From assembly GCA_030765645.1 (NCBI GenBank), contig JAVCCE010000073.1, positions 1-64,000 on the forward strand: a DNA stretch of 64,000 bases. Reading direction: 5' to 3'. Shown one piece after another: positions 1 through 64,000 of the stretch (position 1 is its first letter; each line of letters begins with the position of its first letter). Under the pieces are notes generated by a model. The model was not told the DNA's origin, ran no database searches, and worked only from the letters and a program-made list of their open reading frames with translations. This stretch comes from Candidatus Hinthialibacter antarcticus. Lineage in GTDB: Bacteria > Hinthialibacterota > Hinthialibacteria > Hinthialibacterales > Hinthialibacteraceae. Position numbers and translations under genes: made by a program.

Positions 1-116
1 GCTCCCAGAGTTCCACCCATGCCTGATTGGTTTGTCAATTTGTGAAATGCCAGAGCCTGTTTCTGAATAAAAATTATAGCCATCCATCAATGTAAGTACT
101 CACTTACCGGATGAAC
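1..116 (+). repeat. Dispersed repeat copy A: right arm of a hairpin plus ~93-nt tail
   Basis: Bases 1-23 match the right arm of the hairpin repeat seen at 3900-3965 and 40074-40153; the left arm lies outside the window. Bases 24-116 are a tail found again at about 3966-4053, 34736-34829 and 48241-48332. The tail carries a conserved core CATCCATCAATG followed by a small hairpin (GTAAGT/ACTTAC) and ends in GGATGAACC. This copy stands directly upstream of the asparaginase gene, so it may lie in that gene's leader. Confidence 0.75.
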
Positions 117-208
117 CGATCATGTTTTTATTGATACGCTATTGAATCTTGCACGAACTTCGATACATTGAAGAATATAAAAAGGTTTCTAACGAAAGGC
201 AAAAAGGT

Positions 209-1144
209 ATGCACGTTGATCGTAGACATTTTATTGCTGGAACCCTGGGCGCTGTCGCGGCGCAGAGCACTATGACGGCTCAAGGCGCGTCCAATAAAAA
301 ACCGATTATGCTGGCGACCTGGCCATTTGGCGTGACAGCGCTTACTGCGGCGAATGAGGTATTGGATAAAGGCGGTAACGCGGTTGACGCCGTTGAGCAG
401 TCAGCTATCACGGCGGAAAATGATCCCGAAACGACCAGTGTGGGCTACGGCGGTTACCCGAATGAAAACGGCGTTGTGCAATTAGACGCCGCCATCATTG
501 ACGGTAAGTCCGGGCAAATGGGTTCCGTCGCGGCGATGGAAAACATTCGCAATCCAATTTCGGTTGCGCGGAAAGTCATGGAAGCCAACCGCCATATTTA
601 TTTAGTCGGCGACGGCGCCAAGTCGTTTGCGCTCAAACACGGATTCAAAGAAGAAAACCTGCTGACGCCGCAAGCCCTGGAATGGTATATCGCCCAAAAA
701 GCCAAACAAAAAGTGGACCCGGGCCATGACACCATCGGTACGTTGGCAATGGACAAAAACGGCGACATGGCGGTTTCATGCACCACTAGCGGCGTCGCGA
801 TGAAGTGGGCGGGCCGCGTGGGCGACTCGCCGATTATTGGCGCGGGGCTGTACCTCGACCCGGAAGTCGGAGGCGCGGTTGGCACCGGCGTTGGTGAACG
901 CGCGATTGAGACCTGCGCCGCGTTCGCGATTGTGGAACTGATGCGCCAAGGCCGTACGCCGAAAGAAGCCAGCGAAGAAATCATGAAGCGCGTCGCCAAA
1001 CGCAACGAAGGTAAGCCGCCGTTTTCATTAGCGTTTCTCGCGCTGCGTAAGGACGGCGAGTATGGCAACGCGGCCATTGGTAGTTTTAGTTATGCGTTGT
1101 CCATTGCAGGCAAGACGACGTTGGAACAAGGCAATATTCTATAA
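209..1144 (+). CDS. N4-(beta-N-acetylglucosaminyl)-L-asparaginase family protein, Tat-exported
   Basis: Ntn-hydrolase of the glycosylasparaginase/isoaspartyl peptidase family, which splits the GlcNAc-Asn bond of glycoasparagines after autocleavage into two chains. The autocleavage and catalytic site is the HDTIG motif at residues 173-177, with Thr175 the expected nucleophile. The GRVGDSPIIGAG stretch (202-213) is the family's substrate-binding segment. A twin-arginine signal (DRRHFIAG, residues 4-11) predicts export. I chose the ATG at 209, not an upstream in-frame TTG at 149, because GAAAGG stands just upstream and the signal peptide then begins the protein. At 311 aa its length is normal for the family. 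The ThuA gene follows 95 nt downstream. A broader asparaginase or isoaspartyl peptidase specificity cannot be excluded. Confidence 0.88.
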   Translation: MHVDRRHFIAGTLGAVAAQSTMTAQGASNKKPIMLATWPFGVTALTAANEVLDKGGNAVDAVEQSAITAENDPETTSVGYGGYPNENGVVQLDAAIIDGKSGQMGSVAAMENIRNPISVARKVMEANRHIYLVGDGAKSFALKHGFKEENLLTPQALEWYIAQKAKQKVDPGHDTIGTLAMDKNGDMAVSCTTSGVAMKWAGRVGDSPIIGAGLYLDPEVGGAVGTGVGERAIETCAAFAIVELMRQGRTPKEASEEIMKRVAKRNEGKPPFSLAFLALRKDGEYGNAAIGSFSYALSIAGKTTLEQGNIL

Positions 1145-1239
1145 GGGGAAATTACGGCATGGGTAGGCTGGGTTCTTACTCTTTCATTTGGTAAGATGGA
1201 TCAAGTTTGAGTGAACCTATTTTATTTTGGAGGACATTC

Positions 1240-2232
1240 ATGCAATTTCGTAAAATTTTACTAAGCATCTTCGCGATGATATTCATCTGTTCAAATTCAT
1301 TCGCGGCGGATTGGGTGAGTTACAAAGGCGGCGAAGGCTTGGGCAAAGGCAAGCACATCGTCATCGTGACCGGCGACGATGAATACCGCTCCGAAGAGTC
1401 GATGCCGCAGTTCGGAAAAATTCTGGCGAAGCGGCATGGGTTCGACGTCGATGTCTTGTTCGCGATTAACTCCGAAGACGACAGCATTCAGCCTGACTTT
1501 CAAACCAATATTCCTGGGTTAGAAAAACTGGCGGACGCTGACCTGATGATCCTCTTTACCCGTTTCCGCAATCTGCCAGATGAGCAAGCGCAGCCTATCG
1601 AGGATTACGTCAATTCAGGAAAACCCATCATTGCTTTGCGTACTTCGACTCATGCCTTCAATTTCACGGACGCTGGCAGTTCTTATACAAAATGGAGTTG
1701 GAACAACAAAGAATGGGACGGCGGGTTTGGCCGTCAGGTGTTGGGTGAAACCTGGATCAACCACTACGGCGCCCATAAAAAAGAAAGCACCCGCGGATTG
1801 ATTGCGAAGGGGATGGAGTCACACCCCATCGTGCGCGGCTGCGAAGACATTTGGGGGCCGTCAGATGTGTATGGCATCAAGCAATTGACCGGCGACAGCA
1901 AACCCATCGTGATGGGGCAGGTGTTGGTTGGAATGAACCACGACGACGCGCCCAATACAGACAAAGAACTGGTCCCGGTGGCGTGGATCAAGACGTATAC
2001 CGGAAGTTTGGGTGTTCCGTCGCGCGTGTTTACGACGACGATGGGACACGGCGGCGACTTTTTGAGCGAAGGCTTCCGGCGGCTGGTCGTCAACGCGGTC
2101 TATTGGGGGTTGGGGATGGACAATCTGATTCCAGATCGCGCCGATGTTGAACTGGTAGGCGATTATAATCCGTCTCCCATCGGCTTCGGCAACTATGTCA
2201 AAGGCGTCAAACCCAGCGACCACGAAATGTAA
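1240..2232 (+). CDS. Secreted ThuA-domain protein
   Basis: ThuA-like (trehalose utilisation) domain protein with a glutamine-amidotransferase-like fold. The family is abundant in planctomycete-type genomes and its biochemical role is poorly defined. The N-terminus is a Sec signal peptide (hydrophobic residues 5-18, likely cleavage after SFA, about residue 22). The mature domain starts with HIVIVTGDDEYRSEE, a typical ThuA opening, and ends with the TTMGHGGDF region near the C-terminus. ATG 1240 is preferred over TTG 1207 because GGAGGA precedes it at a normal distance and the signal peptide starts there. A strong terminator follows at 2267-2300, so the gene probably ends a short transcript with the asparaginase. 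The specific substrate is unknown. Confidence 0.85.
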   Translation: MQFRKILLSIFAMIFICSNSFAADWVSYKGGEGLGKGKHIVIVTGDDEYRSEESMPQFGKILAKRHGFDVDVLFAINSEDDSIQPDFQTNIPGLEKLADADLMILFTRFRNLPDEQAQPIEDYVNSGKPIIALRTSTHAFNFTDAGSSYTKWSWNNKEWDGGFGRQVLGETWINHYGAHKKESTRGLIAKGMESHPIVRGCEDIWGPSDVYGIKQLTGDSKPIVMGQVLVGMNHDDAPNTDKELVPVAWIKTYTGSLGVPSRVFTTTMGHGGDFLSEGFRRLVVNAVYWGLGMDNLIPDRADVELVGDYNPSPIGFGNYVKGVKPSDHEM

Positions 2233-2266
2233 TCGTGTTTGCTTTCTCTTAAATTTCAATAGCATC

Positions 2267-2300
2267 AAACAGTGCGATTCTCTGGTCGCACTGTTTTTTT
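2267..2300 (+). terminator. Rho-independent terminator after the ThuA gene
   Basis: A perfect 11-bp stem (AAACAGTGCGA, 2267-2277, with TCGCACTGTTT, 2286-2296) has an 8-nt loop and runs into a T tract. It falls inside the longest open frame of the next gene, which argues that the next gene starts later, at 2341. Confidence 0.93.
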
Positions 2301-2327
2301 GTTTTTACTTGTAAGAGCGATTTTAGG

Positions 2328-2333
2328 TATACT
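2328..2333 (+). promoter_or_regulatory. Possible -10 element TATACT for the next gene
   Basis: TATACT lies 8 nt before the ATG at 2341, so a transcript from it would begin almost at the start codon (leaderless). No good -35 hexamer is visible, so this is tentative. Confidence 0.35.
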
Positions 2334-2340
2334 GAACCTA

Positions 2341-3792
2341 ATGGCTATGAAAACAAACTCAACCATCTTACTTACAGGCGCTACAGGTTATGTTGGCGGA
2401 CGGTTATTACCAAAACTTGTTGATCGTGGATATCAGGTCCGGTGCTTGACGCGTCGTCCCGAAGCGTTGCAGTCGCGCAATGTTGCGAATATCGAAATCA
2501 TTCAGGGCAATGTGTTAGATGAGGATTCGCTAGTCAAGGCGATGGATGGTGCTACTGCGGCGTATTATCTAGTCCATTCAATGGGATCGAGAAAACGCTT
2601 TGAAAGAGAAGACCGCATTGCTGCTGAAAGGTTTGCAAGCGCTGCGAAAAAAGCAGACCTCGAGCGTATTATTTATTTGGGAGGTTTGGGAGATTCAAAC
2701 CATCAACTTTCTGCTCACTTAAAAAGTCGTCATGAAGTCGGTCGAATTTTTCGAGAATCAGGCGTCAAAACAATCGAATTGCGCGCATCGGTTGTGATTG
2801 GTTCTGGAAGTTTATCGTTTGAGATGGTGCGCGCTTTGACTGAGCGTTTACCTGTTTTGATCACTCCACGATGGGTATCCGTACCGACGCAGCCAATTGC
2901 GGTGAATGACATTTTGTCATACTTGGTTCAGTCTCTGGATGTGGAAACGACTCATTCAAGAGTCTATGAAATTGGCGGGAGTGACATTGTTACTTATGGC
3001 GATTTAATGAAAGAATACGCCCGACAACGGGGCCTGAAGCGCTGGATGATTTCCGTCCCCGTCTTAACGCCGTATCTTTCCAGTTTGTGGTTGGGGCTCG
3101 TCACACCCATCTATGCGCGAATCGGCCGAAAACTGATTGACAGTATCCGCAATCCTACCATTGTGACAGACGAGACCGCTCAAGAAGATTTTTCTATTCG
3201 CCCGGTTGACATGCAAACGGCGGTTGCATCCGCTTTAATCAATGAAGATAAACAATTTGCCGAGACAAGATGGTCTGACGCGCTATCAAGTATCGGGACT
3301 CTACAAGATTGGGGCGGTGTACGTTTTGGTTCGCGAATTGTCGATTCCAGAACCGCGCTCATTCGTTGTAAACCCGAAGGTGCATTTCGACCGATTGAAC
3401 GAATCGGAGGTGAAAATGGCTGGTATTATGGTAATTTTCTTTGGAAAATCCGTGGTTGGATTGACCTTTGTTTTGGCGGCGCCGGATTACGGCGCGGTAG
3501 ACGCGACCCCGAACATGTTCGAATCGGAGATGCCCTCGATTTCTGGCGCGTCGAGGCGGTCGAGCCGAACCGTTTAATTCGACTCTCGGCGGAGATGAAA
3601 CTGCCGGGGCGCGCCTGGCTGCAATTTGAGGTGGAGCCTGACAGCCAGGGCAGCATCATTCGCCAAACGGCCATTTTTGATCCGGTCGGGTTGCCTGGAT
3701 TGCTATACTGGTATGCGTTATTTCCCTTACATGAATTTGTGTTTGCGGGGATGTTGCGTGAAATTGCCCGCCGCGCTCAAAACTCCATTTAG
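2341..3792 (+). CDS. NAD(P)-binding SDR-type protein with C-terminal DUF2867
   Basis: An atypical short-chain dehydrogenase (NmrA/YbjT-like) fused to a DUF2867 domain. The Rossmann nucleotide-binding loop GATGYVGG is at residues 13-20, and the beta-alpha strands through about residue 300 have the NAD(P)H-binding layout. The C-terminal ~150 residues, with the ENGWYYGNFLWKIRG segment, match the DUF2867 pattern. Together these make the common 'SDR family + DUF2867' protein of unknown substrate. The start at 2341 (MAMKTN) follows the upstream terminator; an earlier in-frame ATG at 2272 would place the terminator inside the gene and add a non-homologous leader. An ATG at 2347 is also possible. No signal peptide, so cytoplasmic. 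Confidence 0.82.
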   Translation: MAMKTNSTILLTGATGYVGGRLLPKLVDRGYQVRCLTRRPEALQSRNVANIEIIQGNVLDEDSLVKAMDGATAAYYLVHSMGSRKRFEREDRIAAERFASAAKKADLERIIYLGGLGDSNHQLSAHLKSRHEVGRIFRESGVKTIELRASVVIGSGSLSFEMVRALTERLPVLITPRWVSVPTQPIAVNDILSYLVQSLDVETTHSRVYEIGGSDIVTYGDLMKEYARQRGLKRWMISVPVLTPYLSSLWLGLVTPIYARIGRKLIDSIRNPTIVTDETAQEDFSIRPVDMQTAVASALINEDKQFAETRWSDALSSIGTLQDWGGVRFGSRIVDSRTALIRCKPEGAFRPIERIGGENGWYYGNFLWKIRGWIDLCFGGAGLRRGRRDPEHVRIGDALDFWRVEAVEPNRLIRLSAEMKLPGRAWLQFEVEPDSQGSIIRQTAIFDPVGLPGLLYWYALFPLHEFVFAGMLREIARRAQNSI

Positions 3793-4192
3793 CAATCCCC
3801 ATATACTTGACTGTCTACTGCGACAATTTATTCATAAAAAAGGTTCTTCCGAAAACGGGGTACTTTTTTTATAAATTCAATTGAGATTTCGCTGCATGCG
3901 GCATGGGTACAACTCTGCTCGCTTCAGTGCGGGCTTTCAGGCCCTTCCAGAGTTGCATCCATGCCTCATTTTATTTGTGAATTTTGACATGACGGAATAC
4001 GTTTTTCTAAACACAATTATAGCTATCCATCAATAACTAGGTACTCAATTACGGGATGAACCTTTTTTTTAGTACGAATACCATTGATTCACGCTTTGGG
4101 CAAGCGGCTATCCCCTATACTTTTCATTGTATTCATAGATATTAATTGAGATGCAACTGAAATAAAATCCTCATTCAGGCGTACTATATACT
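3793..4192 (+). other. Intergenic region: weak terminator, hairpin repeat B and tail
   Basis: No gene is visible. At about 3833-3871 an A-rich/T-rich imperfect hairpin ending in seven Ts may terminate the SDR gene. The hairpin repeat follows at 3900-3965 and its tail at 3966-4053. A TATACT (4116-4121) is a possible -10 for the zinc-ribbon gene, but no convincing -35 accompanies it. Confidence 0.6.
3900..4053 (+). repeat. Dispersed hairpin repeat copy B with tail
   Basis: The outer arms GGCATGGGTACAACTCTG (3900-3917) and CAGAGTTGCATCCATGCC (3948-3965) pair over about 18 positions with a few mismatches. The loop CTCGCTTCAGTGCGGGC... contains an inner GGGC/GCCC hairpin. It is followed by a diverged copy of the tail ending GGGATGAACC. 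Compared with copy D, this copy lacks the GTGCACAGGCGCTC part of the loop. Confidence 0.85.
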
Positions 4193-4600
4193 ATGTGTCC
4201 TCACTGCGGCGAAGCGATGATTGTGTTGGAACTGGAAGGCGTTGAAATTGACTTCTGCCCTTCCTGCAAAGGTACGTGGTTGGACGCGGGCGAATTGGAA
4301 CTGCTTTGCGAGCCGGACGGCGCCGAAAGCGGTGCGGTGCGTGAACAGGCGTTTTCGGCAAAACGCGACCGGAAATCCAAGCGGCGCTGTCCACGTTGCA
4401 ATTGGAAGATGGACGGCGTCCGGCTCGGCGGCGTCGAGTTAGAGCGCTGCTGCAACCAACATGGGCTTTGGTTTGACCGGGGCGAGATGGAGCAAGTGAT
4501 CGCATCGTTTTCAGACCAGGAAAAAGAACTCGGACGCGTCGCCCGATTTTTCGCGGACCTCTATCACAACGAATTTAAGCCTGAATCGAAAGGGAAATAG
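4193..4600 (+). CDS. Double zf-TFIIB zinc-ribbon protein
   Basis: A 135-aa cytoplasmic protein built of two TFIIB-type zinc ribbons. The first is CPHC near residues 2-5 with CPSCKGTWLDAGE at about 23-35; the second is CPRC with a CNQHGLWFDRGE partner at about 88-99. The signature '.W.D.GE' after the second Cys pair is typical of Pfam zf-TFIIB proteins, whose role is mostly unknown. The gene is 1 nt from lemA and close to the M48 protease, whose own C-terminus carries two more ribbons. That suggests a membrane proteolysis/quality-control operon (inference). In the second ribbon the distal zinc ligands are C-C-N-Q-H, so the usual CxxC is altered to C(x3)H. Confidence 0.85.
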   Translation: MCPHCGEAMIVLELEGVEIDFCPSCKGTWLDAGELELLCEPDGAESGAVREQAFSAKRDRKSKRRCPRCNWKMDGVRLGGVELERCCNQHGLWFDRGEMEQVIASFSDQEKELGRVARFFADLYHNEFKPESKGK

Positions 4601-4601
4601 A

Positions 4602-5189
4602 ATGACTGCACTCGGTGGTTTAATTGGAGTTTTCGGCATGATTATCATGGTCTTTCTTGTATTGATTATCGGCTTGGCGCTGTGGTTTATTGGCGCCTAT
4701 AACGGATTGATCCGTTTTCGTAATGAGGTGAAAAACGCCTGGGCGCAGATCGACGTTCAACTCAAGCGCCGACATGATTTGATCCCCAATTTGGTCGAGA
4801 CCGTAAAGGGATACGCCGGGCATGAGAAATCGACTTTCGAGGAAGTGGTCCAGGCGCGTTCGCAAGCGGTGAATGCGAATTCCGTCCCTGAACAGGCGCA
4901 GGCGGAGTCGATGTTATCGGGCGCATTGGGGCGCATGATGCTGCTCGTAGAAAATTACCCTGACCTCAAAGCGAACCAGAACTTTTTGGCGCTGCAAGAA
5001 GAACTGACCTCAACCGAAAATAAGTTGGGATTTGCGCGACAATTTTATAATGACTCGGTGATGAAATACAACACTCAGATTCAAAGCATCCCGACGAATA
5101 TTGTCGCGGGGATGTTCAACTTTGGCGAAGAGCCGTTCTTCGAACTGGATGACCAGGCGGAACGCGAAGCGCCTCAAGTGAAATTTTAG
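4602..5189 (+). CDS. lemA: LemA family membrane protein
   Basis: LemA proteins have one N-terminal transmembrane helix and a long helical cytoplasmic or periplasmic domain. They are often paired with HtpX/M48 proteases or TPM-domain proteins. Residues about 5-33 form the membrane helix. The family hallmarks YNGLIRFRNEVKNAWAQIDV and LKRRHDLIPNLVETVKGYAGHE follow, and the C-terminus has the conserved EEPFFE...APQVKF ending. At 195 aa the length is typical. The gene begins 1 nt after the zinc-ribbon gene, with GGGAA as ribosome site, so the two are translationally linked. The M48 protease is the next gene, after a repeat-containing spacer. Confidence 0.93.
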   Translation: MTALGGLIGVFGMIIMVFLVLIIGLALWFIGAYNGLIRFRNEVKNAWAQIDVQLKRRHDLIPNLVETVKGYAGHEKSTFEEVVQARSQAVNANSVPEQAQAESMLSGALGRMMLLVENYPDLKANQNFLALQEELTSTENKLGFARQFYNDSVMKYNTQIQSIPTNIVAGMFNFGEEPFFELDDQAEREAPQVKF

Positions 5190-5408
5190 TTTGTGAAAAG
5201 ACGCCTCGGAGTTGGGTTACGCTTGTCTCCGTGTTTCACAGGCGCTCAGTGAGACGCCCCAACGCTGGTATGTAGAAACTGATCAAATACAAGGGGAGGG
5301 CGAACCTCCTGGTGAGCCAAGTATAAAAAAGCATATCAATTTTTTGCGGCTCGGCGGGAGCCTCGCCCTCCTCAAATTATTTATCTCGAAATTAGTGGTT
5401 TTAAACCT
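5190..5408. repeat. Repeat-filled spacer between lemA and the M48 gene
   Basis: Bases 5211-5263 form a hairpin (GTTGGG/CCCAAC outside, GTCTC/GAGAC inside) whose loop, with ACAGGCGCTC, matches the dispersed hairpin family. Bases 5293-5371 are an imperfect inverted repeat: left arm GGGGAGGGCGAACCTCC..., right arm ...GGAGCCTCGCCCTCC. The same pair recurs at 54572-54652 and, reversed, at 51587-51676. No gene. Confidence 0.75.
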
Positions 5409-6827
5409 ATGTGGGAAGCGATACGCAGCAATCAACGCCGTTCAACAGTGCTCATCATTATGATGGGCGTTATTTTGGTTGCGCTGGGCGCGACGATTGG
5501 ATTGTTTGTTGATCCACGCGCGGGCGGAGCGTTTGGCGCGGTCGGCGCATTGGCGCTGTGGTTTTTTCTGTATCTGATCGCGATTTTTCAAGGCGATTCC
5601 ATTTTGCTCGGCGTCAGCGGCGCGGTGCGTATCAAAGAAAAATTTGAAGCGCCGCAGTTATGGAACATCGTCGAAGAAATGACTATCGCGTCCGGCTTGA
5701 AAAAAATGCCCGCAATTTACATTATCAACACCGACGCGCTGAATGCCTTCGCTGTTGGACGGCGTCCAGAAAAAGCTGCTGTTGCGGTGACCTCAGGGCT
5801 GATGAAGAAGCTCAGCCGCGATGAACTGCAGGGCGTGGTCGCGCATGAGATCGGGCATATCAAAAATCTCGATATCAAATTCATGACCATGGCGGCGGTG
5901 ATGATGGGCAGCATCGTTATGATCTCCGACGTGTTTCTGCGTTCGTTGTGGTATGGGTCAATGATGGGGGGACGGCGGAGGTCGCGTTCGAATAACGACG
6001 GCGGCGCCCAGTTGATCGTTATGTTGGCTGCGCTGATTCTGGCGATTTTAGCGCCGATTCTGGCGCAGATGCTTTACTTCGCCTGTTCGCGGCAGCGGGA
6101 ATACCTAGCCGACGCATCAGGCGCGTTGTTTACCCGATATCCCAACGGGCTGGCCTCTGCGCTAGAGAAGATTTCAGGGGGGACGATTGCCGCCAAACAA
6201 GTCAATCGTACGCTCGCGCCGATGTACATCATCAATCCATTACAAGCGCATTCATCCGCCGTGGGCTTGTTTTCCACTCATCCCCCGACGAAAAAACGAA
6301 TTGATATTTTGCGTTCCATGTCCGGCGCCGGGCTGCGCGAATATGAACGGGCTTACCAGGAGTCGCTTGGAACCAAACGCGGTTGCATTGGCGAACGGTC
6401 GTTGCATGAAGCCGAAGAGGTTGGCGTCCGCGAAAGCAGCGTCAAACCTTCTTCAAAGAAAAAAGGGTTGGAGCAGATTCGTGAAATCAATGATTTATTC
6501 GCCCGCGTAGACGGCCTGCTGCCGATTGCCTGCGTCTGCGGGATGCAATTGAAAATTCCCCAAGAGTATAAAAAAGACCAGGTCGCCTGCCCACGTTGCG
6601 GCGTCGCGCATGAGGTCCCGAAAGCGAAGCCGGGCGCTGCGAAGCAATCGCAAACCTACCAGCGGTCTGGCGGCGGTTGGCAATCGTTTCGCTGCCAATG
6701 CGGCAAGACGGTTCAGCTCAGCCCGAAGTTTTCAGGCGAGTCGATCAATTGCCAAGGCTGTGGAGATTCGATTAAAATAGAGAGCGGCGCACAACGAAGA
6801 AAAACCAGCAAAAGGGGAGACGCATGA
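5409..6827 (+). CDS. M48-family (HtpX-like) membrane metalloprotease with C-terminal zinc ribbons
   Basis: An integral-membrane zinc endopeptidase of the HtpX type, expected to degrade damaged membrane proteins. Two transmembrane helices span about residues 12-33 and 43-60. The zinc-binding HEIGH lies at 146-150, and REYLADA (in the CSRQREYLADASG segment) supplies the third ligand. After the ~310-residue protease domain the protein continues with a tail holding two CxC...CxxC ribbons: CVCGMQL...CPRCG, then CQCGKTV...CQGCG. This extension makes 472 aa against roughly 290 for standard HtpX. The gene follows lemA, a frequent association, and overlaps the next gene by an ATGA junction. Start at ATG 5409. 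Confidence 0.9.
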   Translation: MWEAIRSNQRRSTVLIIMMGVILVALGATIGLFVDPRAGGAFGAVGALALWFFLYLIAIFQGDSILLGVSGAVRIKEKFEAPQLWNIVEEMTIASGLKKMPAIYIINTDALNAFAVGRRPEKAAVAVTSGLMKKLSRDELQGVVAHEIGHIKNLDIKFMTMAAVMMGSIVMISDVFLRSLWYGSMMGGRRRSRSNNDGGAQLIVMLAALILAILAPILAQMLYFACSRQREYLADASGALFTRYPNGLASALEKISGGTIAAKQVNRTLAPMYIINPLQAHSSAVGLFSTHPPTKKRIDILRSMSGAGLREYERAYQESLGTKRGCIGERSLHEAEEVGVRESSVKPSSKKKGLEQIREINDLFARVDGLLPIACVCGMQLKIPQEYKKDQVACPRCGVAHEVPKAKPGAAKQSQTYQRSGGGWQSFRCQCGKTVQLSPKFSGESINCQGCGDSIKIESGAQRRKTSKRGDA

Positions 6828-8218
6828 GATCGCTCATTACATGTATTTTGGGGTTGGCTTGTATTTCAACATTCGCGCAAGAAGCGCAGTGGCAGGGGCC
6901 TTCGGTGGATTTTTCGCATGGGGCGCTGCATGTTTCTGAAAACCAGCGCTTTCTTGTCCATCAAGATGGTACGCCGTTTTTTTATCTGGGAGATACGGCT
7001 TGGGAACTGTTTCATCGTTTGAACAGGGAAGAAGCGGAGCAGTATTTAGAGAACCGCCGCCAGAAAGGCATGAACGTCATTCAGGCGGTCGGGCTGGCCG
7101 AACTCGACGGCCTCAACACGCCAAACGCCTACGGTGAAAAACCGTTGATTGATAACGACCCGACAAAACCCAATGAGAAGTACTTTGAGCACGTCGATTT
7201 CATCGTTAACACAGCGAAAGAAAAAGGCTTGTATATCGGGTTTCTGCCAACCTGGGGCGATAAGGCGACCAAAGCCTGGGGGCAGGGGCCGGTCATTCTC
7301 ACCAATGATAATACTGAAGACGCCCGCGCCTATGGACGCTTTTTGGGCGAACGCTATAAAGACGCGCCTAACATCATCTGGATTCTAATCGGCGACCGCG
7401 ACGCCGAAGGCTATGAAGCCATCTGGCGGGCGATGGCGAAAGGCATTGGCGAAGGCGACCGCGGCGCGCATCTCATCACTTGCCATCCAATGGGTGGAAT
7501 GTCATCTTCGAAATGGTTCCATGACGACAATTGGCTCGATTTTAATATGCTGCAATCCGGGCATGGTTCGTTCGATAATACAAACTACAAGATGATTGAC
7601 GCTGACTACAATAGAAAGCCGACTAAACCAACTCTCGACGGCGAACCGCGTTATGAAAACCACCCGGTCAACTGGAAGCCGGAGAACGGCTGGTTCAATG
7701 ACTTCGATGTGCGCCAAGCAGCGTATTGGGGCGTGTTCGCGGGTGGATTGGGGACGACGTATGGTTGCCACGACATTTGGCAGATGGTGGCGCCGGGACA
7801 TACGCCCATTTCATCTGCGCGGGGAAGTTGGGACGGTTCGCTGGACCTTCCCGGCGTCTTTGACATGATCCACTTGCGCAAACTCATGGAATCGCGCCCG
7901 TTTTTTGATCGCGTTCCTGACCCGTCGCTGATCGCTGAGGGGCAATTCGATGACGGGCGTCATTTGCAGGCAACGCGCGGCAAGGATTATGCGTTTGTGT
8001 ATGTCCCCTATGGGACCAATTTCAAATTGAATATGGGCAAAATCTCCGGCGACAAATCAAACGCCTGGTGGTTTAATCCGCGAGATGGCAAAGCGGGCGA
8101 ACTGTTTGAAGTGAAGAATGAAGGCGTTTATGAATTTGATCCGCCTGGAGAACCCAAACGCGGCAACGACTGGGTGTTGGTGTTAGACGACGCATCGAAA
8201 GGGTATAAACCGCTGTAA
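6824..8218 (+). CDS. Secreted DUF4038 glycoside-hydrolase-like (apiosidase-like) protein
   Basis: The sequence GTPFFYLGDTAWELFHRL, with the following MNVIQAV strand, is the opening of DUF4038, a TIM-barrel family that includes apiosidases and related glycosidases. The last ~90 residues (WWFNPRDG...) fit the 'putative collagen-binding domain' usually found after DUF4038. The N-terminal ~18 residues form a Sec signal peptide. WILIGDRDAEG in mid-domain may hold an active-site acid. The start codon overlaps the stop of the M48 gene (ATGA) and has AAGGGGAG upstream, so it is the last gene of that operon. A hairpin with a T run at 8245-8327 probably ends the transcript. The substrate is not evident. 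Confidence 0.8.
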   Translation: MRSLITCILGLACISTFAQEAQWQGPSVDFSHGALHVSENQRFLVHQDGTPFFYLGDTAWELFHRLNREEAEQYLENRRQKGMNVIQAVGLAELDGLNTPNAYGEKPLIDNDPTKPNEKYFEHVDFIVNTAKEKGLYIGFLPTWGDKATKAWGQGPVILTNDNTEDARAYGRFLGERYKDAPNIIWILIGDRDAEGYEAIWRAMAKGIGEGDRGAHLITCHPMGGMSSSKWFHDDNWLDFNMLQSGHGSFDNTNYKMIDADYNRKPTKPTLDGEPRYENHPVNWKPENGWFNDFDVRQAAYWGVFAGGLGTTYGCHDIWQMVAPGHTPISSARGSWDGSLDLPGVFDMIHLRKLMESRPFFDRVPDPSLIAEGQFDDGRHLQATRGKDYAFVYVPYGTNFKLNMGKISGDKSNAWWFNPRDGKAGELFEVKNEGVYEFDPPGEPKRGNDWVLVLDDASKGYKPL

Positions 8219-8244
8219 GTTCAACGGTAAGGTTTCCAAAAGGG

Positions 8245-8327
8245 CGGGTATGTCTCTCTTCGCTTCAGTGCGCGCTTTCATGCGCTTATGCACAGGCGCT
8301 CACAGAGACATCCCCGTCTTTTTTTAT
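8245..8327 (+). terminator. Terminator formed by a dispersed hairpin copy
   Basis: A 12-13 bp outer stem with one mismatch encloses a loop (CGCTTCAGTGCGCGC...ACAGGCGCTC) matching repeats B and D. The hairpin is followed by CGTCTTTTTTT. In this copy the inner hairpin is GCGC/GCGC instead of GGGC/GCCC. Confidence 0.75.
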
Positions 8328-8344
8328 GTGTGCGTTGCCCTGTT

Positions 8345-8372
8345 TTCTTTTAAAACGCCCTGGCATTGTATG
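8345..8372 (+). promoter_or_regulatory. 28-nt motif, copy 1 (upstream of ECF operon)
   Basis: Starts TTCTTTTAAAACGCCC and continues TGGCATTGTATG. It lies 141 nt before the secreted-protein gene that heads the ECF operon. The second copy lies before the DUF1501 operon. Could be a promoter or operator; function not shown. Confidence 0.45.
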
Positions 8373-8513
8373 CTTATCTCCAATCCAATGAACTTGTTGT
8401 TATGCTTCATTTTGAATAAAAGAGCGCCATATCAAAATAAAATTACACAATCGCCTCTGGAAAAGCGTTACCTTTAGTAGAGAAACATCTTTACTCAATT
8501 TTGGAGGCGTTAC

Positions 8514-9068
8514 ATGTTTAGAAAAGTGGTCACAGTTTCGGTTTTTGCTTTATGCCTGGCAGCAATTCCAACAGCGTCATTTTCTCAGGACGTACAATTA
8601 CCTCTTACCTGGAACGGTTCGGGGGATACGACGTTTATCGCAGAGTATGGTACAAATAGCATTGATTTTGACATCAACATCAAAGTCGCTGAAGATGGTA
8701 CCGTAACAGGCGGAACCAGCACGGATGAAGGTGACGCAAAAATAAAGCATCTCTTCTATGGTGAGAAAAAAGAACATCAAATCCCCGGACTTAAATCGCA
8801 AAAGATTATTCTCGTTCTTTTGTTAAATGAATATTCGTCTGATTCGGCCCTGGTGGTATTAAATGGCACCATCCTCTCGGACCGTTTTTTCTTTGGCGAT
8901 ATCAGTTTCGCACAATATGAGCAAGGCGGTTCAATTGCCAAGGCCCTGCAAGTGAATGATAAAATCGCGACCGAAATTTATGAAGATTATCTTTCGTCCG
9001 AGTTGAAATCGGCCTTGAAGCAATGTCTTCCTTTTGGGACTTTCAAAGCCGAAGGCAAACTTGAGTAA
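8514..9068 (+). CDS. Secreted protein of unknown function in ECF module
   Basis: A 184-aa protein with a clear Sec signal peptide (hydrophobic residues 5-20, likely cleavage after SFS at about 24) and a mature beta-rich domain of ~160 residues that I do not recognise. GGAGG precedes the ATG at the right distance. The gene heads a three-gene unit with an ECF sigma factor and its membrane partner; its 3' end is immediately before, or overlaps, the sigma gene's start. That position suggests either a sensor/periplasmic partner or a co-regulated product (inference). No Cys residue follows the signal peptide as in lipoproteins. Confidence 0.75.
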   Translation: MFRKVVTVSVFALCLAAIPTASFSQDVQLPLTWNGSGDTTFIAEYGTNSIDFDINIKVAEDGTVTGGTSTDEGDAKIKHLFYGEKKEHQIPGLKSQKIILVLLLNEYSSDSALVVLNGTILSDRFFFGDISFAQYEQGGSIAKALQVNDKIATEIYEDYLSSELKSALKQCLPFGTFKAEGKLE

Positions 9069-9078
9069 CAGGTGTTAT

Positions 9079-9609
9079 GTGAAATCAGCGCCAGTTGATT
9101 ACAACGCCGTAATCGAACCGATTAAAGACAGAATGAAACGCAGCATCATTCGGATTGTTCAAAACCCGGATGATGCTGCGGATGCTTTCCAGGATGCTTT
9201 ATTTCGCGTTTGGATGTATTGGGAACGCATTGTTTGCCACCCGAATCCCCAGGGGTATATTCTCAGTATATGCGTTAGCTCGTCTTATGATTTGCTTAGA
9301 AAAAAATCAAAAGCGCACCGGTTAGAGCAGTCGTTATATGCTGATTCGGCGCAGGCGCTTGAATCTGTTCCGCCTCCTGTGATGAAACAAGAACTGACGC
9401 AGTTAATACGCCAAGCCATTCTTGACTTGCCTTTGAAACAAGCGCAGGCGGTTTTTTTGCGGCTCTTTGAAGAAGAATCGTATACCGAGATTAGCAAGGC
9501 GATGGATTGTAAAGAAGAGACCGTGCGTTCTCATGTATCGAAAGGCCTCTCAAAACTTCGAGAGGTATTGAATGATCAAAATATTTCGCTGGCGGAGGTT
9601 TCATCGTGA
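9079..9609 (+). CDS. ECF-type RNA polymerase sigma factor
   Basis: Extracytoplasmic-function sigma-70. Region 2 is recognised by DAADAFQDALFRVWMYWERI, the core-binding helix. Region 4 is recognised by LPLKQAQAVFLRLFEEESYTEI followed by a helix-turn-helix (ETVRSHVSKGLSKLRE). The start is uncertain: GTG 9079 with AGGTG upstream gives a 176-aa protein; TTG 9061 with GAAGG upstream, coupled to the preceding gene, is the alternative. It overlaps the next gene by GTGA, the usual arrangement for a sigma/anti-sigma pair. It may direct transcription from the 28-nt motif sites at 8345 and 10633 (inference). Confidence 0.9.
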   Translation: MKSAPVDYNAVIEPIKDRMKRSIIRIVQNPDDAADAFQDALFRVWMYWERIVCHPNPQGYILSICVSSSYDLLRKKSKAHRLEQSLYADSAQALESVPPPVMKQELTQLIRQAILDLPLKQAQAVFLRLFEEESYTEISKAMDCKEETVRSHVSKGLSKLREVLNDQNISLAEVSS

Positions 9610-10433
9610 TCGAGCCGCTGGATGTAAACGAAAAGAAAATAAAACGATTACTGGAACAATCCATGAACGACGATATTTCTGAAGAACTAGACGAACGAAT
9701 GGAACGCGCGTTCTGTTCGTTTCGTGAGAAATTGTCTGAGCACCCCTGCTATCAACCTTCTTCGCCGCGCAGAGGATTTCGTGGGTTTTATGGTTGGAAT
9801 TTGGCTTGGTCAACCGGCGTCGCTTTCTTGGTTTTCGTCTTTGTTACGATTTCTATGTTGGCAAACCAGCCGCCAAGCTGGGCGGACGTCGCACAGCAAT
9901 TTAAATCAATTTCATTTTTTCATGCGACCGTTAATGTAAGAAAAGTCGATTCATCGCAGGCGATTCAATTTGAATTCTGGATGGGGAATGGAGGGAAATT
10001 TCGCTTGCAATGTGGGAGCCAAATCGTTTTTGCCAACCAGCAAGGCATCGAAAAAACCTTTGATACTCAATCCAAAACGCTTGTTGAACCGCATGATTTT
10101 CTTAAAGACGTTATTAACCACATCAATGCGGCCGACCATTTTTCACTTGAAACCGTATTAAATTCATTTACTGGAAACTTCTCAGACTTGCGTCCTGTTC
10201 CCAACCCGGTGGAGGGCGTATCGAACGACATCAGTATTTTTGATTTACAACTCGAGGATACCAATCAAGCGATACGAATCTGGGCGTTAAGAGAAAGCAT
10301 GCTTCCCATTTTTCTGAAATTCGCCAATTTAGAAAACGGAATTTCATACAACACGTTTTTTTCGTATCAACAAGAACAACCGGATACGTTTTTTGATGCG
10401 CAAAGTTATGAAGATAACCTGGAGATGATTTGA
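9606..10433 (+). CDS. Probable membrane anti-sigma factor
   Basis: A 275-aa single-pass membrane protein. The N-terminal ~60 residues are charged and helical (cytoplasmic), one transmembrane helix spans about residues 70-88, and the remaining ~185 residues are probably periplasmic. The GTG start overlaps the TGA of the ECF sigma gene. Topology and position fit an anti-sigma factor that sequesters the sigma subunit, but no zinc-binding HxxxCxxC (ZAS) motif is present, so family membership rests on context. The periplasmic part (PPSWADVAQQFKSISFFHATV...) resembles the extracytoplasmic part of other sigma-linked membrane proteins, possibly a lipid-carrier-like fold (weak inference). Confidence 0.7.
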   Translation: MIEPLDVNEKKIKRLLEQSMNDDISEELDERMERAFCSFREKLSEHPCYQPSSPRRGFRGFYGWNLAWSTGVAFLVFVFVTISMLANQPPSWADVAQQFKSISFFHATVNVRKVDSSQAIQFEFWMGNGGKFRLQCGSQIVFANQQGIEKTFDTQSKTLVEPHDFLKDVINHINAADHFSLETVLNSFTGNFSDLRPVPNPVEGVSNDISIFDLQLEDTNQAIRIWALRESMLPIFLKFANLENGISYNTFFSYQQEQPDTFFDAQSYEDNLEMI

Positions 10434-10483
10434 TCCTAGTGGAATAGGCGCTTTGACCAAAACCTGTTGAACCATTCATTGTC

Positions 10484-10525
10484 GCACTATTTTTGTGTTT
10501 TTTAAAAAGGAGATAGTGCTTTTTT
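10484..10525 (+). terminator. Rho-independent terminator of the ECF operon
   Basis: The stem GCACTAT (10484-10490) with ATAGTGC (10513-10519), plus inner T5/A5 pairing, is followed by TTTTTT at 10520-10525. It lies about 50 nt after the anti-sigma stop codon. Confidence 0.8.
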
Positions 10526-10632
10526 GTAGAATGGATAACCGACCTCTCCATCAAGTCAATAGTCAATTTTATCAAACCCTATTGATCCTGTCCTGTCGAC
10601 TAAATCCCTTGCATTCTAATTTGTTTTAACAA

Positions 10633-10660
10633 TTCTTTTAAAACGCCCTTGCATTGTTTG
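10633..10660 (+). promoter_or_regulatory. 28-nt motif, copy 2 (upstream of DUF1501 operon)
   Basis: TTCTTTTAAAACGCCC followed by TTGCATTGTTTG. It differs from the copy at 8345-8372 at only two positions and lies 169 nt before the DUF1501 start. Shared leader motifs on the ECF operon and the neighbouring surface-protein operon would fit common control. Confidence 0.45.
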
Positions 10661-10829
10661 TGGTTGCTATTTAATTTATACTGATTGAGTCAATTTTATT
10701 GTTTTGTTTTTTTGAAATGTTAGGAATTCACGCAAACTCACCTCGCCGGGCGTTTCGCTCATCATCTCAGTTCCAATTGCGTTTTTTGATTTTGGTTTAG
10801 ACCATCTGATCAAACCGGGGAGAACTCGC

Positions 10830-12203
10830 ATGTTGAGAGTGGATGCGGAGAAGGCGGTCGAATTTTGCGACGGGATGAAGCGGCGCGATTTTATCCACGC
10901 CGGGGCGCTGTCAATGATGGGGCTGGGCTTGCCTCAATACGTCGCCGCCAAAGAAGCGGGCGCGGTTGACGCGAAGAAAGACCGCAACTGCATCTTCCTT
11001 TTTCTGGTCGGCGGCCCCAGCCAACTCGATACTTTCGATATGAAGCCCGATGCGCCCGCCGAAATTCGCGGGCCGTATAAACCCATCAACACTAACGCTG
11101 ACTTTCAAGTGTCCGAGATTTTCCCGAAGGTCGCGAAGGTCGCCGATAAATTCGCCATCGTGCGTTCGATGTACCATCAGGCGGCGGGCGTACACGACAC
11201 TGGCCATCAGATGATGCAAACCGGGCGGCTGTTTCAAAATGGATTGGAGCAACCGCACGCCGGCTGCGTGTATGGCTACCTCAAAGGGACGCGCAACAAC
11301 CTGCCTGCGCACGTGATCGTGCCGCGCCCCATCGGCCCCACCGGCGGCAACATGCCGCATGGGCAGAACGCCGGGTTTCTGGGGAAAGAGTACGATCCGT
11401 TCATCGTCAACGCCAACCCTGCGGATGAACATTTTCAGGTGCCTGACTTATTGCCGCCGGATTATATCTCCGCCGTACGGTTGGAGCGCCGCCGTTCGCT
11501 GCGGCAGGCGGTTGATCAGTCAATTTCACATTTAGAAAAAACCGAAAACGCCAAGTTGCTCGACAGCACCTTCGAGACCGCCTACAGCATGGTCTCATCG
11601 CCCGAAGCGCGCGAGGCGTTTGATCTGACCAAAGAATCCGACAATATGCGCGACCGCTACGGGCGCAACAAGTTCGGGCAGGGCTGCCTGTTGGCGCGGC
11701 GTTTGATCGAACGCGGCGTTCGCTTTGTGACCGTGAATATGTTCGAGACGGTGTTTAATGAAATCACCTGGGATATCCACGGCTCAGCGCCGTTCAGCCC
11801 GATTGAATGTTACAAAGACTTGGTCGGCCCCATGTTTGACCACGGCTACAGCGCGTTGCTGCAAGACCTCAGCGACCGCGGCATGTTAGACGACACCATG
11901 GTGGTCGCGATGGGGGAATTTGGCCGCACGCCCAAGATCAACCCCGCAGGCGGACGCGACCATTGGCCGCAATGCTGGTCGATTTTGTTCGCAGGCGGCG
12001 GCGTTCAGGGCGGGCAAGCGGTGGGGGCGACCGATGCGATTGGCTCTGCGCCGATAGACCGTCCCACCACGCCCGCCGAAGTGGTGGCCACCGTCTATCA
12101 CAGCCTGGGCGTTGATCTTGAGCATATATTGACTGCGCCGGGCGGGCGGATTTTTCCGGTGGTGGATTTCGGCGTAAAACCAATACACGAATTGTTTTCT
12201 TAA
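10830..12203 (+). CDS. DUF1501 protein, Tat-exported
   Basis: DUF1501 proteins are alkaline-phosphatase/sulfatase-fold proteins without an assigned reaction, nearly always encoded beside DUF1549/DUF1553 proteins. A twin-arginine motif (KRRDFIHAG, about residues 17-25) starts the export signal. The family hallmarks are IFLFLVGGPSQLDTFDMKP near residue 53, VRSMYHQAAGVHDTGHQMMQTGR, GMLDDTMVVAMGEFGRTPKI and GGRDHWPQCWSILFAGGG. ATG 10830 has GGGGAG seven bases upstream; an internal ATG at 10875, directly before the Tat motif, is a possible alternative. It is the first gene of a five-gene run to 23408, and its predicted partner is the next gene. Confidence 0.92.
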   Translation: MLRVDAEKAVEFCDGMKRRDFIHAGALSMMGLGLPQYVAAKEAGAVDAKKDRNCIFLFLVGGPSQLDTFDMKPDAPAEIRGPYKPINTNADFQVSEIFPKVAKVADKFAIVRSMYHQAAGVHDTGHQMMQTGRLFQNGLEQPHAGCVYGYLKGTRNNLPAHVIVPRPIGPTGGNMPHGQNAGFLGKEYDPFIVNANPADEHFQVPDLLPPDYISAVRLERRRSLRQAVDQSISHLEKTENAKLLDSTFETAYSMVSSPEAREAFDLTKESDNMRDRYGRNKFGQGCLLARRLIERGVRFVTVNMFETVFNEITWDIHGSAPFSPIECYKDLVGPMFDHGYSALLQDLSDRGMLDDTMVVAMGEFGRTPKINPAGGRDHWPQCWSILFAGGGVQGGQAVGATDAIGSAPIDRPTTPAEVVATVYHSLGVDLEHILTAPGGRIFPVVDFGVKPIHELFS

Positions 12204-12233
12204 TACAGCATTTACTTCGTTATTTTTGACGTA

Positions 12234-14696
12234 ATGGGAAAAAATAGGATGTTAAATCGAACCGGTTTTGCCGTGACGGCTATCGTTGTATTGACGCAAT
12301 TCTGCTTTGCTGCGCCGCTCACTCTTTTTCCAAAGACAATTCACCTAAGCCATGCCGATGACCGCCAACAATTGCTGGTTCTCGAAATGGACGCAGAGCG
12401 CAGCGTCGCCGATTGGACGCGGGAGGCGCAGTTGGTTGTTGAAGACCCAAATGTCGCCCGCGTCGAAGACGGCGTGATTGTTCCCGTCGGCGATGGGCAG
12501 TCGGTGGTGCGTGTTGAGGTTGGTGGTCAAACTGTAACAGCGACAGTGGTTGTGACGGGGACTCACGAGCCGCATGTGTGGAGTTTCGCCCATGACGTGC
12601 AACCCGCTATGACCAAAATCGGTTGCAACGCCGGGGCGTGTCACGGCGCGGCGGCAGGCAAGAACGGGTTTAAACTTTCTCTGCGCGGTTATGATCTGGC
12701 GCACGACCACAACGTGTTGACGCGGCAGGCGAAGGGGCGGCGAATATTAATATCCGAACCAGATAACAGTTTGTTGTTGCAAAAGCCGGTTGGAGACGTC
12801 CCGCATGGCGGCGGCAGGCTGATGCGGCGTGAATCAGCGGAATACCGCATCATCAAAGAATGGATCGCCGACAAAGCGCCGACGCCGCCCGCAGATGAAA
12901 AACAACTGACGGGAATCGACGTGTTCCCTAAGCGGGTGCGAATGAACGCGGGCGAACAACAGCAACTCATTGTAATCGCCCGTTTTGACGACGGCTCGCA
13001 AAAAGACGCGACCCCTTGGAGCAAGTATGAAACCACCAACGACGGCGTTGCGGTAATTGACGGCGCCGGGTTGGCGACCATCCAGCGCAGCGGCTCGGCG
13101 GCGTTGACAGTTTGGTATAACGGTATGGTGGCGTTCTCCAGCGTTGAGGTTCCCTACGAAGAAGAATTGAGCGATGAAGTGTTCGCCCAAGCCGAACGAC
13201 GCAATTTCATCGACGAAAAAATCCTCGATCAATTGCAGGCGTTGCGCATCGGGCCGTCTGGTCCGTGCAGCGACGCCGAGTTCGTGCGCCGCGCCTATTT
13301 AGACGCCATCGGCGTCTTGCCCACGCAGCGCGAGATCGTTGCATTTGTGATGGACGCCGACCCCGATAAACGCGAACGGCTGGTAAACGAACTGGTCGAG
13401 CGCGAGGAATTCGTCGATCTGTGGTCATACAAATGGAGCGACCTGTTGCTGGTTTCGACCAACAATTCCGGCTTGAACAATCGAGAAGCGGCGCTGGCTT
13501 ATTACCGCTTTATCCGTGACAGCGTCAAGCAAAACATCGGCTGGAACGAATTTGTTGAGCGCATCATTACCGCCCAGGGCAGTACGCTCGACAACGGCGC
13601 AGCGAATTATTTTGTTCTTCATAAAGAAACGACTGAACTGGTTGAGACGACCTCGAAAGCGTTTATGGGCTTGTCGATCACCTGTGCGCGATGCCACAAC
13701 CACCCGATGGAAAAATGGACGCAGAACGATTACTACGGCATGGGCAATCTGCTGGCCCGGGTGCGTCTCAAAAACGGCGACCGGGCGGGAGAAACCTTTG
13801 TGCGCTCGGGATCGTCGGGCGACATGATTCATCCCCTCTACGGCAAGCCGTTGCCGCCCAAGCCGCTCGACAGCGAAGCCATTTCGTTAGACGCCGACAA
13901 TCGCCGCGCCTATCTGGCGGAATGGCTGACCTCGCCGGAGAACCCGTACTTCGCCCGCGCGATTGTCAACCGGGTGTGGAAACACTTCATGGGCGCTGGC
14001 CTGGTGGAGCCGGAAGACGACTTGCGTTTGACCAATCCACCCAGCAATGAAGCCTTGTTCACCGCGTTGGAAAAAGATTTTGTAGCGCATGAGTATGATG
14101 TGAAGCATTTGGTCCAAACCATTATGGATTCTGCGGCGTACCAGCGTTCGTCAAAACCAGAGTGGGGCAACGACGGCGACCTACGGAACTATTCGCGCTA
14201 TTTCCCCCGGCGGCTTTCGGCGGAAATCATTCTTGACGCTTACTCCTCCGTCACCGGGGCGGACACCCAATTCGCCGGGTACCCGCAAGGCTGGCGGGCG
14301 CTGCAATTGCCCGACGCCAACGCCGCATCGCAATTTTTAGCGACATTCGGGCGGCCCGAACGCAAACAGACCTGTTCATGCGAGCGCGATTCGACGCCGA
14401 CGTTGGCGCAGGCGCTGCACATCAGCAACGGCAATACTCTCAATGAAAAATTGCAACGGGACGGTAACTTCATCGACCAGTTTTTAGACGGCGGCGGAAC
14501 GCTGGATGATTTTATTTTTGATTTATATTTGCAGGCGCTTTGTCGAACGCCGTCCCGCGCAGAGAAGGCGGCTGTCATTGAAGCCGTGATGAACGGCGGC
14601 GACTGGGACGGCATGGAGCGCAAAGAAAAACGCCTTGCGTTAGAAGACGCCGCCTGGGCTGTATTGAGCGGCAAAGAGTTTTTGTTCAACCATTGA
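12234..14696 (+). CDS. DUF1549/DUF1553 protein with cytochrome-like and Big domains
   Basis: An 820-aa secreted protein. After a signal peptide come an N-terminal bacterial-Ig-like stretch, a CNAGACH motif (a CX4CH heme- or metal-binding variant usual in this subfamily, about residues 131-137), a second Big_2-like domain (about 225-305), DUF1549 (about 325-520, including a CARCH CxxCH site) and DUF1553 (about 560-800, with NPYFARAIVNRVWKHFMG and the ETTS/SxPSN features). The reaction is unknown; the family is thought to work with DUF1501 partners at the cell surface. ATG 12234 is used; ATG 12249 is an alternative. Its stop lies 20 nt before the likely start of the next gene. Confidence 0.88.
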   Translation: MGKNRMLNRTGFAVTAIVVLTQFCFAAPLTLFPKTIHLSHADDRQQLLVLEMDAERSVADWTREAQLVVEDPNVARVEDGVIVPVGDGQSVVRVEVGGQTVTATVVVTGTHEPHVWSFAHDVQPAMTKIGCNAGACHGAAAGKNGFKLSLRGYDLAHDHNVLTRQAKGRRILISEPDNSLLLQKPVGDVPHGGGRLMRRESAEYRIIKEWIADKAPTPPADEKQLTGIDVFPKRVRMNAGEQQQLIVIARFDDGSQKDATPWSKYETTNDGVAVIDGAGLATIQRSGSAALTVWYNGMVAFSSVEVPYEEELSDEVFAQAERRNFIDEKILDQLQALRIGPSGPCSDAEFVRRAYLDAIGVLPTQREIVAFVMDADPDKRERLVNELVEREEFVDLWSYKWSDLLLVSTNNSGLNNREAALAYYRFIRDSVKQNIGWNEFVERIITAQGSTLDNGAANYFVLHKETTELVETTSKAFMGLSITCARCHNHPMEKWTQNDYYGMGNLLARVRLKNGDRAGETFVRSGSSGDMIHPLYGKPLPPKPLDSEAISLDADNRRAYLAEWLTSPENPYFARAIVNRVWKHFMGAGLVEPEDDLRLTNPPSNEALFTALEKDFVAHEYDVKHLVQTIMDSAAYQRSSKPEWGNDGDLRNYSRYFPRRLSAEIILDAYSSVTGADTQFAGYPQGWRALQLPDANAASQFLATFGRPERKQTCSCERDSTPTLAQALHISNGNTLNEKLQRDGNFIDQFLDGGGTLDDFIFDLYLQALCRTPSRAEKAAVIEAVMNGGDWDGMERKEKRLALEDAAWAVLSGKEFLFNH

Positions 14697-14716
14697 TGGC
14701 AGGGGGAGATTGTAGG

Positions 14717-17700
14717 TTGAAGAACTATTTGATTGCATTGTTTCTGTTGGCGTTGATCGCAGCGCCGCTTGGTTTCTCGATTGATTTTGAGCAGGACGTT
14801 GAGCCTATACTCATGGCGAATTGCGTGGGATGCCATGCGAAGAATGATCCCGCCGCCGGGCTGCAATTGCTCAGCGTTGAGACCATTCTCAAAGGCGGCG
14901 CAAAGCACAAAGTCGTTTCTCCCGGCAAGCCGGATGAAAGCCTGATGCTGCAAGTGGTTGTGGGGAAGGCGGAACCGAAGATGCCGCCCAAGCCGCTGCT
15001 GCCGTTGGAGCCGGACGATGTCGCGATTATTCGCGAATGGATCGCCTCGCTTGGCGTATCTGAAAAAGTTGAAGAAGAAAACGAGACGCCTGCATCTTTA
15101 AAAGATCAACCAAAAGATGACGCGAAGAAAAACAGTACGCAGCCGGATACTGAAATTCTGGATGATGTTTTTGCGGGACGAATCCATCCTATCTTGCAGA
15201 GCAATTGCCTGGGATGCCACGGCGCGGAAAATCCTAAAGCGAAATTGGATTTAACTTCATTTTCATCAATTACGAATGGCAGCCGCAAAGGCAAAGTGAT
15301 CGAACCGGGCAAGCCGAAAGCCAGCGTGTTGTTTCAGCGCATCGCCCAACTCGACGGCGCCAAACCCATGCCGCCCAAGCCGATGGCGCCGCTATCTGAC
15401 GACGATATCGAAGCGGTACGCGATTGGATCGCCGCAATGGGCAAGTCTGCGCCCAAAGTTGAACCAACGAGTGAAGATGTTGCCGATGAACTGCTAGATG
15501 CTCCCATACATAATTATGAGCACGACGAGATCGGCGCGGTGGCGTTTCATCCTAGTGAACCAATTTTGGCTGTGGGGAAACTGCATCGAGTGGAACTGTA
15601 CCGCTTCGACGCTGAAACGAAACAACTCAATTTAATACACACGCTGGCGGGCCATTCGAGTTTAGTGCGCGCTTTGCGTTTTAGCCCGGATGGGCAATCG
15701 CTGGCAGCGGCTGGCGGACGCCCCGCATTGGACGGCGAAGTGATCGTCTGGGACATGCAAACCCATCAACAAAAACTCAAACTGAAGGGGCATGACGATT
15801 GCATCTATGACATTGAGTATTCACCCGACGGCGCCACGCTGGCGACATGCAGTTATGACCGCGCGATCAAACTATGGGACGCGAAAAGCGGCGAAGAAAC
15901 AAAAACGCTGCTCGACCATGTTGACGCCGTATACGCCATCGCTTTTAGCCCCGACGGCTCTCGGATTGCCTCAGCGGCGGGAGACCGAACGATAAAAATC
16001 TGGGACGCGCAATACGGAAAGCGCATCTTCACGTTGTCTGAACCGTTGAACGCGCAATACGCCGTAGCGTTTCACCCCGACGGCGTTCATCTCGCCGCCG
16101 CCGGCGCCGACAAAATTATTCGCGTGTGGGAACTGGGAGAGACTCGCGGCAAGTTGGTTGAATCTAAATTTTCGCATGATGGCGCCGTGTTGGATTTATT
16201 TTATTCTCATAGCGGAGAGACGCTGTTTTCGACCGCCGAAGACCGCCTGGTCAAAGCCTGGAGAGGCAGCGATTTTCAAGAACAGCAAGTCTGGGGCCCG
16301 CAACCCGATTGGGTGTTATCGCTGGCGTCTGATTCAAATGAATCTCTCTTAGCGATGGGGTGCTATGACGGAACGCTGCGATTGTATGACGTTAACAGCG
16401 GCGAACGATTGGTCTCGCTTGATGAAACGCCGAAAGACATTCAAGCCGAAATTTCACAGAAAAAAATCACCGAAGACAATTCGGGAAATTCACAAGACGT
16501 TCAAGACGGCGACCCGTTTCGCGTGCGCGTTGTGAAAGGCAACGGTACCTATTTGTCTGCGCTCAGTTATATCGAAACGCGGGCGTTTATTCGCGGCGCG
16601 TCGCATACGGTGAGGTTGCATGGAAAGAATTTAGACGATGCGTTGGTTCTCCCTGACGATGACGATATTTCCATTCGCGTGACCAATGTTGAAGTGGGTG
16701 AATTGGCTGATTTTAAACGGGCGGAATTTACCACGGCGGCGGAGATTGTCGATACCGGGCTGCCTTATGTTTTGACCTTGGAGATTGCGATTGGCGAAAA
16801 CGCGCGAGAGGGCGTACACCACATGTGGGCGCAAACGCCGCTGGCGACGACCAACATGGTTACTTTTGCTGTCGAAGGCTCAGCGCCAGTGAAGGAAAAT
16901 GAAGAGAGTGATTCGCTAACTTCGGCGCCTTGGTTAGAGCCGCCCTGCATCGCCGCCGGGGCGATTGGCGAAGTCGGCGACGTGGACCCGTTTCGCATCA
17001 AAGCAAAGGTGGGGGACGAGTATCTTTTTGATGTGATGGCGGGCGCGATTGGCTCCGGTTTGGCTGCGTCGCTTGAGATTGTTGATGAAGAAGAAAATGT
17101 GCTGGCTTCAGGCAGCGGTCGAATCGGCTATCGCTTTGAGCGAGACGGGGACTACGGCGTTCGAGTTCAAGACGCCAATTTGCGGAAAGGCGGGTTCTAT
17201 CGGCTTCATGTCAATGAAAAGCCGTTGGTTGAATCCGTGTTTCCCTTGGGCGCGCAAAAAGGCGCGACGGCGCAGTTCTCGTTTGCAGGATATAACCTGG
17301 GTGAGAAAACGGTTGAAGTGAAGGTTCCCGAGACGGATGAAGACATTCGCAATTGGAACCCGTTTCCATTTTCTAAACCCAATCTGGCGCTTAGCGAATT
17401 TCCAGAAGTCATTGAAGTAGGCGAAAACCGTTCGCGTGAAAAGGCGATTTCCATTGACACGCCCTGCATCGTGAACGGGCGTATTTATGACCCCAGCCGC
17501 GAACAGGATGAAGATTGGTATCGCTTTGAGGCGAAACAGGGCGAACGCCTGGCGATTGCGGTTGAGGCGCAGCAACTTGGCTCTACGCTCGATTCGATCA
17601 TTGATGTGTTTGATGCTGAAGGCAAGCCGATTGAGATTGCCGCTGTCCGTTGCGTCGCGGAGACGTTTTTGACTTTGTCTGACCGCGATTCGCGTTCGAG

Positions 17701-18802
17701 AGGTATGCGGCTTGATTCATGGACGGACCTGACGATCAATGATTATATGATGGTGGGCGACGAAGTTTTGCAAGTGGTCAAACTGCCCGATTACCCTGAC
17801 GAAGACGTGTTGTTTGCGGGCAATGCGCGTTTTGGTTGGCGCTATGGTTTGTTTGGAACCACGCCCGCGCACCATGCAGTGTTTGCTCCTGCATACAAAG
17901 TCGAGATTCATCCACCGGGAACGGCGTTCTCGCCGAACGGGATGCCAGTGTTTCGCCTTTATGCCCGCAATGACGACGGTGGCGCGCCGACGTATCGAAA
18001 AGATTCTTACCTGGTTTTTGATCCACCGAAAGACGGCGCCTATTATGTTCGCATCAGCGATGCGATGCAACAAAGCGGGCCGGAGTTTGCGTATCGTCTG
18101 CATGTGCGCCCGCCGCAGCCGGATTATAAAATATACGTTGATAATTCACGCCTGAATGTTCATCAAGGCGGGCGCTATCCACTGAGCATTACCGCGGACC
18201 GTATCGAAGGTTTTGACGCGCCGATTGAAGTGCGGGTGCGTAATCTGCCGGACGGTTTTTCGGCGACTTCAAGCGTCATTCTGCCTGGCGAGGAATCGTG
18301 TTCAATCACGCTCTGGGCAATAGACGGCGCCGAAACGACCGCATGGAATGATGACTTTGTCGTCGAAGCGCGTAGTACGATCGACGGCGAAGAAGTCGTG
18401 CGCGAATCGCATATCAATCAACTGTCTGTTGTGCGCCCCGCCGATGTGACCATCACCCAGCAGCCTGAAGTTATTCGCGTACGTCCCGGCGAAAGCGTAA
18501 AATGCACCGTGAAAATAAAACGCAGCAACGGCTTCAGCGGTCGGGTACCGATTGACGTTCGCAATCTGCCCTTTGGCGTTTACGTCATGGACACGGGGCT
18601 GAACGGTATTTTAGTAACGGAGAACGAAACTGAGCGGACGTATGAGATTTATGTGGAACCCTGGGTGGCGCCGATGGAGCGCCCGTTTTTTTCAATCGCG
18701 AGCGTTGAGACTAGTTCGCCGCTTCGCCATTGGAACGCTTCGAATACGTCAGTGCTCAAGATCGAAACACCGTTGCAGCAAGCCGCATTCAATTTGAACT
18801 AG
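14717..18802 (+). CDS. Giant secreted protein: two cytochrome-c-like domains, WD40 propeller, PPC-like repeats
   Basis: About 1361 aa. A signal peptide (KNYLIALFLLALIAAPLG) leads into two planctomycete-type cytochrome domains with heme-binding CVGCH and CLGCH. At about residues 255-570 follow WD40 repeats (repeating WD/DG...IKLWDA, IKIWDA, IRVWEL, LRLYDV), predicted as one beta-propeller. The remainder (about 600-1361) is beta-rich with repeated 'pre-peptidase C-terminal' features such as REQDEDWYRFEAKQGERLAI. I place the start at TTG 14717, which has AGGGGGAG eight bases upstream and begins the signal peptide; ATG 14696, overlapping the previous stop, lacks such a site. It sits between two DUF1553 genes. 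A surface electron-transfer/adhesion scaffold is plausible but not shown. Confidence 0.85.
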   Translation: MKNYLIALFLLALIAAPLGFSIDFEQDVEPILMANCVGCHAKNDPAAGLQLLSVETILKGGAKHKVVSPGKPDESLMLQVVVGKAEPKMPPKPLLPLEPDDVAIIREWIASLGVSEKVEEENETPASLKDQPKDDAKKNSTQPDTEILDDVFAGRIHPILQSNCLGCHGAENPKAKLDLTSFSSITNGSRKGKVIEPGKPKASVLFQRIAQLDGAKPMPPKPMAPLSDDDIEAVRDWIAAMGKSAPKVEPTSEDVADELLDAPIHNYEHDEIGAVAFHPSEPILAVGKLHRVELYRFDAETKQLNLIHTLAGHSSLVRALRFSPDGQSLAAAGGRPALDGEVIVWDMQTHQQKLKLKGHDDCIYDIEYSPDGATLATCSYDRAIKLWDAKSGEETKTLLDHVDAVYAIAFSPDGSRIASAAGDRTIKIWDAQYGKRIFTLSEPLNAQYAVAFHPDGVHLAAAGADKIIRVWELGETRGKLVESKFSHDGAVLDLFYSHSGETLFSTAEDRLVKAWRGSDFQEQQVWGPQPDWVLSLASDSNESLLAMGCYDGTLRLYDVNSGERLVSLDETPKDIQAEISQKKITEDNSGNSQDVQDGDPFRVRVVKGNGTYLSALSYIETRAFIRGASHTVRLHGKNLDDALVLPDDDDISIRVTNVEVGELADFKRAEFTTAAEIVDTGLPYVLTLEIAIGENAREGVHHMWAQTPLATTNMVTFAVEGSAPVKENEESDSLTSAPWLEPPCIAAGAIGEVGDVDPFRIKAKVGDEYLFDVMAGAIGSGLAASLEIVDEEENVLASGSGRIGYRFERDGDYGVRVQDANLRKGGFYRLHVNEKPLVESVFPLGAQKGATAQFSFAGYNLGEKTVEVKVPETDEDIRNWNPFPFSKPNLALSEFPEVIEVGENRSREKAISIDTPCIVNGRIYDPSREQDEDWYRFEAKQGERLAIAVEAQQLGSTLDSIIDVFDAEGKPIEIAAVRCVAETFLTLSDRDSRSRGMRLDSWTDLTINDYMMVGDEVLQVVKLPDYPDEDVLFAGNARFGWRYGLFGTTPAHHAVFAPAYKVEIHPPGTAFSPNGMPVFRLYARNDDGGAPTYRKDSYLVFDPPKDGAYYVRISDAMQQSGPEFAYRLHVRPPQPDYKIYVDNSRLNVHQGGRYPLSITADRIEGFDAPIEVRVRNLPDGFSATSSVILPGEESCSITLWAIDGAETTAWNDDFVVEARSTIDGEEVVRESHINQLSVVRPADVTITQQPEVIRVRPGESVKCTVKIKRSNGFSGRVPIDVRNLPFGVYVMDTGLNGILVTENETERTYEIYVEPWVAPMERPFFSIASVETSSPLRHWNASNTSVLKIETPLQQAAFNLN

Positions 18803-18810
18803 GCGGGGTA

Positions 18811-21800
18811 ATGATGAAACTTTTGCTATCCGTATTGGCGCCGTTTGGAATCTTGAGCGCACTGAGTTTGACTGCGCTGGCGGGTGATCCACCGACTTCA
18901 TTGCCTGAACCTGCAGAAGGCGCCTTCAATTTTGTTCAAGATATTCAACCTGTTTTTGAATCGCGTTGCGTGGTGTGCCACGGCGAGAAAATGCAGAAGG
19001 GTTCATTTCGACTCGACCGCAAAGCCGACGCGTTAACAGGCGGCGGGACCGGACGGGCGATTATTCCCGGCGATAGCGCGAACAGCCCGTTGGTTCAAAT
19101 GGTCGCGGGCGTTGGCGACCGTCCGCGTATGCCGATTGGCGGCGACCCGCTGAGTGAAGAACAGGTCGCATTATTACGCGCCTGGATCGACCAGGGCGCA
19201 GAGTGGCCGGACGACGGTTCATCAATGAGTCAACAACGGAGCGACGCCAACCATTGGGCGTTCCAGCCGCGAACATATCCCGAGATTCCAACCGTTAAAA
19301 ATTCAAAATGGATCAGTCGCCCAATTGATGCTTTCGTCTTAGCCCAATTAGAGGATAAAGGATTTTCGCCATCGCAGCCCGCAAGCCGGGAAACATTGGT
19401 TCGCCGCTTGAATTTAGATTTGTTGGGGTTGCTGCCTTCGCCTGAGGAAATTAAAGCGTTTGTGAATGATGAACGTCCAGACGCTTATGAGCGTGTTGTT
19501 GACCGTTTGTTGGCGTCGCCGCATTTTGGCGAACGCTGGGGGCGCCATTGGCTTGATCTGGCGCGTTACGCTGATAGTGACGGCTTCGAGAAAGACCTGC
19601 CGCGACCTTACGCGTGGGTGTATCGCGATTGGGTGATTGATGCGATCAATGCAGACAAGCCTTACGATCAATTCACCATTGAGCAACTGGCGGGCGACCT
19701 GTTGCCCGAGCCGACCCAAGATCAGATCATCGCCACCGGGTTCCATCGAAATACATTGACCAATCGAGAGGGCGGCGTTGATCCTGAAGAATATCGCATC
19801 AAAGCGGTCAAAGACCGGGCTAGTACAACCAGTTCTGTCTGGCTGGGGCTGACCATGGCGTGCGCCGAATGCCACAACCATAAGTATGATCCACTCACAC
19901 AAAAAGAATTTTACGGTCTGTTTGCTTTCTTTAATCAGGCTGATGAAAAAGATATCGCCGCGCCCAAACCGGCAGAGACGCAAAAGTATGAGAGCGACCA
20001 CGCGGTGTTTGAAGTCGTGCATGACCGCTTGCAAGACGCGCTGAATGCTTATGACCGCAATGAGTTTCCTCGCCGCTTTGACGACTGGATGTCGCGTACT
20101 TCTCCGCCCGGTGAAAAGTGGCGGACCCTAAACGCCGTTGGTGTCGAGACGCGATCTGGCGCTGCCCATGATGTGTTGCCAGACGGCTCAATTCTGATTG
20201 GCGGCGCAACGACTGAGACCGATGAATACGTTTTGATGTTTGAAACGCCGTTGCGGACCGTCACCGCAATCGAACTTGAAACGCTTGCGCATGAGTCACT
20301 GCCGCAAAATGGTAGTGGGCGCGCCGACAATGGGAATTTCGTACTCTCTGAATTGACCGCGTCCGCGAAGCCGCTTCACAGCAGGCAAGAAGAACAAACT
20401 CTTTCGTTCGTTGAGGTCAATGCAGATACGGAACAGGAACAATGGCTCGCTCAACATGCCGTAGACGGTGATGAGAAAACAGGTTGGTCGCCGGGCGGCA
20501 ATACGAAAATCAGCCGTCGTTTGGCGCTGAATATTGCTGAACCGATTGCGCACGCCAACGGATGGCAGATAACGGTTCGCATCAAGCAAGACTATGGAAC
20601 GCGTCATGCTCTCGGGCGTTTTCGCGTCCTGGCGAGTTCGAGCAATGGCCCGTTGCGCACAAGGCCGTTTTCATCCGACATGCTTTGGGCGTGGCAGACA
20701 GACGCAAATGAACGGACGCCCGATCAACAGGCGATGCTGGTTGATTACTATCGCGGGATTGATCCGGTACGGAAACAGTTACAGAAATCCATTGATGAAC
20801 ACAAAAAGAATGCGCCGAAAAAACCAAACACAATGGCGATGGCGATGGCTCCGCATGAAGAAGGGCGGGCGTCTCATATTCACATTCGCGGCGACTTCTT
20901 GCGTAAAGGCGATGAAGTCAACTCGCATACGCCTGCGGTATTGCCCGCTTTGCAGGTAACGAAACAACAACCAACCCGGCTCGACCTGGCGCGATGGATG
21001 GTCAGTGATGAGAACCCGCTGGCCGCGCGGGTGGCAGCCAACCGCGTCTGGCAATATTTATTTGGCGAGGGGATCGTTGCAACGCCGGAAGATTTTGGAA
21101 CGCGCGGCGATCCGCCCAGCCATCCGCAATTGCTCGACTGGTTGGCGAACCGTTACATTGAACTCGGTTGGAGCCGAAAGGCGTTGATCCGTGAAATTGT
21201 GACATCTTCAACTTACAAACAACAATCAGCCATTCGTGATGAACTCGTACATGTAGATGCAAAAAACCATTTGCTGGCACGCCAAAACCGCTATCGTCTC
21301 AGCGCCGAATTGGTTCGCGACATTTCGTTGCAAACCAGCGGGTTGCTCAATCGTGCGGTTGGCGGCCCCAGCATTCGTCCGCCGCTGCCTGCGGATGTTG
21401 CCGCGCTGGGGTATGCAAACTCTGTCAAGTGGACGCAGAGCAAAGGCGATGAGATTTATCGTCGCGGGTTGTACATCTTCTTTCAACGTACGGTGCCGTA
21501 TCCCATGTTGATGACGTTTGATTGCCCGGATTCAAACGTCACTTGCATCCGCCGCAATCGCTCCAACACGCCGCTGCAAGCGCTCACGCTTTTGAATGAC
21601 CCGGTGTTTTGGGAATGCGCGGCGTCGTTTGGAAAACAGATCGCAACAGAAATGAAGGGCGACTCTTTAGAACGAATTCGCATGGCGTTCTTTAACGCGA
21701 TCGGGCGTGAACCGAATGAGCAGGAAGCCTATCGCCTCGGGCGCTTATTCAACGAATCTTATCAGATGATGCTGCAAAGCCCTGAAGACGCCGCCGTGTT

Positions 21801-21906
21801 GCTGGGCGATATGGAATTGAACGGCGTCCGGCCTGCCGAAGCGGCGGCGTGGGTTTCGGTCGGACGGGTATTGATGAATCTGGAAGAGTATATGACGCGG
21901 CAATAA
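18811..21906 (+). CDS. PSD1-cytochrome/DUF1549/DUF1553 protein
   Basis: A 1031-aa secreted protein. After the signal peptide comes an N-terminal c-type cytochrome domain (FVQDIQPVFESRC, CVVCH at about residues 49-53), then DUF1549 (about 160-370, with HFGERWGRHWLDLARYADSDG and CAECHNH). The middle (about 400-640) is variable and beta-rich, possibly carbohydrate-binding. DUF1553 is C-terminal (about 690-1000, with NPLAARVAANRVWQYLFGEG and the SNTPLQALTLLNDPVF motif). ATG 18811 (MMKLLLSV) has GGCGGGG upstream; longer in-frame starts overlap the previous gene and would bury the signal peptide. It pairs with the DUF1501 gene 14 nt downstream. Confidence 0.93.
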   Translation: MMKLLLSVLAPFGILSALSLTALAGDPPTSLPEPAEGAFNFVQDIQPVFESRCVVCHGEKMQKGSFRLDRKADALTGGGTGRAIIPGDSANSPLVQMVAGVGDRPRMPIGGDPLSEEQVALLRAWIDQGAEWPDDGSSMSQQRSDANHWAFQPRTYPEIPTVKNSKWISRPIDAFVLAQLEDKGFSPSQPASRETLVRRLNLDLLGLLPSPEEIKAFVNDERPDAYERVVDRLLASPHFGERWGRHWLDLARYADSDGFEKDLPRPYAWVYRDWVIDAINADKPYDQFTIEQLAGDLLPEPTQDQIIATGFHRNTLTNREGGVDPEEYRIKAVKDRASTTSSVWLGLTMACAECHNHKYDPLTQKEFYGLFAFFNQADEKDIAAPKPAETQKYESDHAVFEVVHDRLQDALNAYDRNEFPRRFDDWMSRTSPPGEKWRTLNAVGVETRSGAAHDVLPDGSILIGGATTETDEYVLMFETPLRTVTAIELETLAHESLPQNGSGRADNGNFVLSELTASAKPLHSRQEEQTLSFVEVNADTEQEQWLAQHAVDGDEKTGWSPGGNTKISRRLALNIAEPIAHANGWQITVRIKQDYGTRHALGRFRVLASSSNGPLRTRPFSSDMLWAWQTDANERTPDQQAMLVDYYRGIDPVRKQLQKSIDEHKKNAPKKPNTMAMAMAPHEEGRASHIHIRGDFLRKGDEVNSHTPAVLPALQVTKQQPTRLDLARWMVSDENPLAARVAANRVWQYLFGEGIVATPEDFGTRGDPPSHPQLLDWLANRYIELGWSRKALIREIVTSSTYKQQSAIRDELVHVDAKNHLLARQNRYRLSAELVRDISLQTSGLLNRAVGGPSIRPPLPADVAALGYANSVKWTQSKGDEIYRRGLYIFFQRTVPYPMLMTFDCPDSNVTCIRRNRSNTPLQALTLLNDPVFWECAASFGKQIATEMKGDSLERIRMAFFNAIGREPNEQEAYRLGRLFNESYQMMLQSPEDAAVLLGDMELNGVRPAEAAAWVSVGRVLMNLEEYMTRQ

Positions 21907-21920
21907 ACGGGGGCTGTACG

Positions 21921-23408
21921 ATGAATCCATTCGATGAGTATATCAAAAAAAGCCGCCGTGATTTTCTGGCGACCGGGGCCAACGGATTAGGCGCTCTGGC
22001 GCTGGCGGCGTTGATGCGCGATGAAGGCTTGTTGGCCCATGCGGACGAGTTCCTCAACCCCCTCGCGCCGAAGCCGCCCCACTTCGCGCCCAAAGCCAAA
22101 AACTGCATCTTCATCTTTATGGCGGGCGCGCCCAGCCAGATTGACCTTTTTGATCCAAAACCCAAGTTGCAGGAACTCGACGGACAACCGCTGCCCGACT
22201 CAATGACGGAGAACGTGCGCTTTGCGTTTATCCAAAAAGAGACGGCGGTGTTGAAAGGCAGCAACCAGACATTTTCGCGGTATGGAAAATGCGGTATGGA
22301 ACTCAGCAACCTGCTACCGAACCTCGGTTCGTGCGCGGATGACATCTGTCTGGTGCGTTCGCTGCATACCGAAGCGTTTAACCATCACCCCGGCCAATTA
22401 ATGATGAACACTGGTGTGCCGTTTTTCGGGCGTCCCAGCATCGGTTCTTGGATCAACTACGGCCTCGGTTCCGAATCAGACAACCTGCCGGGATACGTCG
22501 TCTTGACAGCGGGGCGGGGAACCAGCGGAGGCGCTTCAAATTGGAGCAGCGGGTTTCTGCCCTCGACCTATCAGGGCGTATTGTTTCGTAATAAAGGCGA
22601 AGCGGTCTTGAATTTGAACAACCCCGACGGCGTCTCGACTACGCTGCAAGAACGCACCATGGCGGCGTTGCGCGACTTAAACCAGGAACACTACGATCAC
22701 ATTGGCGATCCTGAAATCGAAAGCCGCATCGCGTCGTATGAACTGGCGTTTCGTATGCAGGCCGCCGCGCCGGAACTCATCGACCTCAGCGGCGAGTCTC
22801 AGGAAACCTTAGACCAATACGGTGTCGGACGCAGCGAAGGCGGGATGGAAAAAAAAGTCGACCGCGGCGGTGGACGCGGCACCTTTAGCGCGTTTGCTTC
22901 CAACTGTTTATTATCGCGTCGTCTGGTCGAACGCGGCGTCCGTTATGTGAATATCTATCATGCGTCGTGGGACCATCACAGCAACCTCGATAACGAACTC
23001 GAGTTTAATTGTACGATGGCTGACCAACCCATTGCGGCATTGCTCAAAGACCTCAAACAGCGCGGTCTTTTAGACGAAACGCTGGTGGTTTGGGGCGCCG
23101 AGTTTGGTCGTACGCCGCTGGGCGAAAACCGCGCCGGACAGCGCGAGCCTAACACCGGGCGCGACCATCATCCCTTCGCCTATTCAATTTGGATGGCGGG
23201 CGGCGGCATACAAGGCGGGCAGGTGATCGGCGAGACTGATGAGATTGGTTGGAACATCACCAAAGACCCGATCCATATTAATGACCTTCATGCGACGCTC
23301 TTGCACCTCTTCGGTCTCGATCATGAAAAACTGACCTATCGGTATCAAGGGCGCGATTTCCGTTTGACTGATGTGGCGGGCAAAGTCGTAAACCAAATGC
23401 TGGCGTAA
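21921..23408 (+). CDS. DUF1501 protein, second in the cluster
   Basis: A 495-aa DUF1501 family protein. The twin-arginine-like KSRRDFLATG (about residues 11-20) begins the export signal. Family motifs include CIFIFMAGAPSQIDLFDPKP, LVRSLHTEAFNHHPGQLMMNTG, LDETLVVWGAEFGRTPLGE, GRDHHPFAYSIWMAGGG and a C-terminal DLHATLLHLFGLDHEKLTYR. The start at 21921 lies 14 nt after the preceding stop, with GGGGGCTG upstream. It is longer than the first DUF1501 protein (457 aa) and closer in architecture to the third (45222-46667), so it may be the dedicated partner of the cytochrome-type DUF1553 protein before it. Confidence 0.93.
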   Translation: MNPFDEYIKKSRRDFLATGANGLGALALAALMRDEGLLAHADEFLNPLAPKPPHFAPKAKNCIFIFMAGAPSQIDLFDPKPKLQELDGQPLPDSMTENVRFAFIQKETAVLKGSNQTFSRYGKCGMELSNLLPNLGSCADDICLVRSLHTEAFNHHPGQLMMNTGVPFFGRPSIGSWINYGLGSESDNLPGYVVLTAGRGTSGGASNWSSGFLPSTYQGVLFRNKGEAVLNLNNPDGVSTTLQERTMAALRDLNQEHYDHIGDPEIESRIASYELAFRMQAAAPELIDLSGESQETLDQYGVGRSEGGMEKKVDRGGGRGTFSAFASNCLLSRRLVERGVRYVNIYHASWDHHSNLDNELEFNCTMADQPIAALLKDLKQRGLLDETLVVWGAEFGRTPLGENRAGQREPNTGRDHHPFAYSIWMAGGGIQGGQVIGETDEIGWNITKDPIHINDLHATLLHLFGLDHEKLTYRYQGRDFRLTDVAGKVVNQMLA

Positions 23409-23789
23409 GAAAATAAATCTGCGGATGAAATTGTAGGGGCGCAGCGTGCTGCACCCTTTTTTAAAGGTAGACGCTGGTATCTTTTTTTAGCTCATCCGGG
23501 ACTTGAGTCATTCTCTGTACTCCTCGGTGTTGTGTTCCGCTTGTCTCCGGGCGGCCTTATTGGCCGCTTCCTACGAAAGCCGCTCCACACAATCACCTGC
23601 GTCGCTTGGAGAATGTCGAGTAACAATTAGTGTCAGTGCTCGATTTTAGGTATAATTATTCTCTTCGCTTCAATTCACGCTTTCAGGCGCTCGAGGAAAC
23701 ACACCTACACCTTCTTTCTTTTATTTCTTTTACAATACGTGGAACAAGAAACTTTTGAAAAAATCAATTTGAGCCATAATCAATGCACT
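23409..23789. other. Repeat-bearing intergenic region before the Nudix gene
   Basis: Bases 23433-23456 are a copy of a 24-nt palindromic repeat (GCGCAGCGTGCTGC core) followed by CCCTTTTTT, which could terminate the DUF1501 operon. About 23525-23605 is a degenerate hairpin-family copy (GGTG..TTGTGT arms with an inner GCGGCC/GGCCGC hairpin). A further fragment lies at about 23647-23708 (CTTCGCTTCAATTCACGCTTTCAGGCGCTC in two parts). TACAAT at 23731-23736 may be a -10 for the next gene. No gene seen. Confidence 0.6.
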
Positions 23790-24347
23790 ATGACTCTTGA
23801 TCCCAAAACCCATAACCAGGCTCTATTGAAGTTTTGTCCGCGCTGCGGCGCTGATGCGTTACGCGCGCAATCCGAACAGCGATATGTTTGCGGCGGATGC
23901 GGGTTTGAATATTACCTGAACGTGTGCGGAACGGTGGTTGGCGTGATTCGTCATGCGGACGGGCGCTTGCTCTTCACCGTGCGCGGCAAAGACCCCGGCG
24001 CAGGGACGCTGGATTTTCCTGGCGGGTTTATTGATTTTTACGAAACGGCGGAAGAAGCGCTGCATCGGGAAATTCGCGAAGAATTGAATCTGGAAATTAC
24101 CACAGATCGCTTTTTGTGTTCACAACCCAACCAGTATGTGTATAGCGGTGTGTTGTATCACACCGTTGATTTTTTCTTTTTGTGCACGGTGAACGATTGG
24201 GGCGCGATGAAATATGACGCTGAAATTCGCGACTCGCGCTTGATGAGATTAGAAGAGGTCGATCTTAGCGAAATCGGTTTTGAGTCGATCCGCCGCGGCG
24301 TGGAATGGATGCGCCAACACCGCGACGGATTGGGGCTGAAAATTTAA
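23790..24347 (+). CDS. Nudix hydrolase with N-terminal zinc ribbon
   Basis: Nudix enzymes hydrolyse nucleoside diphosphates linked to another moiety. The Nudix box lies in GGFIDFYETAEEALHREIREE and following LNL, matching GX5EX7REUXEEXGU except that the conserved late Gly is Asn. It is preceded by a ribbon CPRCGADAL...CGGCGFEYYLN near the N-terminus, as in NUDT/NudC-like and ADP-ribose-type enzymes. I use ATG 23790 (185 aa); a GTG at 23739 is in frame, but it would lie next to a TACAAT that looks like a -10 box. Stop codons of this gene and the convergent CotH gene overlap (24344-24347). Substrate unknown. Confidence 0.88.
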   Translation: MTLDPKTHNQALLKFCPRCGADALRAQSEQRYVCGGCGFEYYLNVCGTVVGVIRHADGRLLFTVRGKDPGAGTLDFPGGFIDFYETAEEALHREIREELNLEITTDRFLCSQPNQYVYSGVLYHTVDFFFLCTVNDWGAMKYDAEIRDSRLMRLEEVDLSEIGFESIRRGVEWMRQHRDGLGLKI

Positions 24348-27300
24348 TACATCATCCAGTCGTTTACGCTGGTGCTGTAATTAAAGTCGTCCGCGAAAAT
24401 GATGTCTCCATTCACGATGACTTCAAAATTATCGTATTGAGAAGATAGGCCCGCCAGCGAACTGCCCGTGACGCCCGGGAAGCCTGACGGGCGCTGGTTG
24501 ATGCTTCCGTCTTCCCATGTCATTGCAAATGGCGATTCATTCGTCCCTGTTTTTTTGATGCTGCCGTCGAGTTTGATGCCATCGACTGCCAATGTCATCG
24601 TGTACCATTCGCCGACCTGCCATGTATATTCAGAGCGGGTTCCCCAGGCGAGAAGATCGTTCAAAAAATCAACGCTGCCTTCATCATCATGAAACAAAAA
24701 GTTCAGCGCTCTGGCGCCTTCCGCCGGATCGACGCGCACCGCGACGCCGCTGCGGGCGTGGTCTACGTCTTGCCAATTCAACATGCGTACGTCGGCGCGG
24801 ACGGTGTAGTTTTGGGTTGGGAGATCAAGATCAACCCAGGCGTGTTTTGGATCAAGGCCGTCTTCAGACCAACAGGTCAATACGCCGTCCGTCGCGAGCC
24901 ACTCGCCAGCGCCCGTCACCCAAGGGGCGGGCAGACGCTGCGAATCTTTTGGTAGATAATTTAAGGTGTCGTCAGTGATTGCAAAGTCCACTCCGCCGCT
25001 TGAAACAATGCCGTGCAATACGGGAGTCGATGAAGGAAATGTTTCAGGCGTTTGGAGTGAATATGTCATACTGACTTCATACGTGACGCCTGAAATAGAC
25101 CAAATAATCGAATTGTTGTTAATTGCAACGTCACCATGATTTGCATGGACGTCCACAAGTTCAAACCCATCTGGAATAAATTCAGACACAATTACATTTG
25201 TTGCTTCATTACTCAGCGGCGAAATTGTGATCTCAATATTTTCGATCATTGAACCGCCGCTGTAATCGCTCGACGGCAATGTACGTTTAACCGTGAAGCC
25301 CGCTGGCAGTTGAGTTCGCAAGAAATCATGGCGGTTTTCAAGGAAGAAGCGCATGGTGTTGTATGAAGTCGTGATCTGGTTGCGTCGCGAATTTCGCGTT
25401 GAGCCTGTATAGGATTCACTCAAGGCGAGGTCATCCAAAAGCAGGGTTTCTGTCTGGGTGATGATGCCGCCCATCCGTTCTAATGAGAATAAACCATTCA
25501 ATGATTGAGCGACCCGGTTGACAAATTCTTCGTGCAAATTGGGGTCGGAATGAAACGGGCGTCCAATCGGCGCATCCAGGTTTCGGTTGGTCAGTTCTTG
25601 TGAACCGGGCGCGACAAGCGTCAGTGAAAAATCAATCGGCATTTTCCAATACATCGGGTCTGAATCGGTATAGCCAAAGGTTTTGTCGGTGTCCCAAGGG
25701 ATGATTTCCCATTTGCCGTCTGGCGCGAGGTCGTGATAGAGAAAGATGTTATTTTTAAATCCGTCCCAATGACTGAGCAAAAACGTGACCACTTCGTAGC
25801 CCATCACTTCTTCGATATCCAGATACTTTGGCAAATCTTCAACCAGGTTTCGATTGTTGACGCGGACGTTGCGAAAGAGCTCGATGTAGTCGTCGGAACT
25901 TTCATCCATATTGGATTTTTTGCTGTATCCGCCAGGTTCGTTGTAGGCGATTTTATAGATATTCGAAGACGGATCGCGTCCGTTAATTTCTAAGAAACGC
26001 TCGTTGGGTTGCTGGACGGCAATGCGTTGGGTGTGGGCGCCGTCTTCAATAAAGCGATACCAGTCGCAGCGCGGCGTGAGTACGCCAGAGTCGCGAAAGA
26101 GGTCATAAGAAATTTGCTCGACGTGAGGCGATTGGCCGCCGGCGGTTGTGCCTTCGCGGGGCGTTTCCAAACTGATGTTTAAAGTCCGGTCGCCGCGAAA
26201 TTCTTCGCCTTTGAGAAATTTTAATTTATTGCCGTTGCGCGCGTCCGTGTAACGAACCCCGTCAAATACCAGCGGGAACTCGCTGTCGAGTGGTTTGATG
26301 ACGGCGGCTGAAATGGCTTTTGCATCACTTGGCAGGCTGGTCGATTCCTGTGGGAATATCCACATCAGCGGGATTTTGCTTTCGATATCATTGTCATAAA
26401 CGAAGTACGATTCAAACGGTCGCGTCTCAGCAGTATGAGGTAGGCGCAACGTCTGTCCGTCAGTCAACGCCAGTTCAAGGTTGTATCGAACCAGAGTCTG
26501 GTTTGGGTGCGGGGGGATGGAGGCTTGTAAAACGCCGGAGGTGAAATTCTGGCTGATAAACGTCATCTCCGCTTGGTTTTGGTTTGGCTGGTTTGAGGCG
26601 AATAGCGACGGCGCCAACACAAAGTCGCTGCTGTTTCCTAACGAAAGGTTAAAGCCGACGATTGCCAGAGTGTTTTCACCGTTTGTAAGATAGGTTGATG
26701 CGTTTCCAATGGTGAATTCCTCAGCCTCGTTCGCTTCATGGCTGCCATCAGAGGTCGATTCATTTGTATAATTGTCAGGAGCGGATGCGCGGGCGACTTC
26801 CTGCCCGTTGAGATAGGCGATAAAGCCGTCGTCGTAAAAGATCGACAGAGTCAGTGCGCCAATTTCATTGATGTCGCTGACTGTGAAATTCCGGCGCAGA
26901 TAAACAGTCGTATAATTGCCGCGCATATCATTGAGCACCGTCTCAACTTGCTCGATATCTCCATAGCCGAACCCGCCGGTCCCGGTTGCCCATGCGCTAT
27001 CGTTGAAATCTGAAAGCGTCCATACCTGGTTGTTGGAAGGAGCGCTGGTCCCTTTGCTGTAACGCCAGGCGCTTCGTGATGCAACGAGAGTGTCTTTCGC
27101 CTGCTGGGATACATCCGTCTCTTCCCAGCGGAGGAGAGCGCTTTCAATTAAGTGAGGTGAATCAACGGCAAATTGAACGGTGACTTCATCACTCGAGGTT
27201 GGATGTTGAGGATTAATGTTGAAAGACTGAATCAATGGATACGGCGGCGTCCCGATCGCAGTATTCGCAGCCCCTGGCGTACCGTCGTTGCGTAACGAAG

Positions 27301-27802
27301 CCCGCCATGAATGATAATCGTCTGCGGGCAGGTCCCAGGCGATGCGTTCCAAACTGGGGCCGTACCCATCGGCGGCTCGCGGCCAGGGCGGATCGTCGTT
27401 ATAGCGCAGACGCTCAACAATGGTTCCATCGGGGCGGGTGAGTTCAACCCATTCGCCGCCGTTGCCAAGTTTATTTTCAAACGGTCCCAAAACCTGATAG
27501 CGTTTGTTGCGCCATGTGGTATGCGAAGGAACGCGCACAACCACGAGGTAGCCATTCGCCGCGAGTTGCGTACCATTCGGGAACGTATATAAAGCGCCGG
27601 AGGTAAACTGGTAGCCGCTGAGGTCCACCGCTGCGTCGCCGGGGTTGTATAACTCGACGAATTCGCGCAGGGAACCCGCCTCATAATCCAAATCAGACGG
27701 GTCATAATGAATCTCGTTGATGACGACGTCAGCGAAGGCCGGAACGAGTAAACTACAAAAAATGATACCGAAGATAAAACTGGATTTCATGAAATAATTC
27801 AT
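24344..27802 (-). CDS. Secreted lamin-tail-domain + CotH kinase-fold protein
   Basis: A 1152-aa exported protein. The signal peptide (about residues 5-24) is followed by a lamin tail domain (VVINEIHYDPSD...REFVELYNPGDAAVDLSGY). After a beta-rich middle comes a CotH domain at about 520-800 (LKFLKGEEFRGDRTLNI, SYDLFRDSGVLTPRC, and the Asp-containing WEIIPWDTDKTFGY). CotH proteins have a kinase fold and phosphorylate spore-coat proteins in Bacillus; the role in LTD fusions is unknown. The C-terminal ~150 residues look like a concanavalin-type sandwich. AGGGG lies upstream of the first ATG; a second ATG is four codons in. It is convergent with the Nudix gene and divergent from the next. Confidence 0.85.
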   Translation of the reverse strand: MNYFMKSSFIFGIIFCSLLVPAFADVVINEIHYDPSDLDYEAGSLREFVELYNPGDAAVDLSGYQFTSGALYTFPNGTQLAANGYLVVVRVPSHTTWRNKRYQVLGPFENKLGNGGEWVELTRPDGTIVERLRYNDDPPWPRAADGYGPSLERIAWDLPADDYHSWRASLRNDGTPGAANTAIGTPPYPLIQSFNINPQHPTSSDEVTVQFAVDSPHLIESALLRWEETDVSQQAKDTLVASRSAWRYSKGTSAPSNNQVWTLSDFNDSAWATGTGGFGYGDIEQVETVLNDMRGNYTTVYLRRNFTVSDINEIGALTLSIFYDDGFIAYLNGQEVARASAPDNYTNESTSDGSHEANEAEEFTIGNASTYLTNGENTLAIVGFNLSLGNSSDFVLAPSLFASNQPNQNQAEMTFISQNFTSGVLQASIPPHPNQTLVRYNLELALTDGQTLRLPHTAETRPFESYFVYDNDIESKIPLMWIFPQESTSLPSDAKAISAAVIKPLDSEFPLVFDGVRYTDARNGNKLKFLKGEEFRGDRTLNISLETPREGTTAGGQSPHVEQISYDLFRDSGVLTPRCDWYRFIEDGAHTQRIAVQQPNERFLEINGRDPSSNIYKIAYNEPGGYSKKSNMDESSDDYIELFRNVRVNNRNLVEDLPKYLDIEEVMGYEVVTFLLSHWDGFKNNIFLYHDLAPDGKWEIIPWDTDKTFGYTDSDPMYWKMPIDFSLTLVAPGSQELTNRNLDAPIGRPFHSDPNLHEEFVNRVAQSLNGLFSLERMGGIITQTETLLLDDLALSESYTGSTRNSRRNQITTSYNTMRFFLENRHDFLRTQLPAGFTVKRTLPSSDYSGGSMIENIEITISPLSNEATNVIVSEFIPDGFELVDVHANHGDVAINNNSIIWSISGVTYEVSMTYSLQTPETFPSSTPVLHGIVSSGGVDFAITDDTLNYLPKDSQRLPAPWVTGAGEWLATDGVLTCWSEDGLDPKHAWVDLDLPTQNYTVRADVRMLNWQDVDHARSGVAVRVDPAEGARALNFLFHDDEGSVDFLNDLLAWGTRSEYTWQVGEWYTMTLAVDGIKLDGSIKKTGTNESPFAMTWEDGSINQRPSGFPGVTGSSLAGLSSQYDNFEVIVNGDIIFADDFNYSTSVNDWMMY

Positions 27803-28038
27803 TAATGCGTATTTCCCCTAAACTTCAATTTGATAGAAAAATCACTCATCCTAATAGAATATCATACGATACTCCATAAGACGGCAAGAATTAACGGGAT
27901 TGATATTTTGACCGATAAAGACGATTGTTGATCTGGATGAATGACTTGTAAATAGTTGTAAAATTTCAAATGAGTTGAAAGAATGAGCCTAAAATAGATC
28001 AGACTGATATTTAATTGTTACTCGCGCGGGGAAGAGAA

Positions 28039-30516
28039 ATGAAATCTTGTTTATTGATATTCGTTGTTTTGATGTTGTTAGCGTCTCCGATTATTGGAAC
28101 CTGTCAGCAACAGATTGTCGTTGGTCAAACGCTTACGGGCGTCCTTTCTGCTGAACAACCTGTTGCAAACTTCACCATGCCTCTCGAAGTGCGCGGGTTG
28201 TTTCAATTGCAACTTAACATTGAAGAACGCAACTTCGATATTGCGCTAGCGCTTACCAATCCTGACGGTGAGTTTGTCGCGCAAAATACCGGGCGCAATT
28301 ATCCTGCGTTTCAAGGCGCCTACTTGTTACAAACGCTTGTGGATTTAGGGACCTATACGATTCAAATCAGCGCCAGCGGCATTGAAGCCCCTGTTGATTT
28401 TTCGTTTTCGGTCCATGCGCTTTCCGATACGAATACGATTGCCTTTCTCACCAAAGATTCTCCCAAGCAGGGGCTGATTGCGTCCTCCATTGAACAAGAC
28501 CAATACCTCTTAGACCTCGCGCGCGGGCAAGCGGTGGTGTTAGCCGTGATGACGCCGGACTTGGTGTTGAACCCCATCATGGGCGTGTTCAGCCCGACCG
28601 GGGAACGCTTGTTTGTCGTTGATGATTTTGCGACGACCGAACCAATTGCTTTGCTCGTTGCTGAAGAGTCGGGCGTTCACACCGTCGTGGTTGCGCCCCG
28701 TTCAAACGCTGATCTCGGACCGTATCGTATTGTGGCGCATGATGCGCCCGAAGTGACCTTGGGAGAAGCAACATCGGGTGATGTGCGGACGCCTGGCGAC
28801 GTGGCTGCGTTTGAACTACCGCTGCTAAAAGGCGAGGCGTATGATTTTATCGCGACTGGCGTGGATGGCCTGGAATCATCGCTGATCTTGATGGAAGCCT
28901 CCGGTAATTTTATCACGCTTGCCGACCCGGATGTCGATGAACCGACCACTACCGTATTGCCTGGATTTACGCCGGTGCGCGACGAAAGCCTCTTTATGTT
29001 GGTCATTGGCGCCGAGCATGAAAACACCGGACTGTTTGATTTTGAAGCGCGGCCTTTAGAAGATGAAAACGATGATCGCTGGCTCACTGTCGGCGAGACG
29101 GCGACGACCGTCATTGGCCCCGTCGGCGATGTGGACCGCTATAAGATTCAGGTTGACTCCGGGCGTGATTACTCATTACTCGCGTTGAGTATTTGGCATT
29201 TGTTGGACCCTAGCCTGCGGGTATTGAACGAAAATAACGAAGAAGTGTTCTTTAATGACAATGCGGTCTTGAGCACGGATTCGTTGTTAAGCGGAATCCA
29301 GTTCCCCGCAGCGGGCGAGTATGTGATTGAAATTGCTGGCTCGCCAAATCAACCCAACGCCCAAGCGCAAACCGGCGTTGCGGCGATTTCGTTCGCAACC
29401 GGAGCGCCGTTCGATAACGCTCCGCCTGCCATGAATGATCCCGCAGCGGTTGTGACCTATGCAGACGGGAACGTGCATGTCATGTTGCCGGACGGCTCGG
29501 TCTTAGATGACACCATGCCAGTGAACGCAACTGTAATCGTTGATAAAACCCAAGCGAGCGGCGAAGGGACGTTTGAACAAGATGGCTTCGCCATGCTCGA
29601 AGCGCCTGCGAACGATGGCGACATCGTGTTTGTGAAATTGCGCGATACGTCGGATGCGCAAAATGAGTATCTATCGCCCGCGTTGCCGGGTCCGACGCGC
29701 CTGGCGCAAATCAATGGGACGCCGTTTGCCGTCGCCGTTGATGACGCAAATAAGATATATCTCACGGAGTCCGCCAGCGGGCGCATCATTACCATTTCTC
29801 AAAGCGGACGCATTGAGGTCGCGGTCGGCGACTTGCCGACCAGCGGCGGTTCGTTTGGACCGAATGGATTGGCGTTTGACCACGACGGCGCGCTTCACTT
29901 CTGCAACGCCGCCGATGGCACGGTAAAAAAATTGCTGGGAACCCAAACGGAGATCGTCGTTGATGGGTTGAATTTTCCCACTGCGATTGCATTTGATGAA
30001 GCGGGGACGCTGTTTGTTGCGCAAAGAGGCAGCGACGTTATTGAAAAGGTGTTTCCAAATGGCGACCGTTCGGTGATTGTCTCGACGGTGCGCAACCCTA
30101 ACGCCTTGGCGTTTGGCCCCGACAACTTGCTTTACTTTGGCAATGACGAAGACGGGCAAAGCAACATCTATCGACTTGCGTCTGACGGCAGCGTTGAAGT
30201 GTATGCGGATGGGGTCGCATCAGCCGTTGAGAGTATGGCGTTTGATCGCGATGGATATTTATATGTCGCCGATGGAACGCCGGGGTTTCTTTATCGCATC
30301 GCGCCGGATGGTGAAACGGTTGTGTTTACGCGCGGCCTTTCGGGCGCGGTGGGGATGGCGTTTGGTCACGGAGAATTTGAGACTTCAATTTTCGCTGCTA
30401 ATATGGGGCTGGCGCCTGACAGGCGTTATCCCGGTGAAGTGATCCGCATTCCAACGGGGCGGCCTGGAATCGAACTGCCGTTTGCGTCAATTCCCGATTG
30501 GATGCTGATGGAATAA
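28039..30516 (+). CDS. Secreted PPC-repeat / NHL-type beta-propeller protein
   Basis: An 825-aa secreted protein. ATG 28039 has GGGGAAGAG upstream and begins a signal peptide ending near ASPIIGTCQQ. A Cys at the expected cleavage zone is weakly lipobox-like. The N-terminal half contains several copies of an all-beta 'pre-peptidase'-like module (GQTLTGVLSAEQPVANFTM..., GEATSGDVRTPGDVAAFEL..., GETATTVIGPVGDVDRYKI). Residues about 540-810 form an NHL/SMP-30-like propeller with repeated VAVDDANKIYLTES, LAFDHDGALHF and IAFDEAGTLFVAQ strands. The reaction or ligand is not evident. It is followed after 21 nt by the rhomboid gene. Confidence 0.82.
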   Translation: MKSCLLIFVVLMLLASPIIGTCQQQIVVGQTLTGVLSAEQPVANFTMPLEVRGLFQLQLNIEERNFDIALALTNPDGEFVAQNTGRNYPAFQGAYLLQTLVDLGTYTIQISASGIEAPVDFSFSVHALSDTNTIAFLTKDSPKQGLIASSIEQDQYLLDLARGQAVVLAVMTPDLVLNPIMGVFSPTGERLFVVDDFATTEPIALLVAEESGVHTVVVAPRSNADLGPYRIVAHDAPEVTLGEATSGDVRTPGDVAAFELPLLKGEAYDFIATGVDGLESSLILMEASGNFITLADPDVDEPTTTVLPGFTPVRDESLFMLVIGAEHENTGLFDFEARPLEDENDDRWLTVGETATTVIGPVGDVDRYKIQVDSGRDYSLLALSIWHLLDPSLRVLNENNEEVFFNDNAVLSTDSLLSGIQFPAAGEYVIEIAGSPNQPNAQAQTGVAAISFATGAPFDNAPPAMNDPAAVVTYADGNVHVMLPDGSVLDDTMPVNATVIVDKTQASGEGTFEQDGFAMLEAPANDGDIVFVKLRDTSDAQNEYLSPALPGPTRLAQINGTPFAVAVDDANKIYLTESASGRIITISQSGRIEVAVGDLPTSGGSFGPNGLAFDHDGALHFCNAADGTVKKLLGTQTEIVVDGLNFPTAIAFDEAGTLFVAQRGSDVIEKVFPNGDRSVIVSTVRNPNALAFGPDNLLYFGNDEDGQSNIYRLASDGSVEVYADGVASAVESMAFDRDGYLYVADGTPGFLYRIAPDGETVVFTRGLSGAVGMAFGHGEFETSIFAANMGLAPDRRYPGEVIRIPTGRPGIELPFASIPDWMLME

Positions 30517-30537
30517 ACCGTCGCGTAGGATGATTGA

Positions 30538-31659
30538 ATGCTCGTCTGTCCCAATTGTAATAAGGAGTTGAAGAAGGGGCGGCATCCGCACGGCGTGATT
30601 TGGGGCTGTAAGCATTGCGGCGGTCGGGCGGCGTCGCTTTCGCTCTTACGAAAATCCATCGATAAAAAAACCATCAACCAAATCTGGCTGCGCGCGTCAA
30701 ACGGCGTGGGGGTCGAAGGGAAACGCTGCCCCAGCTGCACAAAACGCATGGCGCAGTTTACGCCCAACATCCCCGGCGTCCATTGGAAACTGGATTGCTG
30801 CGAGCCATGCCAGATGTTCTGGTTTGATGCGGGTGAATTTGAAGACATGCCCGGCATTCCCCCTCCACCGCCTGCGCCCGACCCCAATGAGGGCGTTCCA
30901 GAAAAAGCGCGTGAAGCGATGGCGCGCATTCAATTGAAACATATCAAAGACGATGCAGACAATCGTCAAACCTCGCCAGAAGAGGGCTGGAAGTTTATCC
31001 CCGCTATTTTGATGTTGCCCGTCGAGTTTGATACCAACCCGCTTCATCATTGGCCTTGGCTGACCTGGTTGATTTTTGCTTCGATTATTTTGGTATTTGC
31101 GCAGACGGTTTCAAATTTAGGCCCCATTGTTGATTCGTATGGGTTTCTTCCATTGGATGCGTTTCGGCTTGCGGGATTGACGGTGATTACGTCCTTCTTT
31201 TTGCATGGCAGCCTGTTGCATTTACTTGGGAACGCCTACTTTTTGCTGATATTCGGCGATAATGTTGAAGATTATGTGGGCAAATGGTTGTTTGGATGTT
31301 TGATTTTATGTTCAATTTTATTAGGCACTTGCGTCCATGCGCTGTTTGATCCGAACCCCGATATTCCCAGTATCGGCGCCAGCGCGGGCATTTCAGGCAT
31401 TTTGGCTTTTTATGCGATGCAGTTTCCCCGAATTCGCGTAGGAATTTTGGTCTATTTTCATTGGGCGCGCATTCCTGTGATGAAAATGTTGATCGTGTGG
31501 TTTGTTCTTCAATACATCGGCGCCCTGTATCAAATCGCAGGTGCGTCTAAAGTATCTGCCCTGGCCCATTTGGGCGGGGCTGTTGCCGGTTTGGCTTTTT
31601 GGTATTTCTTAAATTACTTTCACCAGAAACAATCGGACATATACCAAGAATTTTCGTGA
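30538..31659 (+). CDS. Rhomboid intramembrane serine protease with two N-terminal zinc ribbons
   Basis: The last ~200 residues form a six-helix rhomboid protease core: the active-site Ser282 is in IGASAGISG, the catalytic His344 is in ALAHLGG, and the HxxxN oxyanion pair is H228/N232. The first ~105 residues are cytoplasmic ribbons: CPNC...CKHC (4-27), then CPSC (64-67) with CEPCQMFWFDAGE (88-100), the second a clear zf-TFIIB signature. A proline-rich linker (about 106-118) connects the parts. Rhomboids cleave single-pass membrane proteins within the membrane; the ribbons may recruit substrate or DNA/RNA/protein partners (inference). Start at ATG 30538, a 373-aa protein; a small CxxC-protein gene follows. 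Confidence 0.9.
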   Translation: MLVCPNCNKELKKGRHPHGVIWGCKHCGGRAASLSLLRKSIDKKTINQIWLRASNGVGVEGKRCPSCTKRMAQFTPNIPGVHWKLDCCEPCQMFWFDAGEFEDMPGIPPPPPAPDPNEGVPEKAREAMARIQLKHIKDDADNRQTSPEEGWKFIPAILMLPVEFDTNPLHHWPWLTWLIFASIILVFAQTVSNLGPIVDSYGFLPLDAFRLAGLTVITSFFLHGSLLHLLGNAYFLLIFGDNVEDYVGKWLFGCLILCSILLGTCVHALFDPNPDIPSIGASAGISGILAFYAMQFPRIRVGILVYFHWARIPVMKMLIVWFVLQYIGALYQIAGASKVSALAHLGGAVAGLAFWYFLNYFHQKQSDIYQEFS

Positions 31660-31690
31660 TATACTAACGTGTTGACCTATAGGGAATGTT

Positions 31691-31706
31691 GGATAAAGAT
31701 TTATCC
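31691..31706. promoter_or_regulatory. Palindromic site, possible operator
   Basis: GGATAAA-GA-TTTATCC, two perfect 7-nt arms around a 2-nt centre. It lies 14 nt after a TTGACC (31672-31677) that could be a -35 element for the small CxxC-protein gene. No protein binding is shown; a short hairpin is also possible. Confidence 0.35.
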
Positions 31707-31761
31707 CATTCGTTTTTGATGCTCATCCAATAAAGATTAATCATTAAAGAACAGGTGTTTC

Positions 31762-31947
31762 ATGGTTCAAATTTGCACAGTCTGCCATCGCGTGAATGTT
31801 GATGGCAAATGGATAAATGGCGTTCCGCCTATCGGCAAGGTCTACCCGACGATATGCCCGGATTGCACTGAGGGCGGCGAAGAAACTGCAAGTGACGATT
31901 CAAACCGCATGGCAATTTCACAGAACAAGTGGGCGCAAAAAAAATAA
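31762..31947 (+). CDS. Small CxxC...CxxC protein
   Basis: A 61-aa protein with CTVCHRV at residues 5-11 and CPDC at about 32-35, likely one zinc ribbon. The pattern 'C..C.....G.W.......Y..ICPDC' resembles short CxxC domains found alone or attached to PAS/response-regulator proteins. AACAGGTG precedes the ATG. No transmembrane segment. Role unknown; it follows the zinc-ribbon rhomboid gene by about 100 nt but has its own possible control site between. Confidence 0.72.
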   Translation: MVQICTVCHRVNVDGKWINGVPPIGKVYPTICPDCTEGGEETASDDSNRMAISQNKWAQKK

Positions 31948-32281
31948 GCCAATTGCTTTCGTAGATTCGCGTATTTGGTATCTGCGCTTTCCTCTTTCAT
32001 CGAAAAGACGCGCCTTTGGTCTGCGTCATTGCAGGCTTGGTGCGCTTTAATATCTGATGTAACTCTCTCCTGGAAATGCATCATTCATCCATGACCTCGC
32101 CAAAATTCTACGTTGATTGATGAATTCCTTCCAGAAAAAAATTGCTGGTAAACAAAGCCGAAATTGTTGTAGACTATACTCGCTACTAGCAGGCAGCACT
32201 GGCTATTTCCATCGTTGATTTCACTTCCTTGATCTTATTTCTGATCTGTATGCTGCATTATTTGAATCTGAGGTGGAGATG
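31948..32281. other. Intergenic region before the pseudopilin gene
   Basis: No gene. A TATACT at 32175-32180 could be a -10 box, but no matched -35 is visible at 16-18 nt. A poorly conserved stretch at about 31985-32050 (GCTTTCC...GGTGCGCTTTA) vaguely resembles the loop of the hairpin repeats. Confidence 0.4.
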
Positions 32282-32869
32282 ATGTTGAAACGAAATGCGG
32301 GCAAAGGCTTTACCCTGATTGAGTTGCTGATCGTCGTTGCGATTATTGGGATTTTGGCGGCGATTGCCGTTCCTAATTTTTTGAATGCGCAACTGCGGGC
32401 GAAGGTGTCCCGGGCGCAATCTGACTTGCGCTCGTTGGGGACGGCGATTCAAATGTACGGCCTCGACAATAATGTGTTTCCCGGCGGCGAGGGTCTGTGG
32501 GCGTCGGGGATGCCGTGGTGGGTGAAACACACCTATCGCTATCATCAATTGACCACGCCGATTTCGTATATGGCGTCCGTCCCGATTGATCCCTTCCAAA
32601 CCAATAACCCGCAAAAATTGAATTCAGACTTAGGGCCGATTTGGGACGGCGGCTACGTTTATGACGAAGCGCGGCGCCCCGGCGGCGGAAAAGAGACCAT
32701 GGAACTCTATGGGGCGAATTTTCAATTTGCGGCGCGCAGCCCCGGGCCTGCGTTGAACTGGGCGTCAAACCTTTCGCATGGAAACCAGGTCATTTATTAC
32801 GCGACGTCAAACGGGCTCATCAGCGACGGTATCATGGCCTATCTCGGCCCTGGCGGCACCTTGTATTGA
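32282..32869 (+). CDS. Type IV pilin-like / type II secretion pseudopilin
   Basis: A 195-aa prepilin-type protein. The prepilin peptidase site is KG|FTLIELLIVVAIIGIL: Gly at the -1 position, Phe +1 and Glu +5, followed by the hydrophobic helix. The C-terminal globular part ends with ATSNGLISDGI, like the 'xxNGxxSxGD' ending common in pilins of planctomycete-like and candidate-phylum genomes. AGGTGG lies five bases before ATG 32282; GTG 32273 and ATG 32279 are also in frame. It is a lone gene: no peptidase, ATPase or secretin nearby, so it must use machinery encoded elsewhere. Confidence 0.88.
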   Translation: MLKRNAGKGFTLIELLIVVAIIGILAAIAVPNFLNAQLRAKVSRAQSDLRSLGTAIQMYGLDNNVFPGGEGLWASGMPWWVKHTYRYHQLTTPISYMASVPIDPFQTNNPQKLNSDLGPIWDGGYVYDEARRPGGGKETMELYGANFQFAARSPGPALNWASNLSHGNQVIYYATSNGLISDGIMAYLGPGGTLY

Positions 32870-32985
32870 TCAGAAGGAAAGCGTGGTAGGCGCTGCTCTC
32901 ATCGCTTTGGTGCGGGCTTTTCGTCCCCAGTTCCCGTCCAATCCTTACGTCGTTCTTCAAGCATTTCCAATCATATACAAGAAGA

Positions 32986-33018
32986 CCCCGCTTCGCCAAA
33001 GAGTCCGGCAAAGCGGGG
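32986..33018 (-). terminator. Hairpin, possible terminator of the PQQ-propeller gene
   Basis: CCCCGCTTCGCC (32986-32997) and GGCAAAGCGGGG (33007-33018) form a strong stem with one mismatch about 80 nt after the minus-strand stop codon. On the minus strand it is followed only by a short T-rich stretch (TCTTCTTG), so termination is uncertain. Confidence 0.5.
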
Positions 33019-33095
33019 TGGGGAGGATCATCAAGACCCAAAAGGTTACGAAAGGGCTTGGTTATGGCGCCCCGTTTGGGGCGTGAAACGTGTTG

Positions 33096-34403
33096 CTAAC
33101 TGGCTTCGATGCAATACAAATAATCTTTGCCGCGAAGAAATAAACTATCGCCAACCATGACGGGCGATGCGTCAATCTCGTCATCAAGTTTATTCACGGA
33201 AAGCGGTTTGGTTTCTTCGCCGATCTTTAAGACAAGCGTCGTTCCGTCCCGCGTTGTGAAGAACACCTTGTCGCCGCTGGCGGCGGGGGAGGCGTACATA
33301 TTACCCAACAACTCCGGCAAGCGGGCGGCGGGGAGAATCACTTTTCCCGTGTCGGCGTTGACGCACGACATGATGGGATTGCGGTCTTTGGTAAAATAAA
33401 TGCGGTCTTGAATTAAGACCGGCGAGGGGACGTAGGGCGTATCATTGTTATGGCTCCAAGCGATTTTATCTGTGCCGGTAATGTCGCCTTTAGAATCGAG
33501 CGGGATCGCATAAAGCGCGGCGCCGCGCCAGCCGCTGCTGACATAAGCGATACCGTTACGAGCGAAAGGCGTGGGGATGGGGTTGCCGGTTTGGCCGCCG
33601 CATTGCCAGATGATGGAGCCGTCTTTGACGTCGTAACTGATGGCCCGTTTGGCGCCGTTAGCGATGACTTGAGTAACGCCGTTGTGCTCAACCACTAAGG
33701 GAGTCGCCCATGTCGTTTGTTCGTCGCGGTCGATCTTCCATTTGGTATCGCCGGTTTTTGCACTCAGGTTCGCGATGAATGATGGGCCTTCGTGGTCCCA
33801 GGTGACAATCAGGTTATCGCCGTGGACGGTAAGCGAAGTGCCTTCGCCGAAACTGTTGCGGGTTTGCATGTCGCCGAGGTCGCGTTTCCAAATCTGGTTG
33901 CCGTCGAGGTCGTAACAGAAGATGCCCTGCGAGCCGAAAGTGACGTAAAGAAACTCTCCGTCCGTGGTGGGCGAGCCAGAGGCGTAGGTGTTGGTGCCGT
34001 GTGTGCCTTCATGCGGCACCGTCTCCGCTGCGGTCTTTTGCCAGATCACCTTGCCGCTGTCGCGGTCAAAACAGATCACGTCGAATTTGTAATATTTCGA
34101 CGGGGCCCTGCCGTCGGCTTGTGCGCCTTCTTTTGCTTTGGCGGTTTCGATGGCGGTGGTCACAAAAACCTTTTTGCCCCAGATGATTGGCGTCGAAGAA
34201 CCGTTGCCGGGAATTTCGACTTTCCATTTGATGTTTTTGTCTTCGTTCCAGGTAGTGGGCGGATTGGCGTTTTGAGCGGCGCCGTTATAGAGCGGCCCGC
34301 GCCAATGGTGCCAGTTGTTCATTTTTTCCGACTCAAAATCTGCGGAAACAATTGGCGCTGATACGAAGCAAATAAATATAAAGATTACAAAATGCTTTGT
34401 CAT
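33096..34403 (-). CDS. Secreted PQQ-type (BamB-like) beta-propeller protein
   Basis: A 435-aa exported protein with a signal peptide (cleavage near VSA, about residue 21). It opens with WHHWRGPLYNGAAQNANPPTTW, the usual start of 'outer membrane protein assembly factor BamB family / PQQ-binding-like' propellers. Repeated blades read ICFDRDSGKVIWQK, FCYDLDGNQIWKR, ANLSAKTGDTKWK and ISYDVKDGSIIWQ. Such proteins in planctomycete-type genomes are of unclear function and need not bind PQQ or act in outer-membrane assembly. The gene stands alone, with repeats on its upstream side. Confidence 0.85.
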   Translation of the reverse strand: MTKHFVIFIFICFVSAPIVSADFESEKMNNWHHWRGPLYNGAAQNANPPTTWNEDKNIKWKVEIPGNGSSTPIIWGKKVFVTTAIETAKAKEGAQADGRAPSKYYKFDVICFDRDSGKVIWQKTAAETVPHEGTHGTNTYASGSPTTDGEFLYVTFGSQGIFCYDLDGNQIWKRDLGDMQTRNSFGEGTSLTVHGDNLIVTWDHEGPSFIANLSAKTGDTKWKIDRDEQTTWATPLVVEHNGVTQVIANGAKRAISYDVKDGSIIWQCGGQTGNPIPTPFARNGIAYVSSGWRGAALYAIPLDSKGDITGTDKIAWSHNNDTPYVPSPVLIQDRIYFTKDRNPIMSCVNADTGKVILPAARLPELLGNMYASPAASGDKVFFTTRDGTTLVLKIGEETKPLSVNKLDDEIDASPVMVGDSLFLRGKDYLYCIEAS

Positions 34404-34514
34404 ACAACATCTCCTTTTTTTATTCTTGACTCTGTATATAAATAATTGAATTTCAATTTAAAGGTTCTTCCAAAAACTGATCGCTTCCGTGCGGGCTTTC
34501 AGGCCCTTTTGCAA

Positions 34515-34698
34515 CAATGTCATTGACTTAAAACTTTTAGCCCCCCTTTTTAAGGGGGGACGGCGCTGAAAGCGCCAGGGGGGATTCGGGCGCAACACGT
34601 TGCGCCTCTACAGGGCTGATATTTTTGATTTCGTCGCATCAAGGTCTGCCCTCACTTCGCGACGCCTTGGCTTGCCACCCCTTAAGTCAATGACATTG
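34515..34698. mobile_element. MITE-like insertion with 17-nt perfect inverted ends
   Basis: CAATGTCATTGACTTAA (34515-34531) and TTAAGTCAATGACATTG (34682-34698) are perfect inverted repeats bounding about 184 nt without a gene. The flanks match an uninterrupted hairpin repeat (compare 40102-40135), so the element entered that repeat. CCTT occurs on both sides and could be a target duplication, though six unmatched bases at the left end leave this ambiguous. It contains a copy of the 24-nt palindrome (34588-34611). Confidence 0.7.
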
Positions 34699-34735
34699 CC
34701 TTATGCACAGGCGCTCCCAGAGTTGCACCCATGCC

Positions 34736-34829
34736 AGAATTGGTTTGTCAATTTTTGATATGTCAGATTTCTTTTTTGTAATCAAAATTATGACCATCCA
34801 TCAATGCAAGTATTCGATTACAGGATGAA
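34736..34829 (+). repeat. Tail repeat copy C
   Basis: Diverged copy of the ~93-nt tail: GGTTTGTCAATTT, AATTATGACCATCCATCAATG and GATTACAGGATGAATC align with copies at 24-116 and 48241-48332. Confidence 0.75.
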
Positions 34830-34844
34830 TCAAATTAACATTTT

Positions 34845-34889
34845 TAAAAACAAAAAACGCCGCTTCGAGTTCGGGCGTCGAAGCGGCGT
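34845..34889 (-). terminator. Rho-independent terminator of the beta-galactosidase gene
   Basis: Arms ACGCCGCTTCGA (34857-34868) and TCGAAGCGGCGT (34878-34889) form a perfect 12-bp stem with a 9-nt loop. On the minus strand the stem is followed by TTTTTTGTTTTT. It lies 24 nt after the stop codon. Confidence 0.93.
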
Positions 34890-34912
34890 CATGATGTGAG
34901 GTTTACCCGGAA

Positions 34913-39603
<4,691 letters not shown>

Positions 39604-39618
39604 ATTTTTCTCCTATTA

Positions 39619-40009
39619 TTACGTCGAAAGAATGGCGCCTAATCCGCCAACGATCAGTACGAATACAATGAATCCTACAAATAGCAAACTGATTGCCGTC
39701 AAAACACCAAGAATGGTGAAATATGTTTTTAGTTTTCGTTGTGAATTAATAAACGCTTCCTGATTATTCGAAAGATTAGGCTTCTTCAACGGATGAAGCG
39801 GCGCTCATGAGCAAGATGCCCATCCAGATCGGCAGCCAGCAAAACAAAATCCCTCAAATGGTGAGGATCAAGAATACGCCGTTCAAAATGGTCATGATGC
39901 CTGTTAATTTAAGCCAGAACCTCCCCATATAGAGCGGGACGCTTAAAGAACGGATGATATCATTCTGTCCAGGAAGAGCAGGCGGCTGTTCTTCAAGTTG
40001 ATTGTCCAT
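39619..40009 (-). pseudogene. Broken DUF5362-like small membrane protein gene
   Basis: From ATG 40009 (with GGAGATC upstream) the frame reads MDNQLEEQPP...LYMGRFWLKLTGIMTILNG..., then meets an in-frame TGA at 39854-39856. It continues in the same frame as GILFCWLPIWMGILLMSAASSVEEA and stops at TAA 39776-39778. A +1 shift there restores a frame reading NLSNNQEAFINSQRKLKTYF, then a hydrophobic segment, ending at 39619. The joined protein (~128 aa) has the order N-terminal helix, WLPIW membrane segment, amphipathic linker, C-terminal helix that I recognise as DUF5362. One nonsense and one frameshift make it a pseudogene unless both are sequencing errors. It lies between two sulfatase genes. Confidence 0.75.
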
Positions 40010-40073
40010 TGATGATCTCCTTTTTAAGGTTACTAAAATTCATCTCAAAAATCATTGATCGTTCGTTGCGCTC

Positions 40074-40153
40074 GGCATGGGCGCCACTCCGCTCGCTTCA
40101 GTGCGGGCTTCCAGGCCCTTGTGCACAGGCGCTCCCAGAGTGGCGCCCATGCC
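40074..40153. repeat. Dispersed hairpin repeat copy D (complete)
   Basis: Perfect 16-bp outer stem GGCATGGGCGCCACTC / GAGTGGCGCCCATGCC around a 48-nt loop containing the conserved CTCGCTTCAGTGCGGGCTT and GTGCACAGGCGCTCC. The tail is absent here. The inner stem positions that read TGCAA/TTGCA in other copies read CGCC/GGCG here, with pairing kept. Confidence 0.88.
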
Positions 40154-40235
40154 TGACATCAATGTTCGCTATTCGATAAGCCAAAATTCCTTCTCGTGAA
40201 TCTTATTTTGTTAAAGCGTCTATTCAGTAACAGAA

Positions 40236-41720
40236 TCACCTCATAAACGGTGCGCTGCGTCCGCTTGTTTGGTAATACTCTAACAACCGGGTGAGATGTT
40301 CAACCACTTTTGGATATTTCTCATACATGTTTGTCGTTTCGGCATAATCGTTTTCGATGTCATACAACTGAATCGGCGGCAGATCCATTTCTTTCGCTTT
40401 ATTTGGCCTGGGGTCGCTCCACCCGCCGGAGCCGGGGCAGAGGTTGAGTTTCCATTTTCCCTGGCGAATCGAAAACGAGCCATTGATAGAGTGATGCACC
40501 GTCGCTTCACGAAGGGGCTTGTCTCGCTCTTCGCCGAGCAATGCAGGAAGAATGCTATAGCTGTCTTCGCCCGCGTCGCTGGGTAAGGGTTCATCAAGAA
40601 TCGCTGAACAGGTCGCGATTAAGTCCGTCAGGCAGATGGTTTCGTCAGAGGTCGAACCCGGCGCGATCTTACCCGGCCAGCGGGCGACGAAGGGAATGCG
40701 GTGTCCGCCCTCGAAGATGTCGGCTTTATGCCCGCGATAGATATAACTGGGGTCGTGCCCGAGTGGCTCGAGTTCGTCAAACTCAGCGCGGGGCGAGCAC
40801 CCGTTGTCGCTGGTGAAGATGACCAGGGTGTTGTTGCTGAGGCTGTGGCGCGACAGGGCGTCGAGGATTTGCCCGACGGCGTCGTCGCATTGCAGTACAA
40901 AGTCGCCGTAGGCGTTGGTCCCGCTTTTGCCTTGAAATTCTTTGGTTGGCAGAATCGGCGTGTGCGGCGCCGCAAGAGGGACGTACAAAAAGAACGGCTG
41001 GTCGGTTTCGCTGCGTTGCTTGATGTACTCGACCGATTTCTCCGTGACTTTTGGCAGTACGTCTGCGTGTTTGAAATCGGCGCCGGTCGGGCCTTTGCGC
41101 CAAAAGCCTTTGAAGTCTTTATTCTCGGTTTCGCGGTCAGGCGCAGCGGTGATGCCGTCGTTTTCGATGTAGACGTAAGGCGGCATGTCGAGCGAGGCGC
41201 TGATGCCGAAGAAGTAATCAAAGCCGACACTGTTCGGCCCGTTTTGGATGGGCTTGGTCACATCGTAATTGTCTTTTTCGCCTGCCCAGTCCATGCCGAG
41301 GTGCCACTTGCCGACGCAGCCGGTGTGGTAGCCGTTTCTCTTTAAGAACGATGCGACGGTCATGCGGCCCGGCTCGATCAGGCGTTCGGAATAGCCGTAC
41401 AAAACGCCGCTTTTGAGTTTGGAACGCCAGCAATAGCGTCCGGTCAGAATGCCGTAGCGCGTCGGCGTACACACCGCTGAACCCGAATGGGCGTCGGTGA
41501 ATTTGACGCCAGTCCGGGCGATACGGTCTACGTTTACCGTGTTCAGTTTTGAATTTTCGTTGAGGCAGGAAACATCGCCGTAGCCTAAGTCGTCCGCGAG
41601 AATGTAGACGATGTTTGGCTGCTGGCTTTGGTTTGCGATAGACGCCTGCGGCGCCATCAGCGAGAGTCCGCCAACGGCGCCGGTTTTTAGGAAGTTTCGA
41701 CGAGAGGTTTGATTTTGCAT
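40236..41720 (-). CDS. Sulfatase (type I, formylglycine), Tat-exported
   Basis: A 494-aa arylsulfatase A-like protein. The FGly motif CTPTR (84-88) is followed by the LTGRY that marks type I sulfatases. Metal-binding Asp residues are in LADDLGYGD (41-49) and FTSDNGC. The N-terminus carries a twin-arginine signal (SRRNFLKTG, 6-14). WHLGMDWAG and the PFFLYVPLAAPHTP segment are typical of the family. It differs from the other sulfatase in length and motif, so the two are distinct enzymes. A short Tat-signal-like ORF (41725-41781) with the better ribosome site lies immediately upstream, which may affect translation of this gene. Confidence 0.92.
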   Translation of the reverse strand: MQNQTSRRNFLKTGAVGGLSLMAPQASIANQSQQPNIVYILADDLGYGDVSCLNENSKLNTVNVDRIARTGVKFTDAHSGSAVCTPTRYGILTGRYCWRSKLKSGVLYGYSERLIEPGRMTVASFLKRNGYHTGCVGKWHLGMDWAGEKDNYDVTKPIQNGPNSVGFDYFFGISASLDMPPYVYIENDGITAAPDRETENKDFKGFWRKGPTGADFKHADVLPKVTEKSVEYIKQRSETDQPFFLYVPLAAPHTPILPTKEFQGKSGTNAYGDFVLQCDDAVGQILDALSRHSLSNNTLVIFTSDNGCSPRAEFDELEPLGHDPSYIYRGHKADIFEGGHRIPFVARWPGKIAPGSTSDETICLTDLIATCSAILDEPLPSDAGEDSYSILPALLGEERDKPLREATVHHSINGSFSIRQGKWKLNLCPGSGGWSDPRPNKAKEMDLPPIQLYDIENDYAETTNMYEKYPKVVEHLTRLLEYYQTSGRSAPFMR

Positions 41721-42023
41721 TCGCTTAACCCAATGTGACCGTCGATTTAACGGCGTTGCGGCGCGTGATTGATTTAGTCATTAAAATTCTCCCTTCACGG
41801 ATTATCCGTGGATTATTTTCAAACAAAAAACTCACTTCCGCTAAATAAGCGAAATGAATATCCCAATCGCTCTCTATTGCACCATATTGACGGGAATGAC
41901 TCAAGGAACCAGAGACGCGCTGCGATTGCCATAGGTTTGAGCCATTTTTTTTGGTAGAATGAGAATCTCTCAGTTTCCGCATCAGTTTGCTTTTCATCAA
42001 TCTATATTTCATGTTGGATTCGG
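41721..42023. other. Divergent intergenic region with mini-ORF and hairpin
   Basis: Between the minus-strand sulfatase and the plus-strand DUF1549 gene. It contains the 18-codon mini-ORF (41725-41781) and, just upstream of it, a hairpin with perfect arms CACGGA (41796-41801) and TCCGTG (41805-41810). No other gene and no clear promoter seen. Confidence 0.6.
41725..41781 (-). CDS. Tat-signal-like mini-ORF upstream of the sulfatase
   Basis: Eighteen codons, MTKSITRRNAVKSTVTLG, then TAA. It has AAGGGAG seven bases before the ATG, better than the sulfatase's own site, and ends 4 nt before the sulfatase ATG. It looks like the start of a twin-arginine signal cut off before its hydrophobic core: either the relic of a replaced gene or a coupling leader peptide. 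No evidence of expression. Confidence 0.4.
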   Translation of the reverse strand: MTKSITRRNAVKSTVTLG

Positions 42024-45000
42024 ATGTTTACATTCTTGCGAAAAAAATGCCTTCGAGGCGTTTTGATTGTTGTATTCGTTTCTCTGGGATTGTTACCGGC
42101 AAACGGGCAGGCGGTTGATTTTAATTTCCAAATTCGCCCGTTGTTATCAGACCGTTGCTTTACGTGCCACGGGCCGGATGAAAACAAGCGCGTGTTGAAC
42201 CTGCGCCTGGATACTCCTGAAGGCGTATTTGGCGAATTGCTCACCGGCGAAGGCAAAGCGATTGCTCCCGGTAACCCGGAAGAAAGCGTCCTGGTCAACC
42301 GCATTCGTTCACATGAAGATTCATACCGTATGCCGCCGACGGATTCTAACTTGTCGCTAACGCAAGACGAAATTGACTTGATCGTTGCGTGGGTCGAGCA
42401 GGGCGCTGAATACAAGCCGCATTGGTCGCTGATCCCGCTTGGTCCGGCGGGCCTGCCACAAGATATTGCGCTCGATATTGATTTTTTTATTGAACGAAAA
42501 CTCGCGCAAAACCAACTGGCGTTTTCAGAGGAAGCAGACAACGAATTGCTGCTGCGGCGTTTGGCGTTTGACCTGACCGGGCTGCCGCCCACGATTGAAG
42601 AACTCGACGCCTTTCTCGACGACGAGGCGCAGAATGCGTATGAGCGCGCGGTTGATCGTTTGCTCGCCTCGCCGCATTACGGCGAGCGCATGGCGGTCGA
42701 TTGGCTGGACGCGGCCCGTTATGCGGACACCTACGGCTATCAGGCCGACAACTTCCGCCCCGCGTGGCGCTGGCGCGACTGGGTGATTGAGGCCTTCAAC
42801 CAGAACATGCCGTTCGACCAGTTTATCGAATGGCAACTGGCAGGCGACCTGGAGCCGAACCCCAGTCGCGAGCAGATCATCGCCACCGGATTCAACCGCA
42901 ACCATCCCCAAAACGCCGAAGGCGGAATTATCAACGAAGAATATCGGGTGGAATACGCCGCTGACCGCACCAACACACTGGGGCGGGCGTTGATGGGCGT
43001 GACGCTGGAATGCGCCCGCTGCCATGACCATAAGTTTGACCCGATTTCACAAAAAGACTATTACCAACTTCTCAGTTTTTTCAATAACGTAGACGAGGGC
43101 GGGCAAATCACCTGGAGCAACCTCGATCTTCCCGCGCCAACCTTGCTGTTGCCGACGGATGAACAGGCGAAAGAGATACAGCAATACGACAATCGCATCC
43201 ATTCGATCGAAGATGAAATAGACGCCTTGCGTTCTACACGCAAAGAAAAATTTAAGCAGTGGTTTGGTTCGCTTGAGCAACCAGGCGCCGTGCCATCGGC
43301 GGAGGCTGTTTGGCCAATAGCAATGTTTGATTTTGAAGACGCGTCCAATCAGCGCATCGCCAATACGGTCAGCGACGTCACCGGGCGGGTGCTTGATCCG
43401 GTGACGATGGGGCTTGCGAAGCCGCCCCTGCAAACTGTCGAAGGCAAGTCGGGCAATGCGGTGCAATTTGACGGCGACCACATGTTGGACTTTCCCGGCC
43501 TGGGGCGCTTCAAGCGCGGTAATGCGTTCTCTATCGGCGTATGGGTGAACCTGCCGGATGCGCTGGCGGACGGCGTGATCGTCCACAGCAATCGCGGCGG
43601 CATTATCTATAGTTTCAAAGGCTTTCAACTCTCGCTGAGCGATCACCATTTTGATGTACGTTTGTCGGCGAATTTTCCTTATAACTCCATTCATCTTTTG
43701 TCTGAACACTCTGCGCCGAAACAACAGTGGATTCATTTGTTGGCGACGTATGACGGTTCCAGCAAGGCCTCTGGTACGCGCTTATATGTGAATGGCGTCG
43801 AACAGGCGATGACCGTCAAGCGCGATAATTTATATCGCGACATCGTGTTCGATAAAGAAGGAATCGGGACCAACCTGCGCGCGGGCGCGCGTTGGCGTTC
43901 AAAGGGCATGACCGGCGGGCGGATGGATGAACTCGCGCTGTATGACCGGGCGCTGACCGCATTCGAAGCGCGGGCTGTTGCTGGTAAATCCCGCGACGGC
44001 GATTGGCTGCCAACGCCGATGTCAGAAGAAGAACGAAATGAATTGTATGACTATTACGCCGCCGCCATTGATGAAGACGCGTCGCGATTGAGAAATGAGT
44101 TAGAACAAGCGCGGCTTGAACGAAACGCGCTGGTCGAAGACGTTGAAGAAGTGATGGTGATGGCTGAGATGCCGCAGCCGCGCCAGGCGTATTTGCTAAA
44201 GCGCGGCGCCTATGACCAACACGGCGAAGAAGTGTTTCCCGATACGCCGCAAAGCATCATGGCGTTTCGCGAGTCGATGCCGAAAAATCGACTGGGACTG
44301 TCGCAATGGTTGACGCATCCCAAAAACCCATTGACCGCGCGGGTGATCGTGAATCGGCTCTGGCAGCAATTTTTTGGAACCGGCATCGTCAAGACGGCGG
44401 AGGATTTCGGCAGCCAGGGCGACCTGCCAAGCCATCCCGAATTGCTGGATTGGCTCGCGATGGAATTCATTCATTCTGGCTGGGACGTCAAAGCGCTGGT
44501 CAAACAAATTGTGACCACCCGCGTCTATCGGCAATCATCAATCGCGAGCGACCGCTTGCGCGAGATTGACCCGGATAATCGCCTATTGGCGCGCGGCCCT
44601 GCGCGGCGATTGAGCGCTGAGATGTTGCGCGACCAGTCGCTGGCGGCGAGCGGGTTGTGGGTTGAAACAATCGGCGGACCTAGCGTGAAGCCCTATCAGC
44701 CGGAGGGCTTATGGGCGTTTGGCATGAACCCGAACTACAACCAGGATACCGGCGACAAGTTATATCGCCGCAGCCTCTACACCTTCTGGAAACGCACCGT
44801 TCCGCCGCCCTCGATGAACCTGTTCGACGCTCCCAGCCGCAGCGTGTGTACGGTGCGCCGCCAGCAGACCAACACGCCCTTGCAAGCGTTGGTGGTGATG
44901 AACGATCCACAGTTCGTCGAAGCGGCGCGGGTGTTGGCGCAACGCATCATGAAGTTACGCGAGACGCCGAACGAACGAATCGCGTTGGCGTTTCGCTTGC

Positions 45001-45218
45001 TCGCTACGAGGCGACCCCGTGGGCAGGAATCAGGAATTTTGATGAAATTATATAATCAACAATTGAAAGCGTTTCAGAGCGATCCCTCCAAAATGCAGGG
45101 CTGGCTCCATGCGGGCGAGTCCGTGCGAGATGAATCGCTCGACGAAGCCGAACTGGCGGCGTACGCGGTTGTGGTGAACGCGATTCAAAATTCCGACGCC
45201 AGTCTGATGCAGAGGTGA
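42024..45218 (+). CDS. PSD1-cytochrome/DUF1549/DUF1553 protein with LamG-like domain
   Basis: A 1064-aa secreted protein. After a signal peptide (about residues 8-27) comes a c-type cytochrome domain with CFTCH (about 49-53), then DUF1549 (about 155-350, with HYGERMAVDWLDAARYADT and CARCHDH). A laminin-G/concanavalin-like domain is inserted at about 455-655 (GKSGNAVQFDGDHMLDFPGLGRF, ...GGRMDELALYDRALT). DUF1553 is C-terminal (about 745-1030, with NPLTARVIVNRLWQQFFGTG and TNTPLQALVVMNDPQF). The inserted LamG suggests carbohydrate binding. It is paired with the DUF1501 gene 3 nt downstream, and its upstream neighbour is a divergent sulfatase. Confidence 0.93.
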   Translation: MFTFLRKKCLRGVLIVVFVSLGLLPANGQAVDFNFQIRPLLSDRCFTCHGPDENKRVLNLRLDTPEGVFGELLTGEGKAIAPGNPEESVLVNRIRSHEDSYRMPPTDSNLSLTQDEIDLIVAWVEQGAEYKPHWSLIPLGPAGLPQDIALDIDFFIERKLAQNQLAFSEEADNELLLRRLAFDLTGLPPTIEELDAFLDDEAQNAYERAVDRLLASPHYGERMAVDWLDAARYADTYGYQADNFRPAWRWRDWVIEAFNQNMPFDQFIEWQLAGDLEPNPSREQIIATGFNRNHPQNAEGGIINEEYRVEYAADRTNTLGRALMGVTLECARCHDHKFDPISQKDYYQLLSFFNNVDEGGQITWSNLDLPAPTLLLPTDEQAKEIQQYDNRIHSIEDEIDALRSTRKEKFKQWFGSLEQPGAVPSAEAVWPIAMFDFEDASNQRIANTVSDVTGRVLDPVTMGLAKPPLQTVEGKSGNAVQFDGDHMLDFPGLGRFKRGNAFSIGVWVNLPDALADGVIVHSNRGGIIYSFKGFQLSLSDHHFDVRLSANFPYNSIHLLSEHSAPKQQWIHLLATYDGSSKASGTRLYVNGVEQAMTVKRDNLYRDIVFDKEGIGTNLRAGARWRSKGMTGGRMDELALYDRALTAFEARAVAGKSRDGDWLPTPMSEEERNELYDYYAAAIDEDASRLRNELEQARLERNALVEDVEEVMVMAEMPQPRQAYLLKRGAYDQHGEEVFPDTPQSIMAFRESMPKNRLGLSQWLTHPKNPLTARVIVNRLWQQFFGTGIVKTAEDFGSQGDLPSHPELLDWLAMEFIHSGWDVKALVKQIVTTRVYRQSSIASDRLREIDPDNRLLARGPARRLSAEMLRDQSLAASGLWVETIGGPSVKPYQPEGLWAFGMNPNYNQDTGDKLYRRSLYTFWKRTVPPPSMNLFDAPSRSVCTVRRQQTNTPLQALVVMNDPQFVEAARVLAQRIMKLRETPNERIALAFRLLATRRPRGQESGILMKLYNQQLKAFQSDPSKMQGWLHAGESVRDESLDEAELAAYAVVVNAIQNSDASLMQR

Positions 45219-45221
45219 ACC

Positions 45222-46667
45222 ATGCAAGATGCGCTTCATAAACTTCATTTGTTAGACCGCAGGCGCTTTCTCAATCAAACCTCGTTGGGAATGGGCGCGG
45301 TTGCGTTGAATTCGCTGCTGGCGCCGGGCGTGAATGCGGACCAGCGTCAATCATCGGGCGGCGTATTGAACCAATTGCATTTTCCCGCTCGCGCAAAACG
45401 AGTGATCTATCTATTCCAAAGCGGTGGGCCGTCGCAGATGGAACTGTTTGATTACAAACCCATGCTCGACAAGATGCACGGACAGCAATTGCCTGACTCC
45501 GTCCGCAAAGGCCAGCGCCTCACCGGGATGAGCGGCGGGCAGTCGAGCCTTCCATTGGCGCGGTCGATCTTTTCGTTTGCGCAACATGGAAACAGCGGTT
45601 CCTGGGTCAGCGAGTTGATGCCGCATACGGCGAAGATTGTTGATGAATTATGTTTCATCCACTCCATGCACACCGAGGCGATCAATCATGACCCGGCGAT
45701 TACGTTCTTTCAGACGGGGTCGCAGTTGCCGGGGCGCCCCAGTATTGGTTCCTGGCTGAGTTACGGGCTGGGAACGGACAACAAAGACCTACCGGAATTT
45801 ATCGTACTTGTTTCAAAAAACGGCAGCGGGCAGCCGCTCTATGCGCGCTTGTGGGGCAGCGGCTTTTTACCGTCGAAACATCAGGGCGTTCAGTTTCGTT
45901 CCGGCGCTGACCCGGTGTTGTATCTCAAAAATCCCGAAGGCTACCATGCCGACGATCGCAAAGGGATGCTGGATGCGCTCAAGCAATTAGAACAAGCGCA
46001 ACACGAAACCGTCGGCGATCCAGAAATCAATAACCGACTCGCGCAATATGAAATGGCCTATCGAATGCAGATGTCCGTGCCGGAAGCGCTTGACCTCTCG
46101 GACGAGCCAGAGTCGATCTTTGAGCAGTATGGGCCGGATGCGAAAGACCCCGGGACGTACGCATACAATTGCTTGCTGGCGCGGCGCTTGGCCGAACGCG
46201 ATGTGAAGTTCATTCAGTTATACCATCAGGGGTGGGACCAACACGGCAACTTGCCGAATGCGATTAAAAAACAATGCAGGGCAACCGACCAAGCCTCTGC
46301 CGCTTTGGTGATGGACTTAAAACAACGAGGGTTGCTTGACGATACGCTGGTGATTTGGGGCGGCGAGTTTGGTCGCACCAATTATTCGCAAGGCCAATTG
46401 ACGGAAGAAGATTACGGTCGCGATCATCATCCGCGATGCTTTACTATTTGGATGGCGGGCGCAGGCGTCAAAGCAGGATTACACTACGGAACGACGGATG
46501 AGTTAGGTTACAACATTACAGAAAACCCGGTGCATGTGCATGATTTTCAGGCGACCCTTCTTCACCTGTTAGGCGTTGACCATGAAAAACTGGCGTATAA
46601 ATTTCAAGGCCGCCGCTTTCGCTTGACGGATGTACATGGTAAGGTCGTTCATGATTTAATCGCTTGA
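45222..46667 (+). CDS. DUF1501 protein, third cassette
   Basis: A 481-aa DUF1501 protein. The N-terminus [18 protein letters not shown] has a twin-arginine motif. Core motifs: [77 protein letters not shown] and the terminal [19 protein letters not shown]. The start is 3 nt after the DUF1553 stop, so the two are one transcriptional unit. It is closer in motif detail to the protein at 21921-23408 than to that at 10830-12203, matching the two cytochrome-type DUF1553 partners. A terminator follows. Confidence 0.93.
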
Positions 46668-46731
46668 TTATTTTATGACCATAATTCGAGAATGGTTCGT
46701 CCTAATACTAGTCCCATGAATTGTCGGCAGA

Positions 46732-46753
46732 GGCTGCTGGGCAGCCTTTCTTT
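46732..46753 (+). terminator. Rho-independent terminator of the third DUF1501 cassette
   Basis: GGCTGC (46732-46737) pairs with GCAGCC (46741-46746) over a 3-nt loop and is followed by TTTCTTT. It lies 65 nt after the stop codon. Confidence 0.7.
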
Positions 46754-46863
46754 AGTAAGTAATGGTAGATTTTTATACAATTTGTATTTTGTAGCAATTT
46801 AGTCTTTCCAAGAAGGGCTGATATCTACTATGCTATCCTATTGAAGATCATTATGTGGAAATT

Positions 46864-47886
46864 ATGAAAACGCACTTATCGCTTATTATCGTTTCTATCT
46901 ATTCGGTTGAGTATCTGAAAGAGATACTCCATCTTGATGACGTTGACGATTGGATTCTGGAGTCGCTGGCGCCAGATGATTCGCTGCCGCTCAATCGGCC
47001 GTCTGGAATCCAACTTGCCCGCGCGGATGCAGAGCGCGCGATTTCGTGGCGTATCCATGTCGGGCCGTTTGACGAAAAGGAATCCATTGACGCGGTGCGC
47101 CAATGGATGAACCAGTTAGTGAACCAATTTGGGCGTCTGCCGATTCTGTTCTATATGCTGCTGGGGTCGACGGAGGAAACGATTAATACGGTTGATGTTG
47201 ATGAACTGTCAGAATCAACCAGCGGCCCGTTGTTGTTAATTGAAAAACGCTTGTGGCGCCTCAGCCAGATGTATCAAATGGCGTTCCCGAAAGAGAGTGA
47301 GTGGTTCCCTGAAAAACGGGGGCTTTTCTTCATCAACCGTGAACCCGAAAAAATTTGGATAGAGCGCTTAGAGTCAAACATCCATGAACTGCATTCGCGT
47401 TGGACGCGCCATCCGCTTGATTACGCTCCAATGGATGATTCGCTACTGCATCCTGAAATTCGCGAAGAGCGGCAGCGCATGGACAATGTTATCAATATTC
47501 CCACCACCAGCCAAAAGACGTTCGAGCCGGAAAAAGTAGTCATTCACCTGATGAAAGGCGAGCGGGCGGATACGATCAGCTTGCGGGCGTATCAAGATAC
47601 GCCGATTGGAAAGCGTTTGGGCGGGCGTTCATTGCTGGCCTCTTGTAATAAAGACATTAACTTGATATCCGGCTGGCGCGACAATAACACATCGTTTGAA
47701 GTACACAACGCAGCGTCGATGAATTTCGAAGCGGCGGCCCCGCAGGGCAGCCTGCCTGAGGCGATGATGACCGGACGGGTTCGTTTGAAAAACGCTTGGA
47801 TCGAAGGAGAGAACAAGTCGCCGACTTTGCCTACGGAACCGATCCGGGCGCGTCAACGGATGGTCTGGCCGAACTCGAACCGCTAA
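46864..47886 (+). CDS. Conserved-looking protein of unknown function, 340 aa
   Basis: I do not recognise this protein. It has no signal peptide or clear membrane segment beyond a hydrophobic N-terminal strand (THLSLIIVSIYSV). Residues 1-160 are acidic and helix-rich; the last ~120 residues (QKTFEPEKVVIHLMKGERADTI..., GWRDNNTSFEVHNAASM) look beta-rich, followed by a basic end (RARQRMVWPNSNR). ATG 46864 has GTGGA upstream; GTG 46855 is in frame. The gene is followed after 29 nt by a small gene on the same strand, so the two probably form an operon set off by terminators at 46732-46753 and 48350-48389. Confidence 0.7.
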   Translation: MKTHLSLIIVSIYSVEYLKEILHLDDVDDWILESLAPDDSLPLNRPSGIQLARADAERAISWRIHVGPFDEKESIDAVRQWMNQLVNQFGRLPILFYMLLGSTEETINTVDVDELSESTSGPLLLIEKRLWRLSQMYQMAFPKESEWFPEKRGLFFINREPEKIWIERLESNIHELHSRWTRHPLDYAPMDDSLLHPEIREERQRMDNVINIPTTSQKTFEPEKVVIHLMKGERADTISLRAYQDTPIGKRLGGRSLLASCNKDINLISGWRDNNTSFEVHNAASMNFEAAAPQGSLPEAMMTGRVRLKNAWIEGENKSPTLPTEPIRARQRMVWPNSNR

Positions 47887-47915
47887 TAGCTGGTGAGAAA
47901 AGAAAGAATAAAACG

Positions 47916-48227
47916 ATGAAATTGACTGTTCATTTAGAATTAGAAAACCCCACCGCTGAGCCGCAAACCATCGTGTTTGAGAAGGGCCGCTGTTTTGAAG
48001 TCGCCTCTCCGTCTGCGGGGTTGCAGAACGCCGTATTGGCCAAAACATCTAAAATCGTTGTGCCGCCGAAGGGAACGGTTGAGGTCGATCTCAAGGCGTA
48101 TTGTTTGAACGAATTCCGCGATATGACGCCCGTTCACCACACCGCATTTGCAACGCCGTTTATGTTTACAAAAAAATATGAAAATCAGGACGAAGTCTGG
48201 GCCTGGATGAAACGCCCGGCGGCCTGA
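47916..48227 (+). CDS. Small beta-sandwich-like protein of unknown function
   Basis: A 103-aa protein starting MKLTVHLELENPT at ATG 47916, with GAGAAAAGAAAG upstream. Longer in-frame starts overlap the previous gene and add non-homologous sequence. The pattern 'LENPT..P.TIVFEKGR.FEV...LQNAVL......VPPKGTVEVDLKAYCLNE' suggests a single Ig-like or beta-sandwich module; I have seen similar 'AYCLN' modules in unannotated proteins but cannot name a family. No signal peptide. Probably cotranscribed with the preceding unknown gene. Confidence 0.7.
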   Translation: MKLTVHLELENPTAEPQTIVFEKGRCFEVASPSAGLQNAVLAKTSKIVVPPKGTVEVDLKAYCLNEFRDMTPVHHTAFATPFMFTKKYENQDEVWAWMKRPAA

Positions 48228-48240
48228 TTCCACTACTGAC

Positions 48241-48332
48241 TGATTGGTTTGTCAATTTGTGAAATGCCGGAGCCTGTATCTGAATAAAGATTATGGTTAT
48301 CCATCAATGTAGGTACTCACTTAACGGATGAA
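48241..48332 (+). repeat. Tail repeat copy E (without hairpin)
   Basis: TGATTGGTTTGTCAATTTGTGAAATGCC, read in two parts, is nearly identical to bases 24-51. The rest (TATCCATCAATGTAGGTACTCACTTAACGGATGAACC in two parts) matches copy A. The hairpin half is missing, so the tail can occur alone. Confidence 0.85.
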
Positions 48333-48349
48333 CCAGAAGAAATGATGTT

Positions 48350-48389
48350 AAAAAAACTCCCCCAAGGTGAACTGCCCCGGGGGAGTTTT
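48350..48389. terminator. Bidirectional terminator
   Basis: AAAACTCCCCC (48353-48363) and GGGGGAGTTTT (48379-48389) form a perfect 11-bp stem with T runs on both strands. It serves the plus-strand gene ending at 48227 and the minus-strand gene ending at 48492. Confidence 0.93.
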
Positions 48390-48491
48390 GCTTATTCGTT
48401 TGTAAGATTGTCCGCTGCAATTGGTTTACTCATAAAAAATCGAACGTTATTTCAAGCACAGCAATCTGTGTCCCTACTATAGAGATTTCTA

Positions 48492-49736
48492 TTAATACCC
48501 AACGCGCCCTGGGTCGGTCGATGCTTTGTCGGCGTGAGGGCTGAGATAGGCGCGCTGTTTGGCGTGCCATGCGACGTTGGCCAGATGCGGGCCGCACACG
48601 GCGGCGTGGCCCACTTCGACCGGCGCGTTTGGTTCTTTGCGCGACTTAATGCAATCAAGGAAATTCTCAACGTGCGGCGTCGTCGGCAGCGGGCCGGAGA
48701 ATTCCCAATCCGGTTTGCGGTACGGCGCGGGTTTTCCTTCGCCGCGTCCTGTGTCTTCAAAAAAGCGGCTGCCCCATCCGTCGAGTACCAGCGTACCGCG
48801 GTCGCCTAAGAATGTAATCGTCCAGCCGTCCATGAAGCGATTGGTGTAGCACAACGACCAAGTCGCGTTGAAGGTTCCATATTCAAAGTTGGCGGTGAAT
48901 ACGTCGGGGGTTTCGGCGCCTTCCATTTTATAGACGCGACCGAAGCAATCGGCGGCGGTGGGTGTTCCGCAATCCATAAACCACTGGACGACGTCCATCA
49001 GGTGGGTGCCCTGGTCGCAGCAGTGTCCGCCGGAGTAATCCCAAAATACGCGCCAGTTGCGGAAACGCATCACCTGGAAGGGCGCAACCGGGCCGGGGTG
49101 GCAAAACGCCTGCCAGTCGAGCTCGCCGTCAACCGGGCCGTAGCGCATCGGGCTGGAGGTGTTCCAGTTCCATTTGGCTTTGACCATGTGAATGGCGCCG
49201 CACTTACTGACCATCTCTTTCGCCTTGTGGACGGCGGGCGAACTGCGGCGTTGCATACCGACTTGGACGATACGGTCGGTGGCGCGCACCGCCTGCACCA
49301 TCTGGTGGCCTTCTTCGATGGAGTGCGACATCGGTTTTTCGCAATAGGCGTCTTTGCCAGCCGCGACGCTGTCCATCAGTTGAACGCCGTGCTGGTGTTC
49401 GGGGGTGCCGATTAACACGGCGTCGATATCTTTATTTTCAAGTAATTTTCTGTAATCGGTGTAGGCTTTTGCGCCGTCAGCGGCGAGTTCCATACCGCGT
49501 TCGCGATTGACGCTGTAGGCGTCGCAGACGGCGGTGAAGGTTGCGCCCAGGCCAATAAAATCGCGCATGACGCCGCGTCCGCGCCCGCCGGGGCCGATGA
49601 TTCCCATGACGATTTTTTCATTCGCGCCTAGAACCGAAGGCGGCGCTAGCGTGGGCAACGTGGTAGCGGCGGCGATGGCTGTTGCTCCATGAATAAATTT
49701 GCGGCGGCTGACATTGGATTGAGACGTTTGCTTCAT
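48492..49736 (-). CDS. Gfo/Idh/MocA family oxidoreductase, Tat-exported
   Basis: A 414-aa protein. A twin-arginine motif SRRKFIHGA (about 10-18) precedes a nucleotide-binding Rossmann fold starting IVMGIIGPGGRGRG. The family EKP motif (AYCEKPMSHS) places the catalytic or cofactor-proximal Lys. C-terminal sheet residues (YSGGHCCDQGTHLMDVVQW) fit the Gfo/Idh fold. Tat export with bound NAD(P) is usual for this subgroup; many act on sugars, some as glycosidases through a redox mechanism. The substrate cannot be read from sequence. It shares a bidirectional terminator with the plus-strand genes. Confidence 0.9.
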   Translation of the reverse strand: MKQTSQSNVSRRKFIHGATAIAAATTLPTLAPPSVLGANEKIVMGIIGPGGRGRGVMRDFIGLGATFTAVCDAYSVNRERGMELAADGAKAYTDYRKLLENKDIDAVLIGTPEHQHGVQLMDSVAAGKDAYCEKPMSHSIEEGHQMVQAVRATDRIVQVGMQRRSSPAVHKAKEMVSKCGAIHMVKAKWNWNTSSPMRYGPVDGELDWQAFCHPGPVAPFQVMRFRNWRVFWDYSGGHCCDQGTHLMDVVQWFMDCGTPTAADCFGRVYKMEGAETPDVFTANFEYGTFNATWSLCYTNRFMDGWTITFLGDRGTLVLDGWGSRFFEDTGRGEGKPAPYRKPDWEFSGPLPTTPHVENFLDCIKSRKEPNAPVEVGHAAVCGPHLANVAWHAKQRAYLSPHADKASTDPGRVGY

Positions 49737-49906
49737 AGTGATGACTCCCCATGTTTAGTATGAAGTTCTTCTACTTTTATACGCTAACTTAACCAGAAAA
49801 GAAACGGGGAAGAAGTGTGGTTATTTCACATAAAACAAAAATTATTGCATAAAATCGATCACTCTTCTCGTTATATATTTATAGAGAGGGAATCAAAACG
49901 AGCTGG

Positions 49907-50443
49907 ATGAATAACACAGTTGATGAATTGACCTCAATCTACTTGCAACATCGCAACGGGCTGTTTGCCTGTGCGTTTGCGGTAACGGCGCGGCAAGATT
50001 TGGCGGAAGACGCTGTGCATAACGCATTTGTGCGGCTCTATCGTAATGGCAAGACGATTGATGCGACCGCCAGTGGATTGAAGTCATACGTTTTTCGTTC
50101 GGTGCGCAATGCGGCGATTGACCTGATGCGCTCGCGCCTCAACGAAACGCCTCTCGACGGGCATTTGCTGTTTACTTTGAATAACGACCCTAGCGCTGAG
50201 GCGCAAAACGAAGAATTTCAACAGTGCGTGTCAGACGCGTTATTGCGGATGCCGCAGGCAGAACGAGAAGTGATTATACAGCGGCTCTACGCTGATTTGA
50301 CTTTTCAAGAAATTGCCGACGCCGTCGGAGCGCCGTTAGGTTCGGTGACCAGTTGGTACCGCCGCGGCATGGAACGATTGCGAGAACTTCTGAAGGTGCA
50401 CGATGAAAAATTTAGAGGACAAACTAAAGACGCTGAGGATTAA
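49907..50443 (+). CDS. ECF-type RNA polymerase sigma factor
   Basis: A 178-aa sigma-70 of the ECF class. Region 2: DLAEDAVHNAFVRLYRNGKTI and KSYVFRSVRNAAIDLMRSR. Region 4: LLRMPQAEREVIIQRLYADL followed by FQEIADAVGAPLGSVTSWYRRGMERLRELL. The start codon at 49907 has only a weak site (GAGCTGG), with AGAGGG further up. The gene overlaps the next by 41 nt, indicating translational coupling with a membrane partner. It differs clearly in sequence from the ECF factor at 9079, so two independent ECF systems are present. Confidence 0.92.
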   Translation: MNNTVDELTSIYLQHRNGLFACAFAVTARQDLAEDAVHNAFVRLYRNGKTIDATASGLKSYVFRSVRNAAIDLMRSRLNETPLDGHLLFTLNNDPSAEAQNEEFQQCVSDALLRMPQAEREVIIQRLYADLTFQEIADAVGAPLGSVTSWYRRGMERLRELLKVHDEKFRGQTKDAED

Positions 50444-50759
50444 GACTCCGTCACCGAACCTCGACCAGCGTATTTTTGCGGAACGCGATGCCGCGGGAGC
50501 AGGCATGCACTGGTTGCAAATTCCCGTTCCGCTGGGATGGGCGGCTGGGTTTGCCGTCGCTGCAGCGGGGCTGGGGTTTTGGGCCGGGGCGGGATCGAAT
50601 TCCGCAAACCGCCAAATCGATTTTCGGCAAATGCCAGTGAGAGAAATTCATTTTATTTTAGATGAAACGGACAGTCGCATGTTTGATTTCTCTCAAGCAG
50701 CCGAAAAAAACGATGATTACCATTTAAATATACGTTATAACTATCAAGGAGGATTTTAA
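50403..50759 (+). CDS. Small membrane protein, probable anti-sigma factor
   Basis: A 118-aa protein with a short charged N-terminus (about 38 residues), one transmembrane helix (about 42-64, PLGWAAGFAVAAAGLGFWAGAG) and a ~55-residue external tail. It starts within the ECF sigma gene (41-nt overlap, different frame) and its stop shares a base with the next start. Position and topology suggest an anti-sigma factor, although no zinc-finger motif is present and the cytoplasmic part is short. No homologous family recognised. Confidence 0.72.
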   Translation: MKNLEDKLKTLRIKTPSPNLDQRIFAERDAAGAGMHWLQIPVPLGWAAGFAVAAAGLGFWAGAGSNSANRQIDFRQMPVREIHFILDETDSRMFDFSQAAEKNDDYHLNIRYNYQGGF

Positions 50760-51529
50760 TGAACCATTTTTTTCATTATATTTATTCATTCCGTATGATT
50801 GTTATTGTTTTCGTAATTTCTGTTTTCCCTGTTATCGCGTTTAGCGACCAATCACTAGTACCCCCAGCGCCCGCGTCGCCTCAGATTGAGACGACGAGCG
50901 GCTCAATCATTAAATTTGATATTAATATGTATCGATTGCGGGGTGATGTGTCAGGCGACTTTTCGTTGACGGACCATGTCTGGGCGCCGACGGAAGACGC
51001 AGCGAAAAAAGCGAAGGAAATGGAAGTTACGCTTTTTACAAAAGGGCAATTTACCGTCGGAGATCATACCGCGAAAGTGACAGAACTTGAGTGGGACTTG
51101 CCGGGAGAATCTGTTGAAATGATGTCGGGGCCTGTAATGTTAGTTAAGGCGTATTCTGATCGGTTTGAAAGCGCAACGATTCGTTCAGGTTCAGACTCGC
51201 TTCCCTATTTTGAAGCGGTAAAAGGCGATCTCTATCGTCTGAAAAGAAATGACGAAGGCGTTGGGTATAATTTTGAATTTCATTATAAACTAGACGCGGA
51301 AACGAATCGAATTGTATTTAATCCGCTTACCGTTAAAACGCGAACCGTTGTTGACCGAAAACATATCCGAGGCGCTGGTTCGTTATCAGTCGGCGAACCG
51401 ATCATCGAAGAGTTGAATTTTCCACTTCGCGTTAATTTGAGGTTAGGCTGGTTCTATGGTGTTCTTCTTCCTGTGAAAGGCGAAGGCAATATTTTGATGC
51501 GATTTAAATTTTCGCAAACTGATTTGTAA
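50759..51529 (+). CDS. Secreted protein of unknown function in second ECF operon
   Basis: A 256-aa protein with an N-terminal hydrophobic segment (about residues 12-29, probably a signal peptide, cleavage near AFS). The mature part is beta-rich, with TTSGSIIKFDINMYRLRGD and VTLFTKGQFTVGDHTAKVTE resembling the layered beta-strands of LptA/LptC-like proteins, but the similarity is weak and I do not assign a family. ATG shares its A with the stop of the membrane gene (TAATG), so sigma, membrane protein and this protein form one operon. As in the first ECF module a secreted protein accompanies the pair, although here it comes last. Confidence 0.72.
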   Translation: MNHFFHYIYSFRMIVIVFVISVFPVIAFSDQSLVPPAPASPQIETTSGSIIKFDINMYRLRGDVSGDFSLTDHVWAPTEDAAKKAKEMEVTLFTKGQFTVGDHTAKVTELEWDLPGESVEMMSGPVMLVKAYSDRFESATIRSGSDSLPYFEAVKGDLYRLKRNDEGVGYNFEFHYKLDAETNRIVFNPLTVKTRTVVDRKHIRGAGSLSVGEPIIEELNFPLRVNLRLGWFYGVLLPVKGEGNILMRFKFSQTDL

Positions 51530-51780
51530 TGCAATAGCAGCCTGACGGATCTACTGAGTCGCGTTGCATGGTGGGCTAAATTAAAAGGGGAGGGCGAGGC
51601 TCCCGCCGAGCCGCGAATAATTGATACGCTATCTTAATTACCTGGCTCACCAGGAGCCAGCCTGCGGCAGGCAGAGTTCGTGAAACTAAATGCGAGATTA
51701 CTTCGGTCGTATACGCTCCCTCGTAATGACACGAACGTCTATTTAACCGGGCGCAGCACGCTGCGCCCCTACTATTCTGA
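51530..51780. repeat. Repeat island downstream of the second ECF operon
   Basis: Bases 51587-51676 are the GC-rich inverted repeat in reversed orientation (GAGGGCGAGGCTCCCGCC left, GGCTCACCAGGAGCC right; right end diverged). Bases about 51689-51732 (GAGATTACTTCGG...TCGTAATGAC) are the reverse of an element at 54661-54690. Bases 51749-51772 are the 24-nt palindrome in reverse. No gene. Confidence 0.75.
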
Positions 51781-53289
51781 TCAATCAAACTCAACCCCAT
51801 ACAACCCTGCGAATTTTTTGTTGAGATAACGGATGAACGGCTCGGACGACAGATCGTCTCCAGTGATATGTTTGATGAGTTGGGGCGCGGTCATGCGGCG
51901 GCCCACCCGGTGGACGTTCTCGCGCAGCCACGTCAGTAAGGGCGCAAACTCGCCTTGTTCGACATGGCTCCATAAATCAGGAATATCTTTTTCAATCGTC
52001 TCAAACATCTGCGAGGCGTATAGGTTGCCCAACGCATAGGTCGGGAAATACCCCATCGAGCCGTGCGACCAGTGGATATCTTGCAGGCAGCCCATCGCGT
52101 CGTCGGTCACGTCGAGGCCGAGGTAATCTTTGATTTTGGCGTTCCATGCGTCGGGGATATCTTTGACCGCCAGGCGGCCTTCGATTAGGTCGAGTTCCAA
52201 CTCAAAGCGAAGCACGACATGCAAGTTGTAGGTGCATTCATCGGCTTCGACGCGAATGAACGTCGGTTGTACCTGATTGATGGCGGCGCACATTTGTTCG
52301 GCGCAAATTCCCTTGAGTTCATTGGGGAACGCTCTCTGCATCAGCGGCGCGTAGCGTTTCCAGAAGGGCAGGCTGCGCCCGATGAGGTTTTCCCACATGC
52401 GCGATTGCGACTCGTGGATGCCCAGCGAGATGGCTTCGGCGAGGGTGGTGCGTTCGTCTTCGTCGCGAAAGCCTTGCTCATAAAGCGCGTGTCCGGCTTC
52501 GTGGATGGCGCCGGTCAGGCAGGAGAACGGCTCCTCATCACTGACGCGGGTGGTGATGCGCACATCGCGCTGGCCGAAGTCGGTGGTGAAGGGATGCACC
52601 GATTTATCCATGCGGCCTGCGTCGAGGTCGTAGCCCAGATCGCGGATGACTTGCATGGAGACGTCCCACTGTTTGTCGGCGTCCCATGTTTGATCGAGCC
52701 ATTTAACGTCAGGCTGACTGGGCGCGTTGGCGATGCGTTCAACGATGGCGCTCTGTCGTTGGGCAAGATCGGCGAAGATGGGTTTGAGCGCTTCGGCGGT
52801 CATTCCACGTTCATAATCTTCGAGTAGCGCGTTATAGGGAGAGCCTTCGTAGCCCATCAGGTCAGCGCGTTGTTTTAATTTATCGACGACTTTTTCGAGC
52901 AGCGGCTGGAACGTCGGGAAGTTGGAATCCTTGCGCGCTTTGACCCAGGCTTCGTAGGCTTGGCTTTGCAGCAAACTGAATTCGCGCACGAACGATTCGG
53001 GCAGTTTTTTTTCGCGTTTGTAATCGTGCAGGGTTTCCGAAACTAACGTAGCGTCGTCGCCTTCGAGGCCCGCCTGGTCGAGGTCTTCGAGCAGTGCGCC
53101 TAGTTCGTCGTCGGTCGCCATGCGGTGCGCGATGGATGATAGCGTCGAGAGTTGTTGTCCGCGTCCGGCGGCGGCTTTGGGCGGCATAAAGACTTCCTGG
53201 TCCCAATGCAGCACGGAGAGACTGGCGCTGATGTCTTTGATTTCGCCGATGCGGCGGCGCAGATCGTTCAATTTATTTTGATTGCTCAT
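51781..53289 (-). CDS. M32 family metallocarboxypeptidase (carboxypeptidase Taq)
   Basis: A 502-aa zinc carboxypeptidase that removes C-terminal residues from peptides. Zinc site HEAGH at 263-267 (AIHEAGHALYEQGF), with the catalytic Glu in the same motif; the family motifs TTDFGQRDVRITTR, IHESQSRMWEN, GYFPTYALGNLYASQ and LTWLRENVH are intact. No signal peptide, so cytoplasmic. The start at 53289 has AGGAG seven bases upstream; the longest frame (to 53331) adds 14 residues without support. It is flanked by repeat islands on the downstream side and a divergent Gfo/Idh gene upstream. Confidence 0.95.
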   Translation of the reverse strand: MSNQNKLNDLRRRIGEIKDISASLSVLHWDQEVFMPPKAAAGRGQQLSTLSSIAHRMATDDELGALLEDLDQAGLEGDDATLVSETLHDYKREKKLPESFVREFSLLQSQAYEAWVKARKDSNFPTFQPLLEKVVDKLKQRADLMGYEGSPYNALLEDYERGMTAEALKPIFADLAQRQSAIVERIANAPSQPDVKWLDQTWDADKQWDVSMQVIRDLGYDLDAGRMDKSVHPFTTDFGQRDVRITTRVSDEEPFSCLTGAIHEAGHALYEQGFRDEDERTTLAEAISLGIHESQSRMWENLIGRSLPFWKRYAPLMQRAFPNELKGICAEQMCAAINQVQPTFIRVEADECTYNLHVVLRFELELDLIEGRLAVKDIPDAWNAKIKDYLGLDVTDDAMGCLQDIHWSHGSMGYFPTYALGNLYASQMFETIEKDIPDLWSHVEQGEFAPLLTWLRENVHRVGRRMTAPQLIKHITGDDLSSEPFIRYLNKKFAGLYGVEFD

Positions 53290-53398
53290 TTGATACTCCT
53301 GATTTAGCACTCGATTTTTTCGCGAATTCATGTTGCAATATTTGAATAATCAAGAATACGCGAATCATTGATAAAATGAAACCAAAGGGAGTTGCCTG

Positions 53399-54559
53399 AT
53401 GAATAACCTTACACCCAACCGCAGAGCATTTGTGAAACAGACTTCTGTCGCCGCCATGACGGCGTTATCGGCGTCGCGGGTGATCTCCGCCAATGAAAAA
53501 GTTCGAATCGCACACGTCGGCCTGGGCGGTCGGGGTACGACATTACTCAAAAACACGCTGCGTATTCCTGACTTTGAAATCGTCGCGCTGTGCGACTTGC
53601 GTGAAGATCGCTTGAAACGCGCAATGGGCGTTTGCGCCGAAGAAGGACGCAGCCCCAAGACTCACACCGACCTCGCAACCATGGTGGAGAAGGAGCAACT
53701 CGACGGCGTCATTGTTGCGACCGAAGTGGGCAACCACGCCAAAGTGGTGATCCCCATTTTGGAAGCCGGGCTGCATTGCTTCAGCGAAAAGCCGATGGAT
53801 TCAACCGTCGAAAAAGTCGACGCCATCGTCAAGGCGGCGCGTAAGGCGAAAGGCATTTATCAGGTCGGGTTCCAACGCCGATATAACCCGACTTTTCACC
53901 AGGGAATCGAACTTGCGCAGGGCGGGCAGTACGGCCCCATCATGTTTTTGCAGGGGCATTGGTATTTCTCCGGCGGCATGGGCAACGGCGGCTGGGTGCG
54001 CAATGTGGATATGTCGGGCGGCAAGTTGGTCGAACAGGCGTGTCATCACATGGATGTATTCACCTGGGTGATGAATGACCATCCGGTGCAATGCCAGGCG
54101 ATGGGGCGCATCACCTTCGACCACAATCGTGATGTTGAACATTTGGCTGAAGACCATTCCAGCCTGAATTTTTATTTCAAGAACGGCGTGATTTTGTCGT
54201 ACTCGCATTTCGCGCTGCTTCCGCCGCAGTTCAATAATGAAAAACTGTGGGTGATGAAAAAAGACGGCCTGTTGAGCCTGAATGAAGGCATCGCGTTCGA
54301 GCGCACCGACCCCAAGACCGGCGACCCGAAACAATACGCGGAGGAGACGGATTTCTATAAAGGCACATTCGACCAGTTTGAGGCGTTTGCGCGGCATATC
54401 CGCAACGGCGAGAAGCCGCTCAGTAATGTGGAGACCGCCCGCATCTCGACCCTGACCGCGCTGATGGGACACCAGGCGATGTACAACCGCGCCAAGCAGC
54501 AATACGAACCCGGCATGATCGGGTGGGACGACATCGGCACCACCACCGACCCGGCGTAA
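53399..54559 (+). CDS. Gfo/Idh/MocA family oxidoreductase, exported
   Basis: A 386-aa protein. The leader NNLTPNRRAFVKQTSVAAM resembles a Tat signal. The Rossmann fold opens with VRIAHVGLGGRG. EKP motif in HCFSEKPMDS; the C-terminal sheet includes GGKLVEQACHHMDVFTW. It is related to, but clearly distinct from, the protein at 48492-49736. AAAGGGAG precedes ATG 53399. It stands alone, divergent from the M32 peptidase and followed by repeats. Substrate unknown. Confidence 0.9.
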   Translation: MNNLTPNRRAFVKQTSVAAMTALSASRVISANEKVRIAHVGLGGRGTTLLKNTLRIPDFEIVALCDLREDRLKRAMGVCAEEGRSPKTHTDLATMVEKEQLDGVIVATEVGNHAKVVIPILEAGLHCFSEKPMDSTVEKVDAIVKAARKAKGIYQVGFQRRYNPTFHQGIELAQGGQYGPIMFLQGHWYFSGGMGNGGWVRNVDMSGGKLVEQACHHMDVFTWVMNDHPVQCQAMGRITFDHNRDVEHLAEDHSSLNFYFKNGVILSYSHFALLPPQFNNEKLWVMKKDGLLSLNEGIAFERTDPKTGDPKQYAEETDFYKGTFDQFEAFARHIRNGEKPLSNVETARISTLTALMGHQAMYNRAKQQYEPGMIGWDDIGTTTDPA

Positions 54560-55029
54560 TCTTGTATTTTCGGGAGGGCGAACCTCCTGGTGAGCCGGAT
54601 AAAACTAAAAGCAATTCTTGTTTTCGCGGCTCGGCGGGAGCCTCGCCCTCCCACGGATACGCGTCATTGAGAGCAAAGCGAAGCAATCTGCCTGCGATAG
54701 GCCGTGCAGTAATCTTGACCCATCGAAACCGAGAGCGCTTCGCTTGGCTAGTAGTGACACTATCCGCCTTGCCCTTGGCGATATGCGATAGAAAAAATAT
54801 TCGTAGACTTAATGGCGTCATTTGTATTCCTCTGCTATAGGAACTGCGGCTGGCTTCAAGGCCTCATACAAATCCCATGTCCATATTTTTACGTGTATAG
54901 CAGTTAGTGCACAAATAAAAATGAAAAAATAATCCAACTTTTCGTCTCCCACAGACACTTTATAAGTAGACGCAACAAGAACGGGCAACATAAGCACTAT
55001 GTTAAATGTTCTATTTGGGAGTCGGGACT
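54560..55029. other. Repeat island and leader of the sigma factor gene
   Basis: Bases 54572-54652 are the best copy of the GC-rich inverted repeat pair. Bases 54661-54690 (GTCATTGAGAGCAAAGCGAAG...) match a repeat also at 51689-51732 in reverse. The remaining ~200 nt are AT-rich and form the leader of the sigma factor gene; TATAAG near 54962 is a weak -10 candidate. No gene. Confidence 0.6.
54572..54652. repeat. GC-rich imperfect inverted repeat, best copy
   Basis: Left arm starts GGGAGGGCGAACCTCC (54572-54596). Right arm ends GGGAGCCTCGCCCTCCC (54628-54652). The arms pair with interruptions. The same unit occurs at 5293-5371 and, in reverse and diverged, at 51587-51676. Confidence 0.85.
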
Positions 55030-55851
55030 ATGTATGAGAGCGCAGAAATTAAACAATATCTTCGCAATATCAAACACAATCCGCTAACCGCCAAAGATGA
55101 AGCGCGGCTGCTGAAGAAATCCCAAAAGGGCGATTACGACTCCCGCGACGCTTTAGTCGAAGCGAATCAACGCTTTGTGATTAGGATGGCGTTTAATTTC
55201 CGCAACCAGGGCTTGCCGTTTATCGACCTGTTGCAAGAAGGCAATCTGGGCCTGATGGAAGCCATCGACCGCTATGATTTTAGCAAAAACTGCCGCCTGA
55301 TCTCCTATGCGGCCTGGTGGATTCGCCTCTACATGCAACGCGCTATCGAACAAAAGTCGCGTACGGTTACGATTCCCATCAATAAAATCAGCTCACTCAA
55401 GAAAATTCGTAACTTTGAATACGGATACGTGAAAATGAACGGCAAAAAACCGTCATACGAAGAAATCGGCTTGGCGATCGATATGGACCCGGAAAAAGTC
55501 AGCAAGATATACAACATGGGTACCTCGACGCTGTCGTTCCATGTTGAAGATGAAGACGGCCAGACCATCGAGGACCGCCTGCAGATCGACGAGCGCGACA
55601 GCGTCCATCGCAACGTCTGGCTCGACGAACTCAGCCATCGCGTACAGGGGGCGTTGAGTCTGCTCTCACCGCGCGAAAAGGACGTGTTGTCGTGCCGTTT
55701 TGGGCTGGAAGCAGACGATGATCCAACCAGTTTGCGCCAAGCAGGCAAACGCCTAGGACTGTCCGCTGAGGGCGTACGCCAGATACAAGCGCAGGCGATC
55801 AAGAAATTACGCGATCCCGAATTCGGCGCGGGCTTACAGGTATTTGCGTAG
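55030..55851 (+). CDS. Sigma-70 family sigma factor, primary-like (SigA/RpoD group)
   Basis: A 273-aa sigma factor with regions 1.2, 2, 3 and 4 but no region 1.1. Region 1.2 starts EIKQYLRNIKHNPLTAKDEARLL. Region 2 has LPFIDLLQEGNLGLMEAIDRYDF and the -10-recognising LISYAAWWIRLYMQRAI. Region 4 has LSPREKDVLSCRFGL and a helix-turn-helix (SLRQAGKRLGLSAEGVRQIQAQAIKKLRD). At this length it is more like a group-2/alternative factor than RpoD. ATG 55030 (GGGAGTCGGGA upstream) is preferred over 55006. It is followed by a strong terminator. Confidence 0.9.
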   Translation: MYESAEIKQYLRNIKHNPLTAKDEARLLKKSQKGDYDSRDALVEANQRFVIRMAFNFRNQGLPFIDLLQEGNLGLMEAIDRYDFSKNCRLISYAAWWIRLYMQRAIEQKSRTVTIPINKISSLKKIRNFEYGYVKMNGKKPSYEEIGLAIDMDPEKVSKIYNMGTSTLSFHVEDEDGQTIEDRLQIDERDSVHRNVWLDELSHRVQGALSLLSPREKDVLSCRFGLEADDDPTSLRQAGKRLGLSAEGVRQIQAQAIKKLRDPEFGAGLQVFA

Positions 55852-55933
55852 GTTGATGGATTAAAGAACAAAGAACAGAAATAAATTCAAACACGAAAAT
55901 CTTGTGGATCCCCATCCACACCTCCCCATAGAT

Positions 55934-55967
55934 GCGCTGACCCTCCCCAGGGTTGGCGCTTTTTTTT
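55934..55967 (+). terminator. Rho-independent terminator of the sigma factor gene
   Basis: GCGCTGACCCT (55934-55944) pairs with AGGGTTGGCGC (55949-55959), with two G-T pairs and a CCCC loop, followed by eight Ts. Confidence 0.9.
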
Positions 55968-56237
55968 GGCGGCCTTGCCGCCTGCCTGCCGCCGACAGGT
56001 TCCGGCGCCCAAAGCCTGTATGATTACCCTGTCAGCCAACGGAGAGCGTTGGATTGGCTCTAGTAGTTCTGTTAAATTACATCTACAAGATGTAGTGGTA
56101 AAAATATCTAGCCTGTGGATGACTTTTTGAGGATGCCATGCGTAAGTGTAAGAGATTCAAAGTTTAAATCCGGTGTAACTAGGCACTATATCTTGTGGAT
56201 GAGGTGTGGATGAACCACTTTATACAGTTTTTCTTTG

Positions 56238-56266
56238 TTGACATGGTTCTAACCTGAGTTTATAGT
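56238..56266 (+). promoter_or_regulatory. Sigma-70 promoter of smc
   Basis: TTGACA (56238-56243), 17-nt spacer, TATAGT (56261-56266). The -35 is perfect and the -10 five of six. A start near 56273 gives a leader of about 55 nt to the smc ATG. Confidence 0.8.
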
Positions 56267-56327
56267 GATCCATGCTGTATGGGAAACGTTTATTCTATTG
56301 CCTGTTGAAATGAAGTGAGGAACGTAA

Positions 56328-59300
56328 ATGCACTTGCAAAAGCTGATAATCTCCGGCTTTAAATCGTTCGCCGATAAAGTCGAAGTCAATTTTGACGAAG
56401 GCGTCACCGGCATCGTCGGGCCGAACGGCTGCGGAAAATCCAATGTGTCGGACGCGATCCGCTGGGTGTTGGGCGAACAAAGCCCGCGTCGCCTGCGCGG
56501 TCAACAAATGACCGATATGATTTTCAACGGGACCGTGTCGCGCTCCGCCAGCGGTTTGGCTGAGGTCACGCTGGTGTTTGATAATGCCGACGGGATGCTG
56601 CCGATCTCATACCGCGAAGTCGCCGTCACACGACGGTTGTTTCGCAGCGGCGACAGCGACTACTTGATGAATAACACCAAGTGTCGGCTCAAAGACATCA
56701 CCGACCTGTTTCTGGATTCCGGTATTGGCACCAACGCCTATTCGCTGATGGAACAGGGGCGGGTGGATATGATCGTCAACGCCAAGCCCAAAGATCGCCG
56801 CCAGATTCTCGAAGAAACCGCCGGAGTGTCGCGTTTTCTCCATCGTAAAATGGAAGCGATTCGTAAACTCGACCGTACGGATATCGACTTGACCCGTCTG
56901 ACCGATATTTTAGGCGAGTTGCAACGTCAAAAACGTTCGCTCGAACGCCAAGCGCGTCAGGCCGAACTTGCCCGCAAGTATCGCATTGAGCTGTTGCAGT
57001 CGGAATACACGCTGCATATCCGCGCGGGTAAGCATCTCAGCACCCAACTGGAAGAAATGGAAAACCGCCTGAAAGCGCTGGGCGCGCGCATCCAAGCCAA
57101 AGAGGGCGAACTCAACGAAGTGCGCCAACGCAAACGCGCCTTGCAGGAGAAATTGCAAGAACAGGATGAACTGAACCGCAAACATCGCGATCGCTATGCC
57201 TCGTCGAGCGCACGACTTGAGCAGTTGGAACGCCGGGTGCAAGACCTGAAAGAACGCGGCGAGGAATATACCCAGCTGCAAACCCGCTTGCTGCATGAAT
57301 GCGAAGCAGACGCCAAACGCGCCGACGACGAAGAAGCCCGTATCCAGACGACCCAAGCGCAAGTGGCGGACGCTGCGGGAACAATTCAAGCCATTGAGGA
57401 AGAGATTGAGCGCCTGCAAGGTGAATTGAAAGGCGTCTCAGAAGATTACGCGACGGTCGAAAAAGAAGGCCAAGAGCGGCGCAAGGCGTTTCTCAACCTG
57501 GAACAGGAAATCACCGAACTCAACAACCAACAGCGAGTTTGGCTGCGCGATAAAGAGTATTACGATCAGCGCTTGAGCCAGGTGAACGGCGAACATAAAG
57601 AAATTCAAACCGAATTAACCACGCTGCAAAACAAGCGCGATGAGATCAATCAAAACGGCGAATCGTTAGAAGCCAAGCGAACCGAATTGGAAGAACGCTT
57701 TGAAGAAAAGCGCGTCCAGGCCGATCAACTGGCGCAAGAAGAAACCGAAGCGCGCAACGAATTGCGTGAATGTGAACGCAGTTGGCAACGCGCCCACTCG
57801 CGCTGCGAATCGCTGCAACAGCTGCAAGCGAAACTTGCGGGCTACGACGAAGGCGTACGCTTTATCCTTCAGGGCGAAGAGCAAACCAACTTGCTGGGCG
57901 CCTTGGCGGAACGCATGAACGTCGAAGGCGGCTACAACCGCGCCGTCGAAGCGGCGTTGTCGCATAAACTGCAAGCCATCATTACCGAAACCGATGCGGA
58001 CGCCGCCCAGTCGATTGCGCGGCTGCGCGACAAAAAGAAAGGCCGCGCGGCCTTTCTCTCGAAACAAGCCTTATCAGAACCGCTGCCGGAACTCACATTG
58101 AACGGCGCGTTGGCGTCGTTGAAAAACGCTGCGTCCGTCGTGACCTGTCCCGATGAGTGGCGGCCCATCGTCGACCGTTTGCTGTCGCGCGTGTTGTTGG
58201 TCGATTCGCTGGACCAGGCGCTTGCATTGCGGACGCAACTGCCGGACGGGGTTCGGCTGGTTTCCAAAGACGGCGACTTGGTTGAACGCGACGGTTCGCT
58301 GACCGGCGGTTTTACCGCAGGCTCGCAGATTCTCCAACGGACCGCAGAAATCACCCAGTTGGAAAAAGAAGTCAAAACGCTCGGTCAACAACGCAGCGAA
58401 CTCGAAGAGAAAGTTCAGCGCTTACATCAAGCCATCGAAACCAGCCGCAGCGAGCGGGATGAAGCCAAGCAACAATTGCATGACCTGAAAAACCAACTGC
58501 GGGTCGCGACCGAAGAATTGCAGCGCATCGAACAGCGCTTGCAGCGATTGGCGCAGTCGGACAAAGCGCTTGCATCAGAACGGGAACGCATCGAACAAGG
58601 CGCGAATGAAGGCGCCGTGCAGGCCGAAGAACGCAGCAAGCGCCTGCAAGAACGCCAAAGCCAAAAAGATGAACTCGAACTCGAACTTTCACGTTGGACG
58701 GAACAACAACAACATGCGCAGGCGCAACTCAAAGCGTTGCAAAACGGGATTTCTGAAAAACGAATGACCTTGCTGGAAATGCGCAAAGACCGCGAGCGCT
58801 GGTTGGCCGACGTGGAGACGTTCACGCGGCATCTGGGCGAACTCAAGCGCGGCGTCGAAGAGAAAAAACGCTTAGCGATGCAACAAGATGAGCGTCAAAA
58901 AGAAACCGCCGCCGCCATCGAAGAAACGCAAAAAGCCATTGTGCAACAGCGTGAAGACCAGTCTAACGTCTGGAAAGAAGTCAGCGAAAGCGACGAGATT
59001 TCACAAGGCATTCGTACCGAAGTGAAAGCCATCGAACAAGAAGAATCCACCCATCAGGAGCAGTACGAACTCTTGCGCAGCGAACGCGAAGAGCAATCGC
59101 AAACGCGCATGAAAATGCAAGTCGAACGCGACTATTGGCGCAAGCGGTTGGATGAAGAATTTTCAACGCTGGATAACAAAGACGAATGCGAGCGTGACGA
59201 ACGCGATGACGATGCGTTAAATGAGAAGGTCGAATTTTACCGCCGCCGCTTGTCGCAACTGGGCGTGGTGAATGAATTGGCGATTGAAGAATACGAAGAC

Positions 59301-59930
59301 GTTCGCGACCGTTGCGACTTTTTGGAAAGCCAGAAAAACGATCTGGAAAAATCCAAAGCCGATTTGCTCGCCACCGCGAAAGAATTGCACGGCGCGTCCG
59401 TCGACCAATTCTTAGAGACTTTCGAGCAAGTCAAAGTCAACTTCAACCGGACGTTTCGTCGCATGTTTAACGGCGGGCGGGCGGAGTTGGTGCTGCAAGA
59501 CGGCGACCCTATGGAAGCCGGCATTGATATTGAAGTGCAGCCGCCGGGCAAGAAATTGCAAACGCTGTCGTTGTTGTCCGGTGGTGAGAAGGCGCTGGTC
59601 GCTACGGCGCTGTTGTTTGCGATCTATGAAATCCGGCCCTCGCCGTTCTGTTTCCTGGACGAAATTGACGCGCCGCTGGATGACACAAATGTCGGACGCT
59701 TTACCAGTATGTTGCGCGGGTTTTTGGACCATTCGCAATTTATCATGATTACGCACAACAAAAAATCAATGGAAATTTGCGACGCGATTTACGGCGTCAC
59801 CATGGCGGAAGAAGGGGTTACGTCGATTTATTCGATGAAATTTCAGAAGGCCAACGTACAAACTCTGCCGAATGCGGGGGAGTTACCCGCCGTTTCAGCG
59901 GCGGAAACCCCTGAAAAGGCTGCGGTTTGA
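56328..59930 (+). CDS. smc: Chromosome segregation protein SMC
   Basis: A 1200-aa SMC ATPase that, as a homodimer, organises and segregates the chromosome. Walker A is GPNGCGKSN at 31-39. Two long coiled coils (about 170-510 and 680-1010) flank the hinge at about 520-660 (YDEGVRFILQGE, RAVEAALSHKLQAIIT). The C-terminal head has the ABC signature LLSGGEKAL (about 1082-1090) and Walker B FCFLDEIDAPLDD (about 1107-1119). Length and order are normal for bacterial SMC. The start ATG 56328 follows a canonical promoter. No scpA or scpB gene lies in the window. mreB follows after 235 nt with its own possible promoter. Confidence 0.97.
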   Translation: MHLQKLIISGFKSFADKVEVNFDEGVTGIVGPNGCGKSNVSDAIRWVLGEQSPRRLRGQQMTDMIFNGTVSRSASGLAEVTLVFDNADGMLPISYREVAVTRRLFRSGDSDYLMNNTKCRLKDITDLFLDSGIGTNAYSLMEQGRVDMIVNAKPKDRRQILEETAGVSRFLHRKMEAIRKLDRTDIDLTRLTDILGELQRQKRSLERQARQAELARKYRIELLQSEYTLHIRAGKHLSTQLEEMENRLKALGARIQAKEGELNEVRQRKRALQEKLQEQDELNRKHRDRYASSSARLEQLERRVQDLKERGEEYTQLQTRLLHECEADAKRADDEEARIQTTQAQVADAAGTIQAIEEEIERLQGELKGVSEDYATVEKEGQERRKAFLNLEQEITELNNQQRVWLRDKEYYDQRLSQVNGEHKEIQTELTTLQNKRDEINQNGESLEAKRTELEERFEEKRVQADQLAQEETEARNELRECERSWQRAHSRCESLQQLQAKLAGYDEGVRFILQGEEQTNLLGALAERMNVEGGYNRAVEAALSHKLQAIITETDADAAQSIARLRDKKKGRAAFLSKQALSEPLPELTLNGALASLKNAASVVTCPDEWRPIVDRLLSRVLLVDSLDQALALRTQLPDGVRLVSKDGDLVERDGSLTGGFTAGSQILQRTAEITQLEKEVKTLGQQRSELEEKVQRLHQAIETSRSERDEAKQQLHDLKNQLRVATEELQRIEQRLQRLAQSDKALASERERIEQGANEGAVQAEERSKRLQERQSQKDELELELSRWTEQQQHAQAQLKALQNGISEKRMTLLEMRKDRERWLADVETFTRHLGELKRGVEEKKRLAMQQDERQKETAAAIEETQKAIVQQREDQSNVWKEVSESDEISQGIRTEVKAIEQEESTHQEQYELLRSEREEQSQTRMKMQVERDYWRKRLDEEFSTLDNKDECERDERDDDALNEKVEFYRRRLSQLGVVNELAIEEYEDVRDRCDFLESQKNDLEKSKADLLATAKELHGASVDQFLETFEQVKVNFNRTFRRMFNGGRAELVLQDGDPMEAGIDIEVQPPGKKLQTLSLLSGGEKALVATALLFAIYEIRPSPFCFLDEIDAPLDDTNVGRFTSMLRGFLDHSQFIMITHNKKSMEICDAIYGVTMAEEGVTSIYSMKFQKANVQTLPNAGELPAVSAAETPEKAAV

Positions 59931-60013
59931 TTCGTTTACAATCGCAAAAAAATCGCAAATGGAAAAAAATCAAAAAAAATTGCAGAGGCGTCTCACTTTT
60001 CAGTCACACGCTC

Positions 60014-60019
60014 TATAAT
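60014..60019 (+). promoter_or_regulatory. Possible -10 element for the mre operon
   Basis: TATAAT, consensus, 146 nt before mreB. No good -35 stands 16-18 nt upstream, so it may depend on an activator or be spurious. Confidence 0.4.
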
Positions 60020-60144
60020 GCGGACAAACGCAACTCGGCTAGATCGCCGGACTTCCACCAAGCAAACGGCGGGCGTTCGCAGGCGGCTAGCCGCGTCGCC
60101 GTTATGGAGCGTCGCGATTTTATTTCCCGCTGCATGAACGGTGA

Positions 60145-61203
<1,059 letters not shown>

Positions 61204-61361
61204 TTGATTGTACGCAACGCTGCATTGAAAGAAGTCGATCCGGTTGAAGGAACAGCGAACTTGCCCGTGGGCCGGTTCGCAAGATTTCAGCATACACTAC
61301 AACACGTGCGCTGTAGGCGACGGGCGGGCGCCGCAGCAAAACCGTAAGGGGTCGTCTACGA

Positions 61362-62255
61362 ATGCTGTTTCGACCAGAAAAACAAAATCCCTATCGCCCT
61401 AAAAAGACGAATTGGATCAGTCCGCGCCTCATCGCGGGGACGTTGGTGCTTATTGCGGTTGTGTTGATGCTGCTTTACGCGCCATTGCCCAATCGCACGT
61501 CGTCGTCACCCTTCGCGCGCGTGCTGCTTGCGCCGCTTTCTCTCTTACAATCCGCCCGGGGTTTTGCGTTCAATACGGCGCGCCGAATTAGCGACCGCTT
61601 TATCTCATTAGAAGAAGTCGAGACGTTACGGGGCGACATTCAGGGCCTGCAAGCGGAAAATACCAAACTGCGTTTTCAGTTGCAGCGGCATGAAGCGTAC
61701 GTTGATGCGTTGCGGCTGCCCCGTGAAGTCGAATATCAAACGCTTCCCGTGATTGTGTTGTTTCGGGATTTTCGTTTGACGCACGATATCATCATCAATC
61801 GCGGCGGCAACGACGGCCTGGCGGTGAACATGCCGGTTTGGACCGGCGAAGGCCTGGTGGGGCGGGTTCGAATGGTGACGAAGAATTTCGCCAAGGTGCT
61901 GGTGTTGACCGACCCCGGCAGTTCGATTGGCGTCTATGTTGAAGGTTCGCCGTATGAAGGCGTGTTGCGCGGCAGCAACGGCTCAACACAACTGGTTCTC
62001 GAAGATTTGCACATGACCACCCAAGGGGAAGAAATGCACTCGCCGACCCCGGGACAAGAGGTTCGCACCTCCGGCACCGGGTTGGTGTTTCCACGCGGCT
62101 TGCTCGCTGGCTATGTTTCGAGCGTGACGTCTGATACCGGCATCGCAGTTGACGCGGCGCTGAATATCAATACCGTCCAATCGGCGCTGGTATTTACGAA
62201 TACGTCGTACCGCGATGAAGTGTTGTCATTGTTAGACAGCATCGGAGATCAATAG
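61362..62255 (+). CDS. mreC: Rod shape-determining protein MreC
   Basis: A 297-aa bitopic protein. It has one transmembrane helix near residues 22-43 (LIAGTLVLIAVVLMLLYAPL), then a coiled coil (about 80-112, SLEEVETLRGDIQGLQAENTKLRFQL) and the beta-rich MreC core with IINRGGNDGLAVNMPVW and GLVGRV. It links MreB to periplasmic wall-synthesis enzymes. ATG 61362 follows AAGGGG; 158 nt separate it from mreB with no evident promoter or terminator. Its stop overlaps the mreD start. Confidence 0.95.
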   Translation: MLFRPEKQNPYRPKKTNWISPRLIAGTLVLIAVVLMLLYAPLPNRTSSSPFARVLLAPLSLLQSARGFAFNTARRISDRFISLEEVETLRGDIQGLQAENTKLRFQLQRHEAYVDALRLPREVEYQTLPVIVLFRDFRLTHDIIINRGGNDGLAVNMPVWTGEGLVGRVRMVTKNFAKVLVLTDPGSSIGVYVEGSPYEGVLRGSNGSTQLVLEDLHMTTQGEEMHSPTPGQEVRTSGTGLVFPRGLLAGYVSSVTSDTGIAVDAALNINTVQSALVFTNTSYRDEVLSLLDSIGDQ

Positions 62256-62764
62256 TGGCATCCGCATTGATCGTGGTTTTGGGATTTGGCTTGAATTACG
62301 GCCTCCGGGCCTTATTGAGTCTTGACCCGTGGACGCCCGATATCTTGCTGATGGCAGTCGCGTATCTGGCGTTAACCCGCCCGCGGGGCGAAGCATACGT
62401 CATGGCGTTTGCCGCCGGGCTGCTTTGGGACCTCGCGCTCTTAGACCACATTGGTTCTCATTCTCTTTTGTATATCGCCGCTGTCGCCGCCGCCGTGAAA
62501 ATGAAATCAATTCTCTGGGCGCAATACGCCGTGTCCCGTCTTGTGATGGGGTATGTATTGACGGTGTTTGTCCGCTTTGGAGAAGTGATCTTCTGGTTGT
62601 CATTTTTGGGCAATGAAATTCCCTTTTCTTATTCGGAGTATTACATTCTCTGGGGGCCGCTTGTGACAGGGGTTTTATTCGCTATCGTCCCATGGCGCGC
62701 GACGCCGATTCAACTCTCAGGGCGCACCCCGCAAATGCTGTTTTCGGAGAAGACCTCCTCATGA
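62255..62764 (+). CDS. mreD: Rod shape-determining protein MreD
   Basis: A 169-aa polytopic membrane protein with about five hydrophobic segments. The GTG start shares a base with the mreC TAG stop, and the stop overlaps the next ATG (ATGA), so translation is coupled along the operon. The DPWTPDILLMAVAYLALTRPRGEAYVMAFAAGLLWDL region is the usual MreD start of the conserved part (read here in pieces). Identity rests on topology, length and operon position. Confidence 0.9.
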   Translation: MASALIVVLGFGLNYGLRALLSLDPWTPDILLMAVAYLALTRPRGEAYVMAFAAGLLWDLALLDHIGSHSLLYIAAVAAAVKMKSILWAQYAVSRLVMGYVLTVFVRFGEVIFWLSFLGNEIPFSYSEYYILWGPLVTGVLFAIVPWRATPIQLSGRTPQMLFSEKTSS

Positions 62765-64000
62765 AGCGCAAAAAATCGCCGCTTCATTCCAAGCCCAATC
62801 TGGTCGACCGCCGCTTACAGATTTTTCTGTTGGTCGCCATAGGGGCTTTCTGCATCTTAGTCTTTCGGCTGTGGACCATTCAGATTTATCAAAACGAAAA
62901 ATACGTCAAATTATCCGAACGCAACTTTTACCGTGAAGTTCCCGTTTTAAGCGAACGGGGACGCATTCTTGACCGCAATGGTTGGGTGTTGGCTTCGGAC
63001 GAAAATTTCTGGGACGTATGGATACCGATTGCCAAGCGCTCCGGCGGCAAAAACGTGGTTACGCCGAACGTGAAGCGCTCCCTGGAATTGTTGTCGGATA
63101 TTTTAGATGAATCCTATGCGGTGTTGGAATCAAAATACACCAACGGCAAGCGCAATTATCACTATAAACAAAACCGCGTACGGGTGGCGTCGCGTATTTC
63201 ATGGCAGTATTACGTTTCGATTCGCGAGCGCACGATTGAGTTTCCCAGCAAGGCGATGGTGTTTACGCAGCCGGTGCCGACGCGGCGTTATTGGTTTGAA
63301 GAAAGCGCGTCGCATATTCTGGGGTATACCGGAGAGATCAACAAACGCGAACTCGAATCGCGTGAGCGGCAGGGGTATAAATCAGGCGACCGCATAGGCC
63401 GCACTGGCATCGAACGCCAATACGAATTGCTCTTGCGCGGCATCGACGGCGTGAACAAGGTCATCGTCGATAAATATGAAATTCAACAGGGGCAGGCGAA
63501 GCCGAAAGAACTCGCAAAGCCGGGCAGCGATGTTGTGCTCAATCTCGACAAAGATTTGCAGCAAGCGGCGGAGATGATCTTGGGCGTATCAGAGGGCATC
63601 ATCATCGCGTCTGATCCGCGCAACGGCGCCATTTTGGCGATGGCGAATTACCCGAGGTTTAATCCACACCGGCCCGGCGATTACATGAATGACAAAGACC
63701 AGCCGTTGTTTCATAAAGCAGTTGCCGGATCGTTCGAGCCCGGCTCTGTTTTTAAGGTATTTGAGACGCTCGCGTTGCTTGAAGCCGATGGGTATTATTT
63801 AAACCCGAACGACACCGTTTATTGCCCCGGTGTCTTTACATATCCAGGAGGCGCTTCGAGATGTCATAAACGCGAAGGGCATGGACACCTGAATATGTAC
63901 GGCGCTGTCGCCAAGTCATGCAACGTATATTTTTATACGAAAATTACGCAGTTAGGTTTTGAGAGGCTTTACCCCTGGATGGCCGAGTTCGGGTTGAATC
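62761..64000 (+). CDS. mrdA: Penicillin-binding protein 2 (elongation transpeptidase), 3' truncated by window
   Basis: The first 413 codons of a class B PBP, the elongasome transpeptidase. A transmembrane helix spans about residues 21-39 (FLLVAIGAFCILVFRLW). ERGRILDRNGWVLA (about 65-78) begins the pedestal domain. The active-site SxxK is SVFK, with nucleophile Ser329, preceded by SFEPG; the SxN motif is SCN (386-388). The KTG motif lies beyond the window edge. ATG 62761 overlaps the mreD stop. Operon position and the order of motifs favour PBP2 over FtsI/PBP3. RodA would be expected next, outside the window. Confidence 0.95.
   Translation, partial: MKRKKSPLHSKPNLVDRRLQIFLLVAIGAFCILVFRLWTIQIYQNEKYVKLSERNFYREVPVLSERGRILDRNGWVLASDENFWDVWIPIAKRSGGKNVVTPNVKRSLELLSDILDESYAVLESKYTNGKRNYHYKQNRVRVASRISWQYYVSIRERTIEFPSKAMVFTQPVPTRRYWFEESASHILGYTGEINKRELESRERQGYKSGDRIGRTGIERQYELLLRGIDGVNKVIVDKYEIQQGQAKPKELAKPGSDVVLNLDKDLQQAAEMILGVSEGIIIASDPRNGAILAMANYPRFNPHRPGDYMNDKDQPLFHKAVAGSFEPGSVFKVFETLALLEADGYYLNPNDTVYCPGVFTYPGGASRCHKREGHGHLNMYGAVAKSCNVYFYTKITQLGFERLYPWMAEFGLN

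Follow-up and report, generated by a model that had tools for sequence, protein, structure and literature searches.

The window analyzed here, a stretch of 64,000 nucleotides, forms the start of contig C73 in a genome of 5.15 Mb and 78 contigs. At positions 40074-40153, a solitary hairpin sits in antisense orientation between two genes of the minus strand, with MITE-like flanking sequence on its left side only. Further copies of the hairpin occur in the window, either standing alone behind genes (type 2) or carried within ISL3-type MITEs (type 1). The features are as follows, with genes called by a custom gene caller.

1..118, + strand: right part of a MITE copy and the end of its hairpin; the contig starts inside the repeat
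3842..4062, + strand: ISL3-type MITE with left end GGTTCTTCCG and right end GGATGAACC
3900..3965, + strand: hairpin within the MITE at 3842-4062, covariance-model match of 50.9 bits
5204..5267, + strand: probable eroded type 2 hairpin, recognized by eye and motif scan, below the covariance-model threshold
8237..8324, + strand: type 2 standalone 3'-end hairpin, beginning 18 nt past the stop of the apiosidase-like gene 6824-8218
8261..8302, + strand: conserved tip domain of this type 2 copy (CGCTT..GTGC..hairpin..GCACAGGCGCTCA)
34463..34831, + strand: MITE copy whose hairpin is split by a second, unrelated MITE
34515..34698, + strand: the second MITE, 184 bp, located within the hairpin and bounded by inverted repeats CAATGTCATTGACTTAAG
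40074..40153, + strand: focal solitary hairpin with MITE-type arms and a 16 bp perfect outer stem
48228..48335, + strand: right part of a MITE copy, lacking the hairpin

The sites named in the original prediction at 3900-3965, 8245-8316, 40074-40153, and 1-23 exist as described, and the inner swap from GGGC/GCCC to GCGC/GCGC at 8245 is real. The MITE-borne copy at 34463-34831 was missing from its list. Although the listed sites share the hairpin, they do not form a uniform family, as those at 3900 and 1-23 are internal to MITEs while that at 8245 is a standalone 3'-end hairpin. The two sites proposed as degenerate copies fared differently. The one at 5211-5263 resembles by eye an eroded relative (CACAGGCGCTCA, GTGAGAC) that escapes the covariance model and begins approximately 15 nt past the stop of gene 4602-5189, whereas 23525-23605 shows no match to the family model. 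The latter hairpin (CGCTTGTCTCCGGGCGGCCTTATTGGCCGC) has the word CGCTTGTCTCCG in common with 5211-5240. In the copy at 3900-3965, the GCACAGGCGCT part is internally deleted. The copy at 8237-8324 folds with -42.7 kcal/mol (z -7.5) and is followed by a T7 tract at 8319-8325; the gene ahead of it matches the Pfam family Apiosidase.

The consensus hairpin is 80 nt long. Its outer stem comprises GG-NNN-GGG..., an internal mismatch, and then AACTC or GTCTC opposite GAGTT or GAGAC. Inward of these arms lie an asymmetric internal loop and the short helices P2 (CGCTT/AGGCG) and P3 (GTGC/GCAC), and innermost the sequence GGGC-TTNNN(N)-GCCC forms a small hairpin whose 3' bulge is rich in T. Relative to shuffled sequence, the 40074 and 8245 copies fold with z = -4.8 to -7.5, a range that extends to -9.5 when one L073 copy is added.

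The hairpin repeat family is real. The loop word CGCTTCAGTGCG recurs throughout the 5.15-Mb genome, with 342 matches at no more than one mismatch compared with 40 for the reversed pattern; within the window alone, this 11-nt word with two mismatches allowed does not exceed chance. A sequence-only profile applied to 2.78 Mb of the genome identified 154 copies that each span 46 or more model positions, corresponding by proportion to approximately 280 in the whole genome. Only one of the 122 full copies overlaps a called gene, and the rest are intergenic. Tandem duplicates occur at C1 147389/147524 and C57 19976/20754, and contig ends fall inside copies at window position 1 and in C11, C27, C39, C54, and C70. 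The claim that differing outer arms still pair was borne out across 59 mixed copies, in which 63 two-sided changes kept the pair, compared with 14.8 +/- 3.0 in shuffles (0/500). Searches beyond this genome returned little. Matches to a 17-nt core pattern stay at or near background in the 13 remaining genomes of the class, the covariance model found no match among the best 114 first-look candidates scored in each of 40 relatives, and the 25-nt core has no exact match in the GTDB r220 contigs, from which the source genome itself may be absent. In four genera of the family, the hairpin is missing from the 3' ends of orthologs of the window gene. No Rfam family matches in the window, and one hairpin copy searched against Rfam gave only sub-threshold matches, mostly to microRNA hairpin models. 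A search for eroded hairpins with TCTC/GAGA arms returned known copies and chance matches.

This one hairpin sequence exists as two populations. Type 1 copies extend beyond the hairpin on either side with additional conserved sequence, mostly to a total of 234 or 262 bp, and end in 24-bp inverted repeats (GGTTCTTCCG.../GGTTCATCCG...). They are flanked by 8-bp AT-rich target duplications, which are perfect in 14 of 34 cases and agree in at least seven of eight positions in 21 of 34 (swapped pairs, 3.3%). The genome also encodes ISL3 transposases (PF01610) as incomplete copies, mostly at contig ends, and the end of the transposase runs directly into the MITE right terminus, ...GCCATCCATCAATGTAGGTACTCATTTACCGGATGAACC; the match concerns the right end, and the left end of the full element is not seen. 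The inverted repeats, the target duplications, and the shared right terminus together identify type 1 as a hairpin-bearing ISL3-type MITE. Conservation inside this MITE reaches 94% in the hairpin, compared with 70-78% in the rest of the element. Approximately 38 more copies, including 40074-40153, lack both ends and have type 1-like arms with partial or no MITE flank.

The type 2 set consists of 29 curated copies in 2.78 Mb, with GTCTC/ATCTC arms and non-repeated flanks. Neither MITE end is present in 27 of the 29, and none has both. A same-strand gene lies upstream in 27 of 29 cases, usually with its stop 10-45 nt away, and the gene contexts are ++ in 13, +- in 14, -- in 2, and -+ in 0. In tandem gene contexts, the sense-to-antisense ratio is 13:2 for type 2 and 16:25 for MITE copies (Fisher p = 0.002). 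Similarly, CTCTCTTCGCT occurs within 100 nt of 654 gene ends 18 times in sense and once in antisense. The genes ahead of type 2, with translations read by eye, are mixed: they include GlyRS, ValRS, OTCase, TrpF, MtnA, and a DegT-type aminotransferase, and the window's apiosidase-like gene is also among them. Type 2 has one feature of a terminator, a stable GC-rich hairpin on the coding strand after the stop. The T fraction behind it is elevated (0.49 vs 0.29), and at least five Ts in the eight positions after the stem follow 13 of 29 copies, compared with 96 of 542 controls (p = 0.001), a trait that is not general. Canonical short terminators were detected at 542 gene ends 148 times in sense, 55 times in antisense, and 21 times in shuffled sequence; the 60 nt behind type 2 copies contained none.

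The stems of type 2 covary strongly. Across 28 copies, the score is 0.286, compared with 0.098 for shuffled and at most 0.065 for slid alignments. Two-sided change occurs at 14 of 30 pairs, several of which show four pair types, and column pairs 8-84 and 9-83 show all four Watson-Crick types. The paired stem extends beyond the repeat into the non-repeated flank, by 3.28 bp on average for the native flanks and 1.28 for swapped ones (0/2000 permutations); this effect is absent in a comparison set of mostly MITE-type copies (1.00 vs 0.93). In contrast to the stem, P2 and P3 are almost invariant, with 98.8% of their pairs formed in the 28 copies. The 5' arm retains the conserved Gs of GG-NNN-GGG in 25-27 of 28 copies, on either side of variable positions.

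Selection on pairing in type 2 is best supported by the contrast with the decay of MITE copies. The ratio of two-sided to one-sided arm changes is 29:17 in type 2 but 6:38 in MITE copies (p = 1.4e-6). The proposed selection on folded structure is therefore supported for the standalone copies and mostly not for the MITE copies, and uncompensated arm changes, named beforehand as evidence against the idea, are indeed seen in MITE copies but do not prevail in type 2. Since changes in the MITE copies are mostly one-sided, coupled mutation in any palindrome fails to explain the covariation of type 2. A difference in age between the populations is a possible caveat, but pairs would be lost, not regained, with greater age if selection were absent. 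Departures from pairing in the type 2 stem are equally often G-T and A-C (12 vs 11), and the antisense strand folds slightly better than the sense strand (-49.4 vs -46.1), so the pairing data alone do not identify the folding strand.

Three RAYT genes are present in the genome, and each is flanked by a palindromic repeat of its own:

L032:1354-1905, - strand: RAYT gene and flanks, with palindromic repeat GTAGGGTGGGTTCTTAACCCACC
L031:1330-1887, - strand: RAYT gene and flanks, with palindromic repeat GGGTGGCAAGGGC..GCCCTT
L033:1435-1901, + strand: frameshifted RAYT gene and flanks, with palindromic repeat GGGGAGGGCGAACCTCCTGGTGAGCC

NCBIfam NF047646 matches the two intact genes and gives a weak, below-cut-off match to the frameshifted third. 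Two hairpin copies lie approximately 200-400 nt from the frameshifted gene, outside its own repeats. Because the repeats flanking the three genes (GTAGGGTGGGTTCTTAACCCACC, GGGTGGCAAGGGC..., and GGGGAGGGCGAACCTCC) belong to other families, mobilization of the hairpin by RAYT was rejected, and the suggested RAYT link fails. The original choice between a mobile element and an RNA resolves into both, each for different copies, with the mobile ones using an ISL3-type DDE transposase.

The placement of type 2 on the coding strand after the stop, its stem-preserving change, and its T-rich tail fit a hairpin at the transcript end. Strand-locked placement combined with compensated change in the standalone copies points to selection at the RNA level. 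We consider it probable, from these sequence patterns, that type 2 is an mRNA 3'-end hairpin, a predicted intrinsic-type terminator, 3' stabilizer, or both, and that the ISL3 MITE captured a copy of it; the action at the RNA level, the terminator or stabilizer role, and the direction of capture are what we infer here. In such a mechanism, the 3' ends of mRNAs would include type 2 copies, which lie just past the stop codon on the coding strand and would fold into long stems capped by a conserved, internally looped tip. Any stem sequence would be tolerated if paired, so that matched changes would build up, while the constant tip may be read by something or may be young. A MITE would have captured one hairpin copy and been mobilized by an ISL3-family transposase, scattering copies in both orientations whose arms now decay mostly without compensation. 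Against uniform intrinsic termination, a clear T tract follows only about half of type 2; furthermore, a terminator does not require a near-invariant tip, and the absence of the hairpin at the window-gene orthologs in four genera also counts against this reading.

Type 2 might alternatively be a mobile REP-like palindrome whose placement behind genes reflects tolerated insertion. REPs typically sit behind genes, as type 2 does, and such an origin would agree with the high copy number, the intergenic location of all but one of 122 full copies, the tandem duplicates, and the absence from related genera. It is nevertheless unlikely, given the strand-locked orientation (13:2 in tandem contexts, 18:1 by k-mer), the missing tetranucleotide tag, the lack of an adjacent RAYT, and the compensated pairing that runs into non-repeated flank. 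That flank pairing, with site-varying arms around a nearly invariant tip, would also be expected if the tip domain inserted into the loops of pre-existing terminators, leaving variable arms that belong to the host site. The conserved Gs of the arms (GG-NNN-GGG), unlike random terminator stems, make this origin quite improbable.

Template switching between the arms could in principle keep them complementary by mutation rather than selection, and long palindromes are known to undergo template-switch correction of this quasipalindrome kind. The MITE copies serve as a control: with 6 two-sided and 38 one-sided changes in the same palindrome, the sequence as such is not self-correcting, and we rejected this explanation as very improbable. 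The near-invariant tip, the saturated stem, and the conservation of the hairpin within the MITE suggest either that something reads the tip or that the hairpin spread recently. The tip might be bound by a protein or small RNA acting on many transcripts, in a 3' UTR regulon or as an RNA-processing site, with termination secondary. P2, P3, and the loops are almost invariant in 28 copies whose stems are saturated with changes, and the hairpin is the best-kept part of the MITE; however, the host genes are a mixed housekeeping set and the binding partner is purely putative, which leaves this possibility doubtful. A lineage-specific mRNA 3'-end RNA element, its tip read by a dedicated protein or RNA and its copies spread by a transposon, is likewise rather doubtful. 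If it were true, scores of unrelated transcripts would share one end-processing or stability signal.

Among known systems, REP/REPIN elements with RAYT (REPs as defined in PMC8266576 and PMC3733652) resemble the family in being high-copy, intergenic, palindromic, and often behind genes. REP palindromes, however, span 20-50 nt rather than about 80 nt, carry a 5' GTAG/GTGG tetranucleotide where the hairpin has a site-specific flank before the stem and no shared tag, and flank RAYT, whereas the hairpin flanks none of the three and is strand-locked to the upstream gene. Type 1 agrees with ISL3-family MITEs in its GGTTC[TA]TCCG... inverted repeats, its 8-bp AT-rich target duplications, and a right end identical in sequence to the ISL3 transposase end in the same genome, but carries a hairpin that has a second, independent population at the 3' ends of genes. 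Type 2 shares with intrinsic terminators the coding-strand hairpin soon after the stop and, in about half of its copies, a T-rich tail; it differs in its ~80-nt length, in a conserved, internally looped tip common to many unrelated genes, and in a T tract that is weak or missing in half of the copies. Correia elements, ERIC, and NEMIS are small palindromic or MITE repeats able to fold in mRNA. Likened by description, they differ from the present family, whose standalone and transposon-borne populations evolve differently. The nearest idea is terminators built from DNA uptake sequences (PMC1852404, cited in PMC2267715), in which a repeated sequence lies within a terminator-like hairpin.

The two populations allow one palindrome to be compared within a genome with selection (behind genes) and without it (in the MITE), making compensated change readable as function without related species. 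They also illustrate how sequence may come to be shared between a transcript-end hairpin and a transposon, and warn that a conserved loop with a covarying stem may mix two populations of different biology.

Other repeats accompany the hairpin in this genome. The palindrome on the flanks of the frameshifted RAYT gene, GGGGAGGGCGAACCTCC/GGAGCCTCGCCCTCC, occurs in the window at 5285-5383, 51577-51656, and 54563-54652, and close to gene ends its k-mers strongly favor the coding strand (20 vs 2). A further palindrome, GGGGCGCAGC(G)TGCTGC(A)CCCC, has inverted copies at window positions 23433-23456 and 51749-51776. The second MITE of ~184 bp (CAATGTCATTGACTTAAG), with apparent 10-bp target duplications, is found at 34515-34698 of the window and at C11:221061, C55:5484, C63:74922, and C57:89779. 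Approximately 5 of its 16 paired copies lie inside or beside the hairpin family, far above the share of the genome that the family occupies.
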